Assembly (NCBI RefSeq): GCF_947495145.1
Contig: NZ_CANLXP010000013.1
Coordinates: forward strand, 35,828-99,827
Reading direction: 5' to 3'
DNA from: an uncultured Arthrobacter sp.
GTDB taxonomy: Bacteria; Actinomycetota; Actinomycetes; Actinomycetales; Micrococcaceae
DNA length: 64,000 nucleotides
Shown: piece after piece, positions 1-64,000 of the stretch
Layout of the letters: each line of letters opens with the position of its first letter
Numbering within the stretch: position 1 is the first letter of the stretch
Made by a program: the position numbers and the translations under genes
Notes under the pieces: generated by a model
Seen by the model: the letters and a program-made list of their open reading frames with translations, nothing else
Database searches by the model: none
Told to the model about the DNA's origin: nothing

Positions 1-197
1 TCCGGCGGAGAGGTTCAGAAAAGCCGCAGTTTGCTCTACGGGTAACCCCTACATCTTTGACACTACCCGTGCACGGACATAAAAGCAAAGTGAGCTTACT
101 AATGCGTGCTCGCTTGGCTGCTCGTCTTCTTCGCGGCTTCTGAGGGTAATTCAGCGACGGGTGACTTGGCCGCACACTTTCGGCCATCGCGGCATAG

Positions 198-563
198 TCA
201 TTCTGGAACTGGGGTCTGCTGGTAGGCGGCGAGAGCCCAGCCGTCGTCTCGCCGGATGTAGGTGCTGGCCATCAGCCCGATGAACGCCGGAGACGGGTCG
301 TCTCGGTACGCTTTGCCGCGGTAGACCAACACGGCGGCGGAGTCGCCGAGCGCGACCAGCCGTTCTTGGTCGATGTTGTAGGAGCGCCACGGCGGCGCTT
401 CGCTCAGTGATTCGATGACGTCTTGTCGGCCGAACACTTGGCCGTGGGCAAGGATCATCACGCCGTCGTCCGTCATCAGTTGGCCGTAGAAGTCTGACCC
501 AGTGCTATCGCACAAAGACTGCCAACCCCGGTGCTCCAAGTCCAATAGTTCCTTGAGGCTCAT
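198..563 (-). CDS. NTF2-like / SnoaL-type small protein (nuclear transport factor 2 family)
   Basis: 121-aa ORF; pattern typical of DUF4440/SnoaL-like folds (LLDLEHRGWQSLCDSTGSDFYGQLMTDDGVMILAHGQVFGRQDVIESL...AYQQTPVPE). Confidence 0.75.
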   Translation of the reverse strand: MSLKELLDLEHRGWQSLCDSTGSDFYGQLMTDDGVMILAHGQVFGRQDVIESLSEAPPWRSYNIDQERLVALGDSAAVLVYRGKAYRDDPSPAFIGLMASTYIRRDDGWALAAYQQTPVPE

Positions 564-711
564 ACGGCCATGGTATGTCCCCTCACCTGCTGTCCACTGG
601 TCAACTCTGGCTCTGACCTATGCAGTCAGAGCGCGCGAGCTGCACCGCCCCATAGCGTCCCCGCTGCCATATCGACGTTGGCAAATCACCCCTCTGGTCG
701 GGCGCGGGATG

Positions 712-1226
712 TCATCTTGACTTGATTCCGTGGCGTTCGAGGGCGTGAGTGTAGGCGGGATCGTTCTCACGGATTTCTGCTCCTGCATCTGCCGTGACGG
801 GGTCGTCCAGCAGGCCAACATCGGCGCGTCGGAGCCAGAAAGCCCAGCAATAGCCGCTGCCTGGCCCACTGCACCATGCTTTGAGGGGAACCTGATGCCC
901 ATTGGATAAGACCCATCATCAAGAACCTGGTCCCGAATCCATGATGCGAGCAGTGTCGTTACCTTGCGTCGGCCGCTGGTAACTTCGGCCAACGTCATGC
1001 GAGACGGTCATCCGGGCCCACGACAAGGCTTCCAGCAGCGCAGTTGTGGGATCCTCCGCTGCATAAATCTACGTCCGGGAGTATCGAACCGATACCACGC
1101 TGACCGGTCATCACTGAGAAGCCCACGCTCCTGCGGATTCAGCGACCCGTAGGATTCCTTGGCCACGCGGTAAGCCGTACCTGGCCCGTCCACCAGGGCA
1201 AGACCAGGCTTCCCGCAGATCCGCAT
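712..1226 (-). pseudogene. RES-domain toxin remnant, multiply frameshifted
   Basis: Three reading frames together give RES-like sequence: MRICGKPGLALVDGPGTAYRVAKESYGSLNPQERG..WYRFDTPGR, then IYAAEDPTTALLEALSWARM, then RKVTTLLASWIRDQVLDDGSYPMGIRFPSKHG, then YCWAFWLRRADVGLLDDPVTADAGAEIRENDPAYTHALERHGIKSR*. No single frame spans it and the middle looks deleted. Confidence 0.8.
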
Positions 1227-1609
1227 TAACCAATGAACCCGTCGTCGACCATCGCGGCGGCGGCGGCAGCGGTCTCGCGGAACTTGTCGTCCCGGATCGC
1301 GTCGATCGGTGAATCGTGGTCGAGCCACGGGTTGGCACCGATGAACCACATTCGTGCCACATGCTCACCTTCGGCTTCAGAGACCAAGATCCATTGGGCG
1401 TACGCGAACTGGAGCCGTTTCACGGCGGCAGGGCTGGGGTTCGGGCCGTCCTGCTGTGCCCATTTGTAGCTGATTCTCCGGTCTTTGCTGCCAGCCAGGG
1501 CAGCGACCAGGGTGGCGCCTAGTGCGGCGTTGAGGCGACGGACGATCTCGCGAATGCCGAGTCTGGCTGTTCTGGCGTGGGCTGCGCCGGTGGTGGTTGC
1601 GATACTCAT
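1226..1609 (-). CDS. Xre/MbcA/ParS-like antitoxin partner of the RES remnant
   Basis: 127-aa ORF (LGIREIVRRLNAALGATLVAALAGSKDRRISYKWAQQDGPNPSPAAVKRLQFAYAQWIL..NPWLDHDSPIDAIRDDKF); stop overlaps the start of the RES frame (TTAATG). Confidence 0.7.
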   Translation of the reverse strand: MSIATTTGAAHARTARLGIREIVRRLNAALGATLVAALAGSKDRRISYKWAQQDGPNPSPAAVKRLQFAYAQWILVSEAEGEHVARMWFIGANPWLDHDSPIDAIRDDKFRETAAAAAAMVDDGFIG

Positions 1610-1802
1610 GGTTTCTCAGACTCCCTTGCTGACCAACCTCAATCTACCTTGTTTCGCTGTTGAAAGCGACTAAAAATCTACACTCGATTCGATGAGTCGT
1701 TACCACGAACGCAGGAGTACCTTCGCCGGCTGCCCCGAAGAGGTTGCCATATGAGCTGTTATGGCGTTTCAAATGCTCAGGCGGCGCGACACTGCGGAGC
1801 GC

Positions 1803-2243
1803 TCAGGTTCTTGCCCAGTGACAGACGGCGGGGGCCTCTTCTGGTGCGGCTGGTCCGTAGTACCCTCGCCCGCCGGGCGCGCTCTCGCACAACTCATTGG
1901 CCATTCCCTTACTGAAGATGTAAGCGGGCGGGAAGGCTGCGACGAGCAGCAACGTCACGGTGCATAGTGACATTGCCCATGCCATCCGGTTCGTCGCAGC
2001 TCGTTTCATCAGAACACCGGTCACTACCGCGGCCAGAACTGCTGCGAGGAAAGGCAAAAACATCAGCACTTGACCCCACACAACACCTGCTCCTGTAGCA
2101 AAGGAGCTGATGTAGCCAACTGAGAGAACGATCAGCAGCAGTATCGGAAGAAAAGTGATGATCAGCACCACCATTACCAAACGGCCGGGCATCATCGAAC
2201 GAACCGACGCGGGTAGAACCGTTGCCCGCGGTGCGGTATTCAA
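1803..2243 (-). CDS. Small multi-pass membrane protein, unknown function
   Basis: 146-aa ORF with about three hydrophobic segments. Confidence 0.55.
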   Translation of the reverse strand: MNTAPRATVLPASVRSMMPGRLVMVVLIITFLPILLLIVLSVGYISSFATGAGVVWGQVLMFLPFLAAVLAAVVTGVLMKRAATNRMAWAMSLCTVTLLLVAAFPPAYIFSKGMANELCESAPGGRGYYGPAAPEEAPAVCHWART

Positions 2244-2340
2244 CGCTGCTCGTCAATCAACAAGTTTCCCCAACTTCTCCGTCGCACCCCCGACGCTTCG
2301 TTATTCACACTACCTCCCGGCGGTGGCTTCAAGAACGGCC

Positions 2341-2375
2341 ACGTCGGGTGGCTGCGAGACGCAACCACCCGACGT
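2341..2375 (-). terminator. Hairpin downstream of metallophosphoesterase
   Basis: acgtcgggtgg...ccacccgacgt, 11-bp perfect arms plus inner tgcg/cgca, just after the stop at 2393 on the minus strand; no clear U-tract. Confidence 0.5.
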
Positions 2376-2392
2376 CGTACTTCAACGAGGGA

Positions 2393-3502
2393 TTATCCGG
2401 TGACCTCGAAGGTGATCGTCTCGGTGTATTCCTGGCCGTGAACGTCGGTTGCGGTGACTTTGGCAGTGTGTTCGCCGACGGCCAGGTTCGTGGGTAGCAA
2501 CAGGCGCCACAGGTGAGAGGTGCGGTCGTGGACGCCGCCGCCGTGCACCAGCTGTTCCAGCGTGGCTACCGGATCGGTGTATTCGGCACCGATGAGCGGT
2601 ACGTCGCCGGCCGTTATCGACTGGCTACGTGTTGCTTGAGTGGTCTCGCCGCCGTCAATCGACACCTTCACGGTAGAGCCGGTGGCGCCCATCCAGAAGT
2701 TGGTGGTCAGCCAGGTCTCACCGAGCTCGCCCTGGGTAACGGCATTGGGATTCTCCGGAGCTGGCGCCCTGCCCGGCAGCTCTTTGTACCCGTCGAACCG
2801 GGCGCGATAGGTGGGTGAGTTGAGGCCGAGCGCCATCTGGTCGGAGCCGTCGTCGCCGGTGGCCGTGAAGCGTTCGCGAAACTCCGTGTTCTTGATGTCC
2901 AAAGTGAGGACGCCGGGAGGTGTGCCGTCGCGCTGCACTGAAGTGGGGTATCCCTCCTCGATCACGCGTCCGTTGTACCACTGACCGGAGACGGCGGGAA
3001 CGGTCAGATGGGTGAACGGCAGGCCCTTTTCGCCGACGTCGTCCAGCCATCCAGCCATGAGCTCGCCCTCCCGCAGGTTTTCCGACATATGGGTGTGGCC
3101 TGCTACGGAGATCACTTCGCGGCCTTCGAGAATCTTGTAGATCTCCTCCAGCGGGTCGGTCTCATGGGTGTCGTTGTAGAAGAACTCAAGCAGCGGGCTG
3201 TGGGAGGCCAGAACAATGAGCTGGTTCTTCGGCACGGAGGCGATGTCCTGGCGTAGCCACTCAAGCTGGCGGTCGCTGAGGCCGGAGTCGTAGTTGTTGC
3301 CGGACGGACCCGGGTACACGATGTTGCTCAGCGCCACAGCGTGGGCCTTACCGGCGTCGTAGGAGTAGTATTCCGGCACGAACTGGGCACGGAAGGTGTC
3401 GAACTCATGCTTGCCGTCAAGGGAGATCTTTGGGATAAAGGCGAAAGGCGCAAGAAACTGAACTTCCTGTTGAGTGATTGCCCCCTGTATAGGCGGGGAG
3501 CA
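2393..3502 (-). pseudogene. 5'-truncated calcineurin-like metallophosphoesterase (C-terminal part)
   Basis: Contains LSDRQLEWLRQDIASVPKNQLIVLASHSPLLEF and ISVAGHTHMSENL, but the N-terminal D-x-H and GNH metal motifs are absent. Open frame runs upstream (FIPKISLDGKHEFDTFRAQFVPEYYSYDAG) to an in-frame TAG at 3503-3505. First ATG-type start in the ORF track is 3379. Confidence 0.7.
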
Positions 3503-3560
3503 CTATCGACTCTTTCCCGGCGGAATGAACGGGAGTCAAAGGAAGGGTGTCTTGTGTGCC

Positions 3561-3602
3561 AGCTACCGGTTTTAGGAGGCACAACTCCTGAAACCGGTAG
3601 CT
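3561..3602. terminator. Strong 18-bp hairpin (possible bidirectional terminator or element remnant)
   Basis: agctaccggttttaggag-gcacaa-ctcctgaaaccggtagct; only one non-Watson-Crick pair, G-U compatible; lies between the stop of the 3639 gene and the truncated metallophosphoesterase. Confidence 0.6.
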
Positions 3603-3638
3603 AGTCAAGAACGGCTGGCGCTAATTTCCTTGCATCGA

Positions 3639-4451
3639 TCAGGAATTCGGCATCACATACACAAGCAGGAAACGCTTGCTCTCCTCGGCTGCCTGTTGTC
3701 CGCGCTCGGGTGCCCAGGTCATGAGCCCGTATTCGTCGCCTGCCAACGCCGGCGAGATTTGGATATTGAAGGTGTAGGAGCCGTCAGGACCAGCGTACAC
3801 CGTCGATTGGTCGAGGAGCTGCTGATCACTTTGGGGTGCTCCGAACACGACCTCGATGCGCTCGCCGGGCGCATAGCCTGTGCCGCCGATCGTGAGAGTC
3901 CCGGACGGGATACCGATCGCCGGTCCTGGATAGCCGGCCTGCGGATAGGCGACGGTGCCGTTCTCACCGTTCGGGCCTGGTGTTCCGTGGTGCGGGCTGC
4001 CCGGAGGAACGTTGGGGTACGGGTTGGGCTCACCGTGAGGCGGCGGCACGAACGGTCCCCCTGTGTTGGGCTCACCGTGAGGCGGCGGAACGAAGGGGTC
4101 ACCCGATTCCGTGGGCAGCGGCTCGAGGGTGGGTGCTGGTGGCTCCGGGGCTTCCGTGGTGGCCTCGTCGCTCGGTTCCGGTGATGGCTCGGGTGTGGCT
4201 TCCGCGGTTTCTTCCGGCTCAAGGGTCTCCGTCTCCTCCGGTGTCTCCGACGGTGCGGGGGTTTCGGAAGCCGTCGGGGTCTGCGCGGCGGGTTCATCAA
4301 CTGAACCGCCTGAGCAGCCGACAAGGAGGGTGGTAGCTACGGCTAGAGCGAGGACGGAGGGCAGCTTGGACAAGGGCGTACTTTCGGAACGAAGGAAATA
4401 GGAGGTGGCGAGAAATCGCCTGGCAAGAGCCCTGCAGAACTGCATCCCCAC
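3639..4451 (-). CDS. Secreted lipoprotein with Pro/Glu/Thr-rich linker and C-terminal Ig-like or similar domain
   Basis: Lipobox LLVGCSGG; repeats FVPPPHGEPN x2. The true start is probably a TTG near 4376 (LSKLPSVLALAVATTLLVGC). Confidence 0.7.
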   Translation of the reverse strand: MGMQFCRALARRFLATSYFLRSESTPLSKLPSVLALAVATTLLVGCSGGSVDEPAAQTPTASETPAPSETPEETETLEPEETAEATPEPSPEPSDEATTEAPEPPAPTLEPLPTESGDPFVPPPHGEPNTGGPFVPPPHGEPNPYPNVPPGSPHHGTPGPNGENGTVAYPQAGYPGPAIGIPSGTLTIGGTGYAPGERIEVVFGAPQSDQQLLDQSTVYAGPDGSYTFNIQISPALAGDEYGLMTWAPERGQQAAEESKRFLLVYVMPNS

Positions 4452-4557
4452 GTAAGGACGTTACCGCCCGGAACGCCTTCCCAACAGCACGGAATCATCA
4501 CGTGAGCAAACCGTTATGCAGGCGAGGAGGCCGGCGTCGTCGTTCTCAGCTTTACTC

Positions 4558-5010
4558 CTACCCATTTGAGGCATCCAACTGCAGCCGCAGCAGGCTCGGT
4601 GCGCCTGGACGGGGGCTTTCGACGCGCAGGTGAATCCGGTGACCGTCGTAGGTGGCGAGGGCAGAGCAGACACTGCTCAGGCCGACCGCGCCGTCGGTCC
4701 GCTCGCAGGTACCGTCGAGTTCGAATTCCCAGCCTGCCGTCTCCGCCAATTGCAGAACGTCCTCGGCGCCCAGCACCCGGTCGGCCTGCCACGTGCGACT
4801 CAGGGTTGGACACGGCTTGTTGTTGAAGCAGATAAACTGTTCGCGCTCAATGTGCTGCGAGACTTCGGTCCAGGCCTCGGGTATCTCCAGCTGGTCCGCA
4901 ACCGAGCCCAGCCGAGTCGCCACGGAATCGCGGTGGGTCTTGACGAAAAGGAAAGCGCCGGCCCACACGAGCGCCATGATGAGGAAAAGCGAGACCGCCA
5001 GCTTCCGCAT
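4558..5010 (-). CDS. Hypothetical membrane-anchored protein
   Basis: 150 aa, N-terminal TM segment (MRKLAVSLFLIMALVWAGAFLFV), Cys-containing extracytoplasmic domain. Confidence 0.6.
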   Translation of the reverse strand: MRKLAVSLFLIMALVWAGAFLFVKTHRDSVATRLGSVADQLEIPEAWTEVSQHIEREQFICFNNKPCPTLSRTWQADRVLGAEDVLQLAETAGWEFELDGTCERTDGAVGLSSVCSALATYDGHRIHLRVESPRPGAPSLLRLQLDASNG

Positions 5011-5110
5011 GCACTCCCCCGAGACGCGTCGAAGTTTTGTCGAGCATATAGAAGGCGGCAGTGTGGCGGGAAGCGTCGTGACCTAACCGATAGGTTGGCG
5101 TTCGCTCAAT

Positions 5111-5390
5111 TCACCTTGAGTCGGCGGCTACACGAACAGGCTCCACGTTCAATACGAGGGTGCTGTGCGCACCGGGTTCCGGGCTATTGATCCTGAAGCT
5201 GTAGTCGTAGCCGTCCCGCGATCCGGTAGCTGAACAGAGGGTGGTGTTCCCGAAGACAATCTCATGGCGGACGCAGTCTTGATCCAGCGTGAAGTCCCAT
5301 CCTGCGGTGGTGGCAAGCGCTCAAACTGGTCCACATGCTGTACGCAGGATTCGCCAAGTGCTCCGGACTGATGGGCGGGCACCGGATGCC
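5111..5390 (-). pseudogene. Broken paralogue of the 4558-5010 gene
   Basis: Minus-strand translation ALATTAGWDFTLDQDCVRHEIVFGNTTLCSATGSRDGYDYSFRINSPEPGAHSTLVLNVEPV..* aligns with LQLAETAGWEFELDGTCERTDGAVGLSSVCSALATYDGHRIHLRVESPRPGAPSLLRLQLD. Upstream part (CPPIS ~ CPTLS) is in another frame. Confidence 0.65.
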
Positions 5391-5503
5391 GGTCGCCGCC
5401 GTCGTCCTTGTGCCGGGCTGTGGTCAGATGTACGGTCGATGGGTATGGTAAGCATACTGATGAATTGATTGTTCATCTGACGTTCCAATCCTAAGGAGAC
5501 GCT

Positions 5504-6394
5504 ATGAGCACGAGGATCGAGAAGCAGATTATGGTCAACGTTCCAGTGAGCGTGGCCTACAACCAGTGGACGCAGTTCGAAGAATTCCCCCACTTCATGA
5601 GCGGGGTCAAGAAGGTAGAGCAGCTCAGCGATGACCGCCTGCAGTGGGTAGCCGAGATCGGCGGTGTGAAGCGCGAGTGGGAGGCGAAGATCGTCGCGCA
5701 AGAGCCTGACCGCCGCGTTGCCTGGGCAGCCACCGAGGGCGCCACCAACGCCGGAGCAGTAACGTTCGAGGACGTCGGCGGCGGGCAAACCACCGTCCGC
5801 CTCGAACTCGAATACGAGCCCGAAGGCATGGTCGAGAAGATCGGTGACAAGCTCAACGTCGTCGAGAAGGAAGCCGAAGGCGACCTCAAGCGCTTCAAGG
5901 AATTCATCGAGGATGAGGGCTACGCCACCGGCGCATGGCGCGGAGCCGTTGCCGGCGGCGCTGTCGGATCACCCACCGTCACGGACGCCGCGGCATCACG
6001 CGGTGACAGCGGCAAGGCGGGCATCTCCGGCAAGGCAGCAGCTGCCGGAATCGGAGTGGCCGCAGCCGCAGCGGCTGGTGTGGCCGCAGCGGCGGGCAGC
6101 AAGAAGGACAAGGCCGACGTCGACGTTGATGCCGCTACGGTCGACGTTCCGGTCGTGCCCGTTCAGGACACCACACCACCGGACGTTACGCCCGTCGTCG
6201 GCGGTGCGCCGGTTGATGTGGCTCCGGAGACCGCGTCCGAGCGGCCCCTCGGTGAGCCGTTCGACCAGACCAATGGCCTGGCCGACACTGACGGCGAGTC
6301 CGACGGTCTCGCGGGCAGCGACACCCGGAGCGCAGCGGATCGCGGCGAGGACGATAACCTCGGCGGCGGCTACCTGCCTCCGCACCGGCAGTAG
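5504..6394 (+). CDS. SRPBCC family protein (polyketide cyclase/dehydrase-like) with low-complexity C-terminus
   Basis: IEKQIMVNVPVSVAYNQWTQFEEFPHFMSGVKKVEQLSDDRLQWVAEIGGVKREWEAKI; RBS aaggag upstream. Confidence 0.9.
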   Translation: MSTRIEKQIMVNVPVSVAYNQWTQFEEFPHFMSGVKKVEQLSDDRLQWVAEIGGVKREWEAKIVAQEPDRRVAWAATEGATNAGAVTFEDVGGGQTTVRLELEYEPEGMVEKIGDKLNVVEKEAEGDLKRFKEFIEDEGYATGAWRGAVAGGAVGSPTVTDAAASRGDSGKAGISGKAAAAGIGVAAAAAAGVAAAAGSKKDKADVDVDAATVDVPVVPVQDTTPPDVTPVVGGAPVDVAPETASERPLGEPFDQTNGLADTDGESDGLAGSDTRSAADRGEDDNLGGGYLPPHRQ

Positions 6395-6397
6395 GTT

Positions 6398-6910
6398 CTA
6401 TTGCACGTACGGCGGCTTCCTTCGGGAGGCCGCCGTGCTGTGTTTAAGGCGACGTTTCCCAGCAACCACCCCACCGATCAGGGCCAGGGAGACGAGCAGT
6501 CCGAATAGCATTGCAGGGCCGCCGATGTTTTCGACTGAGCCGGCGTGCACGCAGATGCCGGCGAAGAGCAAGGCCATGAGGCACAGAGACACTGCCATCA
6601 GATCGATCCATCGTTGTGAGACGTCGCTCAAACGCCGCTCCTCTTTCCTGGCCGTAGCGAGTAGTCGCCATGCCGCCAGCAACGCAACCTCGAAGAAACC
6701 GATCGCGACCACGACAGCGGTTGCATACGGGATTTCGAGATGCGCAACCTCGGGGTAGCGGTCAGCAGCATTGGACGCGACCTGCGGAACAACCACAAGC
6801 TGAGCCGCCAGGGAACCTACAGCGAGTACCCCGATCAGAAGGCGGAAGAGTGCAACGTGCTGCCTGGTCATGCTGGGACCTTTGTCCCAGCTGACTTCAG
6901 GGCCGCTCAT
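6398..6910 (-). CDS. DUF2975-like membrane protein
   Basis: 170 aa, four hydrophobic segments. Confidence 0.6.
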   Translation of the reverse strand: MSGPEVSWDKGPSMTRQHVALFRLLIGVLAVGSLAAQLVVVPQVASNAADRYPEVAHLEIPYATAVVVAIGFFEVALLAAWRLLATARKEERRLSDVSQRWIDLMAVSLCLMALLFAGICVHAGSVENIGGPAMLFGLLVSLALIGGVVAGKRRLKHSTAASRRKPPYVQ

Positions 6911-7142
6911 CAGGGTTCTTCCACCCGCCGCGGTGCGACATCGACGGGGCGACAGGCTCGGGCGCCCTCCAAACCACGATCAGCGCAGTGGCCAGCGGGC
7001 CCACCAGAAGCGAGACCAGGAACCACACCCACCGGGAACGATTCTTCTGCTCAGCGAGACCAGCATTGATCAGGGCCAGTGTGAACCAGAAAAAGCTTGA
7101 GCTTACGTAGTCATCCATCGCTCCACCCCCATTACAGGCCAT
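6897..7142 (-). CDS. Small membrane protein
   Basis: 81 aa, two TM-like segments, overlaps the downstream gene start by 14 nt. Confidence 0.55.
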   Translation of the reverse strand: MACNGGGAMDDYVSSSFFWFTLALINAGLAEQKNRSRWVWFLVSLLVGPLATALIVVWRAPEPVAPSMSHRGGWKNPDERP

Positions 7143-7240
7143 CAGACCTAACTTCTCGAGCCTAGCGGAGGGTCAATCTGAACGCTTCTGCGGGAAGGAG
7201 GGCGCAATGCTGCAGGTTCTAGCGAGGCCGTCCGAGGGGT

Positions 7241-7324
7241 GAAGCGAGTTTCCGGGGATTCGCTGCGCCGTCGTCGTCGTGCTGGGTCAGAAAGTGCGGG
7301 ATTGTGTCCGGAGGCGGGCGGGCT
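7241..7324. repeat. Dispersed intergenic repeat, copy A
   Basis: gaagcgagtttccggggattcgctgcgccgtcgtcgtcgtgctgggtcagaaagtgcgggattgtgtccggaggcgggcgggct; roughly 80% identical to 18003-18085 by eye. Confidence 0.75.
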
Positions 7325-7352
7325 TTCCGCTGAGCCGCTCCTGTGAGACGAC

Positions 7353-7387
7353 GAACCCGGAACCAGCTTGACGCTGGGTCCGGGTTC
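7353..7387 (-). terminator. Hairpin terminator after the 1260-aa glycoside hydrolase
   Basis: gaacccggaaccagc-ttgac-gctgggtccgggttc, 15-bp stem with one mismatch, just downstream of the stop at 7448. Confidence 0.7.
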
Positions 7388-7447
7388 ATCTGTCACTCAT
7401 GCAACTGCGGGCCGCTCACTCACTGCAGGAGTAAGGCCGACAATCGG

Positions 7448-10400
7448 TTACTTCCCGTTCGCCTTGAGCACGAAGGGAGCGAACGCTATCCAGTCAACGT
7501 CTGGCGCAACTGCGTAACCGGGTAGAACGGTGTCGTCGCCGGTGCTTGGCGTAGCCCCCTCGTCGATGAACAGAGTAGGCCGCGTGTTGCCGAAGGTGAT
7601 CTCCCCCTTGTTGGTTGTGAGATCCAGGGGCATCACTGCTTCCCAGAAGTTCGTGGAGGTGTAGGTATACCGGAATGTGGTTCGTCCAGCGAGACCTTCA
7701 ACTCCCTGCTCGTTGGCCTGAAGCCCCAGGTCCACCACCTGCGGGTTGTAATCGTGCGTTCCTTCGATGTCATCGTTCGAGAAATGGACGATGGCGTTGT
7801 AGGCGCCCGCCTTATCGAAGCCCTTGAGCCTCGGAATGGTCAGCTTGCCTTCATCCGCGGCATTGCCGTTGGTGATGCCCAGTCCCTGAACGAACCCACC
7901 GCCGCTGCCGTTGGTCAAGGCATCGCCAAACCCGGACACAGCAGCCGTACCGGAAAGACCAACGGTCTTCAGGTCCTCGGCCTCGATGCGGATGATGCTC
8001 GCGTCACCCTCCACCGCGCGGGTGGTGGTGACCGCAGCGACGTTGGCCGTAGCGTTGCTCGTCAGTTCGAGCTCCGAAATACCCTCGGGCAGGTGGACCC
8101 GGACAGTGGACTTCCACGCCGGTGCCTTCGCGTTGAAGGTTGCGGCTTCCCGTCCGTTCACGGTGAGTGTGGTCTTGGCTCCACCCGGGCCATCCCACGC
8201 GACCGCGATATCGTAGTAGCCCGACTCGTAGGTGGAGGGGTACAGATCAACCCGGCTACCCTCGGAAAGGCTCGCGCTCCCCTTGGCCAGCGTCGCGCCG
8301 TCGATGAGGCGGAACGTCGATGCGGGGTATTCCACCGACTCGGAATTCACCGAGTCGCCGACGCGCACCAGCTCGAACCGGTCGAGAGTGACGCCGCCCT
8401 GGTCGCCCGCTCCGGGCAGCAGTGTGGAGCCGTCCTTGCTTGTTCGCAGGCTGAGAGTGCGTTCGCCTGCTTCAAGGTGCACGTAGACCTCAGCCGATCC
8501 GCGTGCCACAGTGCGCACGTTGCTGGGCTTGATCGCATTGGCGCCATACTGCACCACCTCGGAGAACGCGTCATCCACGAACAACGCATGCTGCGCGGCG
8601 GCTCCGGGCGTGGCTCCCAGAACCTGGAGGCGGTACAGGCCGGCGGTCTTCACGTTCACGGTCCACTCGGCCCGCGAATCGACCGCCGAGAAACCGGAAA
8701 CATCCCGGTCACCTGAGGCGCGGTAGCCCGACGGAGTACGGACCGACGACGCTTGCAGGCCGGCAGTCTCCGCCTCGGTTACGTGGCGCTCTCCCTGAGC
8801 AGCCGCGGCTGCTTCCACGTTGCGTTCCGCCGCCGGGGTCACGATCACCTGGTAGGCGCTGCTGGAGTTCGCTGATGGAATTCGCAGGTCCACCTTGCCA
8901 TCTACAACGGGCAGTTCATCGGCCGCAACGACCACCCTCGGTGCTCCGGCGATGCCGTCGGTGCCGCTCACAAGGTTCTCGCGCACTTCCACATCCACGG
9001 CGCCGCCGAAGGTAGCGTCGTCCAGGCCGGTCAGTGACAGCGCTCCGTCGCGTCCGGTGGGGATCCCGCCGACGATGACCTGGCCGCGCTTCGACTCCCG
9101 GTCAACGGCACCGATAGCCAGTTCCCTGCCGGTGGTAACCTGTACGGTACGCGATCCGGTCAGGTCTCCGTACCACTTGAAGAGCCACCAGCCGCCGTTG
9201 GCCGCGTTCACCTTGGCTTGGTTGTCGGACATAGTGCCCGACGCCGTCCAGTACGCCGTCTGCGCATCGACCTTCGCCGCCTCGAAACCGGCGAACCACC
9301 GCAGGAGGTTAGCTGGTGAGCTCATGTCGGTGCTGGCGCCCCACTCGGTGATGTTGATCGAGGGGATCTGCTCCGGCGAGAGGCCCACCTCGGCTGCGTA
9401 CCGGCGGAACAGGGATGCCCTGTCCGGAAGCCACTGGTATCCGCGCAGTTCGTGCCAGACATAGATGTCCGGCACGGTGTCGGTTGCGATGGCCATATTC
9501 AGGACGGTCTTGATGTTTCCTTCTCCGCGCCAGGCGGCGTCACCCGGTCCCGCGATCTTGGGTCGCTCGAGTCCGTACTTCGCGTAGGTCTCGGTGATGA
9601 CGTTCCAGGCGGCAACCCAATCGGTTGCGCCGTCGGGCGTGTAGCTGTTGGGCTGGTTCCCCAGGTGCATGAAGCGGTTGTAGAGGTCGTTCGTGTTCAG
9701 CCACTGCAGGTCAACCTCGTTGAACGGGATGAAGACGTACTTCTCAGGATTATCGGCTTCGCGGGCAACCTCGTCGACCACAATCTCGAGCACTTCCAGG
9801 TAGTCCCACGTGCCGTTCGCGGCGGCGGTGTACTCGCCGGTCAACCGCCCGTCCTCCCCGCGCGCGTAAGTGCGGTCATCTCCTGGCCGCTTGCCGCCGT
9901 TGTAGGGCCAGTCCGGATAGTAGTCCTGCGTATACAGGTAAAGATCTTCGCCGTACTTGTCGAAGAAGGTGTCCTCGATGTTGAAGGCGTCGCCGCCGGG
10001 ATGCTGTGTTCCGAACGGGGGCTTCTGCGAGATATTCGTCATCGCCGCGCCGTTCACCAGTGCCTGCGTGGGTGAGCCTTCGTCGCCGAGTCCGTACAGC
10101 GTTCCGGACGCTCCACCACGGAATTCCCCCGTGTCCTTGGCGAAGTCGACCACCACGCCAGTGGTGGGGCGCTCGGAGACGGTGACGTTCGCAACCAGCG
10201 GCTGTGCCCATCCGGTGATGGTGCCCCTAACGGTGAACGTTGCGCCTGCGGTGGCGTAGGCCGAGGAAGGCACGGCGTCCCAGGTGATCGCGGCGGTAGT
10301 CGCCGTCCCTGACTCGCGGGTCACGTTCACGGTGCCGGGAAGGGCCGGCGCTACGCCCGCCGGCGTCGACACGTCGAAGTTCTGACGCTCCACTGATGCG

Positions 10401-11230
10401 ACTCCTCCTACGTAGTCAGAGTAGATCCCCGATACCTGCTCTGCAGTCAGTGCAGTCTTGTAGACAGCGAAGTCGTCGAAGGCTCCTCCGAAAAATGCGG
10501 CCCATGGGCCCGACCAGGGAACACGTCCGATCAGGCCGGAGCGGGTGCTGTTGGCGGCGGCCAGCTTGCTGAAGTCGAGGCTGACTGCTTCCTTCCGGAT
10601 CAGGTCGCCGTTGATGTAGTAGGCCACCGAACTGCCGTCGGACACCGTCGTGAGGTGCGCCCAGGTATTGGTTGGAAGTGGATTCGGCGCGACGGCCTTG
10701 ACCTCGGTGCCGGAGTTGGCGACGGCCTTCGACTGACCGCCCTCATTCGGAACCATGTACAGGCCCCAGTTGTCCGCCGGCAGTGCGTCGCTTCCCACGA
10801 TGTAGGCCCAGGGAAGCTGGTTGGCGTTGGCGCCGTCCCACTTGATCCAGGCGGAGACGGTCATCGCCGTCGTGTCCTTGAACAGACCGGCCGGAATATC
10901 CAGGTACGGCTTGTCGCTGGAGGAGGAGTTCTGCGCTCCCCCAGGGAAGAGACCAGCCTGCCCGGTGGCGGAAGAAGGTCCGTCACCGCGGCTCAAAGCT
11001 GGAGCATTCCGCACTCGGGCATCGAAGGCGTTTCCGAGGGAACCCTCGTTCTGGATCACTCCGGCGGAGGCATCTCCGTCGAAAGTGTACAGAATGGCCG
11101 GTTCCGGAGGCGCTTCTTCTGCACCTGCTGCAGGAATGCTCACGATGACCGAGGTGGCCGCCAAGGGAAGCCCGGTCAGTACTGCAAGCGCGGCCTTCAG
11201 GCCCCGCCTCTTGCTGTGGGAGTCTTTCAT
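7448..11230 (-). CDS. Secreted multidomain glycoside hydrolase (LamG-like, Ig-like Big_4-like, clan GH-A-like catalytic domain, CBM-like C-terminal domains)
   Basis: Signal peptide; N-terminal LamG-like region (AMTVSAWIKWDGAN..FDDFAVYKTALTAEQVSGIY); NVTRESGTATTAAITWDAVP Ig-like; FIPFNEVDLQW and SINITEWGAS fit the acid/base and nucleophile Glu motifs of clan GH-A. Confidence 0.8.
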   Translation of the reverse strand: MKDSHSKRRGLKAALAVLTGLPLAATSVIVSIPAAGAEEAPPEPAILYTFDGDASAGVIQNEGSLGNAFDARVRNAPALSRGDGPSSATGQAGLFPGGAQNSSSSDKPYLDIPAGLFKDTTAMTVSAWIKWDGANANQLPWAYIVGSDALPADNWGLYMVPNEGGQSKAVANSGTEVKAVAPNPLPTNTWAHLTTVSDGSSVAYYINGDLIRKEAVSLDFSKLAAANSTRSGLIGRVPWSGPWAAFFGGAFDDFAVYKTALTAEQVSGIYSDYVGGVASVERQNFDVSTPAGVAPALPGTVNVTRESGTATTAAITWDAVPSSAYATAGATFTVRGTITGWAQPLVANVTVSERPTTGVVVDFAKDTGEFRGGASGTLYGLGDEGSPTQALVNGAAMTNISQKPPFGTQHPGGDAFNIEDTFFDKYGEDLYLYTQDYYPDWPYNGGKRPGDDRTYARGEDGRLTGEYTAAANGTWDYLEVLEIVVDEVAREADNPEKYVFIPFNEVDLQWLNTNDLYNRFMHLGNQPNSYTPDGATDWVAAWNVITETYAKYGLERPKIAGPGDAAWRGEGNIKTVLNMAIATDTVPDIYVWHELRGYQWLPDRASLFRRYAAEVGLSPEQIPSINITEWGASTDMSSPANLLRWFAGFEAAKVDAQTAYWTASGTMSDNQAKVNAANGGWWLFKWYGDLTGSRTVQVTTGRELAIGAVDRESKRGQVIVGGIPTGRDGALSLTGLDDATFGGAVDVEVRENLVSGTDGIAGAPRVVVAADELPVVDGKVDLRIPSANSSSAYQVIVTPAAERNVEAAAAAQGERHVTEAETAGLQASSVRTPSGYRASGDRDVSGFSAVDSRAEWTVNVKTAGLYRLQVLGATPGAAAQHALFVDDAFSEVVQYGANAIKPSNVRTVARGSAEVYVHLEAGERTLSLRTSKDGSTLLPGAGDQGGVTLDRFELVRVGDSVNSESVEYPASTFRLIDGATLAKGSASLSEGSRVDLYPSTYESGYYDIAVAWDGPGGAKTTLTVNGREAATFNAKAPAWKSTVRVHLPEGISELELTSNATANVAAVTTTRAVEGDASIIRIEAEDLKTVGLSGTAAVSGFGDALTNGSGGGFVQGLGITNGNAADEGKLTIPRLKGFDKAGAYNAIVHFSNDDIEGTHDYNPQVVDLGLQANEQGVEGLAGRTTFRYTYTSTNFWEAVMPLDLTTNKGEITFGNTRPTLFIDEGATPSTGDDTVLPGYAVAPDVDWIAFAPFVLKANGK

Positions 11231-11260
11231 CTAAACCTCTACGTTGAGTAAGAACAATTA

Positions 11261-11274
11261 TGAAAGCGCTATCA
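11261..11274. promoter_or_regulatory. LacI-family operator-like palindrome O1
   Basis: TGAAAGCGCTATCA, 6/7 half-site symmetry, 31 bp upstream of the 11230 start codon. Confidence 0.7.
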
Positions 11275-11388
11275 TCGGTGGGGCCAGCCTAGCGCGGGCT
11301 CACCCAAGAACGCTAGTGCTATTTCTACTGCGACACATTTGACGGGCTCGTTACGTTTCTCCTACAAGCCCAGCCGCAGTACGTAACT

Positions 11389-11402
11389 TGATACCGGTTT
11401 CA
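11389..11402. promoter_or_regulatory. LacI-family operator-like palindrome O2
   Basis: TGATACCGGTTTCA, 6/7 half-site symmetry, upstream of GH36. Confidence 0.7.
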
Positions 11403-11424
11403 GAAAATGTATTGCGGAAGCTTC

Positions 11425-11438
11425 TGAAATCGGTATCA
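11425..11438. promoter_or_regulatory. LacI-family operator-like palindrome O3
   Basis: TGAAATCGGTATCA; with O2 forms a longer 17-bp inverted repeat (tgataccggtttcagaa...ttctgaaatcggtatca). Confidence 0.7.
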
Positions 11439-11486
11439 TCGGTAAGGTGATCGCAGTCACGGTCACGGAAATCGCATAGGAGCGAA

Positions 11487-13586
11487 GTGCCTAACAGTCT
11501 GTCCTGGGGTCAACCCAGCCTCACCCTCGAGTTCTCGTGGGACGTCGATGCCCCCGTTACCCTCGTAGGTGCCACGAGCAAAGAGGTGATGCTCAAGACC
11601 TCCAACCCAATGCCGGTCGTGGAAATCCTCACTCCGGGCTCCGGCCGCATTCCGGCCTCCAGCAGGCTCGCCCACACGACACTAGGGCAGTCACTGCGCT
11701 ACGTCTCGCATAAAGAGATCGAATCGCCATTCGGGCCGGCGCTTCAGGTCCGGATGGCCAGCGGGCCGATGGACGTCCTCCTTCGGCTGGAAATGCCCTA
11801 CGGCGTTGGCGCAGTGCGCTCGACCGTGACCATTACCAATACCTCAAGCGCCGACGACGTCATCCTCCAGGCGGTGACCTCCTGGTCCGCGGGATTCGGC
11901 GATGCCGGGCCCGGAACAGACCCGCTCACCGACTGGGAAGTCACCTCAGGCGTCAATGACTGGCTCGGTGAAGGGCGCTGGGATACCCGGGCGCTGCGCG
12001 GTCCGGACTTTCCACGCTTGGCGCAGGAACTTACCGGCCACAATCCCCGTGGATCAATGAGCCGTGTGTCGACCGGATCCTGGTCCACCGGCCACCATCT
12101 TCCCGTGGCCGCCCTCCACTCCGCCAGCGCCGGCGTGGCCTGGGCCTGGCAGATCGAACATAACGGCGCGTGGCGCTGGGAGATCGGCGAGGACACTGCC
12201 GGTGGTTATCTCGCGTTGTCCGGCCCCACCGAGCGCGACTCCGCGTGGACCAAGGTCCTGCGGCCCGGCGAATCCTTTGCCTCAGTGCCCGCATCCGTGG
12301 CGCTGGGCGCCGACCTGACCGACGTCATGGCTGCACTGACGGCGTTCCGTCGGGCAGCCCGCAGGGATCACGCTGACAATCGGAACCTGCCCGTCGTCTT
12401 CAACGACTACATGAACACGCTCGACGGCGATCCCACCACCGAGAAGCTGCTTCCGCTGATTCATGCTGCCGCCGCCGTCGGCGCGGAGATCTTCTGTATC
12501 GACGCTGGCTGGTACGACGACACCGGGTTCTGGTGGGACGGCGTCGGCGAATGGCTGCCCTCCACCACACGCTTCCCGAATGGACTGGGAGAAGTAATCG
12601 CGGAGATCCAGAAGCTTGGGATGGTGCCCGGACTCTGGCTTGAACCCGAGGTCATCGGCCTGCGCAGTCCTGTTGCCGAGCGGCTCCCGCATGAAGCGTT
12701 CCTCAGTCGCCACGGCGAGCGCATCGTCGAACACGGCCGGTATCACCTGGACCTGCGCCATCCTGCGGCAGTGAACCACCTGAATGAGGTGGTCGATCGG
12801 CTGGTCGCCGAGTTCGGCCTCGGATTCTTCAAGTTCGACTACAACATCGATCCGGGCAGCGGTACCGACGTAAATGCCGACAGCCCCGGCGACGGTCTCC
12901 TGTGCCACAACCGTGCGCAGCTCGCGTGGCTGGACTCGGTGCTTGACCGGCATCCGGATCTGGTCATCGAGAACTGCTCCTCGGGAGCCATGCGGATGGA
13001 TTTCGCACTGCTGTCCAGGCTCGCCATGCAATCGACCTCCGACCAGCAGGACTTCCTGAAGTACCCACCGATCGCAGCCTCGGCGCCGCTGTCCATGCTG
13101 CCGGAGCAGGCAGCGAGCTGGGCCTACCCGCAGCCCGGGATGAGCTTGGAGGAAGTGTCCTTCTGCCTCGCCACGGGCCTGCTTGGCCGGTTCTACCTCT
13201 CGGGCTACCTCAACAATATGGAGGAAGCTCAGCTGGGCCTGGTACGGGAAGCGGTCAGGCTCGCGAAAGAGTTGCGGGTCGACCTCCCGAGCTCCCACCC
13301 GTTCTGGCCGATCGGGCTGCCCGGCTGGACCGACGGATGGGTTTCCCTCGGACTGTCAGCTCCGGAACGGGACCTGGTGACCGTCTGGAACCGCAACGGC
13401 GAAACGGAAACCCACCTGTCCCTGCCGCACCTGGCCGGTTCGCCGATCACTATCTCCACTATCTTCCCTTCGGCGCTGCCGGAGTGGACTACCGCCTGGA
13501 ACCCGGATACAGCCACGTTGACCGTGCGCTGCCAACCCGGCGTTTCAGCCCGGATCCTCCAAATCACATCAACCGTCGAGGCCTGA
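11487..13586 (+). CDS. Alpha-galactosidase, GH36
   Basis: GTG start; GWYDDTGFWWDGVGEWLPSTTRFPNGLGEVIAEIQKLGMVPGLWLEPEVIG, FFKFDYNID, VIENCSSGAMRMDFALL match GH36 active-site blocks. Confidence 0.95.
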   Translation: MPNSLSWGQPSLTLEFSWDVDAPVTLVGATSKEVMLKTSNPMPVVEILTPGSGRIPASSRLAHTTLGQSLRYVSHKEIESPFGPALQVRMASGPMDVLLRLEMPYGVGAVRSTVTITNTSSADDVILQAVTSWSAGFGDAGPGTDPLTDWEVTSGVNDWLGEGRWDTRALRGPDFPRLAQELTGHNPRGSMSRVSTGSWSTGHHLPVAALHSASAGVAWAWQIEHNGAWRWEIGEDTAGGYLALSGPTERDSAWTKVLRPGESFASVPASVALGADLTDVMAALTAFRRAARRDHADNRNLPVVFNDYMNTLDGDPTTEKLLPLIHAAAAVGAEIFCIDAGWYDDTGFWWDGVGEWLPSTTRFPNGLGEVIAEIQKLGMVPGLWLEPEVIGLRSPVAERLPHEAFLSRHGERIVEHGRYHLDLRHPAAVNHLNEVVDRLVAEFGLGFFKFDYNIDPGSGTDVNADSPGDGLLCHNRAQLAWLDSVLDRHPDLVIENCSSGAMRMDFALLSRLAMQSTSDQQDFLKYPPIAASAPLSMLPEQAASWAYPQPGMSLEEVSFCLATGLLGRFYLSGYLNNMEEAQLGLVREAVRLAKELRVDLPSSHPFWPIGLPGWTDGWVSLGLSAPERDLVTVWNRNGETETHLSLPHLAGSPITISTIFPSALPEWTTAWNPDTATLTVRCQPGVSARILQITSTVEA

Positions 13587-13603
13587 GAACCTCACACACC
13601 ACC

Positions 13604-13629
13604 TTCCTGCGGACGTCCGCCCGCAGGAA
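13604..13629 (+). terminator. Intercistronic hairpin between GH36 and SBP
   Basis: ttcctgcgg-acgtccgc-ccgcaggaa. Confidence 0.6.
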
Positions 13630-13650
13630 CTACAAAAGGAGAGCAATTCG

Positions 13651-14967
13651 ATGAAGAAGTGCATCAGGGCGACAGCGCTTGTCGCCGCTGCGACCTCGCT
13701 GGTCTTGGCTGGCTGCAGCGATCCCGGGGCCGGAAGCACCGCTGCGGAAGGTCCCGTTGAGTGGCCTGCGCAGGACACCGATCTTGCCGGGACCACGCTC
13801 ACCATCTGGGCCGCGCAGAACTCGAACACCGTACCGGAAAGCGTTGTGGCCGGTTTCGAAGAACTGACCGGCGCCGAGGTCGAGGTCGAAACCATCCCCG
13901 ACCCCTACGAGCAAGGCGTCCAGACCAAGGTGGCCACCGGAGACAAGCCCGACCTCGCGTTCTGGCAGCCCACCGCCTCACAGCTGACAGCGTTGAACGC
14001 ATCCACCAACCTCCAGCCACTGAACGACGCTCCCTGGGTGGAGTCGCTTAAGCCCGAGCTGCAGGACATGACCGGAATCCTCGAAGACACCCGGTATGCC
14101 GCACTGATCACCACTCCGGCCGTCGAGGGCGTCTACTACAACAAGGAGGTTTTCGAGGAGGCAGGCATTTCGGAGCTGCCGACCGACTGGGATACCTTCG
14201 TGGAGCTCGGACGGGAACTGAAGGGCCAGGGAGTCACCCCGTTCTACGAGATGGGCGCAGACCGCTGGGCCACGCAGTGGTGGGTGCAGGTTCAGCTGGC
14301 CGAAGCCGCCAAGGACGGCTTGTGGGATCGCGTGAACGCCGGTGAGGAGAAGTTCACCGATGAGACCATTCAGGGTGCGATCGATAACTACAACGGCCTC
14401 ATCGAAGAGGGTCTCTTCAACGAGGACATCAAGACCGCTACCTTCGAGGACCAGGGAGACGCCCTCCTCGCAGGAGACGCCGCCATGGTCGTCCAGGTGA
14501 ACTCGTTCTTCTCACAGCTCCAGGCCAAGACCGACACGGCCGAGCTGAACGAAAAGATCGGCTTCTTCCCGATCGGTCCCGGCGGCAACGTCGGCACCTT
14601 CATCCCGGACCAGAGCAACGCCCTCGTCGCCTTCAAGACCGGCGATGCAGAGAAGGAAGCAGCATCACGCCAGCTCCTCAGCTACTGGATGGGCGAGGGT
14701 TACGGCGACTTCGTTGCCGCGCAGTCGACCGTGTCCCTGCAGGACAGCGTAACCACCCCCGAGGACGTCCCCGAAGCGCTCCTTTCCGTCAGTGACTCGC
14801 TGGGCGATTCGGTTCCGTCGATGCAGGCTGCCGCCATTGCCAACCCGGACCTGTACATTTTCCTCGCCGATATGATCCAGGGCACGAAGACGCCCGAGGA
14901 AGTAGCGCAGGCCACCCAGGACCAGTTCGCCGAACTCGCCCGGGCGCAGGGCGCAACCGGGTTCTAA
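13651..14967 (+). CDS. ABC transporter sugar-binding lipoprotein (SBP family 1)
   Basis: Lipobox VLAGCSDPG; TLTIWAAQNSNTVPESVVAGFEELTGAEVEVETIPD; RBS aaaggag. Confidence 0.95.
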   Translation: MKKCIRATALVAAATSLVLAGCSDPGAGSTAAEGPVEWPAQDTDLAGTTLTIWAAQNSNTVPESVVAGFEELTGAEVEVETIPDPYEQGVQTKVATGDKPDLAFWQPTASQLTALNASTNLQPLNDAPWVESLKPELQDMTGILEDTRYAALITTPAVEGVYYNKEVFEEAGISELPTDWDTFVELGRELKGQGVTPFYEMGADRWATQWWVQVQLAEAAKDGLWDRVNAGEEKFTDETIQGAIDNYNGLIEEGLFNEDIKTATFEDQGDALLAGDAAMVVQVNSFFSQLQAKTDTAELNEKIGFFPIGPGGNVGTFIPDQSNALVAFKTGDAEKEAASRQLLSYWMGEGYGDFVAAQSTVSLQDSVTTPEDVPEALLSVSDSLGDSVPSMQAAAIANPDLYIFLADMIQGTKTPEEVAQATQDQFAELARAQGATGF

Positions 14968-14974
14968 TCGAGAA

Positions 14975-15009
14975 AAAGGGGTGCCGGCGCTCTGCGTCGG
15001 CACCCCTTT
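14975..15009 (+). terminator. Intercistronic hairpin/attenuator between SBP and permeases
   Basis: aaaggggtgccg-gcgctctgcgt-cggcacccctttc, with A-tract before and T-tract after. Confidence 0.75.
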
Positions 15010-15025
15010 CAGGAAAGGCACCATC

Positions 15026-15964
15026 ATGACTGCGAGTATCACCTCAACGCGGAAAGAGGCACCGCCTCAATCGACAGCGCCGACTCCGCGACCGGATCGC
15101 AGGCACAAGGACCATCCGCTCTGGTTCCTCGTTCCCGCCCTGATTGTCCTCGTGGTCTTCTTCTTCATCCCCACGGTGTTCAACTTTGTCTACGCCTTCA
15201 CAGACTGGTCCAGCTTCAAGTCAGCGATCAATTTCATCGGCACCGAGAACTTTGTATCGCTGTTCTCCAACGGCACACTGCTCAACTCCCTGAAGGTCAC
15301 TTTGATCTATGCGGTGCTGGTAGCGATCTTCCAGAACCTCTTCGGCCTGATACTTGCCCTGCTGCTGGAACGGGACACCAAAGTGAACCGCGCAGTGCGG
15401 GTGGCGTTCTTTGTTCCCGTCATCATGTCTGCGCTCGCCGTCGGCTACATCTTCCAGGCCCTCCTGAAGCCCGGGGGTGCGTTGAACGGCATCCTTAGCT
15501 TCGTCTCCGGCTCCGAGGTATCCATCGCATGGCTGGGCAACACCACCTGGACTATCGTCGTAGTTGCGCTCGTGCATGCCTGGAAATGGATGGGCCTCTC
15601 GATGCTCATCTATCTGGCCGGCCTGAAGACCATCAGTGAGGACGTCGTCGAGGCCGCGAAGATCGACGGCGCATCTTGGTGGGCAACCTTCCGCAAAATC
15701 CGCTTCCCGCTTCTGGCACCGGCCGTCACCTTCAATGTTGCAACGGCTCTGCTCGGCTCCATGAACGGCTTCGACATCGTTCAGGCCACCACCGAGGGCG
15801 GACCCGGCGGAACCACGGAGCTTTTGAACATTTTCATCTTTCGTACCTTCGGCCAGGGGCTCTTTGCCCAGGCGACAACCATGAGCCTGGTCTTGTTCCT
15901 GACCGTCATGATCCTGGCCTTCCCCCTAATCTCGATTCTCCGCAAGAGGGAGGACGTACTGTGA
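15026..15964 (+). CDS. Sugar ABC transporter permease (MalF/UgpA-like)
   Basis: Start taken at ATG 15026 after RBS gaaagg, not at 14981 inside the hairpin; EDVVEAAKIDGASWWATFRKIRFPLLAP EAA motif. Confidence 0.95.
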   Translation: MTASITSTRKEAPPQSTAPTPRPDRRHKDHPLWFLVPALIVLVVFFFIPTVFNFVYAFTDWSSFKSAINFIGTENFVSLFSNGTLLNSLKVTLIYAVLVAIFQNLFGLILALLLERDTKVNRAVRVAFFVPVIMSALAVGYIFQALLKPGGALNGILSFVSGSEVSIAWLGNTTWTIVVVALVHAWKWMGLSMLIYLAGLKTISEDVVEAAKIDGASWWATFRKIRFPLLAPAVTFNVATALLGSMNGFDIVQATTEGGPGGTTELLNIFIFRTFGQGLFAQATTMSLVLFLTVMILAFPLISILRKREDVL

Positions 15965-16824
15965 GCACTACAACTGCCGCGCTGAACCGGCGTCGTCGAA
16001 CCGCCAGCGAGAAGCGGCGGTTCATTCAGCCGGCCTTCGCCTTGGCTGCGGCCGTGCTGCTCCTCGGTGTGCCGTTCTGGCTGGTGATCAGCACCGCTGG
16101 AAAAAACCAGGCCGAAGCCTTCAATCCCAATCTCGCTCCGCCATCCGACTGGCGGCTCTTCGAAAACTTCGCCCAGGTCTTCGACGACGGGCGCATGGTA
16201 ACGGCGTTCTTCGGAAGCCTGCTCGTGATGGTTCCGGCTGTGTTTGGCGTACTGCTACTCGGTTCCATGGCCGCCTGGGTACTCGGCCGGCGCAGCAGCA
16301 GGGGCATGGCCATGGTCTACGCGCTCGCGATCAGCGGCATTGTGTTGCCTCCTGCCGTCGTCACTGTGGTCCTCCTGCTTCGCCAGCTAGGCCTCGCGGG
16401 CACCGCCGTCGGCATGATCGGCGTGTACATGGGGATGTACCTGTCCACGGTGATCTTCTTCGTCACAGGGTTCGTCCGAACTATTCCACCGGAATTGGAG
16501 GAAGCGGCGCGCGTTGACGGAGCGTCCCCGATCAAGGTGTTCGCGCGCATTATCCTGCCGCTGCTGGTCCCGGTCCTGGCCACAGCAACCATTTTGATCT
16601 GCCTGTACATCTGGAACGACGTGTTCTACGCGCTCTTCGTCATCGGTGGGCGTATCGATACACTGCCGCTGAACTTGTACCAGGTAGCCAGCGCCGGCCT
16701 ATACCTGCAGAACTGGCACCTCATCTTCTCCTACATCATTCTCATGAGCCTGCCGCTGCTCATCACGTTCATCGTGGCGCAACGTAAGATCATTTCAGGA
16801 ATCACGAGTGGAGCGGTCAAGTGA
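15961..16824 (+). CDS. Carbohydrate ABC transporter permease (MalG-like)
   Basis: GTG start overlapping the previous stop; ELEEAARVDGASPIKVFARIILPLLVP EAA motif. Confidence 0.95.
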   Translation: MSTTTAALNRRRRTASEKRRFIQPAFALAAAVLLLGVPFWLVISTAGKNQAEAFNPNLAPPSDWRLFENFAQVFDDGRMVTAFFGSLLVMVPAVFGVLLLGSMAAWVLGRRSSRGMAMVYALAISGIVLPPAVVTVVLLLRQLGLAGTAVGMIGVYMGMYLSTVIFFVTGFVRTIPPELEEAARVDGASPIKVFARIILPLLVPVLATATILICLYIWNDVFYALFVIGGRIDTLPLNLYQVASAGLYLQNWHLIFSYIILMSLPLLITFIVAQRKIISGITSGAVK

Positions 16825-17942
16825 GCGTTGGCGAGGTGTCCGACTTATCGGCGCAACGCATCGCGGAAACAAGACCCGTCTCCCCTCAAGGACTGATGTA
16901 CGGGGAGTTCTTGACAACGTCAAAGCGGAAACAGCGCTCGCCGGTTATTGCCGACGTCGCACGCCTTGCCGGAGTGTCGGTGCCCACAGTGTCCCGCGTC
17001 CTTACGGGGGCAGCGCGCGTGAGTCCTGTGAAGCGGCAGAGCGTACTCGACGCGATCGCAGCTCTGAACTATCGCCCGAGCGCCGCCGCGAGGTCGGTCG
17101 CATCAAAAAGGGCGAGCGTTGTGGGTGTCATTGCGGGCAACACCTCGCAGTACGGGTATGCGGAAACCATCCGCGGCATCGAGATTGCCGCCCGAGCGCA
17201 AGGTTTCATTGTCTCGATCGCGGTCGTGGAGACCACAGCGGATGACGACGTCGAACGCGCAGTCTCACTGGTGCTGGGCCAGGACCTCGCTGGCGTACTC
17301 GCTCTGAAGTTCGACCCTCCCGGAGTAGCAGCGCTGAGCAAGATGCCGGACTACGTACCCACCGTCGCTATTTCCGGTGTGCGGGACACCAGCATCCCGC
17401 AGGCGGTCCTTGATGAGACCCGCGCGGCCGAGGAACTGACGAAATATCTCCTCGGGCTCGGGCACAAGACCGTTCACCATGTTCGCGTTCCACCGTCACG
17501 GCGCGAAGACGGACGCACCACTGGGTGGCGGCGTGCGCTTCGCAAGGCGGGTGCCCCTGTTCCGCCGCTGCTCGACGCAAGCTGGAGCCCGGGATCGGGA
17601 CGGGATATTGGCAGGTCGTTGGCCTCGGACCCATCGGTCACCGCGGTATTTTGCGGCAACGACGAGATAGCAATGGGCGTCATCCGGGGGCTCGCCGACG
17701 AAGGTGTCAGGACTCCCGACGACATCAGCGTGGTCGGTTTCGATGATCACCCGCTATCCGACCTCTGGAGTCCTTCAATCACCACCGCCAGACAGGATTT
17801 CTGCAACCTGGGACAGCGTGCTTTCGGGCTGTTGCTTGAGCAGCTCAACGACGGGGAGAAACCGAAGCGGTTCTCCTCGGAACGGCCCGCGGTGATCGTG
17901 CGGGAGAGCGCTGCTGTGCCGCGCGCCGACCGCGTACCGTAG
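16821..17942 (+). CDS. LacI-family transcriptional regulator
   Basis: VIADVARLAGVSVPTVSRVLTGAARVSPVKRQSVLDAIAALNYRPSAAARSV HTH; periplasmic-binding-like C-terminus; overlaps the permease stop (GTGA). Confidence 0.95.
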   Translation: MSVGEVSDLSAQRIAETRPVSPQGLMYGEFLTTSKRKQRSPVIADVARLAGVSVPTVSRVLTGAARVSPVKRQSVLDAIAALNYRPSAAARSVASKRASVVGVIAGNTSQYGYAETIRGIEIAARAQGFIVSIAVVETTADDDVERAVSLVLGQDLAGVLALKFDPPGVAALSKMPDYVPTVAISGVRDTSIPQAVLDETRAAEELTKYLLGLGHKTVHHVRVPPSRREDGRTTGWRRALRKAGAPVPPLLDASWSPGSGRDIGRSLASDPSVTAVFCGNDEIAMGVIRGLADEGVRTPDDISVVGFDDHPLSDLWSPSITTARQDFCNLGQRAFGLLLEQLNDGEKPKRFSSERPAVIVRESAAVPRADRVP

Positions 17943-18002
17943 TAACGGCCCTCGGGTGGGCGGACACGATCCTGCAGTTTCCCGCTCCCCCTACCCCTCG
18001 CC

Positions 18003-18085
18003 GAGGCGAGTTTACGCGAATTCGCTGCGCCGTCGTCGTTCTGTTGGGTCACAAAGTGCAGAATTGTGCCCGGAACGGGCGGGCT
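18003..18085. repeat. Dispersed intergenic repeat, copy B
   Basis: gaggcgagtttacgcgaattcgctgcgccgtcgtcgttctgttgggtcacaaagtgcagaattgtgcccggaacgggcgggct; matches 7241-7324. Confidence 0.75.
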
Positions 18086-18962
18086 ACGCCTGCGGGAGCT
18101 GCTTGGCTTCGGCGATGCGGGCGAACGCGTGGATGTCGAGCACCTCGCCGCGGGCGGACGGGTCAACACCGGCCCGGGCCAATGCCTCGCCCGCGAGGGC
18201 ACCGCTGCCGGCCCACCCTGCGAGCGCCGCGCGGAGTGTTTTGCGTCGTTGGGAGAAGGCCGCATCGATGACGGCGAACACTTCCTCGCGTGAAGCAGGG
18301 GTTTTGGGCTGCTCATGTCGCTCGAAGGCGACCAGGCCGGACGCGATCTTCGGCGCCGGCCAGAACACGTTCATGCCGATCACGCCGGCCTTACGCATCT
18401 TCCCGTACCACTGGGCCTTGACCGACGGCACGCCGTACACCTTGGATCCGGGAGGCGCGGCCAGGCGATCGGCAACCTCGTCCTGCACCATCACCAGTCC
18501 GTGCCGCAGCGACGGGAAGTGCGCGAGCAAGTGCAGCACCACGGGAACGGCCACGTTGTACGGGAGGTTGGCCACCAGCGCGGTGGGTTCGGCCGGGAGT
18601 TCGGTGACGCGCATCGCGTCGCCCTGCAGCACGTCGCAGAAGGCAGCCCGCTCGGGGCGCCACTGCGCGATGGTCTGCGGCAGGCGTGCGGCCAGCACCG
18701 GGTCGATTTCGACGGCCACCACGCGCTGCGCGGCGTCCAGCAGACCCAAAGTCAGTGAGCCAAGTCCGGGTCCAACCTCGAGCACGGTCTCGGCCGGGTC
18801 GACCGCTGCGGCAGCGACGATCCGGCGAATGGTGTTGCCGTCGATGACGAAGTTCTGGCCCAGCGTCTTGGTGGGACGGATGCCCAGTTCCTCGGCCAGC
18901 CGACGGATCTCGCTCGCGCCGAGCAGTGCCGTTGCCGCGGATGGGCTCGCCTTGTCTTTCAC
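18084..18962 (-). CDS. ksgA: 16S rRNA (adenine1518/1519-N6)-dimethyltransferase
   Basis: [24 protein letters not shown]...[12 protein letters not shown]...[14 protein letters not shown]. Confidence 0.97.
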
Positions 18963-19208
18963 CTAGCCATCGTAGCGGGACCCGGCTGACCAGCCCTGCA
19001 GGCGGGTCCTGCTGGGACCCGTTCCAGTCTGCTCAGTTTTCGGTGGTGACCACCGTCGTCGTCGGCGTACTGACGCGGCGGGGCCGGAACCGGAGTGGTG
19101 AAAGGTGAGCAAATCGGGACAGGGTCGGGACGAAGTCAGAACAAGCCCGCCGGAAACAGCAACGCCCCCGCCGACACCGGCAGGGGCGCTGAACAAGCTG
19201 CGAAAGGG

Positions 19209-20555
19209 TTACCGCAGGCCAAGCTTCGAGGAGCAGGACGGCCAGTGTCCCCAGCCGCCGTTCTGCTTGAGCACCTCGGCGGTTGCGATCTGCTCGGCGC
19301 GCGACGCCTGGTGCGGCAGCGGGGCGTACTTGCCGCCGCCGGCACCGAGCCAGCTCGACGCGCTGAACTGCAGGCCGCCGTAGTAGCCGTTGCCGGTGTT
19401 GATGGACCAGTTGCCGCCGGACTCGCACTCGGCGAGGGCATCCCACGCGCCGCCGCCTGCAACCACTGCAGCGGGGGCGTGCGCGGGCGTTTCGATTTCC
19501 ACCGGGGGCGCGGCCTCGGCTGCGGCTTCAACCTCGGGAGCCTTTTCCTCTTCCGGCTCGGGCTCCGGCTCTTCCTCGCGGGTTCCGACGGCCACGATCT
19601 CCTCGACCGGCTCGCGGGTGACCTTGTCGCTGACCTTTTCCCGGCTGGTTTCCTTGCCGTCGATGACGGTGACGGTGAAGACGCGGGTCCGTTCGCCTGC
19701 GACGCCGACCTGGACCACTCCGCGTTCGCCGATCAAGAGCTCCGCGAATTCCTGCTCGGTGGAGGGAAAATCGATCGACTCGGTCTCGGTGACCTTCTTG
19801 CCGGTCTCTACCCGGGTGACCTTGAGGCCCATACCGGTGACCAGCGAGCTGTGGACCGGCACTGACACGCGGTCTTCGTCGCCGAGGGTGACCTTCGCTT
19901 CAGTGAGCAGGTCCGCCACGGTGTTTCCGGTGGTCTCGATGCGCCGGTCCTTGCCGTCCACCGCCAGGGTGACCGTCTTCGGCGTCGAAATGCTGAGGGT
20001 TGAGCTGAGGGTGACAAGCGGGGTTTCAGCCGGCGCGGAAATGTCGGAATCGCGGGCCACACCGAGGTCGGTCACGAGTTCACCCACGGTCTCGCCGGTG
20101 GTGTGGACTACGGTCTCGGCTCCATTGAGCTCCACCTCGATGGCGGCTGCCTTGTTGACCTGGATGGCGGCGCCGTCGTCAACGGCCGCGGCAAGGGCCG
20201 GGTACACGTCGTCGTTCGCTGTGACCGTCACGTTTGCGGTCCGCAGGACCTCGGCCACGGTGCCGCCGAATGTCTGCACGGTGTTCGACTGCCCGTCGAC
20301 AACCACCTGCACGCTCTTGCCGTTCCCAACGAAGGCCAGAAGCCCAGCCACCAGGCTCAGCATGACCACGCCCTGCCCGGTCAGAACCGCCCAGGCCTTG
20401 GCATCACGCTTTGCCGCTCTCTTCGCCACTCTTCGTGCCACAACGTCCCACATTCCGCGTCGTATCCGGGCACGGGGAAAGAGCGCTTGGATCCGCGCGC
20501 CACGAAGTGGGCGCAGCACAAAGTGCGCAGGCAAATGAACGACGGCGGCAGGCAC
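19209..20555 (-). CDS. rpfB: Resuscitation-promoting factor (DUF348 x3, G5, transglycosylase-like domain)
   Basis: Repeated VQVVVDGQSNTVQTFGGTVAEVL-type DUF348 units, G5 domain, WDALAECESGGNWSINTGNGYYGGLQFSASSWLG. Confidence 0.95.
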   Translation of the reverse strand: MPAAVVHLPAHFVLRPLRGARIQALFPRARIRRGMWDVVARRVAKRAAKRDAKAWAVLTGQGVVMLSLVAGLLAFVGNGKSVQVVVDGQSNTVQTFGGTVAEVLRTANVTVTANDDVYPALAAAVDDGAAIQVNKAAAIEVELNGAETVVHTTGETVGELVTDLGVARDSDISAPAETPLVTLSSTLSISTPKTVTLAVDGKDRRIETTGNTVADLLTEAKVTLGDEDRVSVPVHSSLVTGMGLKVTRVETGKKVTETESIDFPSTEQEFAELLIGERGVVQVGVAGERTRVFTVTVIDGKETSREKVSDKVTREPVEEIVAVGTREEEPEPEPEEEKAPEVEAAAEAAPPVEIETPAHAPAAVVAGGGAWDALAECESGGNWSINTGNGYYGGLQFSASSWLGAGGGKYAPLPHQASRAEQIATAEVLKQNGGWGHWPSCSSKLGLR

Positions 20556-20775
20556 CTGAGCGCACCACTTGAGTTGAGCTGTGCACGCCTGACATGCCTC
20601 ATTCAGGCGCGGCTCAACGCCAGCGGTAACGCAGTAGGAACCCGTCCGCAGCGGACGGCATCAGTCCGAAAGCCTTCCCCGACCCCGGCTAATAAGTGTT
20701 CACCGTAATCTAACTGTGATACGAGGGCAAGCTCGGGCTGCTGAATACGACTGTTGCTCGCTGCAGCCGCGTGGC

Positions 20776-22383
20776 TCAGGCCGCGCCGATGAGTTCCAGC
20801 GAGAGGTCCGGAAAGGCGTCGGCGAAGTGCCCAAGCTTCCACCGGTCACCGAAGATGGCGATACATTCACCGTCGGACCGCCGCAGTATCTCCCCGCCCC
20901 GGAATGAATCAGGAAGGGAGCTTGGCGGACTGGGGATGCGGCGGGCAAGGGTGTAGGACAGATGCTCCATTGACACCGGTGCATTGAACTCGGTGCGCAT
21001 TCGCTGCTCTGCCACCTCGAACTGAAGCTGACCGACGGCGGCGAGCACGGGCGCCTGGTCACCACGCAGTTCGGAGCGCAGCACCTGGATGACACCCTCG
21101 TGATCGAGCTGCTCAATACCCCGCCGGAACTGTTTGTATCGGCCGGGATCCTTCGCCCGCACCGTAACGAACAGCTCGGGCGAGAAGTGCGGGATTTCCG
21201 GGAAGGTCACCGGCTCATCCTGGTAAAGGCTGTCCCCTACCCGCAGGCTCGTTGCGTTCACCAGCCCGACGACGTCGCCCGGCCAGGCCTGCTCGAGGGC
21301 TTCCCGCTCCCGCCCCAGAACCCGATGGGCATACTTGGTCGCGAACGGCCTGCCGGTGCGGGAATTGGTGATGACCATCCCCCGTTCGAAGACGCCGGAG
21401 CAAATTCGAAGGTAGGCAATGTGGTCGCGGTGTGCGGTGTTCGCGCCGGCCTGGACCTTGAACACAAAGCCGGAAAAGCCCGCCTCCAGCGGGCGACTGG
21501 CGCCATCCGCAGTAGCCCGCGGTGTCGGCGCTGAGCCGACTTCCACCAGCAGGTCCACCAGCTGACGCACGCCGAAGTTCCGGGCGGCAGCGGCAAACAG
21601 GACCGGAGTCTGCTGCGCTGAGGCAAACGCCGCGGCGTCGAACTCTCCGTTGGAGGACGCCACCAGACCCAACTCCTCGCTCGCGGTCTCCCACACCAGC
21701 GCGGAATGCGGATCAAGCCCGGAGGGATCGATGGTTGTCTCCAGAGCCGGCTGTGCACCGCCGTCGACCGCTTCCAATGCGATGGAACTGTCGGTGCGCA
21801 CATCGAGCACTCCTTGAAAATCGCCGGCGATGCCCGCGGGCCAGGTCAACGGAACCGGCACCATGTCGGTGCGCTCGCCGATCTGGTCGATCAGCCCCAA
21901 GGCATCCAGGCCGGGCCGGTCCCACTTGTTGACCACCGTGACGATGGGAAGCCCACGCTGCTTGCACACTTCGAGCAGCTTCACCGTCTGCGGTTCGAAG
22001 CCCTTAGCTGCGTCGATCAGCATCACAGCGCAGTCCACCGCTGCAAGGACCCGATACGTGTCCTCGGAGAAATCAGCGTGACCGGGGGTGTCCACCAAAT
22101 TCAGGACGGTATCGCGGTACTCCAGCTGAAGCGCCGCGGAACTGATCGAGATACCGCGCTCGCGTTCCATGCCCATCCAGTCCGACACCGTGCCGTGGCG
22201 ACTGGATTTGCCGTGGGTCACCCCGGCGTCCTGGATTGCGCTCGCGTACAGGGCGAGCGCTTCGGTCAGCGTTGACTTGCCCGCATCCGGATGCGAGATG
22301 ACAGCAAACGTGCGCCTTCTGCGGGCCTGCTCAGCAATGGTGGCTGGGCGTACCGCCTCGGCGGTGTTTGTTGCGCTCGTCAT
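20776..22383 (-). CDS. prfC: Peptide chain release factor 3
   Basis: RRTFAVISHPDAGKSTLTEALALYASAIQDAG..VKGR-type GTPase; NLVDTPGHADFSEDTYR; VNKWDR. Confidence 0.97.
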   Translation of the reverse strand: MTSATNTAEAVRPATIAEQARRRRTFAVISHPDAGKSTLTEALALYASAIQDAGVTHGKSSRHGTVSDWMGMERERGISISSAALQLEYRDTVLNLVDTPGHADFSEDTYRVLAAVDCAVMLIDAAKGFEPQTVKLLEVCKQRGLPIVTVVNKWDRPGLDALGLIDQIGERTDMVPVPLTWPAGIAGDFQGVLDVRTDSSIALEAVDGGAQPALETTIDPSGLDPHSALVWETASEELGLVASSNGEFDAAAFASAQQTPVLFAAAARNFGVRQLVDLLVEVGSAPTPRATADGASRPLEAGFSGFVFKVQAGANTAHRDHIAYLRICSGVFERGMVITNSRTGRPFATKYAHRVLGREREALEQAWPGDVVGLVNATSLRVGDSLYQDEPVTFPEIPHFSPELFVTVRAKDPGRYKQFRRGIEQLDHEGVIQVLRSELRGDQAPVLAAVGQLQFEVAEQRMRTEFNAPVSMEHLSYTLARRIPSPPSSLPDSFRGGEILRRSDGECIAIFGDRWKLGHFADAFPDLSLELIGAA

Positions 22384-22560
22384 GGATTCCCCTCAGTACT
22401 TCTTGAATTTCCTCGAGCGTTTAGAATTGACGCTGGCGTACCTGCGACGGCGCACCGCCGCCCTTCGCTCATTGGCGTACAACCTCCCGACCTTACCGGA
22501 AACCCCGGAAAGACCGCGCATCGTACCGCTTCGCTCCCCCGCTTTTGAAGGAACACCCGT

Positions 22561-24072
22561 ATGCCTACGTCCACCGCAGCTCTCACGCCGATTGAACGCC
22601 AGTCGGTCCTTCTAACGCTGAAGAACCCCCGGCTGCTGAAGGTCGAGGTGCTGGGCGGGCTGGTGGTTGCGCTTGCCCTGATTCCTGAAGCGATTGCGTT
22701 CTCCATTATCGCCGGTGTCGACCCCCGTCTGGGCCTGTTTGCGTCCTTCACCATGGCGGTGTCCATCGCGTTCCTCGGCGGACGGCCGGCGATGATCTCA
22801 GCGGCGACCGGCGCCGTCGCCCTGGTGATCGCGCCGCTGGTGGCGAGCCACGGCGTCGACTATTTCATTGCCGCTGTGATCCTGGGCGGCGTCTTCCAGG
22901 TAGCGCTGGGATTGCTTGGCGTGGCGAAGCTCATGCGCTTTATTCCGCGCTCGGTCATGGTCGGGTTCGTCAATGCCTTGGCCATTCTCATCTTTATGTC
23001 GCAGGTACCGGAGCTGATTGACGTCCCGTGGCTGGTGTACCCCATGGTTGCGGTGGGCCTACTGATCGTGTTCGGTTTGCCGCGGTTGACCAAGGTTGTT
23101 CCGGCGCCGTTGGTGGCGATCGTTGCGCTGACCCTCTTCGCTGTTTTTGCCTCGGTCCGGGTCCCCAACGTCGGTGACAAGGGTGAATTGCCGGACAGTT
23201 TCCCCAGCCTGTTCTTCCCGAACGTTCCACTGAACCTGGAGACGCTCGAGATCATCGCGCCGTTCGCGCTGGCGCTGGCACTGGTCGGTCTCCTGGAATC
23301 CCTGATGACCGCGAAGCTTGTCGACGACATCACCGACACCCGCTCCAACAAAACGCGGGAAAGCTGGGGCCAGGGCGGAGCGAACATCATCACCGGCTTC
23401 TTCGGCGGTATGGGCGGTTGCGCCATGATCGGCCAGACCATGATCAACGTGAAGGCATCCGGTGCCCGCACCCGTATTTCCACCTTCCTTGCCGGCGTCT
23501 TCCTGCTGATCCTGGTGGTGTCACTCGGCGACATCGTTGCAATCATTCCAATGGCAGCGCTTGTCGCAGTGATGATCTTCGTGTCCATCGCGACCTTCGA
23601 CTGGCACAGCATGCAGCCCTCAACGCTGAAGCGGATGCCCAAGAGCGAAACCGCGGTGATGGTGAGCACCGTTGTCGTTGTGGTGTGGACGCATAACCTG
23701 GCAATCGGCGTCGGCGTGGGTGTGCTGGTGGCCATGGTCGCGTTCGCCCGGCGGGTGGCGCATTTCGTCACCGTGGAACGCACCGTGCTGGAGCTGAACG
23801 GCGAAGAGGTGGCCACCTATGTGGTGGACGGTGAGCTGTTCTTCGCGTCGTCCAACGACCTCTACACGCAGTTCGAGTACGCGATGGATCCGGACCGGGT
23901 AATCATCGACATGCACGCTTCGCACCTCTGGGACGCGTCGACTATTGCGGCGCTGGACGCCATCACGGAGAAGTACCACTCCCACGGTAAGCGCGTCGAG
24001 GTCATTGGGCTCAACGACGCCTCAGTCCTCATGCGGGAACGTCTGGCTGGGAAGCTCGGCGCCGGGCACTAG
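22561..24072 (+). CDS. SulP family inorganic anion transporter with STAS domain
   Basis: KVEVLGGLVVALALIPEAIAFSIIAGVDPRLGLFASFTMAVSIAFLGGRPAMISAATGA; C-terminal STAS. Confidence 0.95.
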   Translation: MPTSTAALTPIERQSVLLTLKNPRLLKVEVLGGLVVALALIPEAIAFSIIAGVDPRLGLFASFTMAVSIAFLGGRPAMISAATGAVALVIAPLVASHGVDYFIAAVILGGVFQVALGLLGVAKLMRFIPRSVMVGFVNALAILIFMSQVPELIDVPWLVYPMVAVGLLIVFGLPRLTKVVPAPLVAIVALTLFAVFASVRVPNVGDKGELPDSFPSLFFPNVPLNLETLEIIAPFALALALVGLLESLMTAKLVDDITDTRSNKTRESWGQGGANIITGFFGGMGGCAMIGQTMINVKASGARTRISTFLAGVFLLILVVSLGDIVAIIPMAALVAVMIFVSIATFDWHSMQPSTLKRMPKSETAVMVSTVVVVVWTHNLAIGVGVGVLVAMVAFARRVAHFVTVERTVLELNGEEVATYVVDGELFFASSNDLYTQFEYAMDPDRVIIDMHASHLWDASTIAALDAITEKYHSHGKRVEVIGLNDASVLMRERLAGKLGAGH

Positions 24073-24795
24073 CCAGTCAGCCGCATCGCCGTCGGGATGA
24101 TCACGCGGGGACTTCAAGATCCTCCTGAGAATTTCGCGGGCTGCTTGCTGTTCTCGGGCTCCCGGGCGCTCAGCGAGATCTGCCGCAATTAGCAGCGGCG
24201 GCAGTTGCTCCGGAACGTCGTTTGCAATGTGAAGAATCACGTTTGGTCGCTGGCCGGGACTGGACTTCACAAGAAACCAGTCCCTGATCAAAGCGTCGTA
24301 GTCCCTGCGGTTGACGTACGCCTCGACCTCCAAATTGGAGAGCAACCCTGACGATCTGTGAGAAACTCCGGATAACCGAAGACGCTGATCCTCGCGCAGG
24401 TCCTTGAGGTCGGCGGGGCTGCTGGACAGCTCTACTTTCTCGGCTCTCTTAGCTAACAGGGAGCAAACGAGAGGCAACGGATCCGACGCTTCTTGCAGCC
24501 GCTCCACTCGTTGCTTGAGCCGGTGTCGTTCTACAGGGGACAGATCACTATCGATCGCAGGCGTCCCGCGGGGAGCGTCGCTCCAGGCATTCCAAGCGAG
24601 CTGCCAGGCGCTGCGCTCCGACAAAGGCCGCCCCGCCGGAACTCCTCGACGGTACTGAGCGGCATCCGCTTCCTCAATAACCCACCGACCCCCGACTCTC
24701 CGGGCAGGGATACGCCCGGATTGCACAAGAAGCCGTGCCCGGCTTTCGTTCACCGAAAGTCGCTTAGCCAATTCTGGAACACTGAGGACAGCCAT
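24022..24795 (-). CDS. HTH (excisionase-type) DNA-binding protein, AbiEi-like character uncertain
   Basis: AVLSVPELAKRLSVNESRARLLVQSGRIPARRVGGRWVIEEADAAQY; overlaps sulP convergently by 51 nt. Confidence 0.75.
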   Translation of the reverse strand: MAVLSVPELAKRLSVNESRARLLVQSGRIPARRVGGRWVIEEADAAQYRRGVPAGRPLSERSAWQLAWNAWSDAPRGTPAIDSDLSPVERHRLKQRVERLQEASDPLPLVCSLLAKRAEKVELSSSPADLKDLREDQRLRLSGVSHRSSGLLSNLEVEAYVNRRDYDALIRDWFLVKSSPGQRPNVILHIANDVPEQLPPLLIAADLAERPGAREQQAAREILRRILKSPRDHPDGDAADWLVPGAELPSQTFPHED

Positions 24796-24832
24796 TACGC
24801 AATCATATCGGACGCGCTACGAATAAGTAATG

Positions 24833-25352
24833 GAGCGAGTCAATCAGTCCCACTCGCCGTACGCGCGGCGGGTATTCGCGTTGATGGTCCGGCAGAGTTC
24901 CTCGAGGTCCGTGCCCAGGTGCTCGGCCATGAACCGCACTGTGTACGGCACAGCGTAGCTGGCGTTCGGCTGCCCCCGGAACGGGTGCGGGGTGAGGAAC
25001 GGCGCATCGGTTTCGGTGAGAACCAACTGCGGATCGGCAACCTCCAGGGCGTCACGCAAGTCGCGGGCGTTCTTGAAGGTAACGGTGCCGGAGAGCGAGT
25101 CAATCAGTCCCACTCGCCGTACGCGCGGCGGGTATTCGCGTTGATGGTCCGGCAGAGCTCCTCGAGGTCCGTGCCCAGGTGCTCGGCCATGAACCGCACG
25201 GTGTACGGGACCGCGTAGCTCGCGTTCGGCTGCCCTCGGAATGGGTGCGGGGTGAGGAACGGCGCATCGGTTTCGGTGAGGATCAACTGCGTATCGGCAA
25301 CCTCCAGGGCGTCACGCAAGTCGCGGGCGTTCTTGAAGGTAACGGTGCCGGA
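24833..25352. repeat. 260-bp tandem duplication of the tatD 3' end
   Basis: gagcgagtcaatcagtcccactcgccg... repeats at offset 260 (24833 and 25093), with about 10 mismatches by eye. Confidence 0.95.
24844..25113 (-). pseudogene. Partial tatD copy (C-terminal fragment)
   Basis: 89-aa ORF SGTVTFKNARDLRDALEVADPQLVLTETDAPFLTPHPFRGQPNASYAVPYTVRFMAEHLGTDLEELCRTINANTRRAYGEWD, near-identical to the TatD C-terminus. Confidence 0.9.
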
Positions 25353-26039
25353 GAAGGACATGAACCAGCCGTTCTCGTTGCAGACCCGTGCCAGGTCGGC
25401 GTCGCCGGAGAAGCAATGAAAGACCACCCGGCTGGGAGGTTCCTCCGAGCGCAGGACCTTCACGACGTCGTCGTGCGCGTCCCGGTCATGGATCTGCAGG
25501 GCAAGGTCGAGCCGGCGGGCGATGTCGAGGTGCCGGCGGAAGGAGTATTCCTGTCTCTCGCGCCCGTCCTCGCCGGTGCGGAAGTAGTCAAGGCCGGTCT
25601 CGCCGATCGCCCGGATGCGGGGGTGCTGCGCAAGCTTCTCGATCTCGGTGAGCGCGTCCTCAAGCGTGGCGGCCTCAGCGAGCACGGGCGCTTCGTTGGG
25701 GTGGATCGCCACGGCGCCCAGCAGGCGGCGGTCGCGGTCAACGGCGTCGACGGTGAACCGGGAGGACTCTACGTCCGTACCCACCTGCACCGCGAAGCCG
25801 ACGCCGACCGCCTCGGCCGCATCCATCGCGTCACGGGCGCTGACGGCAACCTGCCCGTCACGGAAATCGAGGTGCGTGTGGTTGTCCATCACGGGGTACG
25901 GAAGCGGCTCGGGAGCCGGTGGGTAGTCGAGTTTCCGGCTGCGGCCGCCCGTCTCGGGAGCGCGTGACCGGCCGGAAGGTGAGCCCTCCGCCGTCGTCTC
26001 TTCGGGGCGGTACTGGACGGGGATCGAACTGGTGCACAT
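25104..26039 (-). CDS. tatD: TatD family deoxyribonuclease
   Basis: MDNHTHLDFRDG, IRAIGETGLDYFRTG, FHCFSGDADLAR, LTETDAPFLTPHPFRG. Confidence 0.95.
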   Translation of the reverse strand: MCTSSIPVQYRPEETTAEGSPSGRSRAPETGGRSRKLDYPPAPEPLPYPVMDNHTHLDFRDGQVAVSARDAMDAAEAVGVGFAVQVGTDVESSRFTVDAVDRDRRLLGAVAIHPNEAPVLAEAATLEDALTEIEKLAQHPRIRAIGETGLDYFRTGEDGRERQEYSFRRHLDIARRLDLALQIHDRDAHDDVVKVLRSEEPPSRVVFHCFSGDADLARVCNENGWFMSFSGTVTFKNARDLRDALEVADTQLILTETDAPFLTPHPFRGQPNASYAVPYTVRFMAEHLGTDLEELCRTINANTRRAYGEWD

Positions 26040-26227
26040 GGTTCAACCCTAGACTTTCCTTGCAGCCCTCTTCCTGCGGGCCCGGGTCTGTGGAACTTTC
26101 CGCCCCGAAGTCCAGTTGTCCTAGTAGTCTTGAGCTAGTTAGCAACCGTTGCCCAGCACGTGTTCCATCGACGTTTTCCACACTGAGGTGGCTCTTCGTT
26201 CCCGGCAGCGTCTGACGGAAGGTATCG

Positions 26228-27289
26228 ATGGACGCCCACAACCAGTACGCCACCCCCAACGGCAGCACGGCGCCCGGCGCATCCGTGGGAACAAGTGCGG
26301 AAACCGTTCGCCCACCGATGACCGGTGAGACGTTCCACGACACCAGCGCGCGCATCCTGAAGTCCATCAACACGGTGATCGACGGCAAGCCCGACGCCGC
26401 CAGGCTGGCTTTGACGGTGCTGCTCGCCGAGGGGCACCTGCTGTTGGAGGACGTGCCGGGGGTTGGCAAGACGATGCTGGCGAAGACCCTGGCGCGCACC
26501 ATCGACTGCAGCGTCAACCGGATTCAGTTCACCCCGGACCTGCTGCCGTCGGACGTCACCGGCGTCTCCATCTATAACCAGGATTCCCACCGGTTCGAGT
26601 TCCGGCGTGGTCCCGTGTTCGCAAACATCGTGATCGGCGACGAGATCAACCGCGCGTCCGCCAAAACCCAGTCCTCCCTGCTTGAGTGCATGGAGGAACA
26701 CCAGGTCACGGTGGACGGCTCCACCCACCGGCTGGCCGAGCCGTTCATGGTCATCGCCACCCAGAACCCGATCGAGATGGAGGGCACGTACCCGCTGCCC
26801 GAAGCCCAGCGCGACCGCTTCATGGCCCGCATCTCCATGGGCTACCCGGACATGAGCTCTGAGATGGAGATGCTGGAAACCCACCAGTCCGTCTCGCCGC
26901 TGCGCTCCATCCAGCCGGTTGCCGGCGTCGAGGACGTCGCGGCGATGATCCGCCAGGTCCGGCAGGTGTACGTCTCCCCCGCGGTGAAGGAATACACGGT
27001 CGGAATCGGGCACGCCACCCGCCAGCACCCGCAGCTCCGGCTCGGTGCCAGCCCGCGCGGCCTGTTGCAGCTGTTGCGGGCGGCGAAGGCCGGTGCTGCG
27101 CTGGAGGGCCGGGACTTCGTGCTGCCCGACGACGTCGCTGCCGTCGCCGAAGCGGTGCTGGCACACCGGCTCATCCTGGACCGGAAGGCGCTCAGCTCCG
27201 GTGAGACGCCGTCGTCGATCATTGCCGGCGTCCTCGCCCGGGTGCCGGTGGCGCGCGACGCCGCGAGCGCGTCCTCACGAAACGGCTGA
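26228..27289 (+). CDS. MoxR family AAA ATPase
   Basis: [44 protein letters not shown]. Confidence 0.97.
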
Positions 27290-27294
27290 CGCCA

Positions 27295-28955
27295 TGTTCC
27301 TGGTCGAGCGCCTGCCGCGGATCCTCACTGCCCGTGGGTGGGGACTGGCCGCGGCCGGTGTGCTGTCGCTGTTGTTCGCGCAGTTCCTCGGCCGGCGGGA
27401 TCTGCTCTATTTGGGCACCCTGCTGGTGCTCCTGCCGCTGGTGTCCGTGCTGGTGCTCCGGCTGGCGAAGCCGCGGTTCACCGTGCACCGAACCTTCGCA
27501 CCGCAGAGCATGGAGACCGGGTTCACCACCACGGTCACGCTATCTGTGGCCTCGGACGGGCCGCTTGGCGGTTCAGTGGTGATGCATGAGCAGCTGCCGC
27601 AGCGCTTTGGCGAGGCCCCCGAGTTCCACTTCCCTGCCCGTCATCCCACTCCCAGCGGGGTGAGTCTGTATGAGTACCGGCTGCGGTCGGCAGCGCGGGG
27701 AGTGTACGACGTCGGCCCTGTCACCGCCGGTTTCACCGACCCCTTTGGCCTGGGCGTCTCCCGGCACACCCTCGGCGGCACCGACCGGCTGGTGGTCACG
27801 CCGAGCCCGCTCGATCTGCCCTACTCTCCGCTGACCGGCGTGCGCGGGACCGACGGCAATGCCGTGACCCGGCGGAACGCCAACCCCAGCGACGACGACG
27901 TCATGACCCGCGAGTACCGCCACGGCGACCCCATGCGCCGGGTCCACTGGGCCGCGACCGCCCGGCACAACGAGCTCATGGTGCGGCAGGAGGAATCGGT
28001 CACCACCCCCGAGGCCACCCTGATCCTCGATCAGCGGCAGGCCAGTTACGGGTCGGGTTTCCTGTCCGCGTTCGCCGACCCGGACGCGGACAACGGCATG
28101 CTCTCCTCGCCCACGTTCGAGTGGGCTGTGGTTGCTTCAGTTTCCATTGCGGCGCACCTGCTGGATCGCAACTACTCACTGCGGTTCGTCGATGAAACGG
28201 GTGCGCCGGCGCTGCGGCGATCGGTGTCTGCACCGTGGCCCGACGATGAGGAGTTCTTCGGCCAGGCCGGGCTGCACGGGATTGCGCAGGGGCTGGCGGC
28301 GCTGGAGTTGCTGCCGGATCCCACGAAGCGGCCTTCGGCGACGCAGAAGCGGCGTTCGGGATCGGACGGGTCTGACTCCGCGCGGGCGGGCTCCGGTTCA
28401 GCGCGTTCGAAGTCTGGTTCGGGTTCTGGATCGCATGCGGTGCGGCGGGCCGCTAACGGCGGCTCTGCGCCGAGTGCGGAGCCGTTTGGCGATCCCATGC
28501 TGGACAAGCTGGCCGGGCTGAAGAACCGCGGGCCGCTGATCGCCCTGCTCGGTGCCATCAGTGAGGCTGAGGCCCGTGAATTGGGGCCGGCGGCAGAGTA
28601 CGGTTCGCAGTCCCTAGCCATTTTGGTCAGCGAGCGTCCGCGAGACCTGCACGCTGTGATGGACGTGCTCCGCGGTGCCGGCTGGCACGTTGTGGCGGTA
28701 AGTCCGAACGCGTCCGTCGCGTCCGCCTGGGCGCACTTCGATACGCCGTCCGCCACGGTGACTTCGTCCACCGCGAAGACGACGTTCGGCTCCGGGTCTG
28801 GGTCCGGGTCCGGCTCTCGCTCTGGGTCTGGATCCGCTTCTGTTGGTTCAGCCGGGTCTGATGATTCAGCCGGTTCTGTCGGGTCCGTCGGTTCATCAGG
28901 TTCTGTCGGGTCCGTCGGTTCATCAGGTTCTGTCGGTTCAGGAGCGCACGCATGA
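27295..28955 (+). CDS. DUF58 domain protein with Gly/Ser/Val repeat tail
   Basis: Start taken at ATG 27295 (MFLVERLPRILTARGWGL); DDDVMTREYRHGDPMRRVHWAATARHNELMVRQEE DUF58 motif. Confidence 0.93.
28871..28940 (+). repeat. 27-bp tandem repeat in the DUF58 C-terminus
   Basis: ggttctgtcgggtccgtcggttcatca repeated about 2.5 times; encodes GSVGSVGSS. Confidence 0.9.
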
Positions 28956-31420
28956 CCGCCACCCTTTCGCGGCCAGCCAGCAGCAGCGGGCAGGCACAGC
29001 GGGTTCTTCCCAACCGGCCGGACGCTCCGCGACGGAGCTACTGGCACCTGCTGGTTAGCGCGGCGTCGTTCGCTGCGGTGATGCTGACGTCGGTCAGTCT
29101 GTCCGGAGTAATTTTCGGGTGGACCTGGTTCACGCCCGTGCTGGTGACCGTGGGAACGGTCCTGTTCTTCATGGCACTGACGCGGGCTTCCCCCCTGCCC
29201 TCGTATTTCGCTCCCCTGGTCGGCGTCATTGCCTTGGCTGGTTCGTTGATCTGGCAGTTCTTTCCGTCGCAGAGCACCCTTGGTGTCTTTCCGGGTGACG
29301 GCTTCATCGGCCGGCTGACCATCCTGCTGGGACACGCCGAGAATACTGTGGTGTCGCAGGTGGCGCCGGTGCTGCCAACTGCCGGGCTGTTCCTAGTGGT
29401 GTGTGCAGGTGTCGGGCTCATTGCGATCCTCGTCGACACCCTAGCCAATTCTCTTCGGATGCCGGCCACCGCCGGACTGGCGCTGCTGGCAGTTCTGGTG
29501 GTTCCCGCCGTCGTACGCATCAACAGTGTGGGTGTGCCGTCCTTCATCGCCGCGGTGGCTGGGTTTTTACTGCTGCTGGGTTGTGCTCACTGGCGGGAGG
29601 CGCGGTGGGAGTCGGCGTCGTCGGGCGAACTGTCGGGTGCCCATCTGTCTCGGGGTCTGACGATCGGGGCGCTGGCACTGGGCATCGCCGTCGTGCTTCC
29701 CCTGGCTATTCCCGGTTTCAACTCGGGAGCCTTTCCGCAGGGTGCGCGGGTGAACCTGTGGGGAACGGCGACGGGGCTTAATCCGATCGTCACGCTCGGC
29801 AACGACCTGCGGAATCCGAACGGTTTCGGGCGGATCGTGTACTCCACCACCTCCGATGATCCCCTGTACCTGAGGTCGGTCACACTGGAGGATTTCAGCG
29901 GTCAGCGGTGGGAGCCCGATCAGCGGCTGGGCCAGCGGGTGGCGGGCGTGGAGGAGTTATCCTCGGACAGCCAGCCCTTCGAGGCGACCACGCTCACCCG
30001 GATCAGCACCGACAGCTTCACGAGCCCGTGGCTGCTGGCGCCGTACGCTCCGGTGTCCATCGAAGGCTTGAACGGTCGGTGGGCCTATGATCCGGGAACC
30101 CTCAGCATCCTCGCGATCGACGGCGGGTCCACCGCGCAGCAGGAGTATCTGGTGCGCAGCGCCGAGCCGGTGCTCACCCGCGAACGGCTCCAGGCCATCC
30201 CGGCGGCGGATCCCGATTCAGTGCCGGAGCAGTTCCTCGCCCTTCCCGATTCGATGCCGGGCATCATCGGTGAGACAACTGCGGCGGTGACCGAGGGCAT
30301 CACCAACCCGTACGACCAGGCGATCGCCATCCAACAGTTCCTGCGCGGGCCGTCGTTTGTGTATTCGGTGGACGCTCCGGTGGACGGCGGTTACGACGGC
30401 AACAGCCTGGACGTGATGGCGCGTTTCCTCGAGTCGAAATCCGGGTACTGCGTGCACTATGCCGGGACCATGGCAGTGATGGCCAGGCAGGCGGGAATCC
30501 CGAGTCGGGTGGCTGTGGGCTACTCTCCCGGGACGCCGACCGGCGAGGTGTCACGTGGCCCGAACGGTGAACGGTTCACCGAATACTCGGTCAATTCCAA
30601 AGACGCACATGCGTGGCCCGAGCTGTACTTCGAGGGCGTCGGTTGGGTGCGGTTTGAGCCTACGCCGTCCCGAGGGTCCGTCCCCGAATACGCGTTCTCG
30701 ACCGTTGTGCCCACCGGCCCCGTGCCGGATGAAGGCAACCTGAACCCGGACGCTCTTCCGGTGGCACCGTCCACCGCGACTCCTTCTCCGCAGGCCGAGG
30801 AGGAAGAGTCAGCGCAGGCGGTGCAGGAAAGCGCGGAGCGGAGTTCGATGCTCGGTGTCATCCTCGGCGTGCTCGTGGTGTTGCTCGCGTTGATGCCGAT
30901 GGCGTGGCGGTCGTTGCGGACTGGGCGCCGTCGTCGTGCGGTGACTGCCAACGCCGCAGGTGTGGGGGCTGCGACGGTGGCGTGGGCTGAGACGGTCGAG
31001 CTGGCTGCCGACTACGGCATTCCGCCCCTATCCACCGACACTCCGCGGACGTTCGAGCAGCGGTTGCGGGTTGGCTTCGCCACTGAATCTACGAGCGGGG
31101 TTTCTGCGGGTCAGCGGTCTGCGGGTTTGGCGCCTCCGGTCCAGGGCCACGCGTCTCCGGTCCAGAGCCACGCGTCTCCAACGGAGGCGCTATCGCGGCT
31201 ACGACGCGCCTATGAGGAAGAGGAATACTCCGAGTTCGCGGTCTCCGGGGCGGAAGCCCGCTCGACAAACGACTGGGATGACGTTCAGTCCGTCGCCGAC
31301 GCGCTGCACAAGTCCGCGACGCTTCCCGCTCGGATTCGGGCCCGGTTCTGGCCGCGCTCGCTGTGGCAGCCGTTCGGGGCGCAGCGCAGCGAAGAAGTTG
31401 CCCCCGCCACCACCCGTTGA
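28952..31420 (+). CDS. TgpA-like transglutaminase domain membrane protein (DUF3488)
   Basis: KSGYCVHYAGTMAVMARQAGIPSRVAVGYSPGTPTGE; DAHAWPELYFEGVGWVRFEPTP. Confidence 0.95.
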   Translation: MTATLSRPASSSGQAQRVLPNRPDAPRRSYWHLLVSAASFAAVMLTSVSLSGVIFGWTWFTPVLVTVGTVLFFMALTRASPLPSYFAPLVGVIALAGSLIWQFFPSQSTLGVFPGDGFIGRLTILLGHAENTVVSQVAPVLPTAGLFLVVCAGVGLIAILVDTLANSLRMPATAGLALLAVLVVPAVVRINSVGVPSFIAAVAGFLLLLGCAHWREARWESASSGELSGAHLSRGLTIGALALGIAVVLPLAIPGFNSGAFPQGARVNLWGTATGLNPIVTLGNDLRNPNGFGRIVYSTTSDDPLYLRSVTLEDFSGQRWEPDQRLGQRVAGVEELSSDSQPFEATTLTRISTDSFTSPWLLAPYAPVSIEGLNGRWAYDPGTLSILAIDGGSTAQQEYLVRSAEPVLTRERLQAIPAADPDSVPEQFLALPDSMPGIIGETTAAVTEGITNPYDQAIAIQQFLRGPSFVYSVDAPVDGGYDGNSLDVMARFLESKSGYCVHYAGTMAVMARQAGIPSRVAVGYSPGTPTGEVSRGPNGERFTEYSVNSKDAHAWPELYFEGVGWVRFEPTPSRGSVPEYAFSTVVPTGPVPDEGNLNPDALPVAPSTATPSPQAEEEESAQAVQESAERSSMLGVILGVLVVLLALMPMAWRSLRTGRRRRAVTANAAGVGAATVAWAETVELAADYGIPPLSTDTPRTFEQRLRVGFATESTSGVSAGQRSAGLAPPVQGHASPVQSHASPTEALSRLRRAYEEEEYSEFAVSGAEARSTNDWDDVQSVADALHKSATLPARIRARFWPRSLWQPFGAQRSEEVAPATTR

Positions 31421-31423
31421 TTT

Positions 31424-31473
31424 GGCAGGACACGCCCCTTATGGAGCCCCAAAAGGGGTGTGTCCTGCCAACT
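31424..31473. terminator. Bidirectional terminator / repeated palindrome
   Basis: ttggcaggacacgcccctt-12 nt-aaggggtgtgtcctgccaa, 19-bp arms with one G-U-compatible mismatch, between convergent genes; one arm recurs at 63897-63917. Confidence 0.85.
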
Positions 31474-31486
31474 CACGGGTGGGGTC

Positions 31487-32968
31487 TCAGCTCGCGGTCG
31501 GGTCTGCGATGCCCACGTACTGCGTGTACAGGTACTCCTCGATGCCCTCGTACCCGCCTTCACGGCCGAGCCCCGACTGCTTCACGCCGCCGAACGGAGC
31601 CGCCGCGTTCGAGATGACGCCCGCATTGAGGCCAAGCATGCCCGTGTCCAGCCGCTCACCCATCCGCAGCCCGCGGTTCAGGTCGCGGGTGAAAACGTAC
31701 GCCACGAGTCCGTACTCGGTGTTGTTGGCCAGCCGGACGGCGTCGTCCTCGGTGGAGAAGGTGACAATCGGCGCTACCGGGCCGAAGATTTCCTCCTGCA
31801 GGATCCGGGAACCGGACTGCACATCCGTGAGGACCGTCGCCGGGTAGAAGTAGCCGGGGCCGTCCATCGGTGAGCCGCCAGAGAGGACCTGAGCGCCGTC
31901 GTCGACCGCCTCCTTCACCAGGGAGTGCACGTTGTCGCGGCTCTTGCCGTCGATCAGCGGGCCCAGCTTCGAGCTGTCCTCCGTGCCGCGGCCCGGGGTG
32001 ACGTCCTTCATGCGGGCGGCGAGCTTGTCGGCGAAGTCCTTGGCGACGGACTCGTGCACGATGAACCGGTTAGCTGCGGTGCAGGCCTCGCCCATGTTGC
32101 GCAGCTTGGCGGCCATGGCGCCCTCGACTGCCTTGTCCAGGTCAGCGTCCTCGAAGACCAGGAACGGTGCGTTGCCGCCGAGCTCCATCGAGGTGCGCAG
32201 GACGTTTTTAGAGGCGTCGGCCAGCAGGCGGCGACCAACCGGCGTCGAGCCCGTGAAGGAGAGTTTGCGCAAGCGGCTGTCGTTGATGAGGGGTCCGGTG
32301 ACGCCGCCCGCGTCGGAGGTGTGGACGATGTTGAGTACGCCTGCGGGCAGGCCTGCCTCTTCGAGGACCTTGGCAAACAACGACGACGTCAGCGGAGTCA
32401 GGTTTGCAGGCTTCAGCACCATGGTGCAGCCGGCGGCGACTGCGGGGGCGATCTTGCGCGTTGCCATCGCGAGCGGGAAGTTCCACGGGGTGATGAGCAG
32501 GCACGGGCCGACGGGCTTCTTGTTGACCAGGATGCGCGACTTGCCGTCCGGAGCTGTGGAGTAGCGGCCGGACATGCGAACGGCTTCCTCGGAGAACCAG
32601 CGGAGGAACTCGGCGCCGTACGTGACCTCGCCTCTGGCTTCGGCGAGGGGCTTGCCCATTTCCAGGGTCATGAGGAGGGCGAAGTCGTCGGCGCGTTCGG
32701 TGACGAGTTCGAAGGCGCGGCGCAGGATTTCGCCGCGCTCGCGGGGTGCGGTCTTGGCCCACGCGTCCTGTGCGGCGACGGCGGCGTCGAGGGCGGCCTT
32801 GCCGTCTTCCGGGCTGGCGTCGGCGATGGTGAGCAGCGTCTTGCCTGTGGCCGGGTCCTCGACGTCGAACGTTTTGCCGTTCGACGCGTCGCGCCACTCG
32901 CCGCCGATCAGCAGACCGGTGGGGACCGAGGACAGAAGGTCTTGTTCGCGCTGGGCGGTGATAGTCAT
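31487..32968 (-). CDS. gabD: Succinate-semialdehyde dehydrogenase (aldehyde dehydrogenase family)
   Basis: ITPWNFPLAMATRKIAPAVAAGCTMVLKPA; MELGGNAPFLVFEDADLD; GEACTAANRF. Confidence 0.93.
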   Translation of the reverse strand: MTITAQREQDLLSSVPTGLLIGGEWRDASNGKTFDVEDPATGKTLLTIADASPEDGKAALDAAVAAQDAWAKTAPRERGEILRRAFELVTERADDFALLMTLEMGKPLAEARGEVTYGAEFLRWFSEEAVRMSGRYSTAPDGKSRILVNKKPVGPCLLITPWNFPLAMATRKIAPAVAAGCTMVLKPANLTPLTSSLFAKVLEEAGLPAGVLNIVHTSDAGGVTGPLINDSRLRKLSFTGSTPVGRRLLADASKNVLRTSMELGGNAPFLVFEDADLDKAVEGAMAAKLRNMGEACTAANRFIVHESVAKDFADKLAARMKDVTPGRGTEDSSKLGPLIDGKSRDNVHSLVKEAVDDGAQVLSGGSPMDGPGYFYPATVLTDVQSGSRILQEEIFGPVAPIVTFSTEDDAVRLANNTEYGLVAYVFTRDLNRGLRMGERLDTGMLGLNAGVISNAAAPFGGVKQSGLGREGGYEGIEEYLYTQYVGIADPTAS

Positions 32969-33103
32969 CCGGGAGCCTTTTCGATCGACGGGTACTTCTC
33001 GTGTGTTCCGGCTCTCACGCTAGTGCGGCGTTTTGGGGCCTGTCCATACAAATCTGCACCACGGGTTCCCGGATCCGCTGTTGCAGTGCACAGCCGCTTG
33101 GCT

Positions 33104-34012
33104 CTACGTCCTTGCGGCCACCACCGCGGCGTACAGCTCGCGCTTGCTGATTCTCTTGTCCTCGGCGACGGCAGCCACAGCCTCTTTGAGCCGGAGCCCC
33201 TGGCTCATCAGCTCGTTGACTGCGTGGACGTGGTCTTCCGGTGCACTCGCCTGATCTTCCGGTGCACCGCCGACGACGACGGCGATCTCCCCCCGGACCT
33301 CCTTGCCTTCCACCCACTCAAGCAGGTGCTGCAGCGGCCCGCGGATCACCTCTTCGTAGCGTTTGGTGAGTTCGCGGGTAATGCAGGCGGGCCTCTCGGG
33401 ACCGAATTCCTGGTGCAGCGCTCGCGTCATGGCTTCGAGCCGGTGAGGTGCCTCGAAGAACACCATGGTGCGGCGTTCTGTGCGCAGTTCGGCCAGGCGT
33501 GCGGCGCGTTCGCCGGTTTTGCGGGGAAGGAACCCCTCGAAGCAGAAGCGGTCAGTGGGCAGGCCGGACAGGGCGAGGGCGGTCAGTACTGCGGACGGTC
33601 CGGGGGCCACGGTCACGGTGATGCCGCGTTCGGCTGCGGCTTCGACGAGCCGGAAGCCGGGGTCAGAAACCGACGGCATGCCCGCGTCGGTCACCAGCAG
33701 CAGGGTTGCGCCAGCCTGCACGAGATCCAGCAGCTCGGGCGTGCGGGAGGCTTCATTGTGCTCGTGGTAGCTGAGCGTCCTGCCTCGGGGTGTCACCTCG
33801 AGTGAGCGGATGAGCCGTTGCAGGCGACGGGTGTCTTCAGCGGCGATAATGTCCGCGGATTCGAGGAGGGACACCAGCCGGAACGTTGCGTCGCCCATGT
33901 TTCCGATCGGGGTTGCGGCCAGCACGATGCTGCCGTTTCCCGCTGTAGCGGCATCGGGGAGGAGGTTTTCGGACAGGAGGCTGCCGCCGTCGTCGTCGAT
34001 TTCTTCCGTCAC
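33104..34012 (-). CDS. rsmI: 16S rRNA (cytidine1402-2'-O)-methyltransferase
   Basis: GSIVLAATPIGNMGDATFRLVSLLESADIIAAEDTRRLQRL; VTDAGMPSVSDPGFRLVEAA. Confidence 0.96.
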   Translation of the reverse strand: MTEEIDDDGGSLLSENLLPDAATAGNGSIVLAATPIGNMGDATFRLVSLLESADIIAAEDTRRLQRLIRSLEVTPRGRTLSYHEHNEASRTPELLDLVQAGATLLLVTDAGMPSVSDPGFRLVEAAAERGITVTVAPGPSAVLTALALSGLPTDRFCFEGFLPRKTGERAARLAELRTERRTMVFFEAPHRLEAMTRALHQEFGPERPACITRELTKRYEEVIRGPLQHLLEWVEGKEVRGEIAVVVGGAPEDQASAPEDHVHAVNELMSQGLRLKEAVAAVAEDKRISKRELYAAVVAART

Positions 34013-34121
34013 TGGGTTTCCGTCACTGGGTTTCTTCCGTCACTGGTTCAGCCTAGTTGGTTTTGTCCCCGGTGTTCGGGCCGCTCACGGAACTGTCAGG
34101 GCTGCTCGGTACGATGATTCA

Positions 34122-35747
34122 GTGAGCCAAACCACCACAGCTGCCGCACTCCGCGAGGGGTCTAAGCGGCAGTGGGTCGTTTCGGCGCGTACTGCCTTCT
34201 CCGAGCGGGTTTTACTGCGGCGTCTCTTGGGCGAGCAGCTTCCGTTTGGAATATGGGGTTGGTTGCTGCCGGTGCTGGTGGCACTGATCGGCGGAGTGCT
34301 GCGCTTTGTCCGGTTGGGCGAGCCGGAAACGCTGGTGTTCGACGAGACGTACTACGTCAAAGACGCCTACTCCTACCTGCAGTCCGGTTATGAGCGCGAG
34401 TGGCCCGAGGACGCGGACGAATCTTTCAACGCGGGCAATCCCGGAGTGATCCTCGGGACGCCGGATTACGTGGTTCATCCGCCGGTCGGAAAGTGGATGA
34501 TTGCGTTTGGGATGCTGCTGTTCGGGCCGTCGAATCCGTTTGGCTGGCGGTTCACGGCGGCGGTGGTGGGTACGCTGTCGATCCTCATCCTGGCGCTCGT
34601 TGCGCAGCGGCTATTCGGCTCAGTGGTGCTGGGCGGCATTGCGGGGCTGTTTCTGGCCGTCGATGGGCATCATCTCGTGCATTCACGGACCTCGTTGCTG
34701 GACGTCTTCCTCATGTTCTGGGTGCTGGTCGCCTTTGCGCTGCTGGTGCTGGACCGGAACTGGGCACGACGGCGGTTGGCTGGCTTGATGGCCGGCCTGG
34801 CCCGGGAGCGCGGTCAGCCGACGCGCGAGCAGTTGCTGTACGGGCCGTGGCTGGGATTGCGGCCGTGGCGGATTGCGGCGGGGGTGGCGCTCGGACTGGC
34901 GCTTGGTACCAAGTGGTCGGCGTTGCCCTACATTGCGGTGTTCGGGTTGATGACCGTGCTGTGGGATATGGCGGCCCGGCGTGCGGTGGGCGTTCGGCGC
35001 TGGGTGCGTGGCGCAGTCCTCCGTGATGGTCTGCAGGCGTTCATTTCGATCGTTCCGGTGGCTCTGCTGACCTACCTGGCGTCGTGGACCGGCTGGTTTC
35101 TATCCTCCGATGCATACGACCGCCAGTGGGCTGCCAACAATCCGGACCCCCTGTGGGATTGGGTTCCCGGTCCGCTGCGCTCGCTGGCCGAGTACCACCG
35201 CAGTGCGTACACCTTCCATGAGGGGCTCAGCTCGGAGCACCCGTATGAGGCCACCGCCTGGACGTGGCTGGTGATGGGCAGGCCTACGTCGTTCCACTAC
35301 CAGTCGGATGGGCTGACCTGCGGTGCTTCGGATTGTTCGCAGGCCGTTAGTGTGGTGGGAAACCCGCTGATCTGGTGGGGCGCTGCACTGTCGCTGCTTG
35401 TGTTGCTGTTGTTCTGGGTCGGCAGGCGAGACTGGCGGGCAGGTGCCATTCTCGCGGGCGTCGCGGCCGGGTATCTGCCGTGGTTCCTGTTTCCCGACCG
35501 CACTATGTTCTTCTTCTACTCGATCGTGTTCGAGCCGTTCCTCGTCCTCGCACTCGTTTACGTGCTGGGGCTGGTTCTGGGTCGAGGGAGCGACCCTCCG
35601 TCGCGGCGGCGGATGGGTATCGTGCTCGTGGGCGGGTTCGTTGTACTGACGGTCCTGGTGTCGGCGTTCTTCCTGCCCATCTGGACGGCTGAGACCATCC
35701 CGTACAACCAATGGCGGCTGCGCATGTGGATGCCCAGCTGGATCTGA
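34122..35747 (+). CDS. Dolichyl-phosphate-mannose--protein mannosyltransferase
   Basis: Start taken at GTG 34122; FVRLGEPETLVFDETYYVKDAYS; HPPVGKWMIAFGMLLFG. Confidence 0.95.
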   Translation: MSQTTTAAALREGSKRQWVVSARTAFSERVLLRRLLGEQLPFGIWGWLLPVLVALIGGVLRFVRLGEPETLVFDETYYVKDAYSYLQSGYEREWPEDADESFNAGNPGVILGTPDYVVHPPVGKWMIAFGMLLFGPSNPFGWRFTAAVVGTLSILILALVAQRLFGSVVLGGIAGLFLAVDGHHLVHSRTSLLDVFLMFWVLVAFALLVLDRNWARRRLAGLMAGLARERGQPTREQLLYGPWLGLRPWRIAAGVALGLALGTKWSALPYIAVFGLMTVLWDMAARRAVGVRRWVRGAVLRDGLQAFISIVPVALLTYLASWTGWFLSSDAYDRQWAANNPDPLWDWVPGPLRSLAEYHRSAYTFHEGLSSEHPYEATAWTWLVMGRPTSFHYQSDGLTCGASDCSQAVSVVGNPLIWWGAALSLLVLLLFWVGRRDWRAGAILAGVAAGYLPWFLFPDRTMFFFYSIVFEPFLVLALVYVLGLVLGRGSDPPSRRRMGIVLVGGFVVLTVLVSAFFLPIWTAETIPYNQWRLRMWMPSWI

Positions 35748-35822
35748 TCCGGTGTCGTCGTGCGCTGGGTGGCTATCCGTTGCGCTAACTGCGTGCCGCC
35801 GTCGTCGTTGTGCTTGGCTGCC

Positions 35823-35964
35823 GTAGCTGGGTGGCACCGTCGCGCCGTGCCTGGGCCGGCGTCGTGCTCGACTGCCGTAACTGGGGGGGCACCGTCGCGC
35901 TGTGCCTGTTCCGTCATCGTGCCGCTGCTCCCCTAGCTGGGTGGCGCCGTCGCGCTGTGCCTCA
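35823..35964. repeat. Intergenic tandem repeat, unit about 54-56 bp, three copies
   Basis: tagctgggtggcaccgtcgcgccgtgcctg (35824), taactgggggggcaccgtcgcgctgtgcctg (35878), tagctgggtggcgccgtcgcgctgtgcctc (35934). Confidence 0.8.
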
Positions 35965-35975
35965 GTCGTCGTGAG

Positions 35976-37661
35976 TTAGATTCCGCTGTTGGCGCGACGG
36001 GCTGCGTAGGCGTGTGCTGACTTTTCGCGGCGAGCTTTGGTGGGCCAGGTGAAGAAGAGGGTCAGCACAGCGCCGATCAGTACGATGGCGCCGACTGTTG
36101 CGGCGGCATCGATCCAGAACTGGGCCGGGAAGAGCCGGATGAGGGTGTCGTCGAGGCGGAAGGTCCAGGTACCGTCGGCAAAGAAAAGGGCGTGGACCTG
36201 TGTGAAGAACGTTTCCCAAGCCAGAACCCCGGCTACAGCGAGGGCTATCGCGAGTACGAGAGTGGCGACAGCGCCTGCGAACAGTGCCCGCCGAATGCCT
36301 CCCGGGTAGCGGCGTGCCAGGTAGACGCAGGCTGCGATCGCGAGGAGAGCGAGCACGGTTGCGACGACGAAACCAGTCGAGAGCACGCCCTTCACGTCAG
36401 CCATGTGGCCGACTTCGCTGTCGAGGAAGAGCTGGTCGCCGTCGGTGTTGACGAGGTCGCCCAGGAAGCGGGCCGGAGCCCAGTTGAGAATGTAATCCAT
36501 GGCGTACGAGCCGTACGTCATCCGGTCCTCTGTGCTGAACCCGTAGCTGTCGGCCGGGAAGCCGGGGCGGTGGTATTCGGCCCACAGGAACAGCGGTGTG
36601 GTGACCGCCCGAACCGCTGCAGCCAGCAGGATCACAGGAAAGAACACCGCGACCAGGACCTGCAGGATGCGTGGCAACAACGGTTTGGCAGCAGCGGCCG
36701 CATCACGCTGAGTTGCGCGGCGGTTGACGTCATCTTCAGGGGGTCGGATGGTGAGTGTCGAGGTGTCCGGGCTGGCGTCGTCGTCGGCCCTTCTGTTCGA
36801 TCGGGGTTGGACCGGATGCGCCGCAGTTGTGCTGCCGTGGACTGAGTCGCTGCCAGTGGAACGAGCCTGGGTTGAGCCGGTTGAGGTCGCGGTTGAGCCG
36901 GTTGGCGTCGCGGTTGAGCCGGTTGGGCTCCCTGCTGCGCCCGTTGGGGTCGCTGCGATCTGTTGGGTCGCTAGCGAAGCAGGATCGGCGGTGGTGTGAT
37001 CAGCAGGCGAGTAATCTTCTCCGGCTTCTTTCGACGCGACCTGGTCACGGGTTTCGGCTGGGCTTGCGTTGCTGAATTCAGTCTTGCCGGGTCCAGGCTC
37101 GCCGGGCTCGGTCTCGCCTTGCTCGGTCTTACCTGGTCCAGGCTCGCTAGGTTCAGTCTCGCCAAACTCCGCCTTGCCGGGCTCGGTCTCGCCAAACTCA
37201 GCTTCGACGGGCTCGGTCTCGCCTTGCTCAGTCTTACCGGGCGCAGTCTCGTCAAACTCGGCCTTGTCGGGCTCGGTCTCGCCTTGCTCAGTCTTACCGG
37301 GCTCAGTCTTACCGGACTCAGTCTCGCCTTGCTCAGTCTTACCGGGCTCAGTCTTACCGGACTCAGTCTCGCCTTGCTCAATCGCAGGAAACTTGGACTC
37401 GTCAGGCTTAATCTCGGCGGATACTGTCTCTGCCGAGGTACGTGAGTCGTCGGTTCCGAGTCTCCCTGGCTCAGCCGGGGTGTCGCTGTCGTCGATCGCA
37501 CTGTAGGCCGACACGTCGGGAAGGGTGCTGGCCTTCCGCATCGGGAAATTGCTTTCACGAACGCGCGTTGAGCCGCCGCCGGTCTCGTCCGAGCGCAGCG
37601 CTGCTCGACGTTCTCCGCCTGCTGGTGCACCCTGGTTTTCGTTCTCAGCTTTGTCAGCCAC
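35976..37661 (-). CDS. TIGR01906-like integral membrane protein with long repetitive acidic N-terminus
   Basis: Multi-pass C-terminal half; N-terminal tract of GETESGKTEPGKTEQ repeats. Confidence 0.8.
   Translation of the reverse strand: MADKAENENQGAPAGGERRAALRSDETGGGSTRVRESNFPMRKASTLPDVSAYSAIDDSDTPAEPGRLGTDDSRTSAETVSAEIKPDESKFPAIEQGETESGKTEPGKTEQGETESGKTEPGKTEQGETEPDKAEFDETAPGKTEQGETEPVEAEFGETEPGKAEFGETEPSEPGPGKTEQGETEPGEPGPGKTEFSNASPAETRDQVASKEAGEDYSPADHTTADPASLATQQIAATPTGAAGSPTGSTATPTGSTATSTGSTQARSTGSDSVHGSTTAAHPVQPRSNRRADDDASPDTSTLTIRPPEDDVNRRATQRDAAAAAKPLLPRILQVLVAVFFPVILLAAAVRAVTTPLFLWAEYHRPGFPADSYGFSTEDRMTYGSYAMDYILNWAPARFLGDLVNTDGDQLFLDSEVGHMADVKGVLSTGFVVATVLALLAIAACVYLARRYPGGIRRALFAGAVATLVLAIALAVAGVLAWETFFTQVHALFFADGTWTFRLDDTLIRLFPAQFWIDAAATVGAIVLIGAVLTLFFTWPTKARREKSAHAYAARRANSGI
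37069..37400 (-). repeat. In-frame 15/45-bp tandem repeats encoding (G/S)ETE-P-GKTEQ units
   Basis: gactcagtctcgccttgctcagtcttaccgggctcagtcttaccg repeats on the plus strand, including a 45-bp repeat near 37290-37380. Confidence 0.85.
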
Positions 37662-37821
37662 GACTGTCTCCTTGCATGGAATTCCTACCTACGACAGTAC
37701 TCGTGACCACTGACCCGACTGCTGCGGGCCACGCCGTTATAGCTCTCCTGCCGATAACAGTTCCATCCGCTTGGCCCGTGTTCGCCGGGAGAGCAATCTC
37801 CGCGCCCCCGAGTTCGACCGG

Positions 37822-37905
37822 AGTGTCGTCCCCCCTCGTCCCGTGTTCGCCGTAAGTGTCGTCCCCCCTCGTCCCGTGTTCGCCGTGAGTGTCGTCCCCC
37901 CTCGC
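37822..37905. repeat. 33-bp intergenic tandem repeat, about 2.6 copies
   Basis: agtgtcgtcccccctcgtcccgtgttcgccgt(a/g) starting at 37822, 37855 and 37888. Confidence 0.9.
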
Positions 37906-38016
37906 GCACGACCCAAACTGTCGATGCTTCTCCGCTCGCAGCTGTTCGCTGTGGGCATAACCGCACGGCTTAGCATCCGATGCGGTTTTGTCAGAGCCGG
38001 GTGATGGAGTTGGGTT

Positions 38017-39746
38017 ATGAGGTTTACCGAGGGGTTCGCAGCAGGTACCGGCACTGCCGGCGCCTCCGGTGCGGGCGCTTTCTGGACAGACTCCCCCGGT
38101 CCCGCCTCTTCCTGGACAGACTCCCCCGGTGCCGGCTCTTCCCGGACAAAATCCCCCGGTTCGGGAACTTCCTGGACAGACTCCGCCGGCGCTGATTCCT
38201 CGGCAGGTACCAGCGGCGCTAATTCCTCTTGGCGGGATCCGTCGTGGACCGAAGATACGGACTGGACAAAGGTTCCCTTCAGTGGCGTATTCGCGGGTCA
38301 GGTTTGGGAAGGTACCGATGAGCCTGCCCCTGCGGGTCCCTGGGGTGTCGTTGAACTGTCCCCGACCAGTGAGCTGGAGTCACTTACTGACGCGGTCGAG
38401 ACTCTGGAACGGTTGAACGAGCTTCAATGCTGGGCCGAGGCGCAGAAGGCCCGGCTCGTTGACCGCATCCGGGAGCTCTATGAACTCGAGGCCCAGCCCG
38501 CCCCCGAGCACGGAGCCAACGCAAGTGATGGAGCCTACGCAGCCGGCGGAGCCAGCGCAGATCATGGTGCAGATCACGACGATTTCGTGATGTCGCTCGT
38601 TTCCGAGGAGGTCGGCGCCCTGCTGCGGCTACCGTCGCGGGCAGCGAAAACCCTCGTCGAACAGTGCCGGGTGCTGGTCAACCACCACGAGCCGGTCATG
38701 GCCAGCATGGAATCGGGCAAACTCTCGTGGCGGCACGCGACGACGATTGTCGATGAATGTGTCGGTGTCCCGGCCAATTCTGTGGCTCAATTCGAGCAGG
38801 ATCTTATCGAGACTGCCGAGCAGACCACTGTTCCGAAACTGACCCGTAAGGCTCGTGGTCTGCGAGAGATCCTCCATCCGGAAGCCGCACCGGTCCGCAA
38901 AATCCGTGCCACAGCCGAACGTCGTGTGATCCTCGAAACGGGAACGGATGGGATGGCGTGGCTGAGCGCTTACCTTCCGGCTGAACAGGCGTGCGGAATC
39001 TACAACCGGCTCGACGCTGGAGCCCGCGGACTCCAGACGCCAGAGGAGCCACGAACCCTCACCCAACTTCGTGCAGATGTCTTCACCGACCTGCTCACTC
39101 ACACCTGTGCCGGGAACATCGACACCGGCACCGGGTTCAGGGGCATCGGAGCGACCGTCCACATCACCGTCCCGTGCTCACTCTCCTCGACCAGCTACCA
39201 AGTGCTGATTGTGAAGATCGATCCGACTTCGGTGCTGACGCTCACTCAGGCGGTAGCAGGCCTGGCGGTGAATTCCGCAGCCGCCGCGGGCCAAGCACTG
39301 GCGATCCGGCTGGCGGAACCTTGAAGCAGGGCGATTACGCAGTCCTCGAAGGCTACGGACCGATCGACCCGGAAACAGCAGCGCGATTGGCGGGACACGC
39401 GCCATCCTTCACCCGAATCCTTATCCATCCGGAGGAGGGCACTGCACTTTCCATCGGCCGAACCACCTATCGGCCCCCGAAACATCTTCAGGACTGGGTC
39501 CGGGTCCGGGATAAAACCTGCAGGCATCCCGGCTGCAATCGAGCCGCGATGGCAACTAAGATCGACCACACGATCCCATGGCATCAGGGCGGATGTACTA
39601 ACCACGACAATCTTTGTTGCCTATGTAAACTACACCACCTGCTCAAAACCCAAGGGCACTGGGATTACATGCAACCAGAACCCGGAACCATCAAGGCCAT
39701 CTCACCAGCCGGAAAGACCTACACCACCAGGCCACCACCCTTCTAG
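38017..39746 (+). pseudogene. DUF222-HNH endonuclease-like protein, single frameshift
   Basis: DUF222 region in frame 38017..39324. HNH part (VLEGYGPIDPETAARLAG...CRHPGCNRAAMATKIDHTIPWHQGGCTNHDNLCCLCKLHH) in another frame ending at 39746. Frame change fits one missing base near 39174 (GTCCCGTGCTC; expected ITVPVLTLL). Confidence 0.85.
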
Positions 39747-39886
39747 GTACCCGATGGGGGTTCGGGGAACCGGATTTGTGAGCGAAAACGGAATGGGTGA
39801 TGCGCGCACCCAGAGGTGCGGGGACGGAACCTGTGAACGAAGGAACCGAATGATTGGTGCGCGCACTGACGCCGTCAAGACAGAAC

Positions 39887-40879
39887 TCACGCCGTCAACA
39901 CAGAAGCACCACGATCATCATCAGCAAGATCACCGGTATAACCAGCCCGAACTGCACGCCTTCCCAGCACGAGCGTGTACACCCAGTACAACGCGAACAC
40001 CAGGAAACCGATGCCGATCCGCAACCACACCGGCAGCGGACTCGGCGTCACAAAGCCCTCCACAAGCCCCGACACGAACAGCACCAGGACCAACCCGAGC
40101 GCAACGGTGATCAGCGACCTGCCCTCCTCGGCAAGCGCCTGCGAACGCGTCCGTGCCCCGGGAGAAACCCACGCCCAAAAAATCCGCAATCCAGCCGCCG
40201 TCGCAATGAAAATCGCTGTCAACTCCATGAAACCGTGCGGAAGGATGTACGTGAAGAAAACGTCGAGCTTGTCGTAGGACGCCATCATGCCCCCGGCAAT
40301 CCCAACACCCTGGGCGTTCTGATACAGAATGAACGGTCCCCAAATACCGGTGATCCCGAAGGCAACAGCCTGAACAGCAATCCACGCATTGTTGGTCCAC
40401 ACCAGCCCGGCAAAGGACGCCGCCGGATTCTCGGAGTAGTAGTCGACAAAGTCCTCTTCGACGTATCGCCGAATCTCCTCGTCACTGCCAAGGGCAGCAA
40501 TCACCCCCGGGTTATTCACAACCCACGCCCCGTACAGCCACGCGACACCGACAAACACGACCCCGACCACCACAGTCAGCCAACGGATCCGGTAGAAAGC
40601 AGCCGGCAACGAGATCACGAAGAACCGCGCAATGTCCTCAAGCACATTCGACCGCGCACCGGTGAATTTGGTCCGAGCCCGTGACAGCCGCATCGACAAC
40701 TCGTTGGACAGCGCACTCTCCGGCGCGACAGACCGAATCATCGACAGATGAGTCGACGTCCGCTGATACAGATTAAGCAGCTCGTCCGCCTCACGCCCGC
40801 GCAACCGCCGCTGCCGCGTCAGCGAATCCAGCCGGTTCCAGTCTGCCCGGTTAACTTCCTCGAATGCGTCCAGATCCAC
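39887..40879 (-). CDS. Stage II sporulation protein M (SpoIIM/DUF95) family membrane protein
   Basis: LLNLYQRTSTHLSMIRS; HGFMELTAIFIATAAGLRI. Confidence 0.92.
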   Translation of the reverse strand: MDLDAFEEVNRADWNRLDSLTRQRRLRGREADELLNLYQRTSTHLSMIRSVAPESALSNELSMRLSRARTKFTGARSNVLEDIARFFVISLPAAFYRIRWLTVVVGVVFVGVAWLYGAWVVNNPGVIAALGSDEEIRRYVEEDFVDYYSENPAASFAGLVWTNNAWIAVQAVAFGITGIWGPFILYQNAQGVGIAGGMMASYDKLDVFFTYILPHGFMELTAIFIATAAGLRIFWAWVSPGARTRSQALAEEGRSLITVALGLVLVLFVSGLVEGFVTPSPLPVWLRIGIGFLVFALYWVYTLVLGRRAVRAGYTGDLADDDRGASVLTA

Positions 40880-40952
40880 CCGCTCAGCTTAGCCGCCGAA
40901 ACCCATGGGCTTGCGGCGGCTAAGCTGATTCCATCCAAGGGGAGGACACCTA

Positions 40953-41756
40953 ATGAGCTCGATCATCACAGGCGAAGCAGTCGTTCTTGAACTTCGCCCG
41001 GCATCCTTCGGCGCACGCGCCGTGAGCCTAATGATTGACGTGCTCGCACAGATCCTGCTGATCATCGGTGTCATCGTCGCCGTCGGCAACACAATCGGAG
41101 GGTCCTTCGACCCGGCACTCACCCAGGCACTCGTTCTGGTGCTCGTGGTGCTCGTCCTCGTGGTCATCCCGGTAACGGTCGAGACAGTCACCCGAGGCAA
41201 ATCACTGGGCCGGCTGGCCATGGGACTGCGCATAGTGCGCGACGACGGCGGTTCCATCCGCTTCCGGCACGCCTTCATCCGCGGAATGCTCGCCGTCCTG
41301 GAGATCTACCTCCTCGTCGGTTCGCTCGCTTTCCTCGTCGCGGTCTTCAACGAGCGTTCGAAACGGCTGGGCGATCTCCTCGCAGGCACGTATTCCATGC
41401 ACGAGCGCGTCGTGGTGAAGACACGCACGAGAGCCGTGCTTCCGCCGTCGTTACAGGACTGGATCAGAACCGCCGACGTCGCACAGTTGCCTGACGCACT
41501 CACCCGCCGGATCTCGCAGTTCATCGGACAGGCAAGCCGCCTGACACCTTCCGCACGTGCCGGCCTCGCCGTCGACCTGGCAACCGAAGCATCAGCATTT
41601 GTGTTCCCGACTCCGCCGGCCGGAACGCTACCGGAAGACTTCCTGAACGCCATCGTCTCCGAACGACGCGACCGCGACTACGCCCGACTCATGAAACAGC
41701 GTGAACGCACCTCGCGCACCGCGGAGCAGCTGCACAAACTGCCGTTCAGCTCCTAG
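40953..41756 (+). CDS. RDD family membrane protein
   Basis: RPASFGARAVSLMIDVLAQ; TRGKSLGRLAMGLRIVRDDGG; RSKRLGDLLAGT. Divergent from spoIIM-like gene. Confidence 0.95.
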   Translation: MSSIITGEAVVLELRPASFGARAVSLMIDVLAQILLIIGVIVAVGNTIGGSFDPALTQALVLVLVVLVLVVIPVTVETVTRGKSLGRLAMGLRIVRDDGGSIRFRHAFIRGMLAVLEIYLLVGSLAFLVAVFNERSKRLGDLLAGTYSMHERVVVKTRTRAVLPPSLQDWIRTADVAQLPDALTRRISQFIGQASRLTPSARAGLAVDLATEASAFVFPTPPAGTLPEDFLNAIVSERRDRDYARLMKQRERTSRTAEQLHKLPFSS

Positions 41757-41765
41757 GCACGAACG

Positions 41766-43043
41766 CTAGGCCTGCTGGGACGTCCATTCGGACCAGGGCA
41801 GGTTCCAGTCCCCAAAGCCGTCCCAAACCTGCACCGGACCGGTATCCGTGTTGCGGATCTCGAGCATGTCGCCGGGCCCGAACATGTCGTAGAAGTACTT
41901 GGCACCCTCAGGGCTCATGCCCACACAACCGTGCGACACATTGGCCACACCGAGGATCGACTGCGCTGCCGGAAGCGCCTCATGAACAAAGGCACCGCCG
42001 TTGGAAATCCGGCTCGCATAGTTCACTTCAGTGGGCTCGTAGTAGGCAGGATCGCCCGGCTTCAGCCCAATGGACTCGGCCGTGAACTTGGTACGCTCGT
42101 ACTGCTCCATCACGGTGTACAGGCCGAAGAAGGAAGGCCATTCCTCGGTGCCAAGAGTTACCGGGAAGGTCCGCTCAAGCTTGCCATCAATGAAGACCTG
42201 CATCTGCTTGGTGGCATTGTCCACCACAGCCAGGCGGTCGTTGTGGGTCTTGAACGACCAGGTGTCGTTGAAGTTGCCGATCATGCCGTTACCCAGATCA
42301 ACACCGAACAACTGCACGTCAACGGTGATGGTGCTGTGCGGCTCCCAGTACTCCTGCGCCCGGTAGCGAACCTCGGTGTCGTTCAGCCAGTAGAACGCAC
42401 CCTGCTGCCCGGACGTGCTGGTGATCGTGATGGCCTTCTCGACCGCGTCCTTATTGATCACCGGCTCGCTGAACGTAATCTCAATCGTCTGACCGGTCCC
42501 AACTGTCGAACCGGGCGCCGGATACATCCAGGCGTTCGCCTCATTCTCGGGCTGCACCGTGGTGAAGGTCTGCTGCTGCCGGTGCTCACCACCAGCCGTG
42601 TCCACCAGCATGAACTCGAACGCGTACTCCGTGCCGAACACAAGCGGGCCGTCAGCCTTCCAGGATGATCCGTCCTCCGAGAAGGTTCCCGCAACCGGCT
42701 CGCCGCCGTCCGCAGGCGCCAGCGAAACATCCTCGATGGTCGCCTGTTCCGCACGAATCTCGGGCAACGTCGCCGGATTCACTTCCACAGCGCCATCGGT
42801 GGGCGTGATACCGAAAGTGAACTCCTCAGCTTCAGGCGCCTCCGATTCCGCTGCTTCCGGCTCCTCCGAAGAAGAAGCGGACGACGACGGTGCTGCCGCC
42901 GGCTCATCGCCGAAGTTGGCCCAGCTCGGCGCAGTAAGAGCGCCAACGGCACCGCCACCGATGACCAGTACTCCAGCGGCAACAAGCGCACCGATCTTCC
43001 AGCCTCGTCGCCTCGGCTGATCCCCATCGGAGAAGTTCGACAT
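41766..43043 (-). CDS. L,D-transpeptidase with Ig-like domains
   Basis: NGGAFVHEALPAAQSILGVANVSHGCVGMSPEGAKYFYDMF YkuD catalytic motif (SHGC). Confidence 0.95.
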   Translation of the reverse strand: MSNFSDGDQPRRRGWKIGALVAAGVLVIGGGAVGALTAPSWANFGDEPAAAPSSSASSSEEPEAAESEAPEAEEFTFGITPTDGAVEVNPATLPEIRAEQATIEDVSLAPADGGEPVAGTFSEDGSSWKADGPLVFGTEYAFEFMLVDTAGGEHRQQQTFTTVQPENEANAWMYPAPGSTVGTGQTIEITFSEPVINKDAVEKAITITSTSGQQGAFYWLNDTEVRYRAQEYWEPHSTITVDVQLFGVDLGNGMIGNFNDTWSFKTHNDRLAVVDNATKQMQVFIDGKLERTFPVTLGTEEWPSFFGLYTVMEQYERTKFTAESIGLKPGDPAYYEPTEVNYASRISNGGAFVHEALPAAQSILGVANVSHGCVGMSPEGAKYFYDMFGPGDMLEIRNTDTGPVQVWDGFGDWNLPWSEWTSQQA

Positions 43044-43205
43044 GCTCCATACCCTGCCTGCTAGTTGCTGTCCAGTTGCAATTTTACGCGCGCGTGCTCA
43101 GCCGTCCTGATCGAACACACTTCAGTCCGGTCACGATTTCAGCCGCACCTGTAGCGCTATTGACGAGTGACAGGAAGAAGTCCCACCCGCCGAAACGAGC
43201 TGTGC

Positions 43206-44684
43206 TCAGTAGCGGTAGTGGTCCGGCTTGAACGGGCCGGCAACGTCAACGTCGAGGTATTCGGCCTGGCTCTTCGAGAGCTCAGTCAGCTCGACGCCCA
43301 GCGCATCGAGGTGAAGCCGCGCGACCTTCTCGTCAAGGATCTTGGGCAGCACATACACCTGCTTGTCATACTCGGGCATTCCGTCTTCCCGGCTCTGTCC
43401 GTGCTTGGTGAACAGCTCGATCTGCGCGATGGTCTGGTTCGCAAACGAGTTGCTCATGACGAATGACGGATGGCCTGTGGCATTGCCAAGGTTCAACAGG
43501 CGACCCTCCGACAGCATGATGATGCTGCGCTGCCGGTCTGTTCCCTGATCGAAGACCCACTCGTGCACCTGCGGCTTGATTTCGACCTTGGCGACACCGG
43601 GCACGCGAGCCAGACCCGCGATGTCGATCTCGTTATCGAAGTGACCGATGTTGCCGACAATGGCCTGGTGCTTCATCCCCTGCATGTGGTGCGCCATGAT
43701 GACGTCCTTGTTGCCAGTGGTGGTGATGAAGATGTCACCCTGCGCGAGCACCGACTCAAGCTTTGCCACCTGGTAACCGTCCATGACGGCCTGCAGCGCA
43801 CAGATCGGATCGATTTCAGTCACGATCACACGTGCACCCTGGCCACGAAGCGCCTCAGCAGCACCCTTGCCGACGTCGCCATAGCCACAGACGACGGCGA
43901 CCTTCCCGCCAATGAGCACATCGGTTGCACGGTTCAGTCCGTCCGGCAGCGAGTGGCGGATTCCGTACTTGTTGTCGAACTTGGACTTGGTCACCGAGTC
44001 ATTGACGTTGATGGCCGGGAACAGGAGCTTGCCCTGCTCAGCCAGCTGGTACAGACGGTGAACACCGGTGGTGGTTTCCTCCGTGACACCCTGGATTGAC
44101 GCCCCGATGCGCGTCCAGCGCTGGGGATCTTCGGCCAGGGAAGCACGCAGAACATCGAGGAAGACGATGTACTCGTGCGAGTAGTCGACATCATCTTCCT
44201 TGGGCGCAGCAGGCACCGCTCCGGCGGCTTCAAACTCCACACCCTTGTGCACGAGCATGGTGGCGTCGCCGCCGTCGTCGAGAATCATGTTGGGCTGGCT
44301 GTCCGGCCACTGCAGGATCTGCGTGGTTGCCCACCAGTACTCCTCCAGCGACTCGTTCTTCCAGGCGAAGACCGGCACGCCGGCCGGCTCCTCAACCGTT
44401 CCACGCCCGACGACGATGGCCGCCGCCGCTTCATCCTGCGTCGAGAAGATGTTGCAGGACGCCCACCGGACTTCGGCACCGAGTGCGGTGAGGGTCTCGA
44501 TCAGAACCGCAGTCTGGACCGTCATGTGCAGTGAGCCGGCAATACGGGCTCCTTTGAGCGGCTGACTCTCGCCGAACTCGCGCCGCAGGGCCATGAGCCC
44601 GGGCATCTCGTGCTCAGCAAGCCGGATCTGGTGACGGCCGGCCTCGGCCAGGGAGAGGTCGGCTACCTTGAAGTCGAACGTCAT
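43206..44684 (-). CDS. ahcY: Adenosylhomocysteinase
   Basis: [70 protein letters not shown]. Confidence 0.98.
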
Positions 44685-45067
44685 AGTGATGGAGATTCCT
44701 CTGCGGTGGAAGCGGCGGCTGTGGGAGCGGGAGCACTGGAAGCGGTGGTGGGAGCTGTGGAAGCGGAAGTGGTGGCTGTTGAGGCCGGCGTCGGAGCGGC
44801 GGGAATGTTCTCCGCGGTCCTGAGTTCGGGACGGAGCAGCACAGGGATGGATTCATCAATCGGATACTCCACGAACCTGCCCGTTTCGTCGGGAGCGGAT
44901 GAGCGAAGCACCTCGCCCTCCTGCACCAGCGCGGATCCCGTCACGGGGCACCGAAGGATGGCCAACAGATCAGTTGAGATATGGGGCAACGGGACGCAGC
45001 CTTTCGAGGATTCCGAATGCAGAGTGCGTGCCAACTGCAACAGTTGAAACACGTGATGCGGTACCAA
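44681..45067 (-). CDS. Trm112 family protein with Ala/Ser/Thr/Pro-rich tail
   Basis: [52 protein letters not shown]; overlaps ahcY start by 4 nt. Confidence 0.85.
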
Positions 45068-45122
45068 AAGGGTATCGCGCAGCGTATCCGGACCGAGAAT
45101 CCGTGTGGATGAAGGATCAGAC

Positions 45123-45506
45123 CTACTGGTCCCGCAACACCCTCAGATGTCCGCGACGGGCCCCTGACTCTCCGGGCGGCGGCGTCAGCGGCGATTTCGA
45201 ACCGTGTGGAGCGGCTGGTTCCGGAGCACTGCGGTCGGCCGCTGCTTCACGTACAGCGTTAACCAGAGCCACCAGGTCATCCGCGCTGGGTTCCGGCGGC
45301 CCCGATGGAAGCGCAAGCCGAAGCACTTCCCACCCGCGGGGGACGGTAAGGTTTTCGGCGTGGGGTGCGCACAGGTCGTACGAGTGCGGCTCTGCGTAGG
45401 TAGCCAGAGGGCCAAGCACGGCAGTGGAATCGGCGTACACATAAGTAAGCGTTGCTACAGCAGCACGCTGGCACGCTGAACGCGAACATTGCCGGATCGA
45501 TCCCAC
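45123..45506 (-). CDS. DUF3499 family protein
   Basis: RQCSRSACQRAAVATLTYVYADSTAVLGPLATYAEPHSYDLCAPHAENLTVPRGWEVLRL. Confidence 0.9.
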   Translation of the reverse strand: MGSIRQCSRSACQRAAVATLTYVYADSTAVLGPLATYAEPHSYDLCAPHAENLTVPRGWEVLRLALPSGPPEPSADDLVALVNAVREAAADRSAPEPAAPHGSKSPLTPPPGESGARRGHLRVLRDQ

Positions 45507-45573
45507 GACTGATCAGCCTACCGTGTCCTGCACAGGTGATGCAGCCGAAACCGGTTCGGACTAGAGTTTCAGC

Positions 45574-46062
45574 ATGCGGGATAGCTCTCTTTCCATTCGC
45601 CTGGCAGTACCGGACGAGCCGGCCGGCCGGCAGTCCCGCTACGCCAGCCGACGGCGCGACCGCCACGGCAGGGGCCTGCGCGGCGACCTCATCCCGTCAC
45701 ACCTTCCCGGTTCCCGCACCCGCGCCGAACGCTTCGAAGACTGGGTCATGGAATCCGCACAACGCCTTGAGCGTCTGTGGGGCGACAAGATCCAGGACGT
45801 CCAGATCATCGTCCTGGAGATCCCCGACGGTCTCGAACAACGGGCACCCGAAACCGTCCGCGGACTGCTGGGCTCGTCCACGCCCGCGGCCGGTAAGCAG
45901 CCCGCCACCATCACCCTGTACCGGCACCCCGTCGAGATGACCGCAAGGGGTTACGTGCCCGCCAACGAACTGGTTCACGACGTGGTGGTCGAGCAAATGG
46001 CAGAACTGCTGGGGATGGCACCGGAAGCGGTGGACCCGGCGTACGGGCGGTCGCGCGCCTGA
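45574..46062 (+). CDS. Metallopeptidase family protein (zincin-like fold)
   Basis: Divergent from the DUF3499 gene, the usual actinobacterial arrangement; ITLYRHPVEMTARGYVPANELVHDVVVEQMAELLGM. Confidence 0.85.
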   Translation: MRDSSLSIRLAVPDEPAGRQSRYASRRRDRHGRGLRGDLIPSHLPGSRTRAERFEDWVMESAQRLERLWGDKIQDVQIIVLEIPDGLEQRAPETVRGLLGSSTPAAGKQPATITLYRHPVEMTARGYVPANELVHDVVVEQMAELLGMAPEAVDPAYGRSRA

Positions 46063-46134
46063 CGCAGCAGACGCCCTTTTCGCCCACTCGATGGCAAGAA
46101 GATGGCAAGGAAACGGCAGGAAAGCCCAGACCCG

Positions 46135-47775
46135 CTAGAACCCGAGGTTCACCGCAACACTCTGTTGACCGGCACTGCCCGCCGGGATGGGAGCGACCGA
46201 GATTCCGGGAGTATCGCCGTCGAGCGTTGTTACCTGCACACCATACGTAGGGTCGCCCGAAACGCCGATCAGCGCCGCAACCGTTCCCTTGCCGAGGTCG
46301 GCAGCGGGCACAGTAACGGTGGTGCCGCCGGCGACGTCGAACACTTGCTCTTCGCCCAGCGTGCCCTCCGCGGTGACCGGCGTGAGGCGAACCTCAGCCC
46401 TGCCCGTGGGTGCGCTGAAAACATACGCCGCATCCGCTCCGGCCGGCAGAACCGAAATGTGCTGGTTCCCAAGCCGCACCGCCGACGGCACGTGAGCCAG
46501 ATCGAGCGGTTCCTCCGGCTCGGAACCGCGGGTTACCCGGGCTGAGGCTGATATCAGCACATCGGAGCTGATGACAGCGGAGTAATTCCCCTCGGGCAGC
46601 GAATCCAGCGGAATCGCAGTCACCGAACCGGCAGCCGCAGTGACGACTCCCCCATCGGGCAGCTCTACCTCACCGTTGGGACCGAACACCCGCACGTCCA
46701 GCACAGCATCCGTTCCACCCGGCACGGCAACCTGCAGTGACGGCACGGCACCCGCATAACCCTCCTGCGCCACGATCGGGTCCACCACGTCCGGCGCCTG
46801 GACCTGAATGCCTGGAACCACCTGCGACGAAGCACTCGGAGCTGAGGCTTGAATCAGATCGACGCCGCCCGGAGTCAGGCCACGCAGCACGCTCTGCTGA
46901 ATGAACCCGCTGACCCGGCCGCCGTCACTGCGCACACGGATGGCAACGTTTTCCTCATTCGCGGCCAATCCGGCAACCACAATCGACTCGGATTTGCCCG
47001 GAGCGATGAGAATCCCCTCGCCGCCCGGTGCCTCAACAGGCCCCGCCGACCCGTACAGGTCCAAATCCACCGTCGCCGGCGACTGTGACGGGTTATGCAG
47101 GTTCAGCACCGCCGCCGCACCCACGGTGGTGACGGCCCCGACAAGCCAGAAATCGTTCGACGGCACCTGGCAGACCGCTGTTGCCAGTCCCGCAAGGTCC
47201 CCGTCCGTCGCTGTGTAGGTGAACCCTGCGCCGGCTGTTGCCCGCTGCTCGCCAAGCGCCTGCGCCTGCAGGACCGCCGCACTCTCGACCGCCTCGCCTG
47301 ATGCCACACCTGCGACACGGTTGGTAAGGCCGTCCTCATTGCTGACCTGCGGAGTATCCTGTTCGGATTCGGGCACCTGCTCAGCGATGACCGCGAGCGG
47401 GTCCCCTCCGTCCAGCGGCGTGATCGCCGAACCGGGAACGGTACCGCCCAGGTCGCTGAGCGTTATGGCACTGACGCGGTTGCGAGCGGTCTTGGACACC
47501 GGGCTGAACTCCGGATCAGCGCCGTCAACCGCACCCTCAAGCAACGCCAGGGGCTTCGGACACACCGCCGAGTACTCCCCCGCCGGCACCGCTGCCGTCG
47601 GCACCGGAAACACTTCGGCCGCACCGTCGATATTCTGCACAATACTCGCCCCGGCCAGGGCGCCCGTTGCGGACACCAGTACGACGCCGGCCGCAATGCC
47701 TGCAGCACCGCGCACCCAGGTGCCCCTCCGCTTGGCGGGCACGGCCGTCTCACGGACCTTCTTCGTGGCGCTCAT
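46135..47775 (-). CDS. DUF5719 family secreted protein
   Basis: N-terminal TM; repeated beta-domains; adjacent to large glycosyltransferase. Confidence 0.85.
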   Translation of the reverse strand: MSATKKVRETAVPAKRRGTWVRGAAGIAAGVVLVSATGALAGASIVQNIDGAAEVFPVPTAAVPAGEYSAVCPKPLALLEGAVDGADPEFSPVSKTARNRVSAITLSDLGGTVPGSAITPLDGGDPLAVIAEQVPESEQDTPQVSNEDGLTNRVAGVASGEAVESAAVLQAQALGEQRATAGAGFTYTATDGDLAGLATAVCQVPSNDFWLVGAVTTVGAAAVLNLHNPSQSPATVDLDLYGSAGPVEAPGGEGILIAPGKSESIVVAGLAANEENVAIRVRSDGGRVSGFIQQSVLRGLTPGGVDLIQASAPSASSQVVPGIQVQAPDVVDPIVAQEGYAGAVPSLQVAVPGGTDAVLDVRVFGPNGEVELPDGGVVTAAAGSVTAIPLDSLPEGNYSAVISSDVLISASARVTRGSEPEEPLDLAHVPSAVRLGNQHISVLPAGADAAYVFSAPTGRAEVRLTPVTAEGTLGEEQVFDVAGGTTVTVPAADLGKGTVAALIGVSGDPTYGVQVTTLDGDTPGISVAPIPAGSAGQQSVAVNLGF

Positions 47776-47776
47776 C

Positions 47777-50700
47777 TCAGTTGCCGGCCCTTCCGCTGCT
47801 CATGGCCGATTCGCGAACCGGATCGTCGGGATGCGGGTGCTCGGGATGCGTGTGCTCGGCGCCCGAGCCCGCTTCGGTTCCAGCACCCGCACCAGCACCG
47901 GCAACACCGGCAGCGCCAGCACCATCACCACCAGCCCGCGAGTACGGCACCTCGGCTACGGCTGCACGGCGTCCGGCTGATACGGGTTGCACGGCTGACC
48001 GGCTCCGGCCCTGCGGAACGTGCACAAAGCGGGGCCGCGCGGGGATCGGCACAGCGAGCAGGAGGGTCAGGCCGAACACAATCGCCTGGGCAATACCGGA
48101 CCACGGTTCCCACGCAGTCACGTACCGAACCTCGAGGCTGCCTCCGGCAGCTGGCAACGCGTAGGCCTGGTACCAGTCGGTCGACGCCGGCTCAAGCCGC
48201 TGCCCGTTGAGTGTTGCTTCCCAGCCGGGCTCGGACCGCTCGGCCAACACGAGTGTCCTGCCCTCGGGACCCGCCGGTACCTCGGCCGAAGCCGTAGTGG
48301 CACCGGAATCGAGCACGCTCAACGTCGCGCCAGACTCGTCAACAATGCGCAGCCGGCCGACCTGCGCCTCGGCTGCCGAATTACCTGATGCGGCCATTTC
48401 AACCCGCCACAACCAGCCGGAGTCCGTGTTACCCACCGATACCAGACCCGGAACCGAATCGATCTGGCTGGCAAGCACCTCAGCCGCCGAATCCGACTCC
48501 TGCAGCACAACGAAACCGATCCCAAGCCGCTGGAGTTCCTCGCGAGGATCCACACCGGTGCCGGCCACCAGGGTGGCGACCGTCCGACGAACGTCTGCCA
48601 TGGCGTCGTCGTCCTCCCGCAACCGGGCGTCCAGGAGCGAACCCTGAAGCTGGCGTGCGGAATAGATCTGGGAGAGTGCATCGAGGGTGGTGCCGCTGCC
48701 GCGCATGAGTGCGGCACTGACGTTACTGTCGCCGTCGACATTCATCACCAGCGTGGTGCTGCGCTGTCCACCTGCCCCGCGGTCCGAGGCAGTAGCCGGA
48801 AGCGTACGTGCGGCGCTCGGAATCACGGCGGACTCCGTTCCGAAACTCGTGGCCTCAACCGCGGTGGCCGGGGCACGCAGCTGGGGAACCAGCCAGACGG
48901 TGAGGCTCGTCGCCGGCCCCAGCGCCAGAACCAGCGCCGCAGCAGTCAGCCATGCCCGCGCACCGCGGACCGACCGGCCGGTGCGCCCGGACCGGCCGGC
49001 CCGAAGCCGCTGCAACAGCCACTCACCGCCGAGCAGCGCCGCCGCCAGCAGGGCCAGCGAAAGCACAGAAGCCCAAGGACCAGTGAACGGGGTGACCAGA
49101 GACGATGACCCGACCGCCGTCACAATCAGCGAACTGCCTACACTGCCGAGCAGTGCCAGCAAGGCCAGTGCCCACAGCACCCGCGCAGCCGCCCGCCCCT
49201 TACCGGGCAGGAACAGCGCCGCAGCAGCAAGCAACAGAACCGGCAACCCCACCAGCAGCGAAACGACAAGCGGCCAAGGCCCCTCGGAGAGCCCCGGGAA
49301 TGCAGCAAGGCGGCCGAACGACGGGAACGACACCGGGTAACCCAGCAGCTGCTGCCACAACGCCGCGGCGTCGAACGGCAGTGGAATACCAGGGTCCCCG
49401 AGGATCGCCCTCGGACGGTCAAGAGTGGACGCCGCAAACGGGATGAACAGCGCCAGCGGCGGCAGGAGCGCCCACCAGATCGTCTTGGCACGGCGTCGTG
49501 CAACCAGCATGATCACCACAATGGCGAGCACAAAGAAAGGAAGCAGCGACGGCGCTGAGGCCGTAACGACGGCGAGCAGCAAACCGGCAGCAGCCGCTGC
49601 CGTCCAGCTCGGAACACCGTTGATGCCCGGCTTGAGCATCAGCTGGAGCGAGCGCTGACGCGTTGAGGAGTCAACGGCGTCGTTGGTTTGCGCGCCGGGC
49701 CGCCCGGGAGCCTGCCCGACAGCACGGATGAGAGCCAGCGCCACCAGCGGCAACAGTATGTGCACCAGCAGCGCGCCAAGCCGTCCGCTACCGGTCGCCA
49801 CCTGCAGCACCGGCAGCGATCCCCAGAAGAACGCAGCCCACAGCCGCAGCGAGCGGCTGCGTACAAACGCACCCGATCCGAACCATCCTGTAAGCCCCGC
49901 CAGCGGAGCAGCAAGAAGCACCAGAACGACGACGGCCACGTTGCCGTTGCCGAAGCCCAGTACAGACAGCAGCCACAGTACGTAGCTGAACGGATCGCCA
50001 TGACCGGCGACTCCGGCGCCAAGGTCGATCCACCAGCGCGAGGCGTTGGTCCAGATCTCAGCGAGGTCGGATGAGAGCGGAAGGAGAGAGCCGCCGGCCA
50101 GCGCTGGCGCACCGATGAACCGGCGCAGCGCCACCAGTGAGATACCGAGCAGGACTACTACAGCAGCTATTGCGCCCCAACCCGCCCATATGCGGGAGGG
50201 GCCTTCGAGTGCCGCAAAGTCATCATTCGCATCTCCGGAAGGCACTTCGGCTGCCGTGCTCTGCGCGAAGGACTCATCCTCGACTCCCCGCGCGGAGAAC
50301 GCCTCCACCACTGACTTCCGGTGTGACCAGACGTCCCTGCGCTCAGTACGCAGGGCCCGCACCACCGAGCGGGGCAGCCGCTTGGTCCGGGCGGCAGAAC
50401 GCCGCGACCGGTACAGATCGAACGGCTTCAGCACCGCCGCGATACTCGCAAGGAGCTGGCCGACTCCGTACCCGGGGTCCTTGGCAAGCAAGCCCAGGAC
50501 AAGGCGGGCAAACCCGCCCAGAACGGCTCCGACCGCGAGGAACGGCACCTTCCAGAGCGTTGCATGCTTGAGGCGCAGATACACTTCAGCGCGGCGGGCA
50601 GCACCGAGGGTGGCTGCATGGTTGTCCCGCGACCCGGCGTGCCGCATGACGGCACCCGGTGCAACCACCACACGATGGCCCGCAAGGCGGTTGCGCCAGC

Positions 50701-51310
50701 AGAAGTCGACGTCGTCGCCCGTGCCCGGGAGCGCCGGGTCGAAACCGTCCAGCTTGTCCCAGACGTCACGGCGGATCAGCATGCCTGCCGAGTTGACCGC
50801 GAACATGTCGCTGCGGACGTCGTACTGGCCCTGGTCCAGCTCGTCGACGTCGATCAGGGTGAGCCGCTCTGCCCACCGGCTGATGGACAGTCCCACATCC
50901 ACCAGCTTGCGCCGGTGTTCCCACTCCACCTGCTTGGCGCCGGCAACGGTGACCGACGGTGCGAGTTCGACGGCGCGGAGGAGTTCCTCAAGTGCGGTCG
51001 GTTCGGGAGCGGAATCGTCATGCAGGAGCCAGATCCAGTCGTGGATCCCGCTGTCGGGTTCCGACCGGCGGCCGGCCGGAATCTCGGCTAGTCCGGTTCG
51101 GACGGCTGCGCCGAATCCGCCGCGACCGGTTGCGCCGACAACGGGCGAACCCACCGGAAGTTGCAGTTGCAGAAGAGACGCCGATTCATCTGTTGAACCG
51201 GCGTCGACTCCTACCTGGAAGTCCGGGGGGCGGGTCTGCTGACCGAGTGCCTTGAGTGTGTTCGGGAGATACTCGGCGCCGTTGTGAGCTACTACAACTG
51301 CTGTGACCCT
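47777..51310 (-). CDS. Large glycosyltransferase family 2 membrane protein
   Basis: ORF track starts at GTG 51154, but the open frame continues upstream with VTAVVVAHNGAEYLPNTLKALGQQTRPPDFQVGVDAGSTDESAS, a GT2 N-terminus. Exact start not resolved. Confidence 0.9.
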   Translation of the reverse strand, partial: RVTAVVVAHNGAEYLPNTLKALGQQTRPPDFQVGVDAGSTDESASLLQLQLPVGSPVVGATGRGGFGAAVRTGLAEIPAGRRSEPDSGIHDWIWLLHDDSAPEPTALEELLRAVELAPSVTVAGAKQVEWEHRRKLVDVGLSISRWAERLTLIDVDELDQGQYDVRSDMFAVNSAGMLIRRDVWDKLDGFDPALPGTGDDVDFCWRNRLAGHRVVVAPGAVMRHAGSRDNHAATLGAARRAEVYLRLKHATLWKVPFLAVGAVLGGFARLVLGLLAKDPGYGVGQLLASIAAVLKPFDLYRSRRSAARTKRLPRSVVRALRTERRDVWSHRKSVVEAFSARGVEDESFAQSTAAEVPSGDANDDFAALEGPSRIWAGWGAIAAVVVLLGISLVALRRFIGAPALAGGSLLPLSSDLAEIWTNASRWWIDLGAGVAGHGDPFSYVLWLLSVLGFGNGNVAVVVLVLLAAPLAGLTGWFGSGAFVRSRSLRLWAAFFWGSLPVLQVATGSGRLGALLVHILLPLVALALIRAVGQAPGRPGAQTNDAVDSSTRQRSLQLMLKPGINGVPSWTAAAAAGLLLAVVTASAPSLLPFFVLAIVVIMLVARRRAKTIWWALLPPLALFIPFAASTLDRPRAILGDPGIPLPFDAAALWQQLLGYPVSFPSFGRLAAFPGLSEGPWPLVVSLLVGLPVLLLAAAALFLPGKGRAAARVLWALALLALLGSVGSSLIVTAVGSSSLVTPFTGPWASVLSLALLAAALLGGEWLLQRLRAGRSGRTGRSVRGARAWLTAAALVLALGPATSLTVWLVPQLRAPATAVEATSFGTESAVIPSAARTLPATASDRGAGGQRSTTLVMNVDGDSNVSAALMRGSGTTLDALSQIYSARQLQGSLLDARLREDDDAMADVRRTVATLVAGTGVDPREELQRLGIGFVVLQESDSAAEVLASQIDSVPGLVSVGNTDSGWLWRVEMAASGNSAAEAQVGRLRIVDESGATLSVLDSGATTASAEVPAGPEGRTLVLAERSEPGWEATLNGQRLEPASTDWYQAYALPAAGGSLEVRYVTAWEPWSGIAQAIVFGLTLLLAVPIPARPRFVHVPQGRSRSAVQPVSAGRRAAVAEVPYSRAGGDGAGAAGVAGAGAGAGTEAGSGAEHTHPEHPHPDDPVRESAMSSGRAGN

Positions 51311-51324
51311 TTGTTGCGGATGAA

Positions 51325-51972
51325 TCAGACCGCTCGCTTTCGCAACCGGCGGCGCTCGCGCTCGGACAGACCGCCCCAGATACCAAACCGCTCATCGTTC
51401 TCCAGCGCGTACTCCAGGCACTGGGCCTTGACGTTGCAGGAGCCGCAGACCTTCTTTGCGTCCCGCGTGGAGCCGCCCTTCTCAGGGAAGAACGCCTCCG
51501 GATCCGTCTGTGCGCACAGTGCGTCCGCCTGCCAGCCCAGCTCGCCTTCGTCGTCGAAGTCGGAACCGATGCCCGGAAGACCAATCCAGACCGCCTGCTC
51601 AACGCGCTCCGGCACAGCCTGACGGCGAGGAGCTGCCTTGGGCTCGGCATCAAGGAAATTCTCGACGCCGGCGCCCTCGCTCAGTGCCTCATGCGCCGCA
51701 AGGAAGGCGGTCGCCTCGTTCTCAAGCGACTGGGTCTGCTGCCTATACCGCTCAGCAGCGTCCGGATCTGCCGGATCGACAAACCAGTCCTGTGGAACGC
51801 CGCGCGATCCGTAGCGCGCAGACGCCTGGGCCGCGATGGACGTGCGGTCCTGAATGTGCTCTGCTTGCCCCATACCAGCCTCCCGGTGTTGCAGCTTCGG
51901 CCAGAAACTAATGTGGGAGACGTGCCTCCAGCAAGTCGCTGAGAAACCCCGAAATCCCGTCCGCCGAAGCAA
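51325..51972 (-). CDS. WhiB family transcriptional regulator
   Basis: WQADALCAQTDPEAFFPEKGGSTRDAKKVCGSCNVKAQCLEYALENDERFGIWGGLSERERRRLRK; true start probably near 51870. Confidence 0.95.
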   Translation of the reverse strand: MLRRTGFRGFSATCWRHVSHISFWPKLQHREAGMGQAEHIQDRTSIAAQASARYGSRGVPQDWFVDPADPDAAERYRQQTQSLENEATAFLAAHEALSEGAGVENFLDAEPKAAPRRQAVPERVEQAVWIGLPGIGSDFDDEGELGWQADALCAQTDPEAFFPEKGGSTRDAKKVCGSCNVKAQCLEYALENDERFGIWGGLSERERRRLRKRAV

Positions 51973-52037
51973 ATCCGATGACCTAATTACACGCGTGTAA
52001 GTAGCATCGAGTCAAGCGGCGAAGGGAATCTTATAGA

Positions 52038-52973
52038 GTGCCCTTGAAGGATCGCGGGCACGCCACGCGCAGCGCACCTCACAATTGTGCAACTGAACCC
52101 GCAGGTCAACACGCATACCACCCGAAAGGCGGGCCCCCGGTGGCTCCAGTCCAAAGCGTTTCAGAATTACTTGAGTCCTTCCGATCAGCGTCCGGCGCTC
52201 CCCGGCTCATTTGGTACGGACCCGGCCATGAACGCGTGGAACTCTCCGGCAGGGTCCTCGAAAACTGGGTGGCAAAGACGTCGAACATGCTCATCGAGGA
52301 GCTGGATGCGACCGCCGGCAGCACCATCGCCGTCGATATGCCGCCACACTGGAAATCTTTCGTCTGGGCTCTGGCGAGCTGGCAGGTGGGCGCAGTGACA
52401 GTGCTCGACGGCGATGCAGCGGTAGACGTTCGGCTCACCATGGAAGCCGCACCGGAAACACCGCCCGCGGGCAATGAGAATGAGCTGCTGGTGCTCGTAG
52501 CCCCCGGCGCCCTCGACATGCGCTGGGCCGGCACCCTCCCCGACGGGGCGGTCGACTATGCGGCAACGGTCCGCGCGTTCGGTGACGTCTATCTGGAGGA
52601 TCCGGCAGACAGCAAAGCCGAGCTCATGCGTGCCGGCGACACGAGCTACACCTTCAGCGGAGTGATGAATTCGGCCTACATGCGTCAGGCGGACATGGGT
52701 CAGGCCGACATGGGTTCGGCCGCCATGAATCAGGCCGACAGGAGCCAAGCCGACATGGGTCAACCCGACAGGAGCCAGCCCGACAGGAGCCAGGCCAACG
52801 AATCAAACCCGGGCATCTGGCTGGTACCGGCATCGCTGCCGTTGTTGACCAGCCTGCCGGCCGCTGTTCGGATCTGGGCCGGCGGCGGAACCGTAGTGCT
52901 GGTGCACCCCGCAGTCGAGGTAACCGACCGGCTCCTGCAGGGCGAACGCGTTACTGCTCGGTTGACTGCCTAG
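52038..52973 (+). CDS. TIGR03089 family protein (AMP-binding-like)
   Basis: RLIWYGPGHERVELSGRVLENWVAKTSNMLIEELDATAGSTIAVDMPPHWKSFVWALASW. Confidence 0.88.
   Translation: MPLKDRGHATRSAPHNCATEPAGQHAYHPKGGPPVAPVQSVSELLESFRSASGAPRLIWYGPGHERVELSGRVLENWVAKTSNMLIEELDATAGSTIAVDMPPHWKSFVWALASWQVGAVTVLDGDAAVDVRLTMEAAPETPPAGNENELLVLVAPGALDMRWAGTLPDGAVDYAATVRAFGDVYLEDPADSKAELMRAGDTSYTFSGVMNSAYMRQADMGQADMGSAAMNQADRSQADMGQPDRSQPDRSQANESNPGIWLVPASLPLLTSLPAAVRIWAGGGTVVLVHPAVEVTDRLLQGERVTARLTA
52686..52805 (+). repeat. 15-bp in-frame tandem repeat, 8 units
   Basis: Encodes QADMG QADMG SAAMN QADRS QADMG QPDRS QPDRS QANES. Confidence 0.9.
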
Positions 52974-53631
52974 CTGCTGGCTCCGCGGTTGCCTGTCGGG
53001 CAGCAGGCTCGGCGGGGCCGGCAGGTGCAGTTGCGCGCGGGTGGGGATGGATGAGTTCGTGGTCGTGTGCGAAGGCGGGTTCGGCGTCGAGCTCTTCATT
53101 GAAGACCCAGAACCGGTAGGCAACGAAGCGAACGGCTGTTGCCAGCACAGTGCCGACGATTCCGGCAACGAACAGACCGGTACGGTCGGAGATGTCGAGC
53201 GGATACTTGGCGAGCCACACAAAGCCGGCCGCGATGCCCAGCCCGATCGCATTGATCAGAAGGAACATCATGAGTTCCCGAAGGACATTCGACTGCCTGC
53301 GGTGGCGGAAGGTCCAGTAGCGGTTGGCGATCCACGCAAAGACCGTGGCGATGGAAGCCGAGAGCACCTGGGCCTTGACCTCGCTGTTCTCCATAGGGCC
53401 GTGAATCAGCACCCAGAACAGACCCTTGTCGATGACAAACGCCACACCGCCCACTGCACCGAACTTCGCCAGTTCCCTCCAGAAGAGAGACGCGAGAGCC
53501 CGGATCCGGTCGGCAATTGTGGTGATCATGACCCTCCGGTCTCTGGGACGATTCGCCGTAGCAGACTGCGCCGAAGCGAAGTTTTGGCGGGATGCTGCAG
53601 GCGCGGCACCCCGCCAACAGCGTAAGGACAT
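52951..53631 (-). CDS. GtrA-like family membrane protein
   Basis: ELAKFGAVGGVAFVIDKGLFWVLI..ANRYWTFRHRR..FVAYRFWVFNE; start likely near 53530; overlaps TIGR03089 gene end by 23 nt. Confidence 0.92.
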   Translation of the reverse strand: MSLRCWRGAAPAASRQNFASAQSATANRPRDRRVMITTIADRIRALASLFWRELAKFGAVGGVAFVIDKGLFWVLIHGPMENSEVKAQVLSASIATVFAWIANRYWTFRHRRQSNVLRELMMFLLINAIGLGIAAGFVWLAKYPLDISDRTGLFVAGIVGTVLATAVRFVAYRFWVFNEELDAEPAFAHDHELIHPHPRATAPAGPAEPAARQATAEPAARQSTEQ

Positions 53632-53800
53632 TCTGCAGAACCCTACGCCTGCGTGGCGGACAAACTGAAAATCAGCAGCTCAGTTCAACAAGACAACCGA
53701 ACATCCATTTTACCGAGCCAGTTTGAGTCTTTCCTAGGAAACTACGGTTGCGAACTGGTCACAGCAGGGAGACCCCATCGGCAATAGGTACCCTGAAGGG

Positions 53801-54973
53801 GTGACTTTTCCCGTAATTGGTGTGGTGGGCGGCGGCCAGCTGGCCCGGATGATGGCACCTCCCGCCGTCGAACTTGGCCTTGAACTGCGAGTACTGGCGG
53901 AAGGCCCTGAGGTTTCAGCGGTATCCGCCGTGGCGAATGCCCCGGTGGGCGATTACACCGACCTGGAGGACCTGACGGCGTTTGCCAAGGGCGTCAACGT
54001 CCTCACCTTCGATCACGAGCATGTTCCCGAACAGCACCTGCGTGCCCTTGTGGAGGCCGGCGTCAACGTCCAGCCGCATCCCGACGCGCTGCGCCATGCC
54101 CAGGACAAGCTGGTAATGCGTGCGGCCATCGACCGGCTGGGGTTGCCCAATCCCCGCTGGCGCGCTGTCGCGTCGGTCGAGGAGCTGCGCGATTTCGGTG
54201 AGCAGACCGGCTGGCCGGTGGTCCTGAAGACTCCGCGGGGCGGCTATGACGGCAAGGGGGTGCGGATTCTTGATTCGTACGACGACGCCGCGCAGGCAGC
54301 AGACTGGTTCACCGGTTCAGCGCTGCTCGCCGAGGAAAAGGTGCCCTTTACCCGCGAACTGTCGGCCCTCGTTGCCCGTTCGCCGCAGGGCGAGGCACGC
54401 GCCTGGCCGGTGGTCCACTCGATTCAGGTCAACGGAGTCTGCGACGAAGTGATCGCACCGGCCCAGGATCTGCCCCCGTCCCTGGCGCGCGCCGCCGCCG
54501 AAGCAGCACTGCGGCTTGCCGAAGAGCTTGGAGTCACGGGCGTCATGGCAGTGGAGATGTTCGAGGTGCCGGGTAGCGAGCCCGGCTTCCTGATCAATGA
54601 GCTCGCCATGCGTCCGCACAACTCCGGTCACTGGACCATGGACGGCGCTGTGACCGGCCAGTTTGAGCAGCACCTGCGCGCTGTTCTCAACCTTCCGCTC
54701 GGGGACACATCGCTCGCCTCCGGCGTTGTGGTGATGAAGAACATTCTCGGCGGAGACAACGCCGAGCTGTATAGTGCCTATCCGACGGCGTTGCAGGCAG
54801 AGCCCGCCGCCAAAATCCACACTTACGGCAAGAGCGTGCGGCCCGGCCGGAAAATCGGCCATGTCAATGCCATTGCCCTACCCGGTGACACAACGGCACA
54901 GGTCAGGGAACGCGCCGAGCGTGCCGCGGCAATCCTGCGGGACGGCCGCGATCCCCGGAAGGAAACATCGTGA
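53801..54973 (+). CDS. purK: 5-(carboxyamino)imidazole ribonucleotide synthase
   Basis: [49 protein letters not shown]. Confidence 0.98.
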
Positions 54974-55587
54974 ACAACTCCCCCGCCGGCGCCCTCGTGG
55001 GCCTGGTCATGGGCTCGGACTCGGACTGGCCCACCATGGAGGCAGCCGCTCTCGCACTTGAAGAGTTCGGCATCCCCTACGAGGCCGACGTCGTCTCCGC
55101 ACACCGCATGCCCGAAGACATGGTGGCCTACGGGCGCGAGGCCGCCGGTCGCGGCCTCAGGGTGATCATTGCCGGTGCCGGCGGCGCCGCGCACCTGCCC
55201 GGGATGCTCGCGTCGCTGACTCCACTTCCCGTCATCGGCGTTCCGGTGGCTCTCAAGCACCTCGACGGAATGGACTCGCTCCTCTCGATCGTGCAGATGC
55301 CGGCCGGAATTCCGGTCGCCACTGTTTCGGTAGGCGGCGCGCGCAACGCCGGGCTCCTGGCCGTCCGCATCCTCGCATCCGGGGAAGGCGAGCTTGCCCG
55401 GGAGCTCTCCAACAAGCTCAACGAATTCGCGGCAGGACTACGGCAGACCGCACTGGGCAAGGGCGCGAAACTGCGCGAACGGACCGGGGCGCGGAACGCC
55501 GGCAGCGAAGGCCGGGGCAGCGCAGAGTCAGTCCGCGAGGGTGAAGGCCCGGTCAGCGCAGGTTCAAGCAGTGAAGGCGGCGCATGA
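54970..55587 (+). CDS. purE: 5-(carboxyamino)imidazole ribonucleotide mutase
   Basis: [40 protein letters not shown]; low-complexity C-terminal extension. Confidence 0.98.
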
Positions 55588-57224
55588 GCCGGGCGATTCA
55601 CCCTGGGCGCCCTGACGAACGGACCATGCTCACTGATCCGGTGCGCTACCCGGAGTCGGCTCCGTCCGGCATCCGTACCAAGCGCGCCTTCCTGCTCCTT
55701 CTACTGACGCTGGTGCTTCCCGGCGCGGCACAGGTGGTTGCGGGAGACCGCAGGCTCGGCCGCAGGGCGCTCCGCGTGACCTTCACCGTGTGGCTCCTGG
55801 TGATTGCCGCCGTTGTGCTGGCTTTGACCAACCGGACTCTGCTGGTGAGCCTGCTCACCAATGAAGTGTTTTCCCTGCTGCTGATCGCTGTGCTCGTGGT
55901 TCTGGCGGTCGGCTGGGCGCTGCTGTTCCTCAATACCCTGCGGATCATCCGCCCGCCGCTGCTGGACCGCGGGATGCGCCCTGCCGTTGCGGCATCGCTC
56001 GCCGTGCTGATGATCCTGACCAGCGGCGGGCTGGGCTACGCCGCCTACCTGCTCAACGTGGGTCGCAGCACGTTCGGCAACATTTTCCAGGCCGGCCCCG
56101 CGTTCGACCCGGTTGACGGGCGGTACAACTTCCTCCTCATGGGCGGCGACGCCGGCGAGGACCGATTGGGACGCCGTCCCGACAGCATTTCGGTGGTCAG
56201 CGTCGACGCCGCAACGGGGGCGACCGTCACCTTCAGCATTCCCCGCGACTTCCAGAACGCACCGTTCTCCGAAGGCTCCCCGCTCTGGCAGGTCTGGCCT
56301 GACGGTTACAACTGCGGCAACGAATGCATCATCAACAGCTTGTACCCGGTGGTCAGCCAGGAATACGCAGATTTGTACCCGGAGTCCCAGGACCCGGGCG
56401 CTGAGGCAATGATGGACGCAGCAAGCGGCATCCTCGGTATCGAGGTGCAGGCGTACATCCTCGTGGACATGGCCGGGTTCGAGCAGCTCATCGACGCGAT
56501 GGGCGGCATCAGGATCGACGCCGGCGGCTGGGTTCCCATCACGTCCACCGAGATTCCGGGCACTAGCCCCAAGCGGTACAACCCGCCGTCGGCCTGGATT
56601 GAGCCCGGCGTACAGACTCTTAGCGGTTATGAGGCACTCTGGTACGCCCGTTCGCGTGAGTACGCCACCGACTACTCACGCATCCAGCGCCAGCAGTGCG
56701 TCCAGGCGGCGATGATTGCCCAGCTCGATCCCGCCACCGTGCTCACCCGCTTCCAGGAGATCGCCGCTGCGGGTACGCAGATTGTGGAGACCGATCTTCC
56801 ACGTGACCAGCTGGGCAGCTTCGTCGACCTTGCCCTCAAGGCGAAGAATCACGACGTCGGCCGCCTCACCATCGGCGCACCCGACTTCGGTGAGCCCGGA
56901 GACCTGTTCTCGACGTACCCCAATATCCCGCTGGTCCACGAGCGGGTGCAGGAGACCCTGAACGCTGCTTCCGGTGAAGCCGCTGCGGCGGGCAGTCTCG
57001 AGGTGGACCGGGCCGGTCTCGTCGAGGCTTTGCCTTCGCAGACCGTCTTGCCGGCGCAGAACGTGCTGCCTTCGCAGACCGTGCTGCCTTCGCGGACCGT
57101 CTTGCCGGCACAGAACGTCCAGGGCGAGATCACGGTAGATTACCTTCACCAGCTCGCCGTGAACCAGGACTGGACCACGCTCGAATCACTGTTGGCCGAT
57201 AACGGGGAATGCAGCCCCGCCTAA
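55584..57224 (+). CDS. LytR-CpsA-Psr (LCP) family protein
   Basis: [60 protein letters not shown]. Confidence 0.95.
57030..57119 (+). repeat. 18-bp in-frame tandem repeat, 5 units
   Basis: Encodes [30 protein letters not shown] near the LCP C-terminus. Confidence 0.92.
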
Positions 57225-57240
57225 GGAACGGACACCGCCG

Positions 57241-58605
57241 ATGTACCAGCTGGACAACCCGTTGCGCCCCTACGACTGGGGCTCCACCACGGCCATTGCT
57301 GAGCTGCTGGGACGGACGCCGTCCGGTGGCCCTGAGGGCGAGCTGTGGATCGGGGCCCATCCCGACTCGCCCTCCACAGTGCTGGGACACGGGGACTCGG
57401 GCACTTCGCTGGTTGAGCTGATCGCGTCCGACCCAGACCGTGCCCTAGGTGCCCCCACCCGCGAAGCGTTCGGGGACCGCCTGCCGTTCCTGATGAAGGT
57501 CCTCGCAGCGGCGGCGCCGCTCTCGCTTCAGGTCCACCCCAGTCCGGAGCAGGCACGCAAGGGCTTCGACCGGGAGAACGCCGCGTCCGTCCCGCAGGAT
57601 GCGCCGCACCGGAACTACCGCGACGCGTTCTCCAAGCCCGAACTGATCTTCGCGCTCACCGACTTCGACGCACTGTGCGGCTTCCGCCCGCCAGCCGAGG
57701 CTGTGCAGATTTTCGAAGGCCTCGCAGAACTGGCTGGGCAGCGACAGGGGTGGGCGCCTGCGATCCTGCCCTCCGTCGTCGCCGACCTCGGTATCCCGGA
57801 CGAGACGGCTGCCCTGCGCGAGGCATTCACCCGGCTCCTCACCAGCGAGGCCGAGGCCCGGGCCGCCGTCGAAGCGGTAGTGGAAACGCTTGAGGCTGCT
57901 TCGCCCGAAGATTCTCCGCTTGAGGATTCACTGCTCGGTTCCGCGGCCGCTACGGTGCTGCAACTCAACGGACACCACCCGGGCGATCCCGGTGTGCTGG
58001 TCGCCCTCCTTCTCAACCGGATCACGCTGAAGCCGGGCCAGGCGCTCTACCTGCCCGCGGGCAACGTGCACGCCTACCTCGAGGGGCTCGGCGTTGAAGT
58101 CATGGCGTCCTCGGACAACGTTCTGCGCGGCGGGCTGACCACCAAGCACGTCGACACCGGCGAACTCCTGAAGACCGTCGAGTTTGCGCCGCTGGACCTT
58201 CCGCTGATCAATCCCGAATCGACCCCGCTGGGCCAGGAGCTGTACTGCCCGCCGTTCGACGAGTTCCAGCTCCAACGGCTCGAACTCCCGGTCTCTTTCG
58301 GCGACGACGCCGTCTCAGCCGACATCCCGATCGCCCAGAACGGGCCCGCTGTGGTCCTCGTGGTGTCCGGAACGGTTGTGCTCGACTCCCCCAAAGGCGA
58401 CCTCATCCTTCACCGCGGTCAGAGCGCGTTCATCCCGGCGAATGAATCACCGGTGATGGCGCGGCTGGCCTCGGACACCTCGGACAGCACAGACGACGAC
58501 GGCGGCACCGCCGTCGCCTTTGCAGTCACCGTGGGTGCCGCCGGAGATTCTAATCCTGGCGGGTTGGGGCCTGTGCGCGGCCGGCGCGAAGAGACGCTGC
58601 CTTAG
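57241..58605 (+). CDS. manA: Mannose-6-phosphate isomerase, class I
   Basis: LDNPLRPYDWGSTTAIAELLG; FLMKVLAAAAPLSLQVHPS; YLPAGNVHAYLEGLGVEVMASSDNVLRGGLTTKHVD. Confidence 0.97.
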   Translation: MYQLDNPLRPYDWGSTTAIAELLGRTPSGGPEGELWIGAHPDSPSTVLGHGDSGTSLVELIASDPDRALGAPTREAFGDRLPFLMKVLAAAAPLSLQVHPSPEQARKGFDRENAASVPQDAPHRNYRDAFSKPELIFALTDFDALCGFRPPAEAVQIFEGLAELAGQRQGWAPAILPSVVADLGIPDETAALREAFTRLLTSEAEARAAVEAVVETLEAASPEDSPLEDSLLGSAAATVLQLNGHHPGDPGVLVALLLNRITLKPGQALYLPAGNVHAYLEGLGVEVMASSDNVLRGGLTTKHVDTGELLKTVEFAPLDLPLINPESTPLGQELYCPPFDEFQLQRLELPVSFGDDAVSADIPIAQNGPAVVLVVSGTVVLDSPKGDLILHRGQSAFIPANESPVMARLASDTSDSTDDDGGTAVAFAVTVGAAGDSNPGGLGPVRGRREETLP

Positions 58606-59662
58606 CCTTCAGTGCCGGCAGGGCTTTCGTCCGGATGAACGGCAGGGCCTCGCTTCGGAGGGTGCTCACCGCACTGCGGGCCGTCGAGAGTCCCCGGCGG
58701 GCAAGGGGCATCGCCGTGGCATAGGCGGGATAGAGCGGCGACAGCGGCTTGTCCCAGGTGCCCAGGAGCAGGTTCTCATGTTTTGCCCAGCCCATCTTGA
58801 ACTTTGAGACGCCGTCGTTCAGGAGTCCGTTGAAGTCATATCGCTCGACTCCGCGCTCCTTCATTTCCCGGATGGCAAGCCACTTCAGCGCGTAGTTGGC
58901 GCGGAGCCGCTCGCCCTCCTCGGTCATGCCGCCGTACAGCTCGAACGCGGTGGAATCGCTTGCCGACAGCCAGAGGAACGCCACCATGGTGTTCCCCTGG
59001 AACGCGGCGTAGACGGGCGAGGCTGCACCGAGATTGTTGAAGATGTCGAGGTAATAGCGGTCCTCGTGGATACCGAAACCTGCACGTTGAGCCGTTTCCC
59101 GATAGACCTTCAGGCAATCGGACAGCTCATCCCGAGTCACCTCCCGGAACTCCAGCTCTTCCCGTCCGGACTTGCGGATGTACTGGCGGTGCTTCTTCGA
59201 CATCTCCGCCAGCAGCTCTTCCTCCGTCAGCTTCAGGTCGAGGATGAGCGTACGCGGTATGAGAATGGTGTTCTGGGTGGGACGGAACCCTGCAGCGGTC
59301 ACGGCATTGGCGAATTCCGACTCGGCATCCCAGTCCGGCTCGATGTTGAGTACGGTGCCTGCGTACGCCTCGCGGGCATAGCGGGCGAGCGCCTCGAGTA
59401 CCTCCCGGGCATCTTCGGCGCGGCATGCCGGTCCGCGCGGAATGTAGACCAGGGCACGGAACGGCAGCGGCAGTCGTCGAATCAGGATCTGCGCGCAGGC
59501 AACGGTTTCGTCGTCGCGATTCAGGAGAAGCCGTTCGGTCCGCCAGCCGTGGTCGGCCTTCGTCTGCCCCCACCCCCACAGCTGCTGCGGGTGACCATTC
59601 AGGCGGTTGACCGCAGCATCCCATTCGGGCGCGTTCCAACACGGAGCAATGACGAGGTTCAT
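58550..59662 (-). CDS. FemA/FemB-like peptidoglycan bridge aminoacyltransferase
   Basis: QLWGWGQTKADHGWRTERLLL; MSKKHRQYIRKSGREELEFREV; RYDFNGLLNDGVSKFKMGWAKHENLLLGTWDKPL; overlaps manA convergently by 56 nt. Confidence 0.93.
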   Translation of the reverse strand: MNLVIAPCWNAPEWDAAVNRLNGHPQQLWGWGQTKADHGWRTERLLLNRDDETVACAQILIRRLPLPFRALVYIPRGPACRAEDAREVLEALARYAREAYAGTVLNIEPDWDAESEFANAVTAAGFRPTQNTILIPRTLILDLKLTEEELLAEMSKKHRQYIRKSGREELEFREVTRDELSDCLKVYRETAQRAGFGIHEDRYYLDIFNNLGAASPVYAAFQGNTMVAFLWLSASDSTAFELYGGMTEEGERLRANYALKWLAIREMKERGVERYDFNGLLNDGVSKFKMGWAKHENLLLGTWDKPLSPLYPAYATAMPLARRGLSTARSAVSTLRSEALPFIRTKALPALKAKAASLRAGRAQAPTRQD

Positions 59663-59670
59663 GGGGCTAA

Positions 59671-59724
59671 GCCTATCGGCAGGGTCCCGATGCGAGCGCA
59701 GCGAGCGTCGGGGGGCCGATAGGC
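59671..59724. repeat. Inverted repeat gcctatcggc / gccgataggc
   Basis: 10-bp perfect arms at 59671-59680 and 59715-59724; inner cccga/tcggg arms. Confidence 0.7.
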
Positions 59725-59800
59725 GCTACTGGCCGAGGGGCCTGCGCCGAGCGCCAGCGAGGTGTGGGAGGGCAGCAGGCGCTATCGGCAGGGGGACAGA

Positions 59801-59913
59801 CGTCCCGATCTGCTCAGGTTTCCATGCATTGTCGCGACCCTTGTATCCACCGAGCTCAGAAAGGACTGGGGTGTTTGCATGGGGTCGACGCAAAAGCTGA
59901 GCAGATCGGGACG
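59801..59913. repeat. Long-range inverted repeat cgtcccgatctgctcag / ctgagcagatcgggacg
   Basis: 17-bp perfect arms at 59801-59817 and 59897-59913, separated by 79 bp. Confidence 0.85.
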
Positions 59914-59922
59914 CCGCAGAGG

Positions 59923-60960
59923 CTAGCTCAGACGCGCGTAGCTCTCCCACTTATGCGCCTGGTGTTCGCCGTCAACCACGCGGATGGTGCCCGACTTCGA
60001 GCGCATCACGATCGACTGCGTCAGCACCTTGCCACCGGAGTAGCGGACGCCACGCAACAGGTCTCCGTCGGTAATGCCGGTTGCCGCAAAGTAGCAGTTG
60101 TCGCTGGTGACAAGGTCATTCGTGGAAAGCACGCGCTCCAGGTCGTGACCGGCGTCGAGCGCTTTCTGCTTCTCGTCGTCGCTGGTGGGCCACAGCCGGC
60201 CCTGGATCACGCCTCCCAGCGACTTGATGGCACAGGCTGCGACAATGCCTTCGGGAGTTCCGCCGATACCCATGAGCGCATCGATGTCGGTGCCTTCGCG
60301 TGCGGCCGCAATTGCACCGGCCACATCGCCGTCCATCAGGAACCGGGTGCGGGCACCGGCGTCGCGGATTTCCTGGACAAGTGGACGGTGCCGGTCGCGG
60401 TCGAGGATCATCACGTTGACCTGGTTGACCTTCTTGCCCTTGGCCTTCGCAATCAGGTGCAGGTTCTGCTTCACGGGCAGGCGGAGATCCACCATGTCCG
60501 CAGCTTCCGGACCGGTGACCAACTTCTCCATGTAGAAGACGGCCGAGGGATCGAACATGGTGCCGCGCTCAGCCACAGCAAGGACCGCAAGCGCGTTGTT
60601 GATGCCCAGCGCAGTCAGCCGGGTGCCATCGATGGGATCAACCGCGACGTCGCACTCAGGACCGCTGCCGTCACCCACATGCTCACCGTTGTAGAGCATG
60701 GGCGCCTCGTCCTTTTCGCCCTCACCGATAACCACGACGCCGTTGAAGTGGACGGTCGAAAGGAGCGAACGCATGGCGTCAACGGCCGCGCCGTCGGCCT
60801 TGTTCTTGTCACCGAACCCGACCCAGTGCCCACCGGCGATGGCTGCCGCTTCGGTGACGCGCACCAGCTCGAGGGCGAGGTTGCGGTCCGGCTCGTCATC
60901 CCCGACTGCGAGGGCGGGAGAAAGGGTGGAATACTGCGCGTTTCTTGCGGTGTCGGACAC
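59923..60960 (-). CDS. glpX: Fructose-1,6-bisphosphatase class II
   Basis: NLALELVRVTEAAAIAGGHWVGFGDKNKADGAAVDAMR; VIGEGEKDEAPMLYNGE; DPIDGTRL. Confidence 0.97.
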   Translation of the reverse strand: MSDTARNAQYSTLSPALAVGDDEPDRNLALELVRVTEAAAIAGGHWVGFGDKNKADGAAVDAMRSLLSTVHFNGVVVIGEGEKDEAPMLYNGEHVGDGSGPECDVAVDPIDGTRLTALGINNALAVLAVAERGTMFDPSAVFYMEKLVTGPEAADMVDLRLPVKQNLHLIAKAKGKKVNQVNVMILDRDRHRPLVQEIRDAGARTRFLMDGDVAGAIAAAREGTDIDALMGIGGTPEGIVAACAIKSLGGVIQGRLWPTSDDEKQKALDAGHDLERVLSTNDLVTSDNCYFAATGITDGDLLRGVRYSGGKVLTQSIVMRSKSGTIRVVDGEHQAHKWESYARLS

Positions 60961-61063
60961 GTTTACCTCATCGTTGAATTAGCGGTGACTCTTCCGCAAT
61001 CATAGTGCGGCGCCGCCGTCGGGCCATTTCCGTGACGCGACAGGCGTAAGCGACAATGGTTCG

Positions 61064-61654
61064 GTGAGCAATACCCAGGAGAACCAGCAGGAAGCACCGG
61101 CCACCCCGGTGCTCACGGCCAAACAGGCAAAGCGCGCCAACGCGTCGTCCATCGGCATGTTCATCGCCACCGCAGTCACGCTGGGCCTGGTTCTCTTTGT
61201 CGTACTGCTGAATCCCACCCACACAGCCGAGACCTACACGCGCGACGTCGACGTCGCCACTATCGCCTCGCAGGCCGAGGACACTGCCGGATACCTCCCC
61301 GTCGCTGCTGAGCTGCCGGACGGCTGGACCGCCAACTACGCCCGCTGGACCGGAACAGCGTCCGACGGCGTTGCCTTCTGGGAAGTGGGATATCTCACCC
61401 CGGAGCGGCAGTTCATCCAGGTAACACAGACCAACAGTGCAAACCCCACCTGGCTCTCCCAGCGCCTTGAAGGCGCTGAGCCTTCCGGGCAACGCGTGAT
61501 CGACGGCGTCACCTGGGAACTGCTCGACAGCACCTCCGGCGACGCGTTCCTCACCACCGAACAGGACGGCTACACGCTCATCCTGAATGGCACGGCCGAC
61601 CTTGCGCAGTTCGACGTTCTCGGCGGCGCGGTTCTGAACGCACTGGACGGGTAG
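61064..61654 (+). CDS. DUF4245 family membrane-anchored protein
   Basis: Single TM; LPDGWTANYARWTGTASDGVAFWEVGYLTPERQFIQVTQT; divergent from glpX. Confidence 0.88.
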   Translation: MSNTQENQQEAPATPVLTAKQAKRANASSIGMFIATAVTLGLVLFVVLLNPTHTAETYTRDVDVATIASQAEDTAGYLPVAAELPDGWTANYARWTGTASDGVAFWEVGYLTPERQFIQVTQTNSANPTWLSQRLEGAEPSGQRVIDGVTWELLDSTSGDAFLTTEQDGYTLILNGTADLAQFDVLGGAVLNALDG

Positions 61655-61733
61655 CCCTCGCAGGTCAACCAGGCGCAGCTCAACGTGGTGTCACCTTCGG
61701 TGGACAGGAAATCCTTCGCAGTACAGTAAACCC

Positions 61734-62348
61734 GTGACCACTCAACTGACTCCCGCTGAAGCCTGGCAGAAACTGCGCGAAGGGAACGGACGGTTCATCT
61801 CCGCCTCCTCGTCCCACCCCAACCAGGACGCTTCCCGACGAGCGTCGCTGGTGAACACCCAGGATCCGTTTGCGGTCATCTTCGGTTGCTCAGACTCCCG
61901 CCTCGCAGCCGAGATTATTTTCGACGTCGGACTAGGCGACATTTTCGTGGTCCGTACGGCGGGACAGGTGATCGACGACGCCGTGCTCGGTTCGCTCGAA
62001 TACAGCGTCAGCGTGCTCAACGTTCCGTTGATCGTGATTCTTGGACACGACTCCTGCGGCGCGGTCACTGCCACTGCACAGTCCGTCGAATCCGGCACCA
62101 TGCCTCCGGGCTTCATCCGCGACCTCGTTGAGCGCATCACCCCGTCCGTGCTGACGTCCCGCCGCAACGGGGTGGACGACATCAACGGCATGGTCGAAGA
62201 GCACATCCGGCAGACCGGCCAGCGGCTCGTTGACTCTTCCCGCGTCATCGGGGACGCCGTCGAGAAGGGGACCACCGCCGTCGTCGGCGTTACCTACCGG
62301 TTGGATGAGGGCAAGGCCGACGTCGTTTCGGAGCTAAGCAGTCTTTGA
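61734..62348 (+). CDS. Beta-class carbonic anhydrase
   Basis: AVIFGCSDSRLAAEIIFDVGLGDIFVVRTAGQ; ILGHDSCGAVTA. Confidence 0.97.
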   Translation: MTTQLTPAEAWQKLREGNGRFISASSSHPNQDASRRASLVNTQDPFAVIFGCSDSRLAAEIIFDVGLGDIFVVRTAGQVIDDAVLGSLEYSVSVLNVPLIVILGHDSCGAVTATAQSVESGTMPPGFIRDLVERITPSVLTSRRNGVDDINGMVEEHIRQTGQRLVDSSRVIGDAVEKGTTAVVGVTYRLDEGKADVVSELSSL

Positions 62349-62350
62349 TT

Positions 62351-62369
62351 TGTGGCGCATTGCGCCACA
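62351..62369. promoter_or_regulatory. Near-perfect 19-bp palindrome upstream of fumC
   Basis: tgtggcgca-t-tgcgccaca, 16 bp before the proposed fumC ATG at 62385. Confidence 0.5.
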
Positions 62370-62384
62370 GGCGAGAATTGGCGC

Positions 62385-63812
62385 ATGACAATCGATTCCC
62401 AGGCAAACGTCGACTACCGCATTGAACACGACACCATGGGCGAGGTCCGGGTTCCGGCGAACGCCCTCTACCGTGCACAGACCCAGCGCGCCGTAGAGAA
62501 CTTCCCAATCTCCGGCAAGACGCTTGAGCGGACCCATATCGAGGCCTTGGCACGGATCAAGAAGGCGGCAGCAACGGCCAACGCTGAACTGGGCGTGCTC
62601 GACGAGGAGCTTGCCCGCGCCATCGAAAACGCTGCCGATCAGGTTGCGTCCGGCAAGTACGACGGCGACTTCCCCATCGATGTGTTCCAGACCGGCTCAG
62701 GAACGTCCTCCAATATGAACACCAATGAGGTGCTCGCCGAGCTCGCAACGCGCGCGCTGAAGGATGGCGGCAGCGACAAGGTGGTCCATCCCAATGACCA
62801 TGTGAACGCCTCGCAGTCTTCGAACGATGTGTTCCCGACGTCGGTTCACGTCGCGGCGACCTCGGCGCTGATGAACGACCTGATCCCTGCGCTGGAGTAC
62901 CTCGCGGCGTCGCTTGAGCGTAAGGCCGAGGAGTTCGCCGGCGTCGTGAAGTCGGGACGCACGCACCTCATGGACGCCACGCCGGTCACCCTTGGACAGG
63001 AGTTCGGCGGCTACGCCGCGCAGGTCCGCTACGGCGTCGAGCGCATTAACGCCTCCCTCCCCCGTGTGGCTGAGGTTCCCCTCGGCGGCACCGCCGTCGG
63101 AACCGGTATCAACACCCCGGCCGGCTTCTCCGCCCGCGTGATCGAGCTCCTGGCCGAAGACACCGGGCTGCCGCTCACGGAGGCTCGCAACCACTTCGAG
63201 GCGCAGGCCAACCGGGACGGGCTCGTTGAGGCATCGGGGCAGCTGCGGAACATCGCGTACTCGTTCATGAAGATCAACAACGACCTGCGCTGGATGGGAT
63301 CCGGCCCCAACACCGGTCTCGGCGAGATCGCCATCCCCGATCTACAGCCGGGTTCATCCATCATGCCGGGCAAGGTCAATCCCGTGATCTGCGAGGCGGC
63401 CATCATGGTCGCCGCCCAGGTGATCGGCAATGACACCACCATCGCGCTGTCCTCGACCAACGGCGCGTTCGAGCTCAACGTCGGCATTCCGGTCATGGCC
63501 GCCAACCTGCTCGAGTCCATCCGCCTGCTCGCCAACACCAGCCGGGTGATGGCGGACAAGATGATTGACGGACTCACCGCCAATGAGGAGCGTGCCCGCT
63601 TCCTCGCCGAGGCGTCGCCGTCGATCGTGACGCCGCTGAACAAGTACATCGGCTACGAGAACGCCGCAAAGATCGCCAAGAAGGCCGTGGCCGAGGGGCT
63701 CACAGTCCGGGAGGCCGTCGTCGCGCTCGGGTATGTTGAGCGCGGTGAGTTGACGGAAGCGCAGCTGGACGAGGCGCTCGACGTGCTCTCCATGACGCGC
63801 CCGCCGCAGTAA
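62385..63812 (+). CDS. fumC: Class II fumarate hydratase
   Basis: [53 protein letters not shown] 62385 preferred over 62352, which lies in the palindrome. Confidence 0.97.
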
Positions 63813-63823
63813 GCACGCGCGCA

Positions 63824-63874
63824 AAAAGCGAGGGTCCCTCATGGATGCAAAATCCACAAGGGACCCTCGCTTTT
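63824..63874 (+). terminator. Rho-independent terminator of fumC
   Basis: aaaagcgagggtccct...agggaccctcgctttt, 16-bp perfect arms ending in T-tract. Confidence 0.9.
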
Positions 63875-63896
63875 CACGTTCCCAAACCCCCATGAG

Positions 63897-63917
63897 TTGG
63901 CAGGACACACCCCTTAT
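63897..63917. repeat. Half copy of the 31424-31473 palindromic repeat
   Basis: ttggcaggacacaccccttat; second arm not present in the remaining 83 bp. Confidence 0.75.
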
Positions 63918-64000
63918 AGCGGGGGCAAAGTCATATGGTCGAAGCAACGCTCTGATTGATGGAGCGTTTGATGGTCAAGTTGTTTCCTGTGAATGCGCGT

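Follow-up and report, generated by a model that had tools for sequence, protein, structure and literature searches.

The window, by which we mean the whole 64-kb stretch of DNA analysed, contains a divergent gene cluster in which a 256-bp intergenic region separates a leftward gene (7448-11230, minus strand) from a rightward operon starting at 11487. The leftward gene encodes a predicted secreted GH39-type glycoside hydrolase of the AAfase type, with LamG, Big_4 and CBM35 modules (Pfam): residues 556-800 of the protein match solved GH39-type structures (PDB 8uwt and 5u22), and its N-terminus, MKDSHSKRRGLKAALAVLTGLPLAATSVIVSIPAAGA, resembles by eye a Sec signal peptide. The operon, on the plus strand, begins with a GH36 glycosidase, a probable beta-L-arabinopyranosidase (11487-13586; Pfam Melibiase, NCBIfam NF053652) in which no signal peptide is evident by eye, and continues with an ABC transporter sugar-binding protein (13651-14967; Pfam SBP_bac_1), two ABC transporter permeases (14981-15964 and 15961-16824; both Pfam BPD_transp_1) and, as its last gene, a LacI-family repressor (16821-17942; Pfam LacI PF00356 and Peripla_BP_3 PF13377). 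The latter protein has a helix-turn-helix domain (PF00356, E 3.3e-15) and an effector domain (PF13377, E 9e-31), and its gene overlaps that of permease 2 by 4 nt. Most of its relatives align only from residue 21-43 on, and an ATG is present at 16896; the GTG start at 16821 is probably too early, and the true start may be this ATG.

Three sites between the divergent genes

The original prediction had placed three 14-bp LacI-type operators in the intergenic region, and all three are present as exact matches, listed without strand: O1, TGAAAGCGCTATCA, at 11261-11274; O2, TGATACCGGTTTCA, at 11389-11402, the upstream member of the pair on the GH36 side; and O3, TGAAATCGGTATCA, at 11425-11438, proximal to GH36. 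Their weight-matrix scores are 24.8, 23.4 and 25.5 respectively, the best non-operator site in a scan of the window scoring 9.0. The strict motif TGAWANCGNTWTCA matches exactly at O1, O2 and O3 only, in the 64-kb window and likewise in the whole 3.55-Mb, 57-contig genome; the reversed pattern, used as a control on the same genome, gave 1 match even at one mismatch. Shuffling of the 256-bp intergenic region produced the strict motif 10 times in total in 200,000 trials, and three TGA-N8-TCA dyads together in 1 of 50,000 (mean, 0.06).

The geometry proposed for the GH36-side pair was also borne out: the starts of O2 and O3 are separated by 36 bp, and both sites lie within a 17-nt inverted repeat (11389-11405 / 11422-11438) that is 94% complementary. 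To this can be added a 22-nt direct repeat, 86% identical, which spans O1 and O3 and is absent from the original prediction. O1 occupies the stretch 31-44 bp ahead of the GH39 start codon (ATG), 128 bp from O2 and 164 bp from O3; between the end of O3 and the GH36 start codon, a GTG at 11487, there are 48 bp.

Conservation of the sites and their link to the regulator

A search with the LacI protein yielded 72 loci, a GH36 relative being present in 59. Most of these 59 share the gene order GH36, binding protein, two permeases, LacI, with a divergent GH39. Strict sites, 105 altogether, occur no more than 700 bp before GH36 in 49 of the 59 loci, distributed over 17 genus-level groups, and in these 49 the GH36-proximal site is kept, starting 49-125 bp before GH36. 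The 1.44 Mb of relative loci gave 117 motif matches, and none for the reversed pattern. When all 3-nt dyads with gaps of 0-10 were counted in the 250 bp before GH36, the window being left out, TGA-N8-TCA proved the most widespread (51 of 59 loci; next best 26). Twenty-two genome assemblies contained 57 motif matches against 3 for the control, and those listed fall at this locus save for three, two of them in a single genome and the third in a different one. The Bifidobacterium locus (L068) has no strict site.

At two loci, in Tessaracoccus (L046) and Arenivirga (L052), GH39 has been relocated to the far side of lacI, and extra strict sites lie just upstream of it (11065 and 11121 in L046; 3464 in L052), besides those before GH36; that sites accompany the relocated GH39 supports control of both transcripts. 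The sequence of the site also varies with that of the regulator. Arthrobacter regulators L055-L058, with the hinge YRPNxAARATRSGKRS, go with the site GGATAACGWTTTCC; those of Cryobacterium/Frondihabitans (L044, L045, L049), with the hinge YRPNGAARALVSGK, go with TGATARCGTTTTCA, which has a T beside the central CG where the main group has one in 0 of 86 oriented asymmetric sites; and Nocardioides L028, which also has a different helix-turn-helix/hinge, has TGATAGCGCTTTCT. Such co-variation of the site with the regulator's DNA-binding domain ties the motif to this regulator. The L055-L058 proteins form a second Arthrobacter regulator group, about 51-53% identical; some adjoin a GH36 that shares about 42% identity with that of the window, and strains are shared by L001 and L055 and by L002 and L057, so that both groups are found in one genome.

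The sites thus form an even palindrome with a central CG, near the predicted regulated promoters and conserved alongside the regulator. Conservation, presence at the relocated GH39 and co-variation with the DNA-binding domain all speak for the view that these are LacI-type operators serving both directions, and the LacI protein encoded at 16821-17942 very likely binds O1-O3. Could some other LacI-family protein, or a global regulator resembling CcpA, occupy them in place of the local one? The motif's shape, with its central CG, fits the general LacI/CcpA (cre box-like) pattern, and the window's own genome has 24 LacI-family matches; but the genome lacks other exact sites, its ten one-mismatch sites are mostly inside genes, with none seen before sugar-use genes, and among relatives the sequence of the site changes with the DNA-binding domain of the local protein. 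Global cre-like regulation was rejected on the first two of these grounds, and we regard binding by a protein other than the local one as extremely improbable. No further operator was seen near the lacI gene; from its place at the operon's end we infer that lacI is under its own control by way of the operon promoter.

The operators are asymmetric at one position. A TGAAA half-site is paired with a TGATA half-site in 46 of 52 distinct operators (defined by genus plus sequence) and in 16 of 17 genus-level groups, where half-site frequencies predict 26 operators; the binomial p of 5e-9 assumes independence, which is too generous given shared ancestry. In 13 of 15 groups the asymmetric site closest to GH36 has the reading TGAAA...TATCA, and those farther away mostly have TGATA...TTTCA; O2 and O3 fit this positional rule of orientation, and O1 reads like O3. 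One could speculate, with more doubt than conviction, that the operators are directional, either because a LacI dimer reads an obligately asymmetric site or because the operator is fused with an outward TATCA promoter element, in which case operator orientation would encode promoter direction. If real, the asymmetry bears on how LacI-type sites merge with promoters. An embedded -10 hexamer does not account for the asymmetry in full: of 31 sites that read rightward, only 13 have a T after TATCA.

The hydrolase beside the promoter is less constant. GH39 exists in two versions among L001-L064, about 38-50% and 55-76% identical to the window's; they also differ in the presence or absence of a long N-terminal LamG part. 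Mapped on the LacI tree, the two versions replace each other 6 times, and well-supported branches force at least 5 of these replacements; the 6 include changes within Rathayibacter (L030 window-like, L025 and L053 not) and within Microbacterium, as though the divergent promoter persisted while its hydrolase was swapped. In 24 congeners (G001-G024) the best LacI match is only about 37% identical, so that the cluster appears patchy in the genus, and it may conceivably have been acquired, although Arthrobacter has regulators that are 74-76% identical.

Proposed repression, spacing and the predicted inducer

In the switch that we propose, a LacI dimer would sit at O1, beside the GH39 start codon, and LacI dimers at O2 and O3 would occupy the promoter of the GH36-ABC-lacI operon, O3 probably covering its -10; both transcripts would be repressed, and with lacI at the operon's end the repressor would limit its own synthesis. 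A consensus promoter scan found nothing above threshold, and the candidate GH36 promoter (11412-11439, plus strand) was picked out by eye: TTGCGG at 11412-11417, a 16-nt spacer and TATCAT at 11434-11439, this putative -10 overlapping O3. Given a plausible -10 there, the positions of O1 and O3 would fit steric repression. It speaks against the scheme that an O1-like site near GH39 is missing in some relatives. What we infer in it is that the protein binds physically, that control is by repression, where the promoters lie, which sugar is the inducer, and that O2 and O3 cooperate. Were the regulator instead an activator, its sites recruiting polymerase, O2 would be conveniently placed just upstream of the candidate -35; but O1 and O3 are positioned at the likely core promoters or on top of them, and LacI-family proteins of local sugar operons are mostly repressors. 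We judge activation very unlikely.

As to how the sites act together, the original prediction had offered cooperative or looping repression, and only the former half retains its appeal. In the relatives, 43 of 56 adjacent-site spacings fall in classes of 23-24 or 33-36 bp, and such restricted spacing of pairs makes cooperativity plausible; in a survey of the LacI family the spacings peaked at 22 and 32 bp, which was read as cooperative binding (PMC4052901). Cooperativity of O2 and O3 themselves is plausible though unproven, because their 36-bp spacing, at the loose end of the 33-36 class and equal to about 3.4 helical turns, would put unbent dimers on nearly opposite faces of the DNA. Looping of the DNA between O1 and O2/O3, by a LacI tetramer or by paired dimers that would co-repress both promoters, has in its favour that a single divergent region holds three sites, O1 being 128 and 164 bp from the others, and that several genera again have a site on the GH39 side. 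However, the match of the regulator to E. coli LacI stops at residue 329 of the latter with 9 query residues remaining, and no C-terminal tetramerisation helix was found in it, most relatives also ending soon after the core without a heptad helix; lac-type looping is therefore unlikely. Nor is the distance to O1 constrained: the spacings outside the two classes, mostly on the GH39 side, range from 42 to 105 bp, a helical register sought in the distances from the GH39-side site to the pair (42, 45, 55, 67, 70, 76, 89, 90, 93 and 105 bp) was not found, and many relatives have only the close pair. Looping was accordingly dropped as the leading model, and we give it little credence. 

The sugar to which the repressor responds can be approached through the enzymes. 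In Bifidobacterium pseudocatenulatum the GH39 of cluster MCC10289_0425-0430 releases beta-L-Arap-(1->3)-L-Ara, a sugar that the strain uses, and this AAfase is distinguished from the alpha-galactosyl-specific GAfase of B. longum by one residue of the -2 subsite, Tyr as against Asn (PMC10688797). Tyr433 of the window's GH39 aligns with AAfase Tyr116 / GAfase Asn119. The register was set via the GAfase sequence implied by mutagenesis primers given in the same paper (PMC10688797): the GAfase context, EELVV-N-LQDWYPD, aligns with EDLYL-Y-TQDYYPD of the window, which places Tyr433 at the specificity position. Tyr is found there in 50 of 51 aligned GH39 sequences (the window's and 49 of the 50 others), and the catalytic Glu505 and Glu629 are invariant in all 51. 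GH36 has its best score against the NCBIfam model for beta-L-arabinopyranosidase, NF053652, which it matches over nearly its full length (E 2.7e-179, 598 bits), pointing to it as a probable beta-L-arabinopyranosidase; the score is well below the equivalog cut-off of 1100 bits, and alpha-galactosidase activity is conceivable. The genome also has araA, araD and araB; at L107 (G000:C6:74000-84000) araA-araD lie divergent from araB, with a separate LacI-family gene adjoining (recognition region VSHQTVSRV).

On this reading the extracellular GH39 would act on the side chains of arabinogalactan proteins and free a disaccharide, which is most likely beta-L-Arap-(1->3)-L-Ara. After import by the ABC transporter the disaccharide would be cleaved to L-arabinose by GH36, and binding of the disaccharide or of L-arabinose to the repressor would free the operators. 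From the GH39 Tyr, the GH36 model, the likeness of the gene set to that of MCC10289 and the presence of araA, araD and araB, one or other of these two sugars appears a likelier inducer than melibiose or raffinose. Galactose, melibiose and raffinose, the candidates first put forward, are probably wrong in view of the GH39 Tyr, the GH36 match and the AAfase-like gene set. The same operators and regulator could nonetheless belong to a locus for alpha-galactosides (melibiose, raffinose or alpha-D-Gal-(1->3)-L-Ara) with a galactose-type inducer: Pfam names GH36 a Melibiase, its nearest solved relatives are alpha-galactosidases, and the B. longum version of the cluster handles alpha-D-Gal-(1->3)-L-Ara (PMC10688797). 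Set against this are the near-universal Tyr, the published Asn-to-Tyr change, which switches preference from Gal to Arap (PMC10688797), the full-length match of GH36 to a beta-L-arabinopyranosidase model, and the consideration that use of raffinose or melibiose needs no secreted multi-domain GH39. We think the alpha-galactoside reading unlikely, while according it some weight, and prefer L-arabinose or its disaccharide.

Taken together, it is highly probable, on sequence grounds, that O1-O3 are the operators of the LacI protein encoded at 16821-17942 in a locus for arabinogalactan side chains.

Comparison with known systems

The switch is of a well-known kind. A regulator, an operator motif and a predicted inducer are hereby assigned to an arabinogalactan side-chain locus of many soil and plant actinobacteria (17 genus-level groups), and the guess of raffinose or melibiose is corrected. 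A search of the literature found nothing joining GH39, arabinopyranosidase and Microbacterium.

The closest counterpart is the MCC10289 AAfase cluster (PMC10688797), which like the window has a Tyr-type GH39, a probable beta-L-arabinopyranosidase of GH36, a solute-binding protein, two permeases and a LacI gene, and in which, as here, there is no ATPase gene; the text consulted names the LacI-type gene and contains no analysis of regulation. Unlike the MCC10289 arrangement, the window's GH39 is divergent from the operon and bears LamG and CBM35, the hosts are soil and plant actinobacteria, and the operators are defined. The gum-arabic GAfase cluster of B. longum JCM7052 likewise serves the side chains of arabinogalactan proteins with GH39, GH36 and ABC genes (PMC10688797); it differs from the window in its Asn-type GH39, which releases alpha-D-Gal-(1->3)-L-Ara and is anchored to the cell wall, in its alpha-galactosidase GH36 and in its possession of an ATPase gene.

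In regulation, the bifidobacterial AauR, AbfR and BauR are LacI-type local repressors of arabinosidase and transporter genes too (PMC5928203), though of loci with other enzyme families, e.g. GH43, GH51, GH121 and GH127; the comparison made here is one of kind. With the local LacI regulons surveyed earlier (PMC4052901) our locus shares an even palindrome centred on CG, the placing of sites 30-140 bp ahead of the start codon, a local regulon, predicted autoregulation, multiple sites in a divergent region and preferred spacings; it departs from them in that its pairs are spaced by 23-24 and 33-36 bp, as against 22 and 32 bp, and in that its operators are consistently asymmetric at one position.
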